NCBI GenBank assembly: GCA_030042035.1
Contig: JASIAN010000006.1
Span: 1 to 40,287 of the forward strand
From: Alphaproteobacteria bacterium
GTDB lineage: Bacteria; Pseudomonadota; Alphaproteobacteria; ATCC43930; CGMCC-115725
Direction of reading: 5' to 3'
Length of the DNA: 40,287 bases
Position numbers and translations under genes: made by a program. The number at the start of each line of letters is the position of its first letter. The stretch's first letter is position 1. The notes under the pieces are model-generated. The model saw only the letters and a program-made list of their open reading frames with translations. It was not told the DNA's origin and made no database searches. Shown in pieces: positions 1 to 40,287 of the stretch.

Positions 1-752
1 CTGACGCGCGGCCCGCAATTCGGGATGTCGATGTTGACCGCCATGTCGGGGCCGATTTCGCCGATGAAAAAACGCGGCGTCTTTGTGCCGCTCTCCATAT
101 AGAGGCCCGATGGGCGGTGCATGTTGTTCCACTGCGCTTCGTACTTGCCGTTTCTGTCGAATACCTGCACCCGGTGGTTCTCGCGGTCGGCGACATAAAT
201 CCAGCCGTCCGGATCGCAGCAGATGTTGTGGGCGATGTTGAACTGGCCCGGATCGGTGCCGGGTTCGCCCCACGAGAACAGGAGCTTGCCGTCGGGCGTG
301 TATTTGTGAACGCGCGAATTGCCGTAACCGTCGGAGATATAAAGCTCGCCCTGGGGCGACATCGCGGTATGCGTGCAGCGGTGGAACGGCTCGCCCGACA
401 TGTAGGGTGCGGGCTTGCCGGGGATGCCGATCGTCAGCAGCACCTTGCCGTCGAGCGCGCATTGGCGGACCGTGTGGTCGCCATCGTCGGTCAGCCAGAT
501 CGTCTCATCCGGCGCCATAAAGACGCCGTGCGGCCGCACGAACACGCTTTCGCCCCATGAGCGCAGGAAATTGCCGTCGCGGTCGAACACGCACATCGGG
601 TGCTTGCCGCGGTTGAAGGCATAGACATTGTCATGCTTGTCGACGCCGACCGCCGCGACATCGGCGTTGAATTCCATGCCCGGCGGCAGCTTCGCCCAAT
701 GATCGTCGACCTCGTAACGGTAGCCGTCGGTTCCGAGCACGATTCCGGTCAT
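1..752 (-). CDS. NHL-repeat / six-bladed beta-propeller protein, C-terminus cut by window edge
   Basis: About 250 residues are readable on the minus strand from the ATG at 750-752 and run off the left edge with no stop. An AGAAGGAGAG Shine-Dalgarno lies just upstream. The protein shows repeated propeller blades: DKHDNVYAFNRG near residue 39, a blade ending in WGE, and a textbook NHL blade with DPDGWIYVADRENHRVQVFD near residue 180. There is no signal peptide at this start. Such proteins resemble the lyase domain of peptidylglycine alpha-amidating enzymes and are often annotated as 6-bladed beta-propeller proteins; the true substrate is unknown. The neighbour (ACT-like gene) is divergent, with about 280 bp between them. 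Confidence 0.85.
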   Translation of the reverse strand, partial: MTGIVLGTDGYRYEVDDHWAKLPPGMEFNADVAAVGVDKHDNVYAFNRGKHPMCVFDRDGNFLRSWGESVFVRPHGVFMAPDETIWLTDDGDHTVRQCALDGKVLLTIGIPGKPAPYMSGEPFHRCTHTAMSPQGELYISDGYGNSRVHKYTPDGKLLFSWGEPGTDPGQFNIAHNICCDPDGWIYVADRENHRVQVFDRNGKYEAQWNNMHRPSGLYMESGTKTPRFFIGEIGPDMAVNIDIPNCGPRV

Positions 753-811
753 GGCGCTCTCCTTCTGTTAACTGTTGCCGGATTAGAAGCAGCGAAATGG
801 ACTTCGCTCGT

Positions 812-837
812 CGCAATGGCCCTGTTCTGGCATTGCG
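812..837. repeat. imperfect hairpin resembling the dispersed palindromic repeats
   Basis: Arms CGCAATG (812-818) and CATTGCG (831-837) are perfect inverted repeats and can extend inward with one bulged G. The preceding bases (ACTTCGCTCG) and the arm match the right half of the palindromic repeat at 27105-27186, so this may be a decayed copy. It lies between divergent genes. Confidence 0.45.
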
Positions 838-968
838 CCCGGAGCAGCGCAATCCCGGCGCGCGGTGCGACAGCTCGGGCGGGTCGCCGGTTGACGCTGA
901 CCGCACGGAGGCACACAGTTGAGGCATGCAGCGGGCGACGCATCGCGCCCTCAGGCGGCGAATTAGCC

Positions 969-993
969 GCCCGGGTCCCCCAGGGGCCCGGGC
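969..993. repeat. very GC-rich hairpin in divergent intergenic region
   Basis: GCCCGGGTCCCC (969-980) pairs with GGGGCCCGGGC (983-993), leaving a two-base loop and one bulged T: an 11-bp stem of only G and C. It has no T run, so it is not a typical intrinsic terminator. It lies 38 bp before the start of the ACT-like gene and would be in that gene's 5' leader if transcription starts further upstream. Function unknown. Confidence 0.55.
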
Positions 994-1031
994 GCTGTCG
1001 ATTCGCCGAAATCTTGCCGAGGACTGCCGCG

Positions 1032-1325
1032 ATGTCGTCTCCGACCCCGTTTGTCACGCCGCCCGAACCTGACGGCGCCGCCACCGTTACGGCCTGCTAT
1101 GCCGTGCGGGCCCGCGCGGAACCGGGCATCATGCCGCGCGTATTGGAATTGTTTGCCAAGCGCGGTCTCGTCCCGCACCATTGGCGCAGCACCGCCTCGC
1201 CCGAGGCGCTGGCGATCGAGGTGCAGATTGCCGGGCTCGACCGCGGCATGGCCGATTACATCGGCCGCGCAATGCGCCAGATTGCCGGGGTCGAGAGCGT
1301 GCTGATGAGCGAGATCAGCCGCTGA
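1032..1325 (+). CDS. small ACT-domain-like protein
   Basis: A 97-residue protein starting at ATG 1032 with a GAGG sequence just upstream. The same frame is open further upstream, but that part lacks protein-like character. Residues 18-95 have the pattern of an ACT domain like that of acetolactate synthase small subunits: a first strand, then EPGIMPRVLELFAKRGL (turn and helix) and a second helix and strand near GRAMRQIAGVESV. ACT domains bind amino acids or mediate dimer contacts. No ilvB neighbour is present, so a role in branched-chain synthesis is not implied. The Nudix gene starts 5 bp after its stop, so the two are probably co-transcribed. The domain call is by pattern only. Confidence 0.7.
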   Translation: MSSPTPFVTPPEPDGAATVTACYAVRARAEPGIMPRVLELFAKRGLVPHHWRSTASPEALAIEVQIAGLDRGMADYIGRAMRQIAGVESVLMSEISR

Positions 1326-1330
1326 GATCA

Positions 1331-2182
1331 ATGTCCTTCATCGACCATATCCGCGCGTGCAACAGCTTCGACCGCGCGCGCGTCGTGCCGCTGATCGCCG
1401 ATGGCCGGCGCATCGGCTGGCTGCGCCACGACAACGCCGCCGCCTTGGCGCCGTACCGGCACGTGTTCGCGGTGGGCAGCGACGCGGTGCGGCTCGTCGC
1501 GGCGGGCGATGTCGATCGGGTCAGCGCCGCCGTCGATGCCGTCGTCGAGGCGCTCGTCGCCGAGAATCGGGTGCCGAAATGGCGCAACGAGACATTCGAC
1601 GTGATGGCGCGCTGGGGCGAGAAGCCGATCTTTCGCCTCGATCGCGGCGCCGTGCCATTTTTCGGCACCCGCGCCTACGGCGTGCACCTCAATGGCTGCT
1701 GCCGCGAGACCGGCGGCCTCAAGCTGTGGATCGGCCGGCGGGCGCCCGACAAGCGCGTATCGCCCGACAAGCTCGACAACATCGTTGCCGGCGGCATCGG
1801 CAACGGCCATGGCATCCTTGCGACGCTCTACAAGGAAGCTGCGGAAGAGGCGACGATCCCGGCGCAACTCGTCGATCGCGCGGTGCCGGTCGGCGCGGTC
1901 AGCTATTGCATGGAGACCAAACTCGGCATCCGTGACGATGTGCTTTTTATCTACGATCTCGATCTGCCCGCGGATTTCATGCCGCACAACAGCGACGGCG
2001 AGATCGTGCAATTCGAGCTGATGGAAGCCGAGCGCGTCATCGCGCGGGTGCGGACGAGCGACGATTTCAAGTTCAACGTCAACCTCGTCATTCTTGATTT
2101 TGCGCTCCGCCACGGGCTGATCGCGGTCGACGACCCGGAATATCTCGATGTCGCAACCGGCCTCCACCGCCCGCTCGATTAG
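1331..2182 (+). CDS. DUF4743 / Nudix hydrolase, possible thiamine diphosphate-type pyrophosphatase
   Basis: 283 residues from ATG 1331. The N-terminal third (DHIRACNSFD; later RNETFDV) matches the DUF4743 region that precedes the Nudix fold in the family of yeast Tnr3-like proteins. The Nudix box lies at GGIGNGHGILATLYKEAAEE followed by ATIP; the catalytic KE..EE core is kept, while the usual Glu after the glycine loop is His and the late Gly is Thr. KE for RE and loss of the late Gly fit my recollection of this subfamily. Related enzymes hydrolyse oxidised or damaged thiamine diphosphates; that function is inferred. It follows the ACT-like gene by 5 bp. Confidence 0.85.
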   Translation: MSFIDHIRACNSFDRARVVPLIADGRRIGWLRHDNAAALAPYRHVFAVGSDAVRLVAAGDVDRVSAAVDAVVEALVAENRVPKWRNETFDVMARWGEKPIFRLDRGAVPFFGTRAYGVHLNGCCRETGGLKLWIGRRAPDKRVSPDKLDNIVAGGIGNGHGILATLYKEAAEEATIPAQLVDRAVPVGAVSYCMETKLGIRDDVLFIYDLDLPADFMPHNSDGEIVQFELMEAERVIARVRTSDDFKFNVNLVILDFALRHGLIAVDDPEYLDVATGLHRPLD

Positions 2183-2216
2183 CCGAAAGCGAGCACCAAA
2201 CGCCGGTTGGTTGCGG

Positions 2217-2942
2217 TCAGGCCGCCTCGTCGGCGACCGGTCGCACCTGGCGGATCAGGTCGCGGATGCGTCGTCGTTCGGGTAACGCCGACTGCCGTTC
2301 CGCTTCCGGATGCACCTCAGGCGGCGCACCGGCGGGTGGCGGCGGCGACGAAAGTTCGCCAGCCTGTGCACTCGTCGCAGCGGCGGCGTCCGTCGGCGGC
2401 AGGGGCTCGTCGGCAGCAACGGCATCGGTAGCGGGTCGCGCCTCCGCGGGCGCCGCCGCCGGGGTATCCCACGGCTCCGTCCGTAAGCTCGCGTCGATGC
2501 CGCTGCGGCTCGCGAACTGCGCCACGGCTGCGGCCAGCGCGCTCTTCTGGCGGTCGGCTTCGAGCGCCAAGGGCGCCATTGCGGCGAAATCGCCCCTCTC
2601 ATGCGCCGCCATCAGCGCCTGATCGGCCTCGGCGAACGCATCGCGAGCCGCCCCAGCGGCGCCGAGCAATTGTTCGAGGCTCTCCAGCTCATCCAGCGGC
2701 CGATCGGCCAGGCGCGACGCCGGATCGTCGAGCGGCGGCGCAAACAGCGCCGCCGCCACCTCGGCGATTGCGGCGAGCGAACGCCGCCGCGCATTGTCGC
2801 GCCAGCGCGCCGCGATGTCGCCGGCGAGCGATGCGACGCTCTCCAGCAGCGGCAGCTCTACCGTCTCCGCTGCGAGCAGCTCGCTCGCGAGACTCCTGAG
2901 CCTGCCGAGTTTGTCGTCGGCAATATTGGCGAGATCGTCCAT
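2217..2942 (-). CDS. hypothetical helical protein with Ala/Pro-rich linker
   Basis: A 241-residue protein starting at ATG 2940-2942 (MDDLANIADDK). The frame stays open to 3041, but that extension is Cys/Trp/Arg-rich and unlike the rest. Residues 1-150 are predicted to be helical and Ala/Leu/Glu-rich. They are followed by a disordered stretch of about 60 residues rich in Ala, Pro and Thr, and a basic C-terminus containing LPERRRIRDLIRQVR. No signal peptide or catalytic motif is visible and I do not recognise the family. The layout (helical domain, flexible linker, basic tail) could suit a nucleic acid- or scaffold-binding protein, but this is a guess. It is convergent with the Nudix gene, 34 bp apart. 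Confidence 0.7.
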   Translation of the reverse strand: MDDLANIADDKLGRLRSLASELLAAETVELPLLESVASLAGDIAARWRDNARRRSLAAIAEVAAALFAPPLDDPASRLADRPLDELESLEQLLGAAGAARDAFAEADQALMAAHERGDFAAMAPLALEADRQKSALAAAVAQFASRSGIDASLRTEPWDTPAAAPAEARPATDAVAADEPLPPTDAAAATSAQAGELSSPPPPAGAPPEVHPEAERQSALPERRRIRDLIRQVRPVADEAA

Positions 2943-3044
2943 GTACAACTCCCGGCCGGCTGCCGAACGCAGATTTGCTGTCTCCCCGGCACCCGGCCAA
3001 CAAAACTGAAAAATTCTGAACCTATTATTGGGAGAGCGCAAACG

Positions 3045-3073
3045 CTATTACCGATTCTTATATTAAAATGCAA
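3045..3073 (-). promoter_or_regulatory. candidate sigma70-type promoter
   Basis: Read on the minus strand: TTGCAT (-35), a 17-bp spacer and TAATAG (-10), in a locally AT-rich patch that stands out from the GC-rich surroundings. It would give the hypothetical gene starting at 2942 a leader of about 95 nt. Confidence 0.4.
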
Positions 3074-3241
3074 AATGAGCGGCGTCGCGGGTTGGGGTCG
3101 GGGCGCGCGATGGAACCCGAATTTATGCGCTTGCCGGTGGGCGCCGCCGAAGCCGACCCGCGACCGCCGCGCAGCTGCACGCGGCGAACTCCATGTTCAA
3201 GCCCGTGGTGGGCGGCGCGAGAGCGTGAGTATTACCGCTTT

Positions 3242-3285
3242 ACAATTCGTTAACCTGATAGCAACAATTCGTTAACCTGATAGCA
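3242..3285. repeat. perfect 22-bp tandem repeat, two copies
   Basis: Two identical 22-bp units (3242-3263 and 3264-3285) each contain TTCGTTAACCTGATAG, and the first three bases of a third copy follow. Each unit holds GTTAACC, so two identical half-sites sit 22 bp (about two helical turns) apart. It lies 41 bp upstream of a small membrane-protein ORF. TTAACC resembles an alphaproteobacterial CtrA half-site; that reading is inference. The stretch 2943-3326 holds no gene I can support apart from this repeat and the candidate promoter. Confidence 0.9.
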
Positions 3286-3326
3286 ACAGAGTCGGCCAGC
3301 CGCATGCCGCGGCGTGTTGGTAACAC

Positions 3327-3494
3327 ATGACCATCGCCGAATTTCTGGCTGGCGTCTTTGCGCTGCTAATCATCGGGTTGCTGCTGCCGCTACCCTCCGG
3401 CATGCGGTCGGCGCTGTTTCTGGCGCTGGTGATGTCCGGCGTATTGACCCTCGTCGGCGGCGCGATGAAATATCTGCTCGGCTTCTTCCAATAA
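3327..3494 (+). CDS. 55-residue two-helix membrane protein
   Basis: ATG 3327 to TAA 3492-3494. Two hydrophobic spans, FLAGVFALLIIGLLLPL (about residues 6-22) and LFLALVMSGVLTLVGGA (about 28-44), are separated by a short PSGMRSA turn, and the end is KYLLGFFQ. This is the normal look of a small integral inner-membrane protein. The ribosome-binding site is weak. It follows the tandem repeat and precedes the MBL hydrolase by about 140 bp. Function unknown. Coding is supported only by composition and the hydropathy pattern. Confidence 0.55.
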   Translation: MTIAEFLAGVFALLIIGLLLPLPSGMRSALFLALVMSGVLTLVGGAMKYLLGFFQ

Positions 3495-3631
3495 CCGAGG
3501 CATAGAAAAGCGCAGGTTGGCACCGCACGAGCCGCGTGGCAAGTTGGCGGCCTGTCGGAGCGCCCTGGCGCCCCGGCGGGTGTTTGCGCGCTCGCCCGCG
3601 CTCCCATCACCAAACGCGAGATCGTCTGCGG

Positions 3632-4666
3632 ATGGCCGAACTGTTGCATTTCCCGGTCGCAACGCCGCCCGCACCCGGCGCCGTCATCGCCATCGCGCCG
3701 GGCGTCAGGTGGCTGCGCATGCCGCTGCCGTTTGCGCTCGACCATATCAACCTGTGGCTGCTCGACGACGGACCGGGCTGGACGGCCGTCGATTGCGGCA
3801 TCGCCGGCCGCACGACGCGGGAGCTGTGGCAGCGGATTTTCGCCGATCACCTGGAAGGCCGGCCGATCGTCCGGGTTCTCGTCACCCATTACCATCCTGA
3901 CCATATCGGGCTCGCCGGCTGGCTCGCCGAGCGTTTCGAGGCGCCGTTGTGGATTACCGAAAAGGAATGGCTGCACGCCCGGGTGATGACCGGCGACGGT
4001 ACCGCCGATTTCGCCGCTGCGGCGCGCGGTTTCGCCCGGCGCGCGGGGCTCGCGGCGGAAGACAGCGCGTTGTTCGCCGAACGGCATTCCGGCTACCGGC
4101 TCGGCGTGCCGTCGGTGCCGCCTGCTTTTATCAGGCTGGCCGACGGCATGAATGTCGAAATCGGCAGTCGCAGCTGGCGGGTCATCGTCGGCGAGGGGCA
4201 TGCGCCAGAATTGGCATGCCTCTATTGCGCGGAATCGGGCTTGCTGATCGCCGGTGACCAGATCCTGCCGCGGATTTCGCCCAATATCAGCGTCCCGCCG
4301 CACCAGCCCGATGCCGACCCGCTGGCGCTCTATTTGCGCTCGCTGGCGAGGCTGCGACGCGAACTCCCGGCCGACACGCTGGTGCTGCCGTCACATAACC
4401 TGCCGTTCCGCGGCGTCCATCATCGGATCGACGAACTGGCGGCGCACCACGCCGAGCGCTGCGCCGAGACCGTCATCGCTTGCGCCCGGCCGACCAGCGC
4501 CGCCGATCTCCTCCCGGTGCTGTTCCGCCGCCGGCTCGACCGACACCAGACCGCGTTTGCGCTGGGCGAGGCGGTGGCCCACCTGCATTACCTTGCCGGC
4601 GAAGGCGAGATCGCGCGCGTCATCGGCACAGACGGCATCGCCCGCTTCCTGCGCAAGGCGGCGTAA
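3632..4666 (+). CDS. metallo-beta-lactamase-fold hydrolase
   Basis: 344 residues from ATG 3632 (MAELLHF); the open frame upstream of it is Arg/Pro-rich and not protein-like. The zinc motif HYHPDH is at residues 86-91, with later ligands in GEGHAPE, in AGDQILP and at SHN near the C-terminal part. The first strand block (NLWLLDDGPGWTAVDCG) is the usual start of the fold. The roughly 110-residue helical extension after the core resembles the MBL proteins grouped with LACTB2-like and thioesterase-like hydrolases. Substrate is unknown; a thioester or other ester is likely. No signal peptide, so cytoplasmic. It stands alone on the plus strand. Confidence 0.9.
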   Translation: MAELLHFPVATPPAPGAVIAIAPGVRWLRMPLPFALDHINLWLLDDGPGWTAVDCGIAGRTTRELWQRIFADHLEGRPIVRVLVTHYHPDHIGLAGWLAERFEAPLWITEKEWLHARVMTGDGTADFAAAARGFARRAGLAAEDSALFAERHSGYRLGVPSVPPAFIRLADGMNVEIGSRSWRVIVGEGHAPELACLYCAESGLLIAGDQILPRISPNISVPPHQPDADPLALYLRSLARLRRELPADTLVLPSHNLPFRGVHHRIDELAAHHAERCAETVIACARPTSAADLLPVLFRRRLDRHQTAFALGEAVAHLHYLAGEGEIARVIGTDGIARFLRKAA

Positions 4667-4764
4667 GCTGTGCGGGCGAAAGCGTCGCAAGCGTTGCCGC
4701 GGCGAGCCACTATCCGATGCGCTAAGCTTTGCCGCCCGCCCAACTTTGCGGAGGTTTTGCTAGC

Positions 4765-5082
4765 ATGCTTCCGAAAATTCTCGCCACAGCGGCGTTGTCG
4801 CTTACCCTCTTGATGCTGACGCCGCCGGCCGCCCGCGCTGCCGACACCGCGACCGGCGCGCGCCTCGCGCGGCAATGGTGCGCCAATTGCCACCTCATCG
4901 ACCACGCCGGCCCGAACGCGCCGGTGCCGCAAGGTCCGCCGAGTTTTCGCGCGATCGCCATGCGGGTCCATGCCCCTGCGCTGCGCGTTTTCCTGTCGCA
5001 TCCGCACGGCAAGATGCCGGACCTGACGCTGAGCCGCGTCGAAATCGACGATCTGATCGCCTATATCCAGAGCCTGCGCTGA
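4765..5082 (+). CDS. periplasmic class I c-type cytochrome
   Basis: 105 residues from ATG 4765, with GGAGG about 10 nt upstream. Residues 1-25 form a Sec signal peptide ending ARA|AD. The single haem site CANCH is at residues 39-43 and the likely axial Met is M84 in GKMPDLTL. The C-terminal helix ([11 protein letters not shown]) is typical of small mono-haem cytochromes. It would carry electrons in the periplasm; the partner is unknown. The copper ATPase begins 59 bp downstream on the same strand, so the two may be co-transcribed. Confidence 0.93.
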
Positions 5083-5141
5083 CAGCGCCGAGTAGCCGCA
5101 CTCCAGTGGACGCGGACCGCACGGCAGACGGCGATAGCGCC

Positions 5142-7463
5142 ATGCAGCACGAGCACCAGCGCGGGCGCGCGCATGGTGCGGTGCCAACCGGCATCGCGAC
5201 CGATCCGGTCTGCGGCATGAGCGTTGATCCTGCGACGGCGCAGTATCGCGCCGAGCATTCCGGCCGCGAATATGTCTTTTGCGGTCCCCGCTGCCGCGAG
5301 CGCTTCCTCGCCGAGCCGGCGCGCTTCGCCGCCGCGACAACGCCGCCTGCACCGACGGCAGTTTCCGAAGGCACGCGGTGGACCTGCCCGATGCACCCCG
5401 AGGTCGTGCGCGACGAGCCGGGTCCCTGCCCGCTCTGTGGCATGGCGCTGGAGCCGATGACGCCGGCAACGGGCGCCGAGGAGGAAAACCCCGAACTCGC
5501 TGACATGCGGCGGCGCTTTTGGACGGCGCTGGCGCTGTCGGCGCCGCTCGTCATGCTGGCGATGCTGGGGCCCCTCGTCGGGGGGGCGCACGGTTGGATC
5601 GAGTTCGCGCTGGCGACGCCAGTCGTCGTGTGGGCCGGCGCGCCGTTTTTCGCGCGCGGCTGGCAGTCGCTCGTCAACCGCCATCTCAACATGTTCTCAC
5701 TGATCGCGCTCGGCACCGGCGTCGCGTATGTCTACAGCCTCGCCGCGCTGCTCGCGCCCGGCATCTTCCCCTCGTCGTTCCGCGGTCCGGACGGCCAGGT
5801 GCCGGTCTATTTCGAGGCGGCGGCCGTGATCGTCACCCTCGTCTTGCTCGGTCAGGTTCTCGAATTGCGGGCGCGCTCGGCGACCAACAGCGCGATCCGC
5901 GCGCTGCTCGATCTTGCGCCGAAGCGCGCGCGGATCGTGCGCGCCGACGGCCGGGAGGAAGATATCCCGCTCGAACAGGTGGCGCCGGGCGATCGCTTGC
6001 GCGTGCGTCCCGGCGAAAAAGTGCCGGTCGATGGCGTCGTGCTGGAGGGCCATAGCGCCGTCGATGAAGCGATGATCACCGGCGAGCCGCTGCCGGCCGA
6101 AAAAAAGGCCGGCGACAAGGTGACGGGCGCCACGGTCAACGGCACCGGCAGTTTCGTCATGCGGGCCGAGCGGGTCGGCAGCGACACGCTGCTCGCCCAG
6201 ATCGTCCATATGGTCGCCGAGGCGCAGCGCTCGCGGGCGCCTATTCAGAAGCTCGCGGACGCCGTGTCCGGCTGGTTTGTGCCGGCGGTCGTCGCCGTTG
6301 CAATCATCACGTTTGCTGCCTGGTCGCTGCTCGGGCCGCCGCACGCAATGGGCTTTGCCCTCATCAACGCCGTCGCCGTTCTCATCATCGCCTGCCCCTG
6401 CGCCTTGGGCCTCGCGACGCCGATGTCGATCATGGTCGGCGCCGGGCGGGCCGCCCAGGTCGGCGTTCTCTTTAGAAACGCCCAAGCGCTCGAGGCGATG
6501 GAAAAGGTCGACACGCTCGTCGTCGACAAAACCGGCACGCTGACCGAAGGTCAACCGCGTCTCGTGGCGGTCGAGCCGGCGGCAGGCATCGCCGCCGACG
6601 AGATGCTGCGGCTCGCCGCCAGCCTGGAACGCGGCAGCGAGCATCCGCTGGCGGCCGCGATCGTCGCCGCCGCCGAAATGCGCGGCCTGACGCTCGCTGC
6701 CCCCGGCGATTTTCGCAGCGCGCCGGGTAAGGGCACGATCGGCACGATCGAAGGCCGTGCTGTCGCCGCCGGCAATGCCGCATTGATGGAAACGCTCGGC
6801 ATCGCAGCCGCTGCGCTGACCGAGCGGGCCGAAGCGCGGCGCCGCGACGGCGAGGGGATCGTCCTTGTCGCGATCGACGGCAAGCCGGCCGGTGTGCTGG
6901 CGGTAGCCGACCCGCTCAAGGCGGGCGCTCGCGCCGCGTTGGCCGCACTACGCGCCGACGGCATCGCGATCGTCATGCTGACCGGCGACAGCCGCACAAC
7001 CGCAGCGGCTGTGGCGCGCCAGCTTGGCATCGACCGCGTCGTCGCCGAGGTTTTGCCGGCGGACAAGGCGGTCGCGATCGCGCGGCTGCAGCAAGAGGGG
7101 CGCTTTGTTGCGATGGCCGGCGACGGCATCAACGACGCGCCGGCCCTGGCGCAGGCTCAGATCGGCATCGCGATGGGCACCGGCACCGATGTCGCGATCG
7201 AGAGCGCCGCGGTAACCCTCGTCGGGGGCGATCTCGGCGGCATCGTGCGCGCCCGCCATCTGAGCCGCGCAACGATGCGCAACATTCGCCAGAACCTGTT
7301 CTTCGCGTTCGTGTTCAACGTCGTCGCTGTGCCGATCGCGGCGGGTGTGCTCTATCCCGCGATCGGCTTATTGCTCAATCCGATGATCGCCGCAGCGGCG
7401 ATGAGCCTGTCGTCGATCGCCGTCGTCTCAAACGCGCTACGCCTGCGCGCCGCGCGGCTGTAG
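5142..7463 (+). CDS. copper-type heavy-metal translocating P1B ATPase with YHS and HMBD domains
   Basis: 773 residues from ATG 5142; GTG 5106 is an in-frame alternative, and the open frame before that overlaps the cytochrome gene and is not protein-like. In order: a YHS domain (about 19-62, DPVCGM), a heavy-metal-binding domain (about 80-106, TCPMHPEV and CPLCGM), then the pump. Pump motifs are TGEP at 313-316, CPC at 418-420, DKTGT at 462-466 (phosphorylated Asp), the HP pair at 501-502 and GDGIND at 660-665. The last helix has M754 with S757/S758 (MSLSS), as in Cu(+) exporters; the preceding helix has FN where YN is usual. There is no classical HMA domain. It exports Cu(+), or possibly Ag(+), from the cytoplasm. 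Confidence 0.93.
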
Positions 7464-7485
7464 CAGGCCCGCGCGGCGCTGCTGC

Positions 7486-8727
7486 CTACTCGGCGGCCTG
7501 CGGCAACTGCTTCAGGTCGGTCGAATAGCGATAGTGCACCGGCGCATCGACTTCGAACGGGTCTTTGAGCCCCAGTTCCTTGCCGATCTCGCGCATCGCC
7601 GGCATGACCTCCTGCCCCAACAGGCGAATGCAGGTGCGCGCGTCTTCGTTCGAGACCGAGCCGTCATTACCCCAGATGCCGTAGATGCTCGGGCGCGTCT
7701 CCTCGAGCACGCGGCGCAATTTCGGAATGACCTGCTTCGGTGTGCCGTAGAAGATGCGGCCATCCTTGACCTGCTGCTCGAAGGTCGGCCGGCCGCGCGG
7801 GCTTTCGGCCCGACCGACGGCAAACTCGACGAACTGCCGGCGGTACTCCGGCGAGAAGTAGCCCGACGGGTTCGACCACACCGGATGCGCAAGGCCGGTG
7901 AACTCGCCCTGCATCCACAGAAACTGGCGGGCGTTGCGTTCCGCCTTCTCCTCGGTGTCGGAGACATGCACCTGCTGCAGGTAGCCGCGGTTTTCGGGGC
8001 CCGCTTCGTAGCCCGTCTCAAGCGCGGTCTTGTCATAAAGCTCCCAGATTTTCTTGGTCGCCTCGATCGAGGTGTTCAGCGCGATATAGGGATAGCGCTG
8101 CTTTGCCGCCCAGATGATCGTCTCCTTCGACAACACGCCCGGCACCCAGATGCGCGGATGGGGCTTCTGCAGCGGCACCGCCCACGGGTTGACGACGCGG
8201 TGCTGATAGTGCGTGCCTTCCCAGCGGAACGGCCCCTCGCGCGTCCAGGCCGCGACAATCAGATCATGCGCCTCCTCGAAGCGCTCGCGGTTGAACGCCG
8301 GGTTGATGCCGTTGGCGAGCGATTCCTGGCCGCCGCCGCGGACGATGCCGGGAACGAGGCGGCCCTTCGAGATCATGTCAATCATCGCCAGCTCTTCGGC
8401 CAGCCGTACCGGGTTTTCGGCCAACGGCAGCGGGTTGCCGAGCAGGACGATCTTTGCCTTTTTTGTCACGGCAGCAAGGATCGAGGCAAAGATATTGCAT
8501 TTAGCCTGCATGCAGAACGGCGCGTTGTGATGCTCGTTCAACATGAAGCCTTCAACACCCTGCTCCTCGGCATAAATATATTGTTCGAGATACTCGTTAT
8601 AGAGGCGGCTGCCGGCGACCGGATCAAAGTATTTGTTCGAGAACATCAGCGCGGTATGGCCGATTTGGAGGCCGATATCTGCCGGATAGGCGGACATCGG
8701 CTGCTCGGTGAAATACATGACGAACAT
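7486..8727 (-). CDS. LLM-class (luciferase-like) flavin-dependent oxidoreductase
   Basis: 413 residues from ATG 8725-8727, with GGGAGAA upstream. The protein has the F420/FMN-dependent TIM-barrel pattern: EQGVEGFMLNEHHN near residue 55, LLGNPLPLAENPVRLAEELAM in the middle of the first half, RGGGQES, and a long C-terminal part with FYGTPKQVIPKL, typical of the large alkanal-monooxygenase-like subgroup. It probably oxidises an organic substrate with FMN and O2; the substrate is not deducible. The alpha/beta-hydrolase gene lies 30 bp upstream on the same strand, so the pair is likely an operon. Confidence 0.9.
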   Translation of the reverse strand: MFVMYFTEQPMSAYPADIGLQIGHTALMFSNKYFDPVAGSRLYNEYLEQYIYAEEQGVEGFMLNEHHNAPFCMQAKCNIFASILAAVTKKAKIVLLGNPLPLAENPVRLAEELAMIDMISKGRLVPGIVRGGGQESLANGINPAFNRERFEEAHDLIVAAWTREGPFRWEGTHYQHRVVNPWAVPLQKPHPRIWVPGVLSKETIIWAAKQRYPYIALNTSIEATKKIWELYDKTALETGYEAGPENRGYLQQVHVSDTEEKAERNARQFLWMQGEFTGLAHPVWSNPSGYFSPEYRRQFVEFAVGRAESPRGRPTFEQQVKDGRIFYGTPKQVIPKLRRVLEETRPSIYGIWGNDGSVSNEDARTCIRLLGQEVMPAMREIGKELGLKDPFEVDAPVHYRYSTDLKQLPQAAE

Positions 8728-8757
8728 GGCGTTCTCCCGGATGCTAGGGTCCCAGCG

Positions 8758-9534
8758 TCAGTTCTGTTCCAGAAACGGCGTTACCAAGCGAGCCAGCGCG
8801 TCGGGCTGCTCCATATCGACGCAATGCCCGGCATTGGCGACCGTCGCGAAGCGCGCCTCGCGCAATGCGCGCTGGTACGCCTCCCCCGCGCTGTGCGGCA
8901 CGACGCGATCATGTTCGCCCCATACGACGAGCGCCGGCGCCCGCACGCCGCCCAACAGATGCGGCAGGGTCTGGCTGTACATATACGGCTTCCACGCGAT
9001 GCGAAAGCTCATCTCACGGCACAAATCCCAGGCGACCAGCTGGTCGGTCGACACGTCGCCGTAGACCTTCGCAAACGCCGCGGGATCGTGAAAACCGGCC
9101 TTCGCGTAATCGATATAGCTGAGGATCGCCTGGTCCATGATATCGCCGTCGGGCGGCTTCACGCCCATCGCGCCGACCAGCACGAGGCGGTGGAAATCGC
9201 GCGGCGCCAGCGCCGCCATTTCGGCCGCGATCCAGCCGCCGAAGCCGAGCCCGACAAGGCTCGCGCGGTCCGCGCCGAGATCGGCCAGCAGCCACTGGTA
9301 GAGCGCGGCAAGATCGCGCGGATGGCGCAACCAGGCCGGCCGCTCGGGCACGCCGTAGCCGGGGTGGCGCGGCACAATCACGTCGAATTTTTCGGCTAGG
9401 ACGTCGTAGAACGGCAGGCGCTCGAGCGTCCCGATGTCATGGTGCAGCACCAGCACTGGCCGACCGCCGCCGCCGCGCCACACGTGCAACTTGACCTCAC
9501 CGAGCTGGAAATCGTGTTCGCTCCACCCTGCCAT
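8758..9534 (-). CDS. alpha/beta-hydrolase fold protein lacking the nucleophile serine
   Basis: 258 residues from ATG 9532-9534; the frame stays open to a TTG at 9633, but the ATG has AAAGGGCGG upstream. The fold is clear: a first strand LHVWRG, PVLVLHHD, DVIVPRHPGYG, ASLVGLGFGGW, VVWGEHDRVVP, NAGHCVDMEQP. The acid (D209) and histidine (H237) of the triad are kept. The nucleophile elbow reads G-L-G-F-G at 95-99, so the usual Ser is Gly97 (codon GGC). Classic ester hydrolysis is therefore unlikely; it may act as a lyase or cofactor-free oxygenase type, or bind ligands. It is probably co-transcribed with the LLM oxidoreductase. Confidence 0.88.
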   Translation of the reverse strand: MAGWSEHDFQLGEVKLHVWRGGGGRPVLVLHHDIGTLERLPFYDVLAEKFDVIVPRHPGYGVPERPAWLRHPRDLAALYQWLLADLGADRASLVGLGFGGWIAAEMAALAPRDFHRLVLVGAMGVKPPDGDIMDQAILSYIDYAKAGFHDPAAFAKVYGDVSTDQLVAWDLCREMSFRIAWKPYMYSQTLPHLLGGVRAPALVVWGEHDRVVPHSAGEAYQRALREARFATVANAGHCVDMEQPDALARLVTPFLEQN

Positions 9535-9640
9535 CGCGGCCGCCCTTTTGTGAACGCCGTTCAGCGTAAACTGCCGCTGCACCTGCCGGCAATCGCCGAA
9601 TTCGGCATCGCTGGGTTGCGGATCGTAAGCCAATATACCG

Positions 9641-9654
9641 ATAAGCCAGCTTAT
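9641..9654. promoter_or_regulatory. perfect inverted repeat, candidate operator
   Basis: ATAAGC-CA-GCTTAT lies between the divergent hydrolase gene (start 9534) and the selenoprotein gene (start 9733). Its dyad symmetry and position suit binding by a dimeric regulator. No regulator gene is adjacent. The role is inferred only from symmetry and position. Confidence 0.4.
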
Positions 9655-9732
9655 GATCGAGCCGAGCGCGTGCCCACTGACAGACGCGGCCGCACGTGCT
9701 AGACTGGCCTATCTATTAGCTGGAGGACGACA

Positions 9733-9960
9733 ATGAAGGTGCGGATCGAGTGGTGCCGGCCTTGAAACTATGAGCCGCGGGCCCTCCGTGCGAGGGCATT
9801 GTTGGAGGACAAATACGGCGCCGAGGTCGAGTTGGTGCCGGGCACCGGCGGCGTCTTCGAGATCACCGTCGATGGGCAGCTGAGGTTCTCGAAAAAACAG
9901 ACCGGCCGATTTCCGACCGATGACGAGGTTATTGCCGTCGGTGCCGGCACGCCGCCTTAA
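9733..9960 (+). CDS. SelW/Rdx-family selenoprotein, UGA at codon 11 read as selenocysteine
   Basis: 75 residues from ATG 9733, preceded by GGAGG at a 6-nt spacing, to TAA 9958-9960. Codon 11 is TGA (9763-9765). Read through, the N-terminus is MKVRIEWCRPUNYEPRALRA, i.e. a C-x-x-U redox motif directly after the first strand, exactly where SelT/SelW/SelH proteins carry CxxC or CxxU. The rest matches the family: VELVPGTGGVFEITVDG, then FSKKQTGRFP. The reading frame stays intact and family-like for 64 codons after the TGA, which argues against decay. The product is a small thioredoxin-like redox protein of the cytoplasm. The frame is split by the TGA, so ordinary gene callers would miss it. Convergent with parC, 19 bp apart. 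No sel genes lie in the window. Confidence 0.92.
9781..9797 (+). promoter_or_regulatory. candidate bacterial SECIS hairpin
   Basis: GCCCTC (9781-9786) pairs perfectly with GAGGGC (9792-9797) around a CGTGC loop. The stem begins 15 nt after the UGA at 9763-9765 and the loop lies about 21 nt after it. Known bacterial SECIS elements have a short stem at about this distance with a G early in a small loop, which recruits SelB. This one fits, lying inside the coding sequence. Confidence 0.8.
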
Positions 9961-9979
9961 GCGCGATCTTCATCCCTGA

Positions 9980-12214
9980 CTACGGACCGAAGCGGCCGCT
10001 GCGCGGAAAGCCCTGCGGCACGCTGCGGCCGGCCGTGGCGCGGGGGCCGCGCCACGGCGTTGGGTCGGGTTCGGTGCGGGTGCGGCTCTCGCTCTGCCGC
10101 CACGAGAGGCCGTCGGCGAGGCGGAAGGCCTTCGCGTCGGCCAGCCCGCCCATGCGATAGCGCTGCAGGATCACGCCGCGGCCGCGCGCCATTTCCGGGA
10201 TGTCGGCGAGATCGACGACCAGCATGCGGCGGTTGTCGCCGACAAAGGCGGCCGCGTCATCGCCGTCGCCGACCGGCGTGCAGACCGCGGCCTTCGCGCC
10301 CTGGGCCGGGATCAGCACCTGCTTGCCGGTGCGGGTCTGCGCCAAGGCCTCGTCACCAGCGACGAGAAAGCCGCGGCCGTCATCCGACGCGACAAGCAAT
10401 GTTATGCCGGGACGGTGCGGGAAGAGTGCGACCACTTCCGCCTCGTTCGGCAGGTCGATCATCAACCGCAGCGGCTCGCCCTGGCCGCGCCCGCCGGGCA
10501 GCTTGTCGGCGGCGAGCGTATAGAAGCGCCCGTTGGAGCCGAACACGACGAGCCGGTCGGTGGTCTCGGCCGGCACCGCAAAGCCCGGCCCGTCGCCCTC
10601 CTTGTATTTCTGGTCGGCGGCCGCAATGCCGTGCCCGCGGACGGCGCGCAGCCAGCCCTTCTGCGACAACAGCACGGTGATCGGCTCGCGCTCGACCAGG
10701 GCCGCGACCGGGATGTCAACCGGCTCGGGCGCCGCGGCGATCAGCGTGCGGCGCCGGCCCAATGGGGTGTCGGCGCCGAATTCCTGCCGCGTTGCGGCGA
10801 TCTCCCGGGCGAGCGCCTGCCATTGCCGGCGGTCGCTGGCGAGCAGCGCGTCGAGCTGGGCCCACTCTGCGACCAGCTCATCGAGCTCCTTGCGGAGCGC
10901 CAGTTCCTCAAGCCGGCGCAGCGCGCGCAGGCGCATATTGAGGATCGCCTCGATCTGAACGTCGGTTAGGCTCCAGCGCGCGGCCATCTCGGCCTTCGGA
11001 TCGTCCGCCTCGCGGATGATGCGGATCACCTCGTCGAGGTTGACATAGACGATAACAAACCCGCGCAACACCTCCATGCGGCGCGCAACCGACGCGAGCC
11101 GGTGGCGCGACCGGCGCTGCAAGACCTCGCGGCGATGGTCGAGAAAGGCCTGCAGCGCCTCCTTCAAATTCATGACCCGCGGGACGCCGGCGGCATCGAG
11201 AACGTTGAGGTTGAGCGGCACCTTCACTTCCAGCTCGGTCAACCGGAACAATTGCTCCATCAGGACGTCGGCATCGACGTTGCGGTTTTTGGGTTCCAGC
11301 ACGATGCGCATGTCGTCGGCCGACTCGTCGTTCATGTCGGCGAGTAGCGGCAGCTTTTTCTCTTCGAGCAATGCCGCGATCTTTTCGACGAGGCGGCCTT
11401 TCGGCACTTGATACGGTATCTGATCGACGATGATCCGGTAGAGCCCGTGCGACAGCATCTCCTTCTGCCAGCGGGCGCGCAGGCGGAAGCTGCCGCGGCC
11501 CGCCGCATAGGCCTCGGCGATCGCTTCGGGCGGCTCGACAAGGACGCCGCCTGTCGGGAAATCGGGGCCGACGACGTGCGCGACCAGCTCGCCCGTCGGG
11601 CAATCCGGATGGTCGATCAGATGCAACAGCGCCGCGCACAATTCGCCGGCGTTGTGCGGCGGGATCGCGGTCGCCATGCCGACCGCGATGCCGGCGGCAC
11701 CGTTGGCGAGAAGGTTGGGGAAACGCGCCGGCAGCACGACCGGCTCCCGGTCCTCGGCGTCGTAGGTGGCGCGAAAATCGACGGCGTCCTCGGCGAGGCC
11801 TTCGAGCATCGCCTGCGCGACGGCCGAGAGCCGGCTCTCGGTATAGCGCATCGCCGCCGCATTATCGCCGTCGACATTGCCGAAATTCCCCTGGCCGTCG
11901 ATGAGCGGATAGCGCTGCGCGAACTCCTGCGCCAGCCGCACGAGCGCGTCGTAGACCGCAAGCTCGCCGTGCGGATGGAACTTGCCGATCACGTCGCCGA
12001 CCACGCGGGCGCATTTCTTGTAGGCCGAACCCGGATCCATGCGCAGCTCGCGCATCGCGTGCAGGATGCGGCGATGCACCGGTTTGAGGCCATCGCGCAC
12101 ATCGGGCAACGAGCGCGCCATGATCGTCGACAGTGCATAGGACAGATAGCGCTCGCCGAGCGCGTCGCCGAAATCGATGTCGCGGATGTCGCCCGCGACG
12201 GCCGCATCGGACAT
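9980..12214 (-). CDS. parC: DNA topoisomerase IV subunit A
   Basis: 744 residues from ATG 12212-12214; GTG 12221-12223 is an alternative three codons upstream. ParC decatenates daughter chromosomes with ParE. The N-terminal breakage domain contains [20 protein letters not shown], the catalytic Tyr (Y124, in [10 protein letters not shown]) and the GNFGN loop. The C-terminal domain has short beta-pinwheel blades ([20 protein letters not shown]), as in ParC and not the longer GyrA set with a GyrA box. In the quinolone-resistance region the sequence is [14 protein letters not shown]85 replaces the Ser of E. coli S80 and D89 stands for E84. recO ends 18 bp upstream, so mdh-recO-parC run as one block. 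Confidence 0.95.
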
Positions 12215-12232
12215 GCGAACCACTTCTTTTTG

Positions 12233-13000
12233 CTAAGATCGGTTTATTATAACGACGCGCCGCCGCATGCGTTCGGCGAACATCTCACGCGCCTCCGGCA
12301 GCCGCCCGCCGTGCGGCTCAAACAGGTGATGCAGCAGGAAATGCCGGGTCATCGCGAGGCCGGCCGCAATATCGGCCGCGTCCGCCGTCGCTTCCCGCCA
12401 CAAAAAGGCCGGCAGCGGCAACAGCTTGTCGCGATAGGCAAGCCCCGCCTCGCGCGCCAGTGCGCGGCCCGAGCGCGGCGAGACATAAGCGAGATCCTCG
12501 TTGCTGCCGGTCGCGGCGCAGCGCCCGAGATCGAGCCCGAAACCAAGCGCCGCCAGCAGGCCGCACTCCCAGAGCACATAGGTCGCGGCCCAGCCGGGCG
12601 CCGAATCGCGCCGCGCCCGATCGTCTGGCCCGGTGAGCGCCGCCACCAGCGCAGCGAAGGATGCGTGCACCTCCGGCTGCGGCTCGCGTTCGGGCAGCGC
12701 CGCAACGAGCAGCGCCGTGGCGGCATTGAGCGCGGCGAGCCGGTCGGGGTCGTCGAGGAGATGTGCAGCATGCGCCTCGACGAGTTCGCACTCGAACGTG
12801 CCCAAATGCTCTGAGAGCCGGCCGCGCCAGGTCGCGGCGACTTCGTTTCCCGGCTGCAGCAGCGCGCGGCGGCGCGGTGATTGCCCACCGCGCACGAGAC
12901 CGGCGTGGCGGCCGTGCTCGCGCGTCAGGAGTTCGGCGATCAGCGCCGCCTCGCCATGCCGGCGCGCCCGCAGCACAAACCCGACGTCACGCCATTCCAT
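12233..13000 (-). CDS. recO: DNA repair protein RecO
   Basis: 255 residues from ATG 12998-13000. RecO helps load RecA onto SSB-coated DNA in the RecFOR pathway. The N-terminal OB fold is seen in MEWRDVGFVLRARRHGEAAL followed by an HGRHAGLVRGG loop; the central part has the family helix with WECGLLAALGFGLDL and a Cys pair around GRCAATG; the end contains MTRHFLLHHLF. Length is normal (about 240-260). It sits 21 bp after mdh and 18 bp before parC on the same strand. Confidence 0.93.
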   Translation of the reverse strand: MEWRDVGFVLRARRHGEAALIAELLTREHGRHAGLVRGGQSPRRRALLQPGNEVAATWRGRLSEHLGTFECELVEAHAAHLLDDPDRLAALNAATALLVAALPEREPQPEVHASFAALVAALTGPDDRARRDSAPGWAATYVLWECGLLAALGFGLDLGRCAATGSNEDLAYVSPRSGRALAREAGLAYRDKLLPLPAFLWREATADAADIAAGLAMTRHFLLHHLFEPHGGRLPEAREMFAERMRRRVVIINRS

Positions 13001-13021
13001 ACGATCGCGCGGGCGCGGCGC

Positions 13022-14110
<1,089 letters not shown>

Positions 14111-14287
14111 TCAACCGGCGCCCCGCCCGCCGATCGCGGCGCGGCGCCGGTCTTCGATCCGTGCGGCTTCCGCCTCGAGGTCTTCGGCGGTGCGCAGGCG
14201 CGAGTCCCAGATGGCGACATTGGCCGTGCATTCGGCAAAGGCGCGATACCAGCCCGCCAGTTCGCGCAGCCGTGCCGGATTGTCCAT
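14111..14287 (-). CDS. 58-residue conserved hypothetical protein
   Basis: Starts at ATG 14285-14287 with AAAGGAC upstream. The sequence runs MDNPARLRELAGWYRAFAE, then AIWDSRLRTAEDLEAEAARIE; it is a single helical hairpin with many charged residues. I recall similar short proteins as common hypotheticals in rhizobia-like genomes, but no function is known. It stands alone between mdh and a gene remnant. Confidence 0.65.
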   Translation of the reverse strand: MDNPARLRELAGWYRAFAECTANVAIWDSRLRTAEDLEAEAARIEDRRRAAIGGRGAG

Positions 14288-14311
14288 CGGTCGTCCTTTC
14301 AACGCATTTTG

Positions 14312-14323
14312 GTAAAGCTTTAC
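14312..14323. promoter_or_regulatory. perfect 12-bp palindrome upstream of small gene
   Basis: GTAAAGCTTTAC lies 25 bp before the start of the 58-residue gene, in an AT-rich patch that also holds a GGTAAAC copy at 14333-14339. It is a candidate operator; nothing else supports a role. Confidence 0.3.
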
Positions 14324-14487
14324 GCATCGCTAGGTAAACAAACGGTTTCAAGTCACCCGCCCGCCACCGCGAGCGCATCGACGCGCTCTATCAGCGGCTG
14401 GCCTGACCCTCCTTGCCATTCGCGATAAGCGGCTTAGGCTGCGCGCCGCGCTCTCTACTGCTGCGGCCGCGACGCGCAGGAGGCGGG

Positions 14488-14619
14488 ATGGACAGCACAG
14501 GGGTGGTCGCTTTCGACACAGGCGGCTCGATCCACGACTGGCACGGCGGCCGCGTCGCGGCGCTCGCCGAATGCGGCGCCCGGCGACATCCTGATGGGGG
14601 CCGAGCGGTCCCGCACTAA
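14488..14619 (+). pseudogene. N-terminal remnant of a HAD-superfamily hydrolase
   Basis: ATG 14488, preceded by GCAGGAGGCGG, opens a 43-residue frame: MDSTGVVAFDTGGSIHDWHG and then GRVAALAECGARR. This looks like the start of a haloacid dehalogenase-like protein (motif I near FDTGG, then D-W-H and the first cap helix). It then loses family resemblance and stops at 14617-14619, just before the GST gene. HAD proteins are over 200 residues, so this is a truncated stub with an intact ribosome-binding site. The family call rests on about 30 residues. Confidence 0.5.
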
Positions 14620-14647
14620 TTCACGAAGCCGAAGAAGGAGTCGCACG

Positions 14648-15343
14648 GTGACGATCACGATGTACGATCTGGCCGGGGAAGAGGCCGAGCGCCGCTTCAG
14701 CCCATTCTGCTGGCGTGTCCGCATGGCGCTGGCGCACAAGGGGCTCGAGGTAGAAACCGTGCCATGGCGCTTCACCGAAAAGGACAAATTGCCTGCGCCC
14801 AATGACGGCCGCGTGCCGGTCATCGTCGACGGCGGCCGGGTCGTGCACGATTCGACCGCGATCGCCGATTATCTCGAACAGCAGTATCCCGACCGGCCCT
14901 CGCTGTTCGGCGGGACGGCCGGCCGCGCATTGACCCGCTTTGTGCAGAACTGGGCCGAGACGGTCGTGCAGGGCGGCCTCATCCGCCTCGTCGTCCTTGA
15001 CATCTGGCGGCATGCGGCGCCGCAGGACCGCGATTATTTCCGCCGCTCGCGCGAGGAGCGGTTTCATGCGCGTCTCGAAGAGGTCGTGCGCGATCGCGAG
15101 GCGCGCCTGCCGCAGTTTCGCGCCAGCCTTGATCCGCTGCGCCGCACCGTCGAACGGCAGAATTTCGTCGCGGGCGATACACCGGCGTGGGCCGATTACG
15201 TCGTCTTCGGCGCCTTTCAGTGGGCCCGTGCGATCAGCGATTTCGAGGTGCTGGCGGCGGACGACCCGGTGCGGGCCTGGCGCGGCCGCATGCTCGACCT
15301 GTTCGGCGGTCTGGCGCGGCGCGCCCCGGCTTACGGGGGCTGA
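14648..15343 (+). CDS. glutathione S-transferase family protein
   Basis: 231 residues from GTG 14648, with AAGGAG at an 8-nt spacing; ATG 14660 is an alternative. The thioredoxin-like N-domain shows SPFCWRVRMALAHKGLEVE (glutathione-site start), then VPVIVDGGRVVHDSTAIADYLE with the conserved cis-Pro (VPV) and the D-S glutathione-binding pair. The C-terminal helical domain has FVAGDTPAWADYVVFGAFQW, the GST N-capping box region. It probably conjugates or reduces small electrophiles with glutathione; the substrate is unknown. The CopD-like gene starts 2 nt after the stop, so they are co-transcribed. Confidence 0.9.
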   Translation: MTITMYDLAGEEAERRFSPFCWRVRMALAHKGLEVETVPWRFTEKDKLPAPNDGRVPVIVDGGRVVHDSTAIADYLEQQYPDRPSLFGGTAGRALTRFVQNWAETVVQGGLIRLVVLDIWRHAAPQDRDYFRRSREERFHARLEEVVRDREARLPQFRASLDPLRRTVERQNFVAGDTPAWADYVVFGAFQWARAISDFEVLAADDPVRAWRGRMLDLFGGLARRAPAYGG

Positions 15344-15345
15344 GG

Positions 15346-15822
15346 GTGGATCAGACCATTGCGATCGCGACCGTCGCGCTGATCGTGCACATCATCGCGG
15401 CGGTCGTTTGGGTCGGCGGCATGTTTTTCGCGCTCCTCGTGCTGCGGCCGGCGACCGGCGCGCTTGATGCCGCACCGCGGCTTGCGCTGTGGGGACGCGT
15501 GCTGGAGCGGTTTTTCGCTTGGGTCATCGCCGCGATCGTGCTGCTCCTCATCAGCGGCTACGGCATGGTGTTCGGCGTGTTCGGCGGGTTTGCCGATATC
15601 GGCCTGCACGTGCAGCTCATGCAGGGCACCGGCATCCTGATGATGCTGCTGTTCTTTCACGTGTATTTTGCACCGTGGCGGCGCTTCAAGGCGGCATCGG
15701 CGCGGCGGGACCATGCCGGGGCGGCACGCCAGCTCAATCAGATTCGCTGGATCGTGATGCTGAACCTGGTGCTCGGCCTGATCACCGTTGCCGTCGGCGG
15801 CAGCGGGCGCTATTGGGGATGA
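15346..15822 (+). CDS. CopD-family / DUF-type integral membrane protein
   Basis: 158 residues from GTG 15346, just 2 nt after the GST stop. Four hydrophobic spans are visible: about residues 5-30 (ALIVHIIAAVVWVGGMFFALL), 50-75 (FAWVIAAIVLLLISGYGMVFG), 85-105 (GTGILMMLLFFHVYF) and 135-152 (IVMLNLVLGLITVAVGG). The H-x-x-x-x-x-W-x-G-G pattern in the first helix is shared by small CopD-like proteins. Function is uncertain; metal or haem binding by the helix His residues is possible. Confidence 0.75.
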   Translation: MDQTIAIATVALIVHIIAAVVWVGGMFFALLVLRPATGALDAAPRLALWGRVLERFFAWVIAAIVLLLISGYGMVFGVFGGFADIGLHVQLMQGTGILMMLLFFHVYFAPWRRFKAASARRDHAGAARQLNQIRWIVMLNLVLGLITVAVGGSGRYWG

Positions 15823-15835
15823 TGCGGCGCCGCTT

Positions 15836-16057
15836 TCAGTTGCGCTGCAGGCTCATCAGTACGATGGCGGCGAGCAGCACGCCCGACGCCTCCATGCCCA
15901 GCGCAATCTGCCCGAACATGACGCTGAGCAAGGTGCAGACGACGGTCGTTGCTCCGATCAGCATCGGCATGGCGGCGATCCAGGGTTGACGTGGGCCGGG
16001 AAGCAGCGGTGTAACGGGAGAGCGGCGGAATCTATTCCCGGGAAAGAAGAGGCCCAT
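15836..16057 (-). CDS. small two-helix membrane protein (uncertain)
   Basis: 73 residues if started at ATG 16055-16057. After a basic segment (NRFRRSPVTPLLPGPRQP) come two hydrophobic stretches, AAMPMLIGATTVVCTLLSVM and MEASGVLLAAIVLMSL. The composition is that of a real small membrane protein. Its start overlaps the start of the divergent gene at 16056 within CATG, so the two cannot both have usual leaders; a start at the later ATG near the first hydrophobic stretch is possible. Coding status is uncertain. Confidence 0.4.
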   Translation of the reverse strand: MGLFFPGNRFRRSPVTPLLPGPRQPWIAAMPMLIGATTVVCTLLSVMFGQIALGMEASGVLLAAIVLMSLQRN

Positions 16058-16460
16058 GCCGGTACTTTTTGTCGCACGCAGCGCGCGGCTGGCGCGCTGG
16101 GCGTCGGATGTCGGGTTCGGCCGGAACATCTACAAGGTCGGCGTCAGCGAGGAGGATCCGAAAGCGCTCGCCGCCCGAGGCTGGGCCGGCGAAGATGATT
16201 GGAAGATCGTGCGCCAAGAAGCGGTCGAGGGGCTGAGCGAGGCCGACGCGATCGAGCGGCTGCTGCGCCGGGAGAAGTCGATCGATCCCAATCTCTATCC
16301 GAAGCTCAAGGGCACGCCGGGCATCTTTCGCGTCGCCGCCGAGCATGTCGAGAACCACATCGTCGTCTCGCGCGCGCTGGCCGGCGCCGGCGACCGCGCC
16401 GAATTGAAGCTGAAACCGGCCGATTTTGCCGCCTATCTGATCCACAACACGCTGCGCTGA
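16056..16460 (+). CDS. conserved hypothetical protein, faint GIY-YIG-like pattern
   Basis: 134 residues from ATG 16056, with GAAGAGG upstream. The protein opens with MPVLFVARSARLARWASD, then NIYKVGVSEEDPKALAARGW and EDDWKIVRQEAV. The order 'strand, YK(V/I)GVS, helix, DDW strand' resembles T5orf172/GIY-YIG proteins, but the Arg and Glu catalytic residues cannot be placed with confidence. The C-terminal half (AEHVENHIVVSRALAGAGD, then LKPADFAAYLIHNTLR) is not recognised. Followed 76 bp later by the AmpG-like permease on the same strand. Confidence 0.75.
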   Translation: MPVLFVARSARLARWASDVGFGRNIYKVGVSEEDPKALAARGWAGEDDWKIVRQEAVEGLSEADAIERLLRREKSIDPNLYPKLKGTPGIFRVAAEHVENHIVVSRALAGAGDRAELKLKPADFAAYLIHNTLR

Positions 16461-16536
16461 TGATGGCGCTACTCTCTGCACCATTGGTCGACGGCTCCGT
16501 CGGGCGGGAGGTCGTGGACGTGTTGAAGACCGTGCC

Positions 16537-17883
16537 ATGAAGGCGACGGACGCGCGCATCACGCCGCCGATCCGCCGTTTCTTCTCGGACAAAAGCTGGC
16601 TCGCCGCGCTGCGGGTGTATCGCCAGCCACGGCTCGTCGCGATCCTGCTGATGGGGTTTTCCAGCGGATTGCCGCTGGCGTTGACCTTCGGCACGCTGTC
16701 CTACCGGCTGGCCGAAGACGGCGTGTCGCTGGCCGCGATCGGCGCCTTTGGCCTTGTGCGCACGTCCTACAGTCTCAAATTCCTGTGGGCGCCGCTGCTC
16801 GACCGGCTGGCCGTGCCGCTATTGACGCGGCGGCTCGGACGGCGCCGCAGCTGGGCGCTGACGATCCAGCTGCTGCTCGCAGCGGCGATCGCCGTGCTCG
16901 GCCTGACGAACCCGCGGCATGATGCGGCGGCGACGGCGCTCGCGGCGGTCGTCGTCGCGTTTTTGTCGGCGAGCCAGGACATCGTTATCGACGCCTACCG
17001 CATCGAGCTCTTGCTGCCCGAGGAGCAGGGCGCCGGCGCGGCGGCGACGCAATGGGGCTACCGCTTCGGCATGCTGGCCTCCGGCGCCGGCGCGCTCTAT
17101 GCGGCAAGCTTCGGCGGCTGGCGGTTGTCATATCTGCTGATGGCCGCGTTGATGGCGGTCGGTATGGCGACCGTGTGGTTGACGCCGGAGCCCGAGGGCG
17201 TCGCCCTGCCGCCGTCGCCCGGCGAGAGCACCGCCGAGCGCGTCCGCGTGTGGCTCCGCCGGGCCGTCGTTGCGCCGTTCCGCGATCTCGCGGCGCGCAA
17301 CGGCGGCGTGCAGTTCCTCGCGATCCTTGTGTTCATCGTGCTCTACAAATTCGGCGACGCGCTGGCCGGCTCGATGGCCAACCCGCTCTATGTCTTCCTG
17401 CATTTCACCAAGGTCGAAGTGGCGACGATCTCGAAGGTCTACGGTGTCGTCGCGACACTGGCCGGCGTCGCGCTCGGCGGCGTGTTCTGCGCGCGGTTCG
17501 GCGTCTTCCGCGCGCTGTTGGCGTGCGGCGCGCTGCAGGCGGCGTCAAACCTGATGTATGCGGTTCAGGTGTGGGCGGGCCACAGCGTCGCGATGCTGGC
17601 GGTGACGATCGGCGGCGAGAACCTGACCGGCGGCATGGCCTCGGCCGCCTTTGTCGCCTACCTGTCGAACCTGTGCAATCGCGACTTTACCGCGACGCAG
17701 TATGCGCTGATGTCGTCCTTGGCGACGGTCGGCCTCAACGTCCTCGCGGCATCGGGCGGCGCGCTCGCCGAGGCTATCGGCTGGACCCGGTTTTTTGTGC
17801 TCAGCACGCTGTTCTGCCTGCCGAGCCTCGCGCTTCTCTGCTGGATCATGCGGCGGCCGACATACGCCGTGGTTCAACCATAG
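16537..17883 (+). CDS. AmpG-like MFS permease
   Basis: 448 residues from ATG 16537. Twelve or so hydrophobic helices are visible. The N-terminal part is characteristic of AmpG: RLVAILLMGFSSGLPLALTF, FGLVRTSYSLKFLWAPLLD, RRLGRRRSW, then LSASQDIVIDAYRIE and LYKFGDALAGSMANPL in the second half. AmpG imports anhydro-muropeptides from the periplasm for cell-wall recycling; close relatives also carry acetyl-CoA-like or siderophore substrates, so the substrate is inferred. The last 10 bp overlap the end of the convergent YgjP-type gene. Confidence 0.9.
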   Translation: MKATDARITPPIRRFFSDKSWLAALRVYRQPRLVAILLMGFSSGLPLALTFGTLSYRLAEDGVSLAAIGAFGLVRTSYSLKFLWAPLLDRLAVPLLTRRLGRRRSWALTIQLLLAAAIAVLGLTNPRHDAAATALAAVVVAFLSASQDIVIDAYRIELLLPEEQGAGAAATQWGYRFGMLASGAGALYAASFGGWRLSYLLMAALMAVGMATVWLTPEPEGVALPPSPGESTAERVRVWLRRAVVAPFRDLAARNGGVQFLAILVFIVLYKFGDALAGSMANPLYVFLHFTKVEVATISKVYGVVATLAGVALGGVFCARFGVFRALLACGALQAASNLMYAVQVWAGHSVAMLAVTIGGENLTGGMASAAFVAYLSNLCNRDFTATQYALMSSLATVGLNVLAASGGALAEAIGWTRFFVLSTLFCLPSLALLCWIMRRPTYAVVQP

Positions 17884-18608
17884 GAAAACAGCTGGTCGCG
17901 GTGCCGCTTCAGCCACGCGCGCGGGGCAACGGTGTCGGGCACCAGCGTCGCCACCAGCCGCCAGAAGCGCGGGCCGTGGTTCATCTCGACAAGGTGCGCC
18001 ACCTCATGCGCGACGACGTAATCGATGACCGGCACGGGCGCCATGACGAGCCGCCAGCTGAACGACAAGGCGCCGGTCGCCGCGCAGCTGCCCCAGCGGC
18101 TTTTCGTGTCGCGCACCGCGACCCGCGCGATTCGCCGATCGATGCGCGCGGCGAAATCGCGCGACCGGCGCGCCAGTTCGCGCGCCGCCAGTTGCGTCAG
18201 GTGGTCCTTCACCCGGCGCGCCAGATGCGCCCTATCGCCTTTGACGCGGATTTCGCCGCCAGCGATTGCGACGGGTGGCGCGCCGGCGCTCACTTCGCGG
18301 CGGATCACATGCGGCACGCCCAGTATCGGCACGACGGCGCCGTCGGCGAACGGCACCGACATCGGCAGCGCGGCGAGACGCGCCGCGATCCAGCCGCGCT
18401 GCGCATCGAGAAATTCGAGGCCGTGCGCCAGCGCAAGGCCGCGCGGCAGCACCAGTTCGACCTGTCGCGCCGCGGCATCGATGCGCAGCGCAACGCGGCG
18501 GGCGCGCGGATTGACGCGAATCGCCACCGGCGCACCAACCTCCAGCGCCGCCGCCTGCCGCTCCGCATCTGCCAGGAAGGCGGCCGCCCTCGCCCCGCTG
18601 CGCCGCAC
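17874..18608 (-). CDS. YgjP/DUF45-type zinc metallopeptidase
   Basis: 244 residues if started at GTG 18606-18608, the only reasonable start codon in the first 80 codons. Residues 30-110 hold the DUF45 N-terminal beta region. Then RWGSC (171-175), HEVAH (201-205, zinc ligands and catalytic Glu) and H211 in MNHGPRFW, followed by a C-terminal helix. This is the exact layout of YgjP-like M48-related proteins, which have a SprT-like active site. The physiological substrate is unknown. Its 3' end overlaps the AmpG-like gene by 10 bp. Confidence 0.9.
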   Translation of the reverse strand: MRRSGARAAAFLADAERQAAALEVGAPVAIRVNPRARRVALRIDAAARQVELVLPRGLALAHGLEFLDAQRGWIAARLAALPMSVPFADGAVVPILGVPHVIRREVSAGAPPVAIAGGEIRVKGDRAHLARRVKDHLTQLAARELARRSRDFAARIDRRIARVAVRDTKSRWGSCAATGALSFSWRLVMAPVPVIDYVVAHEVAHLVEMNHGPRFWRLVATLVPDTVAPRAWLKRHRDQLFSYG

Positions 18609-18701
18609 CGTTCCGGTCGCTCCCCGCCATGGACTGAAAAAGCTTCCCGCCGCGGCTGCCGCTTGGCAAGGGACCGCGCCGGCGACGCGGGCGATCAGCC
18701 C

Positions 18702-19637
18702 TCAATATCCCAGCGTCATGTCGATTTCCTGCAACAGCCGGCCGCCCGCTTCGAGGCTGCGGATGTTTTTCGCGATCTCGGTGACGAGCTGCTCAACGGT
18801 CGGCCGCCGCGCGACATGCGGCATGACCGTCACCTTCGGGTGCAGCCACAACGGGCTTTCGGGCGGCAACGGCTCGGGCCACAAGGCATCGAGCGCGGCG
18901 TAGGACAATTGCCCAGAGTCGAGCGCGGCGACGAGATCGGCTTCAACGACGTGCCGGCCGCGCCCGACATTCACGAGCATCGCGCCCGGCGGCATCATCG
19001 CAAACGTGCGCGCCGAGAAGATGCCCTCGGTCTCACGGGTCAGCGGCAACAGGCATACGGCGATGTCGGTCTGATTGAGGAAACGTTCGAGCTGGCCCCA
19101 GCCGTGAAAGATCGGGATTTCCGGCTCGTCGCGCGGGTTGCGCACCCAGGCCGACACCGGGAAGCCGAGCGACCGCAAGACCAGCGCCGGCGCCTTCGCC
19201 ATCAGGCCGAGGCCGAGAAAACCGATCCGCCGTTCCTCCGGCCGCACGATCCGAACCCGGCGCCACTCGCGCCGCTTCTGCGCCGCCTCGTAACCAGGCA
19301 TGTCGCGATGCAAGCGCAACACATGCATGACAACGTATTCAGTCATCATCGGGTCGCCGCCGGGCGGCTCGATCTTGCCGAGCGGCACCTTTGGCAGCGT
19401 CGGGTCATCAACGAATTCCTCGACTCCGGCGGAGCGGCTGAACATCGCCTGCAAATTCGGAAAATGCGGCAGCTTGGAGAAATCGGTCCGCATGAAGGCG
19501 AGATATTCGATATCGGCCGGTTCCCCCGCCTCGGGCCAGATGCGCACGTCCATCTCGGGCATCTTCGCCCGCAGCACCTCGCGCCACAGCGGCGCGCCGC
19601 CGATGTATTTCTCGATATCGACGAGCAGCAGCGCCAT
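18702..19637 (-). CDS. glyoxylate/hydroxypyruvate reductase A-like D-2-hydroxyacid dehydrogenase
   Basis: 311 residues from ATG 19635-19637, with GGAGAGG just upstream. The NAD(P)-binding loop is GLGLMA at 142-147, where the last Gly of GxGxxG is Ala. Catalytic residues are R226 in [11 protein letters not shown]255 in DALWPEPLP and H274 in MPHVARR. The order and spacing fit the GhrA subgroup, which reduces glyoxylate and hydroxypyruvate. It is divergent from nadC, with a 179-bp gap holding a micro-ORF. The preferred cofactor and substrate cannot be read directly. Confidence 0.88.
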
Positions 19638-19763
19638 GGCCTCTCCTCAATGCGCCGAGGCGACGCGGGCAGCTTCTTGAAGACCGCGCCGCGGGACGGC
19701 AAGATCGCCGGCGGCGCCATCTTTGCTGGCTCCGCGGCGGCTTGGCAAGCGAAGGGAGAGACG

Positions 19764-19799
19764 ATGGACAGCGATCTGGCCCGGCTCGGGGCAGCCTGA
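19764..19799 (+). other. 11-codon micro-ORF with strong ribosome-binding site upstream of nadC
   Basis: AAGGGAGAG precedes ATG 19764, which opens [11 protein letters not shown] and stops at 19797-19799, 17 bp before the nadC ATG. It may be a leader peptide coupled to nadC, or the start of a deleted gene; two similar stubs occur nearby. Too short to decide. Confidence 0.3.
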
Positions 19800-19816
19800 C
19801 AGCGGGAGGCCGAGCC

Positions 19817-20653
19817 ATGGTCATGCGCATCCTGCTGGAGCCGATCGTCCGCGCCGCGCTTTTCGAGGATCTCGGGCGCGCCGGCGACATCACGAGCGAC
19901 GCGGTCGTCCCGGCCGACGCGATGATCGAGGCGGTCATCGTGGCGCGCCAAGAGGGCATCGTCGCCGGGCTCGATCCCGCCCTCTTGGCATTTGAACTGC
20001 TCGATCCCGGCCTTGCCATCGACATCCTGGCGGCAGACGGCAGCACCGTCGCGCGCGGCCAGCGGGTCGCGCGCATCGCCGGCCGGGCGCGGCCGGTGCT
20101 GGCAGCCGAACGGACCGCGCTCAATCTCGTCTCGCGCCTCTCTGGCGTCGCGACAGCAACCCGTTCACTGGTCGATGCGATCCGCGGCCACAACGCAAAG
20201 ATCGTCTGCACGCGCAAGACGACGCCGGGGCTGCGCATCCTCGAAAAGGAGGCGGTGCGATTGGGCGGCGGCGCCAACCACCGTTTCGGCCTCGATGACG
20301 CGATGCTGATCAAGGACAACCATATCGCGCTGGCGGGCGGCGTCGCCGAGGCATTGCGGCGCGCCCGCGCTCATGCCGGGCATCTCGTCAAGATCGAGCT
20401 CGAGGTCGATACGCTCGATCAGCTCGCCGAGGCGCTCGCAGTCGGTGTCGATGCGGTGCTGCTCGACAACATGGACCCACCGACGCTGCGTCGGGCGGTC
20501 CAGATGGTTGCCGGCCGCGCCGTCACCGAAGCCTCGGGCCGCATTACCCGCGAGACGGCGCCCGCGATCGCGGCCGCCGGGGTTGATCTGATCTCGTCGG
20601 GCTGGATCACGCATTCCGCCCCGATCCTCGACCTCGGCCTCGACATCGCCTGA
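19817..20653 (+). CDS. nadC: nicotinate-nucleotide pyrophosphorylase (quinolinate phosphoribosyltransferase)
   Basis: 278 residues from ATG 19817, with GGGAGG upstream; MR at 19823 is an alternative. It converts quinolinate and PRPP to nicotinate mononucleotide in NAD synthesis. Motifs: [15 protein letters not shown] at the N-terminus, [28 protein letters not shown] (PRPP and quinolinate binding), [33 protein letters not shown] and ISSGWITHS. Length is normal. nadA and nadB are not adjacent here. A short DUF1801-like stub starts 17 bp after its stop. Confidence 0.95.
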
Positions 20654-20670
20654 GCGCAGGAGAAGCGGGA

Positions 20671-20796
20671 ATGAAGCAGAGCGGATCGGAGAAAAACGAG
20701 TCTCCTTCCCGGCTGATCGACGCCAGGATCGAGGAGCTCGGCGACTGGCGGGGCGAGATGCTCGGCCAGCTGAACAACTCCAAAGCGCGACGCTAG
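20671..20796 (+). pseudogene. DUF1801-type N-terminal remnant or small protein
   Basis: ATG 20671, preceded by AGGAGAAGCGG, opens 41 codons ending TAG 20794-20796. The middle reads SPSRLIDARIEELGDWRGEM, which matches the start of DUF1801 (iron chaperone-like) proteins. After that the frame has only LGQLNNSKARR where the family continues with a long conserved region. It is thus probably a truncated copy, though a functional short protein cannot be excluded. Same strand as nadC and 17 bp after it. Confidence 0.55.
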
Positions 20797-20799
20797 GGC

Positions 20800-20828
20800 T
20801 TGGCACGGCGACGCCGCGACGCTTATGT
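20800..20828 (+). promoter_or_regulatory. candidate promoter for CmcJ/NvfI-like gene
   Basis: TTGGCA (20800-20805), a 17-bp spacer and TTATGT (20823-20828), about 55 bp before the gene start at 20883. Match to consensus is moderate. Confidence 0.35.
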
Positions 20829-20882
20829 CATTCGCCACGGATCGGTTATGGTGATGCCGGAAGCCGAGATGCGGAGGGTATG

Positions 20883-21713
20883 ATGGACGGCTTGACAACG
20901 CTGGATGCACAGGGCGTCGTCGCTCCGCTCACGTTCATGGAGCCGATGGCGGAGAAGCCGTTCTCCTACAATTACGAGCCGCCGTCCGGCACTGTGCTGC
21001 GCAACGCGCGGCCACAAACTCGCCAGGTCAAGATCATCGACGCGCGGCAATTCGCCGACCGGCTGTCGCTTGACCGCGAGGGGTTTGTGCTGCTGCACCG
21101 TCCGACCGCAGCGAAAAGCCTTTACGACGAGGACGAAATTACCCGGGTTTATTATCCGGAGTGCGAGCGGCTCATCGCCGAGGCGACCGGGGCCGTGCGC
21201 GTCCATGCGTTTGACCATATTGTGCGCAACGCGGCGCTATCGGCCAAGGGCAACCAGATCAAGCAGCCGGCGACCCGCGTCCACAACGACTACACGGCGT
21301 GGTCGGCGCCGCAGCGAGTGCGCGACCTGATGGGCGCCGAGGCCGAGGAACTGCTGCGGCACCGCTACGCCGAGATCAACGTGTGGCGGCCGATCCGCGG
21401 CCCATTGCTCGCGTCGCCGCTGGCGCTGTGCGATGCGCAGACCTTGGCGGAGGAAAACCTGATCGCCTCCGACCTTCTCTACAGGGACCGCAAGGGCGAA
21501 ATTTACAGCGTCACCTACAATCCCGGGCAGTGCTGGTATTATTTCCCGAAGATGCAGGCCGACGAAGCGGTGCTGATCCGCTGTTTCGACTCGGCGCCGC
21601 ACGGCGCGGCGCGGTTTTCGGCGCACGGCGCGTTCGACGATCCGGAAACCCCGCTCGACGCGCCGCCGCGCGAAAGCATCGAGGTGCGCGCGCTTGTCTT
21701 TTTCAAAGACTGA
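20883..21713 (+). CDS. CmcJ/NvfI-family non-haem iron oxygenase-like protein
   Basis: 276 residues from ATG 20883. ATG 20880 is directly before it, but GGAGG is better spaced for 20883. The family signature is present: FSYNYEPPSGTVLRNA at the N-terminus, VHAFDHIVRN, then RVHNDYTAWSAP with the metal-binding pair H134-x-D136, INVWRPIRGP, and FDSAPHGAARFSAHGAF with a candidate third ligand H240, ending in RESIEVRALVFF. Related proteins include the cephamycin 7-alpha-methoxylation partner CmcJ and fungal 2-oxoglutarate-dependent enzymes. Most bacterial members have no known substrate. It is convergent with the solute-binding protein gene, 13 bp apart. Confidence 0.88.
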   Translation: MDGLTTLDAQGVVAPLTFMEPMAEKPFSYNYEPPSGTVLRNARPQTRQVKIIDARQFADRLSLDREGFVLLHRPTAAKSLYDEDEITRVYYPECERLIAEATGAVRVHAFDHIVRNAALSAKGNQIKQPATRVHNDYTAWSAPQRVRDLMGAEAEELLRHRYAEINVWRPIRGPLLASPLALCDAQTLAEENLIASDLLYRDRKGEIYSVTYNPGQCWYYFPKMQADEAVLIRCFDSAPHGAARFSAHGAFDDPETPLDAPPRESIEVRALVFFKD

Positions 21714-21726
21714 GCGCGCCGCGCCG

Positions 21727-22764
21727 TCATTCGCCGCTGTCGATGCGCTTGTTAGCCTCTTCGATCAGCGACAGATCGACGTAATGAGGGCTGATCGTGA
21801 CCGGCTTCGGCAGCACGCCGAGCTTCACGGAATTGTCAATTTCGCGCTGTATCCATTCGAGGTTCGGCCGCGCATCCGGCGAGTGGTAGAAATCGTGTTT
21901 GGTGAACGCGAAGGCGAGCCGGCTTTCCGGCAGCTTCGTCACGTATGACGCGATCGCCAGCGCCTCCTGTCGGTTTTTCGGGTCGAGAAACCACCGCACG
22001 GCGCGGATGTGGTCCTCGAGGAAATCGACGAGCGCCGGCCGGTGCGCCGCGATGACGTCGGCGCGCATCGTCCATACCACTGCCTGGGTCGGCCCCACCG
22101 CGTCGCGCGCCTGGAATAGCACGCGGTATTTGGGGTTGCCGATGATGCCCTGGGCGAACTGCGGCAGAAGGCCGATCATGTCAACCTTGCCGCCCTCCAG
22201 CATCGCCGGCATGTTGGCAAAACCGGCCTCGACGGTCGTGAAGTCGCTGTCTTTGATGCCATGCTTCTGGAACATCGTGCGCATCGCCTCGTCGCTGGCC
22301 GAACCGATCGCGTTGGTGGCGACCCGCTTGCCCTTCACATCCGCGATCGTCTTGATCGGCCCGTCCGCCCGCACGACAAAATCTTCGCTGAAATGGCCGG
22401 GAACGCCGTCAGCGACGACATCGGCGACGACCCGCTCGTCGAGATGCGCGTTGGTGATCGCCAGCGCGACGGCGGCGGTCGAGAACGAGGCGATGTCGAG
22501 GTCGCCGATCGCCTGCGCTTGAATCTCCGGCGTCGTGCCCTGGAAGTGCACGGCCTGCATGACATAACTCTTGCCGAAATGCTTGAATATTTCCGGGTGG
22601 CGCTTGACAAGCTCCGCTTCGAGCGGCGCGAGATGGCCTGGGGTCACGACCCAACCGACCCGGATCACATACGGCGGATCGGCGCCCATGACATGGACCG
22701 ACCCGGTCATAACGACGATCGCGATCGCAATGGCCGCCACTAGCCCCAGCGCGAAACGCTTCAT
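21727..22764 (-). CDS. ABC transporter substrate-binding protein (NrtA/SsuA/TauA type), orphan
   Basis: 345 residues from ATG 22762-22764, which has GGGGAA upstream; ATG 22776 is an alternative. A Sec signal peptide (KRFALGLVAAIAIAIVVM) ends near residue 27. The mature part has the family pattern RVGWVVTPGHLAPLEAELVK, EIQAQAIGDLDIA, KGKRVATNAIGSASDEA and AFANMP-like helix segments. Relatives bind sulfonates, nitrate, taurine or small aromatics in the periplasm. No permease or ATPase gene lies in this window beside it, so the transporter partner must be elsewhere. It lies next to oxygenase genes, consistent with an aromatic or sulfonate substrate, but that is inference. Confidence 0.9.
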   Translation of the reverse strand: MKRFALGLVAAIAIAIVVMTGSVHVMGADPPYVIRVGWVVTPGHLAPLEAELVKRHPEIFKHFGKSYVMQAVHFQGTTPEIQAQAIGDLDIASFSTAAVALAITNAHLDERVVADVVADGVPGHFSEDFVVRADGPIKTIADVKGKRVATNAIGSASDEAMRTMFQKHGIKDSDFTTVEAGFANMPAMLEGGKVDMIGLLPQFAQGIIGNPKYRVLFQARDAVGPTQAVVWTMRADVIAAHRPALVDFLEDHIRAVRWFLDPKNRQEALAIASYVTKLPESRLAFAFTKHDFYHSPDARPNLEWIQREIDNSVKLGVLPKPVTISPHYVDLSLIEEANKRIDSGE

Positions 22765-22817
22765 GGCATTCCCCATCAACTGTCGGTTCATATTATCAGA
22801 GCCGGCGATACCGCAAA

Positions 22818-22838
22818 GGGCGCGTCCTTGACGCGCCC
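22818..22838. repeat. strong 9-bp hairpin between divergent genes
   Basis: Arms GGGCGCGTC (22818-22826) and GACGCGCCC (22830-22838) flank a CTT loop. No T run follows on either strand. It lies between the solute-binding protein (start 22764) and the stress protein (start 22893) and could be a leader hairpin or an operator. Confidence 0.5.
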
Positions 22839-22892
22839 GCCGGGACGGGGAAGATTGCCGCGGGCCTCGCCTTACCGGACGGGAGCGGCGTC

Positions 22893-23786
22893 ATGGGCTT
22901 CAGGGATATACTCGTCTGTCTCGATCCGACCGACGCTGGCGAGGTGCGGCTGCGGCTCGCCGCCGCGATCGCCCGCAACTGCGGCGCAGTGTTGTCCGCC
23001 GCCTTTGTGCTGCCCGAGGCGATCCCCGGCGCGCCGCCATACGGCGACGGGCGGGTCGCGCAGCCGATCGTGCGCGCCTGGATGCCGAACCCCGCCGCGA
23101 TCGAAGGCGAGATCCCAGCCAGTGGCGAGGGCGCCGACACGACCCGCGCCCCGGCGCTCATCGACCTCGTCGAACAGCGTTTTCGCCAGGAAATGCGACC
23201 GCATGCGCTGGAGGGCGATTTTCACCTGTTCGGCTCGGGCGAAGGCGCGGAGCTGGCGGCGCTGGCGCGCTCGGTCGATCTCGTCATCTATGGACAGCAC
23301 TCGCCCGACTGGCACCTGCCGACCGGTTTTCGGCCGGAAGACCTGATCGTCGGCAGCGGTCGGCCGGTGCTGGTCGTGCCCTATGCCGGCAAATTCGCCG
23401 CAGTCGGTCGGCGGGCGCTGATCGCCTGGGATGGAACGCGCGAGGCGGCGCGCGCGCTGCACGATGCGCTGCCGCTGATCGCCGACGCCGCAGCGGCGAC
23501 AATCATGACCGTGCGCGCGCACCAAGCCGATTTCGAGGCCGACGCGCCCGCGCTGCAACGCCTAGAGCAGCATCTCGCGCACCACCGCATCACGGCGACG
23601 CACGAAGAGAGTGTCCGCGGCGACGTGCCGATTGCCGATCTGCTGCTGTCACGCGCGGCCGATCTCGATGTCGATCTGATTGTCACCGGCGCCTATCATC
23701 ATTCGCAGTTCCGCGAGGCGCTGGTCGGCGGCGTCAGCCGCGACCTGCTCGACCACATGACCGTGCCGGTGCTGATGTCGCATTGA
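22893..23786 (+). CDS. universal stress protein, two Usp domains
   Basis: 297 residues from ATG 22893. Domain 1 (about 1-165) starts with RDILVCLDPTDAGEVRLRLA and ends with GSGRPVLVVPY. Domain 2 (about 168-297) starts with RRALIAWDGTREAARALHDA and ends with LLDHMTVPVLMSH, including DLIVTGAYHHS. This tandem layout is common in proteobacterial UspA-like proteins; the second domain keeps a G-x(9)-G-like loop near TGAYHHSQFREALVGGVSR, which suggests nucleotide binding. The role is a general stress response. The LigB-type gene begins 70 bp later. Confidence 0.9.
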   Translation: MGFRDILVCLDPTDAGEVRLRLAAAIARNCGAVLSAAFVLPEAIPGAPPYGDGRVAQPIVRAWMPNPAAIEGEIPASGEGADTTRAPALIDLVEQRFRQEMRPHALEGDFHLFGSGEGAELAALARSVDLVIYGQHSPDWHLPTGFRPEDLIVGSGRPVLVVPYAGKFAAVGRRALIAWDGTREAARALHDALPLIADAAAATIMTVRAHQADFEADAPALQRLEQHLAHHRITATHEESVRGDVPIADLLLSRAADLDVDLIVTGAYHHSQFREALVGGVSRDLLDHMTVPVLMSH

Positions 23787-23856
23787 CGCGCAGAAGGCGT
23801 GCCTGGTCGGGCGAAACTGCGGTAGAGTGAAGCAGACCTCGCACGGGAGCTTCGCG

Positions 23857-24840
23857 ATGGCAAAGATCGTCCTGGGAATGGGCACCTCGCACACGCCGAT
23901 GCTGAACGCGCCGCCGACCGATTGGCCGCGCTTTATCGAGCGCGACAGCGTCCGCACGCATCTGCTCGATACGGAGGGTCGGCTGACGACCTACAACGAG
24001 CAATTGAAGCACGCGCCGTCGGGCATCACCGGCGAGATCGCGCCGGAGCGCATGGCGAGCCGCCATGCCGCGGTGCAGGGCGCCATCGCTAAGCTTGGCG
24101 ACGTGCTCGCCGCAGCAGAGCTCGACGCGTTGATCGTCTGCGGCGACGATCAGGAAGAGCTCTATCAGCACGCCAACATGCCGGGCATGCTCGTCTATTA
24201 CGGCGAGACGATCCGCAACGTGCCGCTGCCGCCGCCGCCGGGCGAACCGACTTGGGGCTGGAAGGCAAGCGCGCGCTGGCACGAAGAAAAGGCGCCGCGC
24301 GAATACCCGGTCGATACTGGCCTCGCACGCCACCTGATCGACGAGTTGATCGACCGCGAATTCGACATCTCCGCCTCGAACGGCATCGAGGAGGGGATGG
24401 GCGAAGGGCACGCGATCGGCTTTGTTCACCGCCGCATCATGGCGGAACCGATGCTTCCGGTCGTGCCGGTCGCGATCAACACCTACTACCCGCCGAACCA
24501 GCCGACGCCGCGGCGCTGCTATAAGCTCGGTCAGGCGATCCGCGCCGCCGTCGAATCCTATCCGAAGGATTTGCGCGTCGGCATCATCGGCTCGGGCGGC
24601 CTGTCGCATTTCGTCGTCGACGAGGCGCTCGACCGCGGTTTTCTCGACATGCTGAAGCGGAAAGACGCCGCCGGGATCGCGTCTTTATCGCGCGAAAAAC
24701 TCAACTCCGGCAGCTCGGAAATCCGCAACTGGATCGCCGTCGCCGGCGCCGTCGAGCACCTCGATCTCGAATGGTCGCTCTACGAGCCTGGCTACCGCAC
24801 GCCCGCCGGCACCGGCCTCGGCTTCGCCTACTGGTCATAA
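23857..24840 (+). CDS. class III extradiol ring-cleavage dioxygenase (LigB type)
   Basis: 327 residues from ATG 23857; GGGAG lies upstream and the frame before it is short. The LigB fold is indicated by GTSHTPMLNAPP (first iron-ligand His), LIVCGDDQEELYQ, YPVDTGLARHLIDEL, GHAIGFVHRR, VPVAINTYYPPNQP and GIIGSGGLSHFVVDEALD (conserved late His). Such enzymes use Fe(II) and O2 to open catechol- or gallate-type rings. The Rieske oxygenase starts 13 bp after the stop, so the pair is surely one operon. The likely substrate is a hydroxylated aromatic, but the exact one is unknown. Confidence 0.92.
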   Translation: MAKIVLGMGTSHTPMLNAPPTDWPRFIERDSVRTHLLDTEGRLTTYNEQLKHAPSGITGEIAPERMASRHAAVQGAIAKLGDVLAAAELDALIVCGDDQEELYQHANMPGMLVYYGETIRNVPLPPPPGEPTWGWKASARWHEEKAPREYPVDTGLARHLIDELIDREFDISASNGIEEGMGEGHAIGFVHRRIMAEPMLPVVPVAINTYYPPNQPTPRRCYKLGQAIRAAVESYPKDLRVGIIGSGGLSHFVVDEALDRGFLDMLKRKDAAGIASLSREKLNSGSSEIRNWIAVAGAVEHLDLEWSLYEPGYRTPAGTGLGFAYWS

Positions 24841-24853
24841 GGGAGAGAGCGCG

Positions 24854-26164
24854 ATGCGCAGCAGGGACAGCGAAGCCCTGGTCCGGATCGGGCCGGGCAC
24901 GGTAATGGGCGCGCTGATGCGGCAGTATTGGCTGCCGGCGGCGATGTCGTCGGAGATCGAGGCGGACGGCGCGCCGCTGCGGCTGTTGCTGCTCGGCGAG
25001 CAGCTGATCGCGTTCCGCGATTCCTCGGGCCGGGTCGGGGTCATGGACCATCGCTGCCCGCATCGCTGCGCCTCTTTATTTCTCGGGCGCAACGAGGAAG
25101 ACGGCATCCGCTGCACCTATCACGGCTGGAAATACGACGTGGAGGGCAACTGCGTCGACACGCCGAACCTCCCCGATTCCAATTTCAAGAACCGCATCAA
25201 GGCCAAGGCCTACAAGACCGTCGAGCGCAACGGCCTCATCTGGGTCTATATGGGCGAACGCCAGGAGGCGCCGCCGCCGTTGCCGCTGATCGAGGCGACG
25301 CTGCTGCCCGAGCGCGATGTCACGATCAGTTTTGTGCAGCGCGAATGCAACTGGCTGCAGGCGCTGGAAGGCGATATCGACACATCGCATTTCGGCTTTC
25401 TGCACGCCGGCGCGATCAGCCCCAACGATGTGCCGGAGGACAGCCTGTTCCGCTTCACGGTGGCGAACCGCGCCCCCGACTACGACGTCGCGGACACGCC
25501 GACTGGCACGATGTACGCTGCCTATCGCGAGGCGGCGCCCGGCAAGACCTATTGGCGGTTTGCCAATTTCATGATGCCTTTCTGGACGCAGACGCCGCAG
25601 GGCGCGTTCGCCTCGCACCTGCACAACCGCGCCTGGGTTCCGATGGATGACCATCATACGATGTTCGTCAGCCTGACGTGGAAGCAGCACCCGCCGTCGA
25701 TCGGTCCCGATAAGCATGGCCGGATGATGCCCGGGTTCAGGCGCGTCTTCGACTATCTGCCGAATGAAACCGGCTGGTACGGCCGCTGGCGTCTCGACCG
25801 CCGACCGGAGAACGACTGGCTCATTGACCGCGAGGCGCAGAAGACCGGCCGCAATTACAGCGGCATCGATGGCATCCATGCGCAGGACCAAGCGATTACC
25901 GAGAGCATGGGGCCGATCACCGACCACCTGTTCGAGCACCTGGCGCCGTCGGACCGCATGATCATGGCAACCCGCCGGCGCCTGTTGCGGGCGGCCCGCG
26001 CACTCGCAAAGGACGGCACAATGCCGCCCGGCGTCGACGATCCCCAGATCATGCACGCGGTCAGGAGCGGCGATTTCGTCACCGAGGCAACGCTCGGCTG
26101 GCGCGACGCCTACGACCGCGAGATGCGCGCCGCGGTGCGCCCGCTGAAGATGGCGGCCGAATAG
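24854..26164 (+). CDS. Rieske [2Fe-2S] aromatic ring oxygenase, large subunit (phthalate-dioxygenase type)
   Basis: 436 residues from ATG 24854, with GGGAGAG upstream. The Rieske motif is C68-P-H70 and C87-x-x-H90. The catalytic domain has the mononuclear-iron pattern LEGDIDTSHFGFLH, with H179 and H184 and the bridging Asp region at 174-176. This form (Rieske early, then E-G-x-x-D-x-x-H) belongs to the phthalate 4,5-dioxygenase / O-demethylase group. It needs a reductase, not encoded beside it. With the LigB gene 13 bp upstream it could hydroxylate or demethylate an aromatic to make the ring-cleavage substrate. Confidence 0.93.
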   Translation: MRSRDSEALVRIGPGTVMGALMRQYWLPAAMSSEIEADGAPLRLLLLGEQLIAFRDSSGRVGVMDHRCPHRCASLFLGRNEEDGIRCTYHGWKYDVEGNCVDTPNLPDSNFKNRIKAKAYKTVERNGLIWVYMGERQEAPPPLPLIEATLLPERDVTISFVQRECNWLQALEGDIDTSHFGFLHAGAISPNDVPEDSLFRFTVANRAPDYDVADTPTGTMYAAYREAAPGKTYWRFANFMMPFWTQTPQGAFASHLHNRAWVPMDDHHTMFVSLTWKQHPPSIGPDKHGRMMPGFRRVFDYLPNETGWYGRWRLDRRPENDWLIDREAQKTGRNYSGIDGIHAQDQAITESMGPITDHLFEHLAPSDRMIMATRRRLLRAARALAKDGTMPPGVDDPQIMHAVRSGDFVTEATLGWRDAYDREMRAAVRPLKMAAE

Positions 26165-26173
26165 CAATGAGCG

Positions 26174-26764
26174 TCAGCCGCCGCGGAAGTGGCGGTAGAA
26201 ATTGACGACCTCGGGGCCCTGCTGAAAGCCGAGATCGATCGTCAGCTGGGCCGGGCGCAATCCCGCAAGGGGGATCGTCTCGTCGAGGTGATCGGTCACG
26301 CCGGCGCGCTTCTTGTCGGCCGGGATCGCCACCGTCACGGGCAAGGTGCGCTTGCTGATGAGCGCTTCGCCGGGACCGGTCACTGCGACAAAATAGTCGA
26401 AGTTGGCGGCCGTGCCGCCGCCCGCGGCCGGGCCGCGCTCGCCGATTACGATGACATCAAGCGCGACGTGCAGGGCGCCGCCGGCGGCGTCGCATCTGAT
26501 CGAGGCCTCATCGAGAATGCCGTAGAACGCGACACCGATCGGCGTACCTTCGCGGCCCGGCGCGAACACCGCCGTGTGCGCGAGCGGGCTCAGGATCGTC
26601 GTCGCCGGACACGCCGCGGCCGACGGGCTCGGCCCGGAGGAAAACGGGTTCAGCGACGACGCAAAGCTGCACCCGGCCAGCGCCGCCGCAGCCGTCAGCA
26701 CGGCGGTGCGCTGGGTCAGCGCGACCCTACGCCGCCGCTGCCGGCGGCCGGCCTGCGACTGCAA
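26174..26764 (-). CDS. conserved lipoprotein of unknown function
   Basis: 196 residues if started at TTG 26762-26764; no ATG is available. A basic n-region (RRQRRRRVALTQR) leads to a hydrophobic stretch with lipobox LTAAAALAGC, so the mature protein begins at the Cys near residue 32. The rest is a single beta-rich domain of about 130 residues, with ALHVALDVIVIGERGPA, YFVAVTGPGEALISKRTLPV and VNFYRHFRG. I do not know the family's function. Its gene follows the CDGSH gene by 17 bp on the same strand and is convergent with the Rieske gene, 9 bp apart. Confidence 0.75.
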   Translation of the reverse strand: MQSQAGRRQRRRRVALTQRTAVLTAAAALAGCSFASSLNPFSSGPSPSAAACPATTILSPLAHTAVFAPGREGTPIGVAFYGILDEASIRCDAAGGALHVALDVIVIGERGPAAGGGTAANFDYFVAVTGPGEALISKRTLPVTVAIPADKKRAGVTDHLDETIPLAGLRPAQLTIDLGFQQGPEVVNFYRHFRGG

Positions 26765-26781
26765 TGCTGCAGATCCGACGG

Positions 26782-27024
26782 TCAGAGGTTCTTGTGCGTC
26801 CCGTCGCAGAACGGCTTGTTGCCGCTCGCTTTACAGCCGCACAAATATACCGGACCGCTCTTCTCCGCGACGAACGCCATCGGGGTCAAGCCGACAGCCT
26901 TGTGCGAGCCGTCGCAGAACGGCTGCTTGGCGCTGCGTCCGCAGGCGCACCAGACATACCGCTGGCCTTGCTCGACATCGACGCGATACGGTGCCTTCTG
27001 CGCTGGGATTGGTGCTTCCGCCAT
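26782..27024 (-). CDS. double CDGSH iron-sulfur protein
   Basis: 80 residues from ATG 27022-27024, with GAGGAGGGGAG upstream. Two CDGSH-type clusters are encoded: C26-x-C28, C37 and H41 (PFCDGSH), then C62-x-C64, C73 and H77 (PFCDGTH). Each set binds one 2Fe-2S by three Cys and one His. The two-cluster form is common in bacteria and is soluble, since no membrane anchor is present. Role is in redox or Fe-S handling. It heads a likely two-gene unit with the lipoprotein. Confidence 0.95.
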   Translation of the reverse strand: MAEAPIPAQKAPYRVDVEQGQRYVWCACGRSAKQPFCDGSHKAVGLTPMAFVAEKSGPVYLCGCKASGNKPFCDGTHKNL

Positions 27025-27104
27025 GCTTCTCCCCTCCTCTAGTCCCTCGCCCCGCGACCGGGCCGGACTTTAGGCGAGCCGCCGCTCCCGCACAAGCGGC
27101 CGTC

Positions 27105-27186
27105 GTCATTGCGGGGAGCGTCGTGACGAAGCAATCTCGCCGCGGTGTTTCGTCTGAGCAGATTGCTTCGCTTCGCTCGCAGTGAC
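27105..27186. repeat. palindromic interspersed repeat ahead of thrB
   Basis: A nested palindrome: outer arms GTCATTGCG / CGCAGTGAC (one mismatch) and perfect inner arms GAAGCAATCT (27128-27137) and AGATTGCTTC (27160-27169). The same arm words recur at 30417-30500. It is non-coding, MITE-like, and ends 16 bp before the thrB ATG. Confidence 0.8.
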
Positions 27187-27202
27187 GGCATAAGCTTGCG
27201 GT

Positions 27203-28168
27203 ATGGCGGTCTATACCGAAATCGGCGACGACGAGTTGCGCGCCTTTATCGCGCTCTACGATCTGGGCGAGGTGCTCGCCTGCAAGGGCATCGCCGAGGG
27301 CGTCGAAAACTCGAACTATCTGCTCACGACCGGGTGCGGCAATTTCATCCTGACGCTTTACGAGAAGCGTGTCGCGCGCGGCGACCTGCCGTTTTTTATC
27401 GCGCTGATGGACCATCTCGCGCGCCAGGGCGTCGCCTGCCCGGTGCCGGTGCGCGCGAGGGATGGCGAGGCGTTGCGCGAATTGTGCGGCCGCCCGGCGG
27501 CGATCGTGACGTTTCTCAACGGCATGTGGCCGCGCCGCATCGATCCTTATCATTGCGCCGGTTTGGGCGAGGCGTTGGCGCGACTGCATCGCGCCGGCGA
27601 ATCGTTCGACATGGCACGGCCGAACGATCTCGGCCTCGCCGGTTGGCGCCGTCTCTACGAAGGCTGCGGCGCCCGCGCCGGCGACGTGCAGCCCGGGTTG
27701 GCCGACGAACTCGCTGAGGAATTGGCGTTCCTCGAAAATGCCTGGCCGCGCGATCTGCCGTGCGGCGTCATTCACGCCGATCTCTTTCCCGACAATGTCT
27801 TCTTCCGCGACCACGAGCTCTCGGGCCTCATCGACTTCTATTTCGCGTGCACCGATTTTCTCGCTTATGACATTGCGATCTGCCTCAACGCCTGGTGCTT
27901 CGAGCCGGACCTGAGCTTTAATGTGACCAAGGCGCGCCTGCTGGTTTCTCGCTACCGCGCGGTGCGACCGCTCGCCGCGGCTGAACTCGCCGCGCTGCCG
28001 CTCTTGGCGCGCGGCAGCGCTCTACGCTTTCTGTTGACCCGCCTCTACGACTGGCTGAACCAGACGGCGGGCGCCCTGGTGCGGCCGAAAGACCCGCTGG
28101 AATATGTCAGGAAATTGCGCTTTCACCGCGGCCTCGCGGGACCCGAAGCCTATGGCATCGACCCCTGA
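27203..28168 (+). CDS. thrB: homoserine kinase (ThrB2 type, aminoglycoside-phosphotransferase fold)
   Basis: 321 residues from ATG 27203. It phosphorylates homoserine for threonine synthesis. The phosphotransferase fold is seen in [14 protein letters not shown] near residue 31, [26 protein letters not shown], then the catalytic [13 protein letters not shown] (HxD...N) and [11 protein letters not shown] (metal-binding Asp). The C-terminal part ([26 protein letters not shown]) is typical of this kinase rather than a drug kinase. rnhA follows with 17 bp of overlap, as often in alphaproteobacteria. The palindromic repeat lies just upstream, so any promoter must be within or before it. Confidence 0.94.
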
Positions 28169-28628
28169 CCGCCCGCCCCGGACGCGACCCGCGGTCGAGA
28201 TTTTCAGCGATGGCGCGTGCAGCGGCAATCCGGGGCCGGGCGGCTGGGGTGCGGTGTTGCGCTACGGCGCGCACGAAAAGGAGTTGTCGGGCGGGGAGCC
28301 GGCGACGACGAACAACCGCATGGAGCTGTTGGCGGCGATCTGCGGCCTTGAAGCGCTGAAGCGGCCGTGCCGCGTCAGCCTCTACACCGACAGCCAATAT
28401 CTGCGCAACGGCATCACGCAATGGCTGCCGGAGTGGAAACGACGCGGCTGGCGCACTGCCGACAAGAAGCCGGTGAAGAACCTCGATTTGTGGCAGCGCC
28501 TCGAGGCCGCCGCTGCGCGCCACGAGATCCAGTGGCATTGGGTGCGCGGCCATGCCGGCCACCCCGAAAACGAGCGCGCCGATGCCTTGGCGCGCGCCGC
28601 GATCGCCGCCTACCGTCCGACGGCGTAG
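28152..28628 (+). CDS. rnhA: ribonuclease HI
   Basis: 158 residues from ATG 28152, inside the end of thrB in another frame. It cleaves RNA in RNA-DNA hybrids. The active site is complete: D20 in [18 protein letters not shown]58 in [10 protein letters not shown]80 in YTDSQY and D144 in NERADALA, with the helper H134 in VRGHAGH. The basic handle ([18 protein letters not shown]) is present. An upstream ATG at 28104 is in frame but would lie deeper in thrB. Convergent with the GGT gene, overlapping by 19 bp. Confidence 0.95.
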
Positions 28629-30397
28629 GTCTGCATGCCGCGCGGGTTGGCGCCGGCCTTGAGGATTGCGCCCTCCGGCGTCACCTCGCGGGCGCAAGCC
28701 GTCAGGCGGCCGCCCGACCACGTCTCGCCCCAGCGTATGCGATGGCCGCGCGCCGCTAGCGCCTCAAACGTGCCGTTCGGAAAGCGGCCTTCGAGCACGA
28801 GCGCGCCGGGATTGGCGGCGCGCGGGTAGAACGACGACGGCGCGTGCTCGTTGTTGAATTCCGGGCAGTCGATCGCCTCCTGCAAATTCATGTCGTGGTG
28901 CAGATGGTGCAACAGGAGCTGCGCCGACCACTGGTCCTGGCCATCGCCGCCCGGCGTGCCGAATGCCATCCACGGCTCGCCGTCTTTGAGGGCGAGAGTC
29001 GGCGACAGCGTGCTGCGCGGCCGCTTGCCGGGCTCGAGCGAGGAGGGCGAGCGCGCATCGAGCCAGGCGATTTGCAGCCGCGTGCCGAGGCAGAAGCCGA
29101 GCGCGGGGATGACGGGGGAGGATTGCAGCCAGCCGCCCGACGGCGTTGCCGACACCATGTTGCCCCAGCGGTCGATGATGTCGAGATGGCAGGTATCGCC
29201 GGCGACGAGGCCCAGCTCGCTCGTCGTCGGTTCGCCGATGCCGGCCGCCGCGGTCACGTCCGCGCCGCCGACCAGCACAAAAGGTTCGCGCCCATCCGGC
29301 CGGCCCGGACGCAAGTCGAGTGAGGCATGCTCGCCGACGAGCTTGCGGCGCGCGTCATTGTACGCCGGCGACAGCAGCGCCTCGATCGGCACATCGGCAA
29401 ATTCGGGGTCGCCATACCACGCCTCGCGGTCGGCATAGGCGAGCTTGGCGCATTCCGTGACGATATGGACAAACTCGGGGCCGACCGGGTCGAGAGCCTC
29501 GAGATCAAAGCCCTGCAGCAGCGCCAATTGCTGCAACAGCACCGGCCCTTGGCTCCACGGCCCGCCTTTGACGATCGTGTGGCCACGGTAGTCGTAGGTG
29601 AGCGGCGCTTCGACCGGCGCCTGCCAGCGCGCCATGTCGGCGGCGGTCAGCACGCCCGTGTGCCGCCGGCCCGACGAGTCGAGCACCGCCTCGCCGCAGC
29701 AGAAGCGATCAACCGCGTCGGCGACGAAGCCGCGGTACCAGGCGTCGCGCGCCCGCTCGATGCGGGCTTCGCGGCTGCCGCCGCCGCCCTCCGCTTCGCG
29801 CAGGACGCGGCGGTAGGTCGCCGCGAGCGCCTTGTTGGTGAACAGCCTGCCCGGAACCGGCGGGCTGCCGCCCGGCAGATAGACCGCGGCGGAACTCGTC
29901 CATTCGCGGCGGAACAGCTCGGCGACCGTCAGGATCGTGTCGCGGATGCGCGGCACAAGCGGATAGCCGCCTTCGCCGTATCCCAGCGCCGGCTCCAGCA
30001 GCTGGGCAAGCGGCAAGGTGCCCCAATCGCGCGCCAGGGTCGCCCAGGCATCGAAGGCGCCTGGCACCGCAGCCGCCAACAGGCCGGTACCTGGGATCAG
30101 GTCGAGACCGAGGTTCTTGTAGTGCGCGATCGTCGCGCCGGCGGGCGCGACGCCCTGGCCGCAGATCATCGAGCAGCGCCGGTCCTTGGCGCGGTAGACG
30201 AGGATCGGCGCTTCGCCCAGCGGGCCGTTCAAATGCGGCTCGACAACCTGCAGCGTGAAGCCGGCCGCGACCGCCGCATCGAACGCGTTGCCGCCGTTTT
30301 CGAGAATGCCCATCGCGACCGACGAGGCGAGCCAATGCGTCGTCGCGACGACGCCGAACGTGCCGCGGATTTCGGGCCGCGTCGTAAAGCCGGGCAT
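28610..30397 (-). CDS. gamma-glutamyltransferase family protein
   Basis: 595 residues from ATG 30395-30397 ([15 protein letters not shown]). The frame continues upstream, but that part translates a repeat. The GGT-type Ntn-hydrolase pattern is clear: [28 protein letters not shown] near the N-terminus (this block is the family hallmark), GPLGEAP, and the autocleavage site in [18 protein letters not shown], where the Thr would be the nucleophile. [20 protein letters not shown] follows. The canonical site is TTH; here it is TCH. No signal peptide, so it is cytoplasmic, like the oxamate-amidohydrolase/GGT-like group. Its substrate is thus uncertain. Its 3' end overlaps rnhA by 19 bp. Confidence 0.9.
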
Positions 30398-30416
30398 GGG
30401 CGCTCCCCCGTTTTCG

Positions 30417-30500
30417 GATTGCTTCACCGCGCTCGCAATGACGGTGGAAATCGTTCTGTCATTGCGAGGAGCCGCGGGACCGCGGCGACGAGGCAATCTG
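30417..30500. repeat. palindromic interspersed repeat, same family as at 27105
   Basis: CTCGCAATGAC (30432-30442) and GTCATTGCGAG (30458-30468) are perfect 11-bp arms around a 15-bp loop; outer words GATTGC (30417) and GCAATC (near 30493) extend the dyad. The words match the repeat upstream of thrB but in inside-out order. Confidence 0.8.
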
Positions 30501-30523
30501 CTTACGCTTTCAAAAAGCAAAAA

Positions 30524-30602
30524 GCCGGGACCCATCCTTGCGGTGGATCCCGGCTGGAGCCTGTCCTCGGGCTGGCCGGAGGCCAGACCCGTGGGCCGGG
30601 AT
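30524..30602. repeat. second palindromic repeat type (GCCGGGA ... ATCCCGGC)
   Basis: GCCGGGACCCATCC at 30524 is a near-inverse of GGTGGATCCCGGC ending at 30554, with a further GGGCCGGGATG near 30593. Words of this kind form a common short intergenic repeat in alphaproteobacteria. With the previous element it fills the 234-bp gap between the GGT and amidohydrolase genes, in which no gene is seen. Confidence 0.65.
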
Positions 30603-30631
30603 GATTTGATCGGCCAAAAAAGCCGATCAAA

Positions 30632-31786
30632 TCAGTTGGTCAAGCCATAGAACTTCGCTGCGTTCTCGCAGGTCATCTTGTAAGTGACCTCGGCCGACAA
30701 GTGGGCGAACTGCTCGTCAATGTACTTCTTCGATTCCGGCCACACACCGTCCGGATGCGGGAAGTCGGAACCCCACATCAGCGTCTCGACGCCCATGTCC
30801 TCGATCAGTTTGGTGCCGACGCGGTCGTATTGGAAGGTTGCCTTGCACTGGGCGCGCCAGTATTCGCTCGGCAGCTTTTTCAGCTTGATGTCTTGGTATT
30901 GGTCCTGATACTCGAAATCCATGCGGTCGAGCACATAGGGAATCCAGCCGATGCCCGATTCGCCAAAGACGACGCGGATGTTCGGGAAACGCTCGAACAC
31001 CGCCGCCCCCATCAGGTCGGTCAGGATCGTCGCCAGCGTCATCTGGAAGCGGCAGAGACCGCTATAGGTCATGCGGCGGGCAACCTCCGGTTCGAGCGAC
31101 TTGCGCAATTCGGGATCGCTTGCCGGGAAGGTATGGAAATGCAGCGGCAATTGCGTCTCGTTGACCGCCTCCCAGAGCTGGTCCCACATCGGGTGCCACA
31201 TCGGCGTCATGTGCCAGGAGCACGAGAGTTCGACGCCCTTCATGCCCATCTTGGCGACGCGGCGGACTTCCGCGGCAGCGGCCGGGATGTTGCTGTAGGG
31301 CAGGCACGCCAGCCCGATCATCCGGTCGGGGTAGGTGCTGGAGAAGCTATGCTGGAAATCGTTGTAAATGCGCAGCATCTCGTCGGCCGCCTCGGGATCC
31401 TTCATCTTCGCGCAGGCGGCGAGAATGCCGTAAATGACCTCGGCGTCGACACCGTCGCGGTCCATGTCCTTGACGCGCAGGTGCGGGTCGCCGGGGCGGC
31501 GCAGGCCCTTTTCGAAATAATCGCGGTAGAGGCCGGCCTCGGCCATCTTGTCGGCGCGCAATTGCTTGCCCTTGACCCACGGCGTGCCGGTGGCGCCGAC
31601 GCCGCCGCATAGGCCGTACTCGGCGCCGTTCTTGTCGGTCCAGTGCTCCACGCCGTCAGCCCGCTTCTCGACATAGGGCATCAGGTCGCGCAACTTGCTC
31701 GACGCATTCGTCGTGAACAGGTCCGGCGGCAGCCAGAGCATGTCGAGGTGGCAGTCTGCCGAGATGCGTCGATATTGCCGGGCCAT
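30632..31786 (-). CDS. amidohydrolase-2 family TIM-barrel enzyme (ACMSD-like decarboxylase/hydrolase)
   Basis: 384 residues from ATG 31784-31786, with AGGAGGATC upstream. Metal-binding motifs of the family are seen: SADCHLD near residue 10, the strand His pair in LPLHFHTFPASD, and WGSDFPHPDGVWPES near the end, preceded by VVFGESGIGWIPYVLDRMDFEY. The group contains decarboxylases of aromatic intermediates such as ACMSD and o-pyrocatechuate decarboxylase; the exact reaction is unknown. Given the nearby Rieske, LigB and PaaG-like genes, a role in aromatic breakdown is plausible. The gene 101 bp upstream encodes the PaaG-like enzyme, same strand. Confidence 0.88.
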   Translation of the reverse strand: MARQYRRISADCHLDMLWLPPDLFTTNASSKLRDLMPYVEKRADGVEHWTDKNGAEYGLCGGVGATGTPWVKGKQLRADKMAEAGLYRDYFEKGLRRPGDPHLRVKDMDRDGVDAEVIYGILAACAKMKDPEAADEMLRIYNDFQHSFSSTYPDRMIGLACLPYSNIPAAAAEVRRVAKMGMKGVELSCSWHMTPMWHPMWDQLWEAVNETQLPLHFHTFPASDPELRKSLEPEVARRMTYSGLCRFQMTLATILTDLMGAAVFERFPNIRVVFGESGIGWIPYVLDRMDFEYQDQYQDIKLKKLPSEYWRAQCKATFQYDRVGTKLIEDMGVETLMWGSDFPHPDGVWPESKKYIDEQFAHLSAEVTYKMTCENAAKFYGLTN

Positions 31787-31804
31787 GCGCCGATCCTCCT
31801 TCGC

Positions 31805-31822
31805 TAGACTGTTATTAGTCTA
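31805..31822. promoter_or_regulatory. inverted repeat upstream of amidohydrolase, candidate operator
   Basis: TAGACT-GTTATT-AGTCTA is a perfect dyad of 6-bp arms with a 6-bp centre, 19 bp from the amidohydrolase start. This size and symmetry suit a dimeric repressor of TetR or GntR type. No regulator gene is adjacent. Confidence 0.45.
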
Positions 31823-31887
31823 TCGCCGGCCTGCTAGGCGAAATGCGCATAAATCGCCGGGCTGGCATGCGGCATGGCGAACGCCGT

Positions 31888-32664
31888 TCAGCCTCGCTTG
31901 CCAGCGAATGACGCCGGCCGCTTTTCGAGAAACGCGCGGACGCCTTCGGCATGGTCGGGCGCGGCCGCCGCCTCGCTTTGCAGGTCGCGTTCGAGATCGA
32001 GCTGCCGGGCGAGGTCGTTGCTCGCGGCCGCGTTGAACGCGCGCTTCATGAGGCCATACGCGACCGTCGGGCCCGCCGCCAGACGCTCGGCCAAGCCTTC
32101 CGCTTCGGGCAGCAGCCGGTCGTCATCAATCGCTCGCCAGATCAGCCCCCAATCGGCCGCGGTCTCGGCCGGCAACGGCTCGGCTAGGAGCGCCAGCGCG
32201 CGGGCGCGCGCGATGCCGACGAGGCGCGGCAGAAACCACGTGCCGCCGCAATCCGGGATGAGGCCGATGCGCGCAAACGCCTGCACAAAACTCGCCGAAC
32301 GCGCCGCCAGCACGATGTCGCAGGCGAGCGCGAGGTTGGCACCGGCGCCGGCCGCGACGCCGTTGACGGCGCACACGATCGGCAGAGGCGACGCCGCGAG
32401 CCGGCGGATCAGCGGGTTGTAGTGGTCGATCAGCGCCGGGATTTCGGCGACCGGCATGTCCACAATTTCATTGAGGTCCTGGCCCGCGCAGAAGCCGCGG
32501 CCCATGCCCGTCAGCATCAGCGCACGGCAGGCGGGATCGGCTTCCGCCGCAGCAAGCGCGGCGACGAGCGCCTCGCCCATCTCGATGTTGAGCGCGTTGA
32601 GGCGCTCCGGCCGGTTGAGGGTAATCCGGCGATAGCCGGCGCGCCGTTCCACCAGAATTGTCAT
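31888..32664 (-). CDS. enoyl-CoA hydratase/isomerase, PaaG-like
   Basis: 258 residues from ATG 32662-32664. Crotonase fold: ITLNRPERLNALNIEM near residue 14, GRGFCAGQDLNEI (oxyanion-hole loop), then VNGVAAGAGANLALACDIV and FARIGLIPDCGGTWFLPRLV. The Asp in LIPDCGG is the catalytic residue used by PaaG, 2-(1,2-epoxydihydrophenyl)acetyl-CoA isomerase, whose typical motif is LIPDSGGTW; here the Ser is Cys. The classical hydratase Glu pair is not evident. So a PaaG-type isomerase of phenylacetate or related CoA esters is the best reading, but a general isomerase remains possible. It is followed by the amidohydrolase. Confidence 0.85.
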   Translation of the reverse strand: MTILVERRAGYRRITLNRPERLNALNIEMGEALVAALAAAEADPACRALMLTGMGRGFCAGQDLNEIVDMPVAEIPALIDHYNPLIRRLAASPLPIVCAVNGVAAGAGANLALACDIVLAARSASFVQAFARIGLIPDCGGTWFLPRLVGIARARALALLAEPLPAETAADWGLIWRAIDDDRLLPEAEGLAERLAAGPTVAYGLMKRAFNAAASNDLARQLDLERDLQSEAAAAPDHAEGVRAFLEKRPASFAGKRG

Positions 32665-32694
32665 GGCCGCCTCCGCACGTCGTGCTGCGGTTCT

Positions 32695-33900
32695 CTAGAC
32701 GGCGCCGAGGGCGCGGTCGAGATCGGCGAGGAGGTCCGTCTCGGCTTCGAGGCCGGCCGACAGGCGCACAAGGCCGTCGGTGATGCCGAGTACGGCGCGC
32801 TGCTCGGGCTTGAGGCGCGAATGCGTCGTCGTCGCCGGATGGGTGATGAGGCTTTTGCTGTCGCCGAGGTTGTTGGAGATATCGACGAGGCGCAGCGCGT
32901 CGAGACAGCGGAACGCACCAGCTTTCCCGCCGGCGATCTCAAACGCAATGAGCGTGCCGCCGGCGCTCATCTGGCGCTGCGCCAGCTCATATTGCGGGTG
33001 GCTCGGCGAACCGGGGTAGAGCACGTGCGCCACTTTGGGGTGGGCCGCGAGGTGACGCGCGATGGCGGCGGCGGTGCGGCATTGCCGCTCGAGCCTCAGT
33101 TCCAGCGTCTCCAGACCCTTCAGCAAGAGCCAGGCGTTGAACGGCGACAGCGACGGCCCGGTGTGGCGATAGAACTGGCCGAGATCTTCCCTGATGAATT
33201 TTTCGCTGGCGAGGATCGCGCCGCCCAAGGCGCGGCCCTGACCGTCGATATGTTTCGTTGCGGAATAGACAACGACATCGGCGCCGAGTGCCAGCGGCTT
33301 CTGCAACAGCGGCGTCGCGAACACATTGTCGACGACGAGGACCGCGCCGGCGCGATGCGCGAGCCGCGCCACCGCAGCAATATCGACGATTTCCATCGCC
33401 GGGTTTGACGGGCTCTCGCAAAAGACAACCGCCGCCCCCGGCGCCAGCGCTTCTTCCCAGGCCGACAGATCGCGGCCATCGACCAGCACCGTCTCGACGC
33501 CGTAGCGCGGCAGCAGGTCGGCGACGATGTAATGACACGAGCCGAACAGCGCGCGGCTCGCGACAAGCCGCTGGCCCGCCCGCAATTTGCAGAACAGCGC
33601 GGCAAACACCGCCGCCATGCCGCTCGCCGTCGCGCGACAAGCCTCCGCCCCTTCGATCAGCCGCAACCGCTCCTCGAACATTGTTACGGTCGGGTTGCGA
33701 TAGCGCGAATAGACGTAACGCGACCCGTCTGCCTTGAAGGCGGCCTCGGCCTCGGCGGCGCTGCGATAGACAAAGCCCGATGTGAGGAACAGGGCTTCGG
33801 AGGTCTCCTCATAGGCGCTGCGCTCGCTGCCGCCGCGGACCAGAAGGGTCGCGGGGGCGAGCGCGGCGGCGAATTCGGGCGGCAGGATCGGTGCGGGCAT
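32695..33900 (-). CDS. metZ: O-succinylhomoserine sulfhydrylase
   Basis: 401 residues from ATG 33898-33900; ATG 33907-33909 is an alternative. It makes homocysteine from an acyl-homoserine and sulfide. PLP fold type I: FLTSGFVYRSAAEAEAAF near residue 39, YVYSRYRNPTVTMFEERL, ATASGMAAV, FCESPSNPAMEIVDI, DNVFATPLLQ, then the PLP lysine K216 in YSATKHIDGQG. The C-terminal part has SLSPFNAWLLLKGLETL and LITHPATTTHS. These features match the MetZ branch of the Cys/Met metabolism enzymes. The gene has its own promoter, a SAM-II riboswitch and a terminator in the leader, so high SAM should stop transcription. Confidence 0.93.
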   Translation of the reverse strand: MPAPILPPEFAAALAPATLLVRGGSERSAYEETSEALFLTSGFVYRSAAEAEAAFKADGSRYVYSRYRNPTVTMFEERLRLIEGAEACRATASGMAAVFAALFCKLRAGQRLVASRALFGSCHYIVADLLPRYGVETVLVDGRDLSAWEEALAPGAAVVFCESPSNPAMEIVDIAAVARLAHRAGAVLVVDNVFATPLLQKPLALGADVVVYSATKHIDGQGRALGGAILASEKFIREDLGQFYRHTGPSLSPFNAWLLLKGLETLELRLERQCRTAAAIARHLAAHPKVAHVLYPGSPSHPQYELAQRQMSAGGTLIAFEIAGGKAGAFRCLDALRLVDISNNLGDSKSLITHPATTTHSRLKPEQRAVLGITDGLVRLSAGLEAETDLLADLDRALGAV

Positions 33901-33936
33901 CACGGGCATCCTCGTTGGGCACGCCCGCACCGGGTC

Positions 33937-33970
33937 AAACAAAAACCCCGGTCCGGCGCGGGCCAGGGTT
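33937..33970 (-). terminator. intrinsic terminator in metZ leader
   Basis: Minus strand: AACCCTGG (33970-33963) pairs with CCGGGGTT (33951-33944) and is followed by a T-rich run (TTTTTGTTT). It lies between the SAM-II aptamer and the metZ start, where a riboswitch expression platform is expected. Confidence 0.8.
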
Positions 33971-33986
33971 CTGATCGGCTCCCCGA

Positions 33987-34041
33987 CCTTTTAGCGCATT
34001 ATTTTACGTGGCGCGCAAGCCGGTCGGCTCAAATCACCACG
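33987..34041 (-). promoter_or_regulatory. SAM-II riboswitch aptamer upstream of metZ
   Basis: On the minus strand, P1 is CGTGGTG (34041-34035) pairing with CGCCACG about 22 nt later. The loop starts ATTTGAGCCG and continues GGCTTGC, as in SAM-II (metA-type) aptamers. The 3' part GCGCTAAAAGG (33997-33987) matches the conserved GCUAAA-type end that folds back as a pseudoknot. SAM-II is known from alphaproteobacteria, always near methionine genes. Here it precedes metZ and an intrinsic terminator, so SAM binding is expected to lower metZ expression. Confidence 0.85.
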
Positions 34042-34051
34042 AACAGTCCGT

Positions 34052-34080
34052 CCTTATCGCGATAGATGCCGCAGTGTCAA
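34052..34080 (-). promoter_or_regulatory. promoter for the SAM-II/metZ transcript
   Basis: Minus strand TTGACA (34080-34075), a 17-bp spacer and ATAAGG (34057-34052); shifted by one base, GATAAG is the -10. The predicted start, about 34045, falls a few bases before the first aptamer stem, which supports both calls. It lies 30 bp after the thiG stop. Confidence 0.65.
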
Positions 34081-34109
34081 GCGCAATGCGGCGACCGGGA
34101 CGCTGCCGG

Positions 34110-34907
<798 letters not shown>

Positions 34908-35114
34908 TCAGCCGCCCTGCAACGGCCGTACGATCTCGACCTGGTCGCCGGGCGATAGCGCCTGCGAGGGCCATTCGGCGCGGCGCACGACGGCGCCGTT
35001 CACCGCAACGGCGAGGAAGCGAGCCTTGGCGTCGATGCCGCGCGCGGCGAGCAGCTCGGCGACGGTCGCGGCGGCTGTTTCGGCCTCTTGGCCGTTGATG
35101 CGCAGCCAGGTCAT
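34908..35114 (-). CDS. thiS: sulfur-carrier protein ThiS
   Basis: 68 residues from ATG 35112-35114, overlapping the thiO stop by 4 bp (ATGA), a sign of coupled translation. It is a ubiquitin-like fold: LRINGQEAE at the N-terminus, VAELLAARGID, AVAVNGAVVRR, and the essential C-terminal Gly-Gly (IVRPLQGG), which is adenylated and becomes the thiocarboxylate sulfur donor for ThiG. Confidence 0.94.
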   Translation of the reverse strand: MTWLRINGQEAETAAATVAELLAARGIDAKARFLAVAVNGAVVRRAEWPSQALSPGDQVEIVRPLQGG

Positions 35115-36283
35115 TGCACCGCCTCGCGCGGCCGCGCGGACCGGGAAAAGCGCTCGGGCGAAAACGGCCGTGCCAACTCGGGCAGCTTTCCGCCCAAAAT
35201 ATAGGTGCCGACGACGGCAGCGGTGACCGGCGTCAACAGAATGCCGTTGCGGTGATGGCCGGTCGCGATGACGAGGCCGTCAATGCCGGCGGGGCCAATC
35301 AGCGGCGCGTCGTCGCGCGAGCCCGGACGAAAGCCGACCCAGGTCTCGGCAACCGGCAATTCCTCGATCGCCGGCAACCCGCGCCATGCGCCGTCGAGCA
35401 GCGCCAACAGTCCGCCGGCGGTCAGCCGCGCGTCGAAGCCGCGCTCCTCGACCGTTGCGCCGATGATAAGACGGCCATCGAGCCGCGGCGCCAGATAGGC
35501 GCGCGGCAGCCACACGACATGCCGTAAGAGCGGCGCCGCCGGGTCCATCTGCAGCGCCAGCATCTGCCCTTTGATTGGGCGTACCGCAGGCAACGAGGCG
35601 GGCGGGATGCCACCGACCTCGCGCGACCAGGCGCCGGCCGCCAGCACGACGATGTCCGCCTCGTCGCGGCCGCGCGCGCCTTCGACGCCGGTGGCCCGCC
35701 CGCCCGTCACGATGATCTCGTGCACCGCGCAATGCTCGATGAGTTCGGCGCCGGCGCGCCGGGCCGCAACCGCCAGCGCGCGGCCGAGCAGGCGGTTTTC
35801 GACCTGATGGTCGCGGGGGCTCCAGACCGCCGCGGCGATGCCAGGCTTCAGGTGCGGCTCGCGCTGGCGCGCCTCGGCCGCGCTGAGCCATTCGAGATCG
35901 AGGCCAAGGCCCTTCTGAAAGTCGTAAGAATGGCGCAACTGCGCCGCGTCGTCGCGATTGAGCGCGACGACCAGCGTGCCTTCGCTGCGGTATTCGATCG
36001 CAATGCCGGAAGCCGCTTCGAGCTCGCGCGCGAAATCTGGCCACAGGCGCTGACTTTCCAGCGTCAGCGACAACAGCGTCTCTTCGCCCGGCTCGGTTTC
36101 GACCGCTGCCGCCAGCATGCCCGCCGCCGCCCAGCTCGCGCCGCGCCCGGCCTCGCCGCGATCGTAGACCGTAACGGTGCAGCCGGCCTGCGCCAAGCGC
36201 CAAGCGATGCCGAGGCCAATGACCCCGGCGCCGACGACAATCGTCTTCGGGCGATGCTGCGGCGCGACAAAATTTGCGCTAAT
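35111..36283 (-). CDS. thiO: glycine oxidase ThiO, probable AUU start
   Basis: 390 residues if translation starts at ATT 36283-36281. This ATT stands 6 nt after a GGAGGGAG Shine-Dalgarno (36297-36290). No ATG, GTG or TTG lies in frame between there and the first Rossmann strand (TIVVGAGVIGLGIAWRLAQA). The only ATG in frame, 36322-36320, lies inside the TPP aptamer without a ribosome-binding site. The protein is a FAD-dependent amine oxidase: GRGASWAAAGMLAAAVE early, VLAAGAWSREVGG mid, and GLVIATGHHRNGILLTP near the C-terminus. ThiO oxidises glycine to the imine used by ThiG. Confidence 0.9.
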   Translation of the reverse strand: MSANFVAPQHRPKTIVVGAGVIGLGIAWRLAQAGCTVTVYDRGEAGRGASWAAAGMLAAAVETEPGEETLLSLTLESQRLWPDFARELEAASGIAIEYRSEGTLVVALNRDDAAQLRHSYDFQKGLGLDLEWLSAAEARQREPHLKPGIAAAVWSPRDHQVENRLLGRALAVAARRAGAELIEHCAVHEIIVTGGRATGVEGARGRDEADIVVLAAGAWSREVGGIPPASLPAVRPIKGQMLALQMDPAAPLLRHVVWLPRAYLAPRLDGRLIIGATVEERGFDARLTAGGLLALLDGAWRGLPAIEELPVAETWVGFRPGSRDDAPLIGPAGIDGLVIATGHHRNGILLTPVTAAVVGTYILGGKLPELARPFSPERFSRSARPREAVQ

Positions 36284-36287
36284 GACG

Positions 36288-36366
36288 GACTCCCTCCACC
36301 GGGCATGCCCGGCCAGGTTCATTGGGTCTGATCTCAGCCGCCGGCCTCGCCCGCGGCACCCCAGCC
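36288..36366 (-). promoter_or_regulatory. TPP riboswitch (THI element) controlling thiO-thiS-thiG
   Basis: On the minus strand GGGGTGCC, GGCTGAGAT, CAGACCCAATGAACCTG, a GCCGGGC/GCCCGGT stem and GGAGGGAG occur in the order of the TPP aptamer (GGGGUGCC, CUGAGA, ACCC..UGAACCUG, GGGA). The 3' end of the aptamer contains the Shine-Dalgarno of thiO, so TPP binding should block translation initiation directly. No terminator was seen between the aptamer and thiO. Confidence 0.95.
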
Positions 36367-36499
36367 TCGCCCTCAATGTCAGGCGGAGGCTGCGGCGATG
36401 CAAGGTTTTTTTGCGTGGATGCGCGCCGCCGCGTCCCCTGCGACCGGCGCGGCGAAGGGCGGCGCGCCATTAACGGTTTCGTCAGGGTTTGGTGGCCTA

Positions 36500-36600
36500 A
36501 TTATTGCTACGTGCTGTCGCGTTGGGTGCGATGGGCACGTTGCCCACCATGGGCATCCTCCCCTCAGCCTTGAGGCCGCCGTCCCGGCGGCCTCATTTTT
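36500..36600 (+). ncRNA. possible structured leader or small RNA ahead of the CoA-transferase operon
   Basis: TGGGCA (36532-36537), TGCCCA (36541-36546) and TGGGCA (36550-36555) allow two mutually exclusive 6-bp hairpins sharing the middle arm. CCTCA (36562-36566) can pair with TGAGG (36571-36575), which would break the terminator stem that begins at 36572. An unpaired TCCTCCCC lies between, a motif similar to the anti-Shine-Dalgarno loops of alphaproteobacterial small RNAs. A possible -10 (CTAATTAT) is near 36498. The region 36367-36690 has no gene I can support. Confidence 0.4.
36572..36600 (+). terminator. strong intrinsic terminator in leader of CoA-transferase operon
   Basis: GAGGCCGCC (36572-36580) and GGCGGCCTC (36586-36594) form a perfect 9-bp stem with a GTCCC loop, followed by ATTTTT. 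It points to the plus strand, where no complete gene lies upstream within 400 bp. It therefore ends a short transcript or attenuates the operon starting at 36691. Confidence 0.88.
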
Positions 36601-36690
36601 GGCCGTTCGCCCGAAATCCAGGCAAATTGACAGCCGCCCTGCGCCGGCACTATGACCGCGGCAAAGCTTGCGCCGAGGCAGGAGCCGGAC

Positions 36691-37398
36691 ATGGCGAACA
36701 AGGTCTACCCCGATGCGGCGGCGGCGCTCGCCGGCCTGTTGCACGACGGCATGATGATCATGGCTGGCGGCTTTGGCCTGTGCGGCATCCCGGAAAAGCT
36801 GATCCAGGCGGTGCGCGACGCCGGCGTCAAAGGCCTGACGGTTGTGTCCAACAATGCCGGCATCGACGGCGCCGGCCTCGGCCTGCTGTTGGAAACCCGG
36901 CAGATCCGCAAGATGATCTCGTCCTATGTCGGCGAGAACAGATTGTTCGCCGATCTTTATCTGAAAGGCGAACTGGAGCTCGAATTCAATCCGCAGGGCA
37001 CCTTGGCCGAGCGCATCCGCGCCGGCGGCGCCGGCATTCCGGCGTTTTTCACGAAGACCGGGGTTGGCACGCTGGTTGCCGAGGGCAAGGAACTGCGCCA
37101 GTTCGAGGGCGAAACCTACCTGATGGAACAGGGTCTCATCGCCGATCTCGCGCTGGTCCACGCCTGGAAGGCCGACACCGAAGGCAACCTCGTCTACCGC
37201 AAGACCGCGCGCAACTTCAATCCGGTCATGGCGACAGCCGGCAAAGTGACGGTCGCCGAGGTCGAGCAGCTCGTCGAGCCGGGCGACATCGACCCCGACC
37301 ACATCCATACGCCGGGCATTTTCGTGCAGCGCATCGTGCATTATCCGCACTACGAAAAGCGCATCGAGCAGCGCACCATCAGAAAACGCGCGGCTTGA
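36691..37398 (+). CDS. 3-oxoacid CoA-transferase subunit A
   Basis: 235 residues from ATG 36691, with GGCAGGAG upstream. It is the alpha subunit of a SCOT-type enzyme: MIMAGGFGLCGIPEKLIQAV near residue 22, VVSNNAGIDGAGLG, YVGENRLF, FNPQGTLAERIRAGGAGIPAF and TGVGTLVAEGKE, then RKTARNFNPVMATAG. It moves CoA from succinyl-CoA to acetoacetate or 3-oxoadipate. The beta subunit starts 15 bp after the stop. The gene is preceded by the structured leader and terminator described at 36500-36600. Confidence 0.93.
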   Translation: MANKVYPDAAAALAGLLHDGMMIMAGGFGLCGIPEKLIQAVRDAGVKGLTVVSNNAGIDGAGLGLLLETRQIRKMISSYVGENRLFADLYLKGELELEFNPQGTLAERIRAGGAGIPAFFTKTGVGTLVAEGKELRQFEGETYLMEQGLIADLALVHAWKADTEGNLVYRKTARNFNPVMATAGKVTVAEVEQLVEPGDIDPDHIHTPGIFVQRIVHYPHYEKRIEQRTIRKRAA

Positions 37399-37413
37399 AG
37401 AGGAGGCAGGGAC

Positions 37414-38061
<648 letters not shown>

Positions 38062-38071
38062 AGCGCGGCCG

Positions 38072-38794
38072 TCAGCCCAGGAGGCCGCGGTCGCGCAGGC
38101 TCGTGTGGCGGCCGCGGCCGATGATCAGATGATCGTGCACAACGACGCCGACGGGCTTTGCGGCGGCGACGATATCGCGCGTCACCTGGATGTCGGCCTT
38201 GGATGGCGTCGGGTCACCCGAGGGATGGTTGTGCACAAGGATGAGCGCCGAGGCGTTGAGCTCGAGGGCGCGCTTGACGACCTCGCGCGGATAGACCGGC
38301 GTGTGATCGACCGTGCCGCGCTGCTGCCGCTCATGTGCCAGCAGTGCGTTTTTGCGGTCGAGAAACAACAAGTGAAATTCCTCGACCGGGCTGTAGGCGA
38401 TATGCGCGTTGCAGAACGCGATGAGGCGATCCCACGAACCGATGACCTCGCGTTCGCGCAATTCGGCTTTGGATAGCCGCAGGGCCGCCTCGCGCACCGA
38501 TTTGAGGATCGCGATCGCCGGGTCGCGCACTCCTGCCGCGCGCAGCGCGTCGGGCGCGGCACTCAGCACCTCCGGCAGGCCGCCGAAGCGGTCGAGCAGC
38601 GCTTTCGCGAGCGGCTTCACGTCGCGCCGCGCGTCGTGCGTGAACAGCAGCACCTCCAGCAATTCGTAATCCGGCAGGCTTTCCGCCCCGGCATCGAACA
38701 GGCGCTGACGCAGCCGGTCGCGATGGCCGAAATAATGCGGGTCCGCCCCGATCGCGTCGGCGAGGCCGTGCCGTGACGCACCGCGCTGCGGCAT
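38072..38794 (-). CDS. radC: RadC family (MPN/JAMM) protein
   Basis: 240 residues from ATG 38792-38794. An N-terminal helix-hairpin-helix-like part (DYELLEVLLFTHDARRDVKPLAKALLD) is followed by a JAMM metalloprotease-like domain with ALILVHNHPSGDPTPSKAD, the HxH..S..D zinc motif. The role named DNA repair for RadC is historic and not proven; the molecular function is unsettled. Start and upstream stop overlap by one base (TGATG) with the enoyl-CoA hydratase gene, so they are translationally coupled. Confidence 0.92.
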   Translation of the reverse strand: MPQRGASRHGLADAIGADPHYFGHRDRLRQRLFDAGAESLPDYELLEVLLFTHDARRDVKPLAKALLDRFGGLPEVLSAAPDALRAAGVRDPAIAILKSVREAALRLSKAELREREVIGSWDRLIAFCNAHIAYSPVEEFHLLFLDRKNALLAHERQQRGTVDHTPVYPREVVKRALELNASALILVHNHPSGDPTPSKADIQVTRDIVAAAKPVGVVVHDHLIIGRGRHTSLRDRGLLG

Positions 38795-39582
38795 CAGCGG
38801 CGCCCGTCCCGGCGCGCACGCATCTCGGCGAGTCGGGCGGCGGCCATGCGGCGCGGCTCGTCGCTTTCGTGCGCCTCGACAAAGGCGTCAATGCCGCGCG
38901 CGATGGCCGCGCTTGTCGATAAATTCTGCCAATCGGCCATCAGCGCCTTCTGGATGCGCAGCGCCTCCCGGCCGCCGGCAAGAAGCGCGACAGCGAAGCG
39001 CTCGACCTCGGCATCGAGGTCCGCGGGCGGCGTGACGGCATCGACAAGGCCCCATTGGAGGGCCGTGGCGGCATCGATCGTCTCGCCGGTCAGGATGAGG
39101 CGGCGGGCGCGGCCCTCGCCGATCAATTGCGGTAACAGCGCCGCCTCGACGACCGACGGGATGCCGACGCGCACTTCCGGCATGCCGAAATGGCTGCGTT
39201 CGCTGACAACACGCAGATCGCAGGCGGCGGCGAGTTCAAGCCCGGCGCCGAGCGCATAGCCGTCGATGCGGGCGACGACCGGCACCGGCAGCCGCCGGAA
39301 GCCGTCGCAGACGCGATGCACGAGCGTGATGAAATCGCGCGCCGTGTCGCGGTGGAGCGCCGCCAGTTCGTCGAGGTCGGCGCCGCCGACAAAGGCGCGC
39401 TCGCCGGCGCCGCGTAACACGACAAGACGCAGCGGGCGGTCGGCTTCCAGCCGCTCGATCTCTTCGATGATCTCGACCATCAGCACGCGATTGAGGGTGT
39501 TTAGCTTCTCGCGGTTGTCGATCGTGACATGTGCGACATACCCGCCCCCGGCGCATGTTTGTCGGCCCACGACAATCGGCAT
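38794..39582 (-). CDS. enoyl-CoA hydratase/isomerase family protein
   Basis: 262 residues from ATG 39580-39582, which has GGAGAAG upstream; ATG 39613-39615 is an in-frame alternative. Crotonase fold: VTIDNREKLNTLNRVLM near residue 20, GERAFVGGADLDELA (oxyanion loop), DGYALGAGLELAAACDLRV, then MPEVRVGIPSVVEAALLPQLIG. The last block has E in MPEV as the first hydratase Glu; the second Glu position reads V-V-E, so activity is plausible. The substrate is unknown. It shares one base with radC downstream; the divergent PNPOx-like gene starts 63 bp upstream. Confidence 0.87.
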   Translation of the reverse strand: MPIVVGRQTCAGGGYVAHVTIDNREKLNTLNRVLMVEIIEEIERLEADRPLRLVVLRGAGERAFVGGADLDELAALHRDTARDFITLVHRVCDGFRRLPVPVVARIDGYALGAGLELAAACDLRVVSERSHFGMPEVRVGIPSVVEAALLPQLIGEGRARRLILTGETIDAATALQWGLVDAVTPPADLDAEVERFAVALLAGGREALRIQKALMADWQNLSTSAAIARGIDAFVEAHESDEPRRMAAARLAEMRARRDGRR

Positions 39583-39645
39583 CGCGGTCTTCTCCGACTG
39601 CAGCTTCGTGTGCATAGTAGGCGCGGATGAGCCGAGGAGGCGAGC

Positions 39646-40257
39646 GTGGATATCATCGAAAATATCGCCGAGATTCGCGGGCTGTATGGCGAGCCGATGG
39701 AGCGGGCGGTCAAAAAGCAGCTGCCGCGGCTCGAAAAGCATTCGCGCGCGTTCATTGCGCTGTCGCCGTTTCTCGTCATCGCCTCGACCGACGCGCAGGG
39801 CCGCCTCGACGCCTCGCCCAAGGGCGATGCGCCGGGCTTTGTCCGCGTCCTCGACGACGAGACGCTGTTGATCCCCGACCGGCTCGGCAACAATCGGGTC
39901 GATACGATTGCGAATGTGCTGGCGGCGCCTGGCGTCGGCCTTATTTTCTTTGTGCCGGGCCTGCGCGAAACCTTGCGGGTCAATGGCAAGGCCCGCGTCA
40001 CGACCGACCCCGCATTACTCGAACCAAGCGCGGTCGGCGGCAAAATGCCGCGAAGCGGCCTCGTTGTGACGGCCGAGGAAGTCTATTTCCACTGCGGCAA
40101 GGCGCTGATCCGCTCGGATTTGTGGAACCCCGAGAAGATGCGGAAGCACTCCGATTTTCCGGCATTGGGGCGCATCATCACCGAGCAGATCGGTCAGGGC
40201 GATACGGCGGCGGCCGAACGCGCCACCGAGGAGAGCTACCGCACCCGGCTCTATTGA
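39646..40257 (+). CDS. pyridoxamine 5'-phosphate oxidase-like FMN-binding protein
   Basis: 203 residues from GTG 39646, with GAGGAGG at good spacing. The split-barrel pattern is seen in SPFLVIASTDAQGRLDASPKGDAPGF near residue 40, LLIPDRLGNNRVDTIANVLAAPGVGLIFFVPG and ETLRVNGKARV, then VYFHCGKALIRSDLW. This layout fits the subgroup of large PNPOx-like proteins of about 200 residues (MSMEG_1061 type). FMN or F420 binding and redox activity are likely; the substrate is not known. The last 30 bp of the window after its stop hold no supported gene. Confidence 0.88.
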   Translation: MDIIENIAEIRGLYGEPMERAVKKQLPRLEKHSRAFIALSPFLVIASTDAQGRLDASPKGDAPGFVRVLDDETLLIPDRLGNNRVDTIANVLAAPGVGLIFFVPGLRETLRVNGKARVTTDPALLEPSAVGGKMPRSGLVVTAEEVYFHCGKALIRSDLWNPEKMRKHSDFPALGRIITEQIGQGDTAAAERATEESYRTRLY

Positions 40258-40287
40258 GCGAACCGTCGCGCGCCATGCCGCCGAAAC

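Follow-up and report, generated by a model that had tools for sequence, protein, structure and literature searches.

Evidence for an AUU start codon of thiO behind a Shine-Dalgarno sequence embedded in a variant TPP riboswitch aptamer of Alphaproteobacteria

The window, i.e., the whole stretch of 40,287 nucleotides analyzed here (positions 1 to 40,287 of contig JASIAN010000006.1, assembly GCA_030042035.1, from an alphaproteobacterium), carries on its minus strand a set of thiamin genes in the order thiO-thiS-thiG. The first of these, thiO (35111-36283), codes for a glycine oxidase of 390 amino acids when read from the ATT codon described below; it scored 368.5 bits against the ThiO equivalog TIGR02352 (cut-off 250.8 bits), its relatives in the PDB are annotated as glycine oxidase, and it adjoins thiS. 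The thiS gene (34908-35114; TIGR01683, 62.9 bits) begins with an ATG that overlaps the thiO stop codon as ATGA, and this overlap was the rule among the loci compared, both in those with an NTG start of thiO and in those with ATT/ATC. The third gene (34110-34880) returned only weak barrel-family matches from NCBIfam, and is presumably thiG-like, judging from its place after thiS, its translated sequence and general knowledge of such operons. Overall, the ThiO protein is of full length with the family positions conserved, and the operon is intact. Two further RNA elements were noted in the vicinity. A SAM-II (SAM_alpha) riboswitch (33971-34050, minus strand; 67.3 bits) separates thiG from a sulfhydrylase-like gene (32695-33942) that is also encoded on the minus strand, and a match to the mmgR/suhB-type small RNA (36535-36607, plus strand; 41.8 bits against a cut-off of 41) was located in intergenic DNA opposite the thi operon.

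The thiO leader contains a TPP riboswitch aptamer of variant form (36274-36373, minus strand), which was matched by RF00059 with 37.1 bits (E = 6.9e-6), i.e., below the gathering score of 54.3 bits. The core elements CTGAGA, ACCC, GAACCTG and AGGGA were all there and hardly varied among 15 leaders from two genera, and the thiamin genes follow directly downstream, which is the location typical of a TPP riboswitch. The departure from the class resides in P5/L5 and J4/5, where the usual UAAU loop and CG are replaced in the window by a GCAUGC loop and UG, and where the congeners vary. In the thiO aptamers of genera g1 and g11 (L003-L015, L045 and L220), P5/L5 takes the form CCGGG-NNN-CCCGG or CCGGGC-NN-GCCCGG with loss of the UAAU loop, and J4/5 often has U for C; every member scored below the cut-off (29-43 bits), whereas the aptamers of other genera of the family passed it with 57-64 bits. 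The thiC aptamers of the order mostly scored 61-78 bits, and those in the same genomes as the low-scoring thiO aptamers had normal scores. Single-sequence folding of the leader was no better than that of shuffled sequences (z = -0.12). Membership of the window aptamer in the TPP class is backed by core and context, despite its failing the Rfam cut-off, and binding of TPP is predicted rather than certain.

When the minus strand is read, GGAGGGAG at 36297-36290 is followed by TCCGTC at 36289-36284 and then by ATT at 36283-36281, which places 6 nt between the purine-rich element and an ATT codon in frame with the 390-residue ThiO. The putative Shine-Dalgarno sequence GGAGGGAG is at the same time the conserved 3' core of the aptamer, and its AGGGAG was invariant in the 15 aligned leaders. 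The ATT begins 7 nt past the final base of GGGA, inside the 15 nt from the end of the aptamer core that mark direct attenuation of translation. The codons that follow are AGC GCA AAT TTT GTC GCG CCG CAG CAT CGC CCG AAG ACG ATT GTC GTC GGC GCC GGG; no ATG, GTG or TTG lies in frame in the window ORF between the ATT and the GxGxxG of the Rossmann fold, the first downstream NTG being a TTG at residue 30. On the upstream side, the frame is open up to 36473, and contains two TTG codons and a single ATG (36322-36320), the latter within the aptamer core CCCAATGAACCTG. The sequence-only reading that preceded this analysis had described a Shine-Dalgarno element at the 3' end of the aptamer, 6 nt before an in-frame ATT, with no in-frame ATG, GTG or TTG before the Rossmann strand and one upstream ATG inside the aptamer core; all of this held when the sequence was read again, to which the two TTG codons are to be added. 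It had also warned that gene callers would mis-start the gene, and a mechanical ORF finder limited to NTG codons indeed placed the start at TTG 36403, upstream of the aptamer.

The same reading had proposed an alignment of related leaders, and thiO leaders were compared within the genus, family, order and class; AUU/AUC was found to be kept in the genus and family, with AUG (or GTG/TTG) at the equivalent site elsewhere. Seven congeners, counting that of the window, have a thiO leader, and in every one of them ATT or ATC comes directly after AGGGAGTCCGTC. Of the seven genomes identified in the sister genus g11, six have ATT/ATC at the equivalent site or within 2 bases of it, while the seventh (L012) reads AGGGAGTCCGGC-ATG-AGC at the identical position, which identifies this position as the start. 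Genus g9 presents a similar picture, with CCCGTC-ATC-CGC-GAC in three species and CCTGCC-ATG-CCC-GAC in one, and in more distant species, where the start lies about as far from the aptamer, it is ATG (Azospirillum, Inquilinus), GTG (Chelatococcus and one Skermanella) or TTG (another Skermanella). An alignment of 13 leaders from g1 and g11 showed the A and T of the start codon to be invariant, with only T, C or G in the third place; codons 2-12 were variable, with a mean of 62% per site, and the invariance of AGGGAGTCC, just 5' of the start codon, results from its being part of the aptamer.

One may nonetheless imagine that translation starts farther upstream, at the aptamer-core ATG (36322) or at a TTG beyond it, such that the ATT is an internal isoleucine codon. 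The open frame of the window with its one ATG and two TTG codons would permit this, and the exchange of ATT and ATC would, taken alone, fit a synonymous Ile codon; however, in-frame stops and the occurrence of ATG, GTG or TTG at this exact site in other species speak against it. In three of the relatives (L004, L006 and L013), a TGA that falls 3' of the ATG site lies 15 nt upstream of ATT/ATC, and for L016, L018, L020, L025 and L027 the distance from an upstream in-frame stop is 24 nt, in each case with no NTG in the gap. Moreover, most congeners have CTG or a different codon in place of this ATG, and an upstream start would render the aptamer core coding and leave the gene without an aptamer-borne Shine-Dalgarno sequence. 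Among the 29 ATT/ATC genes as a whole, the stretch from the upstream in-frame stop to ATT/ATC was free of NTG in 14, of which 13 also lacked ATG, GTG, TTG and CTG in the 54 nt that follow; one of the 14 (L222) belongs to a single-contig genome (G038) from another family of the order. An upstream ATG or TTG start was thus ruled out by the in-frame stops of relatives, and we regard it as very improbable. Start of thiO at the ATT, as originally claimed, is strongly backed by the conservation of the site, its exchange with ATG and the in-frame stops in the aptamers of many relatives, and the assignment may be considered well supported by the comparison of leaders.

The frequency of the rare starts was estimated on 113 non-redundant thiO genes, 96 of which have their start no more than 16 nt from the aptamer GGGA. 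These 96 direct-aptamer genes comprise 52 ATG, 12 GTG, 3 TTG, 17 ATT, 12 ATC and no ATA starts, i.e., 67 NTG against 29 ATT/ATC, with 44 of the 96 being other than ATG; a non-NTG start kept across species without a usable NTG was found in those 29, including the 14 that lack NTG between the upstream stop and the ATT/ATC. Since any NTG in the start window was given precedence, the count of ATT/ATC is conservative, and the resulting share of about 30% pertains to this sample, centered on relatives of the query, and not to the class at large. The spacing from aptamer to start was similar in the two codon classes. Chance occurrence of ATT was ruled out by frame controls: an in-frame ATT, ATC or ATA 3-16 nt past GGGA should turn up in about 18-19% of cases (12 of the 67 NTG genes; 3/29 and 2/29 when the ATT/ATC genes are read in their two other frames), but was found in 29 of the 30 direct-aptamer genes lacking an NTG at this distance (binomial probability about 3e-20, with relatedness ignored). 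The thirtieth gene (L022) has a possible CTG start. The leaders of both L022 and L098 are without NTG or ATT/ATC/ATA in the start window, and their likeliest start is a CTG 9 nt past GGGA. When mapped on the ThiO tree, a quick tree with many unresolved forks, the division between NTG and ATT/ATC took 10-11 changes, at least 6 of which were forced by well-supported branches. The rare starts have been gained or lost several times, and the lineages that bear them are genera g1/g11, g6, g8 and g9 of family f1, family f2, and the locus L057, the L058/L109/L169 group, L043 and L108, the last being AT-rich and the weakest case. The comparison shows the start site, the use of AUU/AUC in the clade, its exchange with AUG, GUG or UUG elsewhere, and its repeated change.

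It is to be noted that the assembly of the window is fragmented (351 contigs, 94% complete, 4% contamination), which raises the question whether an ATG was misread or misassembled as ATT, or whether thiO is a pseudogene. The pseudogene reading is contradicted by the full-length protein, its conserved family positions and the intact operon, and an error by the agreement of many independent assemblies, including the single-contig genomes G038 and G039 from another family, which also have ATT; sequencing error was ruled out on this ground, the probability of either being practically negligible, and the corrected sequence with ATG at this site that had been named as a refutation is unlikely to emerge. 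Translation might also begin downstream at another non-NTG codon, such as the ATT 14 codons on, and the poor conservation of the first 11 codons would agree with this; however, no such candidate is preceded by a Shine-Dalgarno sequence, the FAD fold would be disrupted if translation began within the first beta strand, the aptamer Shine-Dalgarno sequence lies at an ideal distance from the ATT proposed here, and homologues with ATG, GTG or TTG start equally far from the aptamer, all of which make a downstream start highly improbable. A more substantial alternative accepts the AUU/AUC start as real but neutral, in that a strong, fixed Shine-Dalgarno sequence and low demand for ThiO would allow the codon to decay with no second layer of control. 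The repeated changes in both directions and the free interchange of AUU and AUC within genera are compatible with neutrality, but ATG is only one substitution away, the third base was T, C or G only in the sample, and ATT/ATC has persisted, at 73-82% protein identity, throughout the genus and in most of its sister, with the neighboring codons diverging. On balance, we consider neutrality unlikely, though it deserves to be kept in mind.

Other genes of these bacteria served for comparison. In the same genome and order, thiC has its own TPP riboswitch and a separate Shine-Dalgarno sequence, and its start was canonical in all 14 readable loci (13 ATG and 1 TTG), no rare start of the thiO type being found in them. 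In a small set of high-scoring loci from the class, other genes with direct-type TPP riboswitches mostly had ATG, and sometimes GTG, near the aptamer. In one locus (L266), a direct-type TPP aptamer precedes a long open frame with an in-frame ATC 5 nt past GGGA and no NTG for 44 nt, which is possibly a further rare start. In each of the eight genomes of the genus, infC starts at a conserved ATA, located behind AGGAGA or directly after TAA, which indicates that these bacteria employ and retain rare starts akin to AUU. In L152 and L156 the TAA immediately precedes the ATA, and L156 has no NTG between the ATA and the conserved domain. Across the infC loci of the genus and its relatives (L143-L161), a conserved ATA behind AGGAG was seen, with ATC in L160.

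Taken together, the best explanation of the locus, to which we assign a probability of roughly 0.7, is a direct TPP riboswitch whose aptamer carries the Shine-Dalgarno sequence of a gene with an AUU start, the start codon setting the yield of ThiO. In this proposal, a direct-type TPP riboswitch governs a thiO-thiS-thiG operon headed by thiO, in which the AGGGAG of the purine-rich 3' aptamer core would act as Shine-Dalgarno sequence and initiation would occur 6 nt on, at AUU. Bound TPP would close the 3' side of the aptamer and hide this sequence; such TPP-dependent hiding is likely by analogy, since a Shine-Dalgarno sequence in the aptamer core is an established arrangement of TPP riboswitches. 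Once the sequence is free, initiation at AUU/AUC would still be expected to be weak and sensitive to IF3, through mispairing of the initiator tRNA at the third base and discrimination by IF3. Because the aptamer fixes the Shine-Dalgarno sequence, we propose that the start codon is the remaining means by which evolution could set the yield of ThiO, and it may thus constitute a second setting on a gene already under an RNA switch. ThiO releases hydrogen peroxide and an unstable imine, which makes a low dose plausible, and a low yield of an enzyme with such reactive products may have been favored or tolerated. The ATGA overlap may pass the limit in yield on to thiS by translational coupling; if thiS is so coupled, a weak thiO start would also lower ThiS, which a dosage argument made on ThiO alone leaves unexplained. 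We infer dual control, low dosage and IF3 sensitivity of thiO, and the low dosage may reflect drift instead of adaptation. In a wider and distinctly tentative form, about which we are more doubtful than confident, alphaproteobacterial thiO genes would have repeatedly taken up AUU/AUC to form a translational gate with two inputs, TPP and IF3-dependent initiation fidelity, and the setting of this gate would depend on the third base of the start codon.

To our knowledge, very few genes use the rare AUU or AUC starts. The occurrence of AUU/AUC in about 30% of the sampled direct-riboswitch thiO genes, with several independent switches to or from AUG, therefore offers natural replicates for studying why start codons weaken, and suggests that where the Shine-Dalgarno sequence is fixed by an aptamer, the start codon becomes the free variable. 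On the practical side, start-finders limited to ATG, GTG and TTG would misplace the thiO start in these species, and riboswitch sequence may enter the predicted protein. In the literature searched, which covered a minority of subscription papers, no precedent was found for a riboswitch-controlled gene, or a thiO, with an AUU/AUC (non-AUG) start, and in a genome survey the replacement of AUG by AUU was recorded once in 61,358 ancestral AUG starts (PMC5622118).

The thiO leader combines two known kinds of element, namely an aptamer-borne Shine-Dalgarno sequence and a rare start. The first belongs to a recognized class of direct translation attenuation (Barrick and Breaker 2007, PMC2258182), in which, as in thiO, the purine-rich 3' core of the TPP aptamer doubles as the Shine-Dalgarno sequence and no more than 15 nt separate the aptamer from the start codon; the thiO start differs in being AUU/AUC, the passages of that paper on this class making no mention of rare starts. 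As for the second, the rare starts of infC and sigR lower yield and respond to IF3 (PMC5472188). Like infC, which encodes IF3 and uses AUU, AUC or AUA in IF3 autoregulation (PMC5472188), thiO has an evolutionarily conserved non-NTG start behind a good Shine-Dalgarno sequence, and the AUA start of the genus's own infC adds a shared usage of rare starts; unlike IF3, ThiO does not act on initiation, such that there is no direct feedback loop, its place being taken by the riboswitch. In Streptomyces sigR, an IF3-repressed GTC start likewise keeps one product of an operon low (PMC5472188), but the codon differs, the riboswitch is peculiar to thiO, and the dependence on IF3, documented for sigR, is only inferred for thiO. 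Escherichia coli pcnB (Binns and Masters 2002, as given in the reference list of PMC13009471) appears comparable in that an AUU limits the dose of an enzyme, and differs, as far as that source goes, in having no riboswitch. Lastly, cvfC1 (AUU) and ccpN (AUA) of Staphylococcus aureus, the yield of which is lowered by their rare starts (PMC13009471), share with thiO the conservation of the rare codon and a strong Shine-Dalgarno sequence, with the distinction that in thiO this sequence is part of a ligand-binding aptamer.
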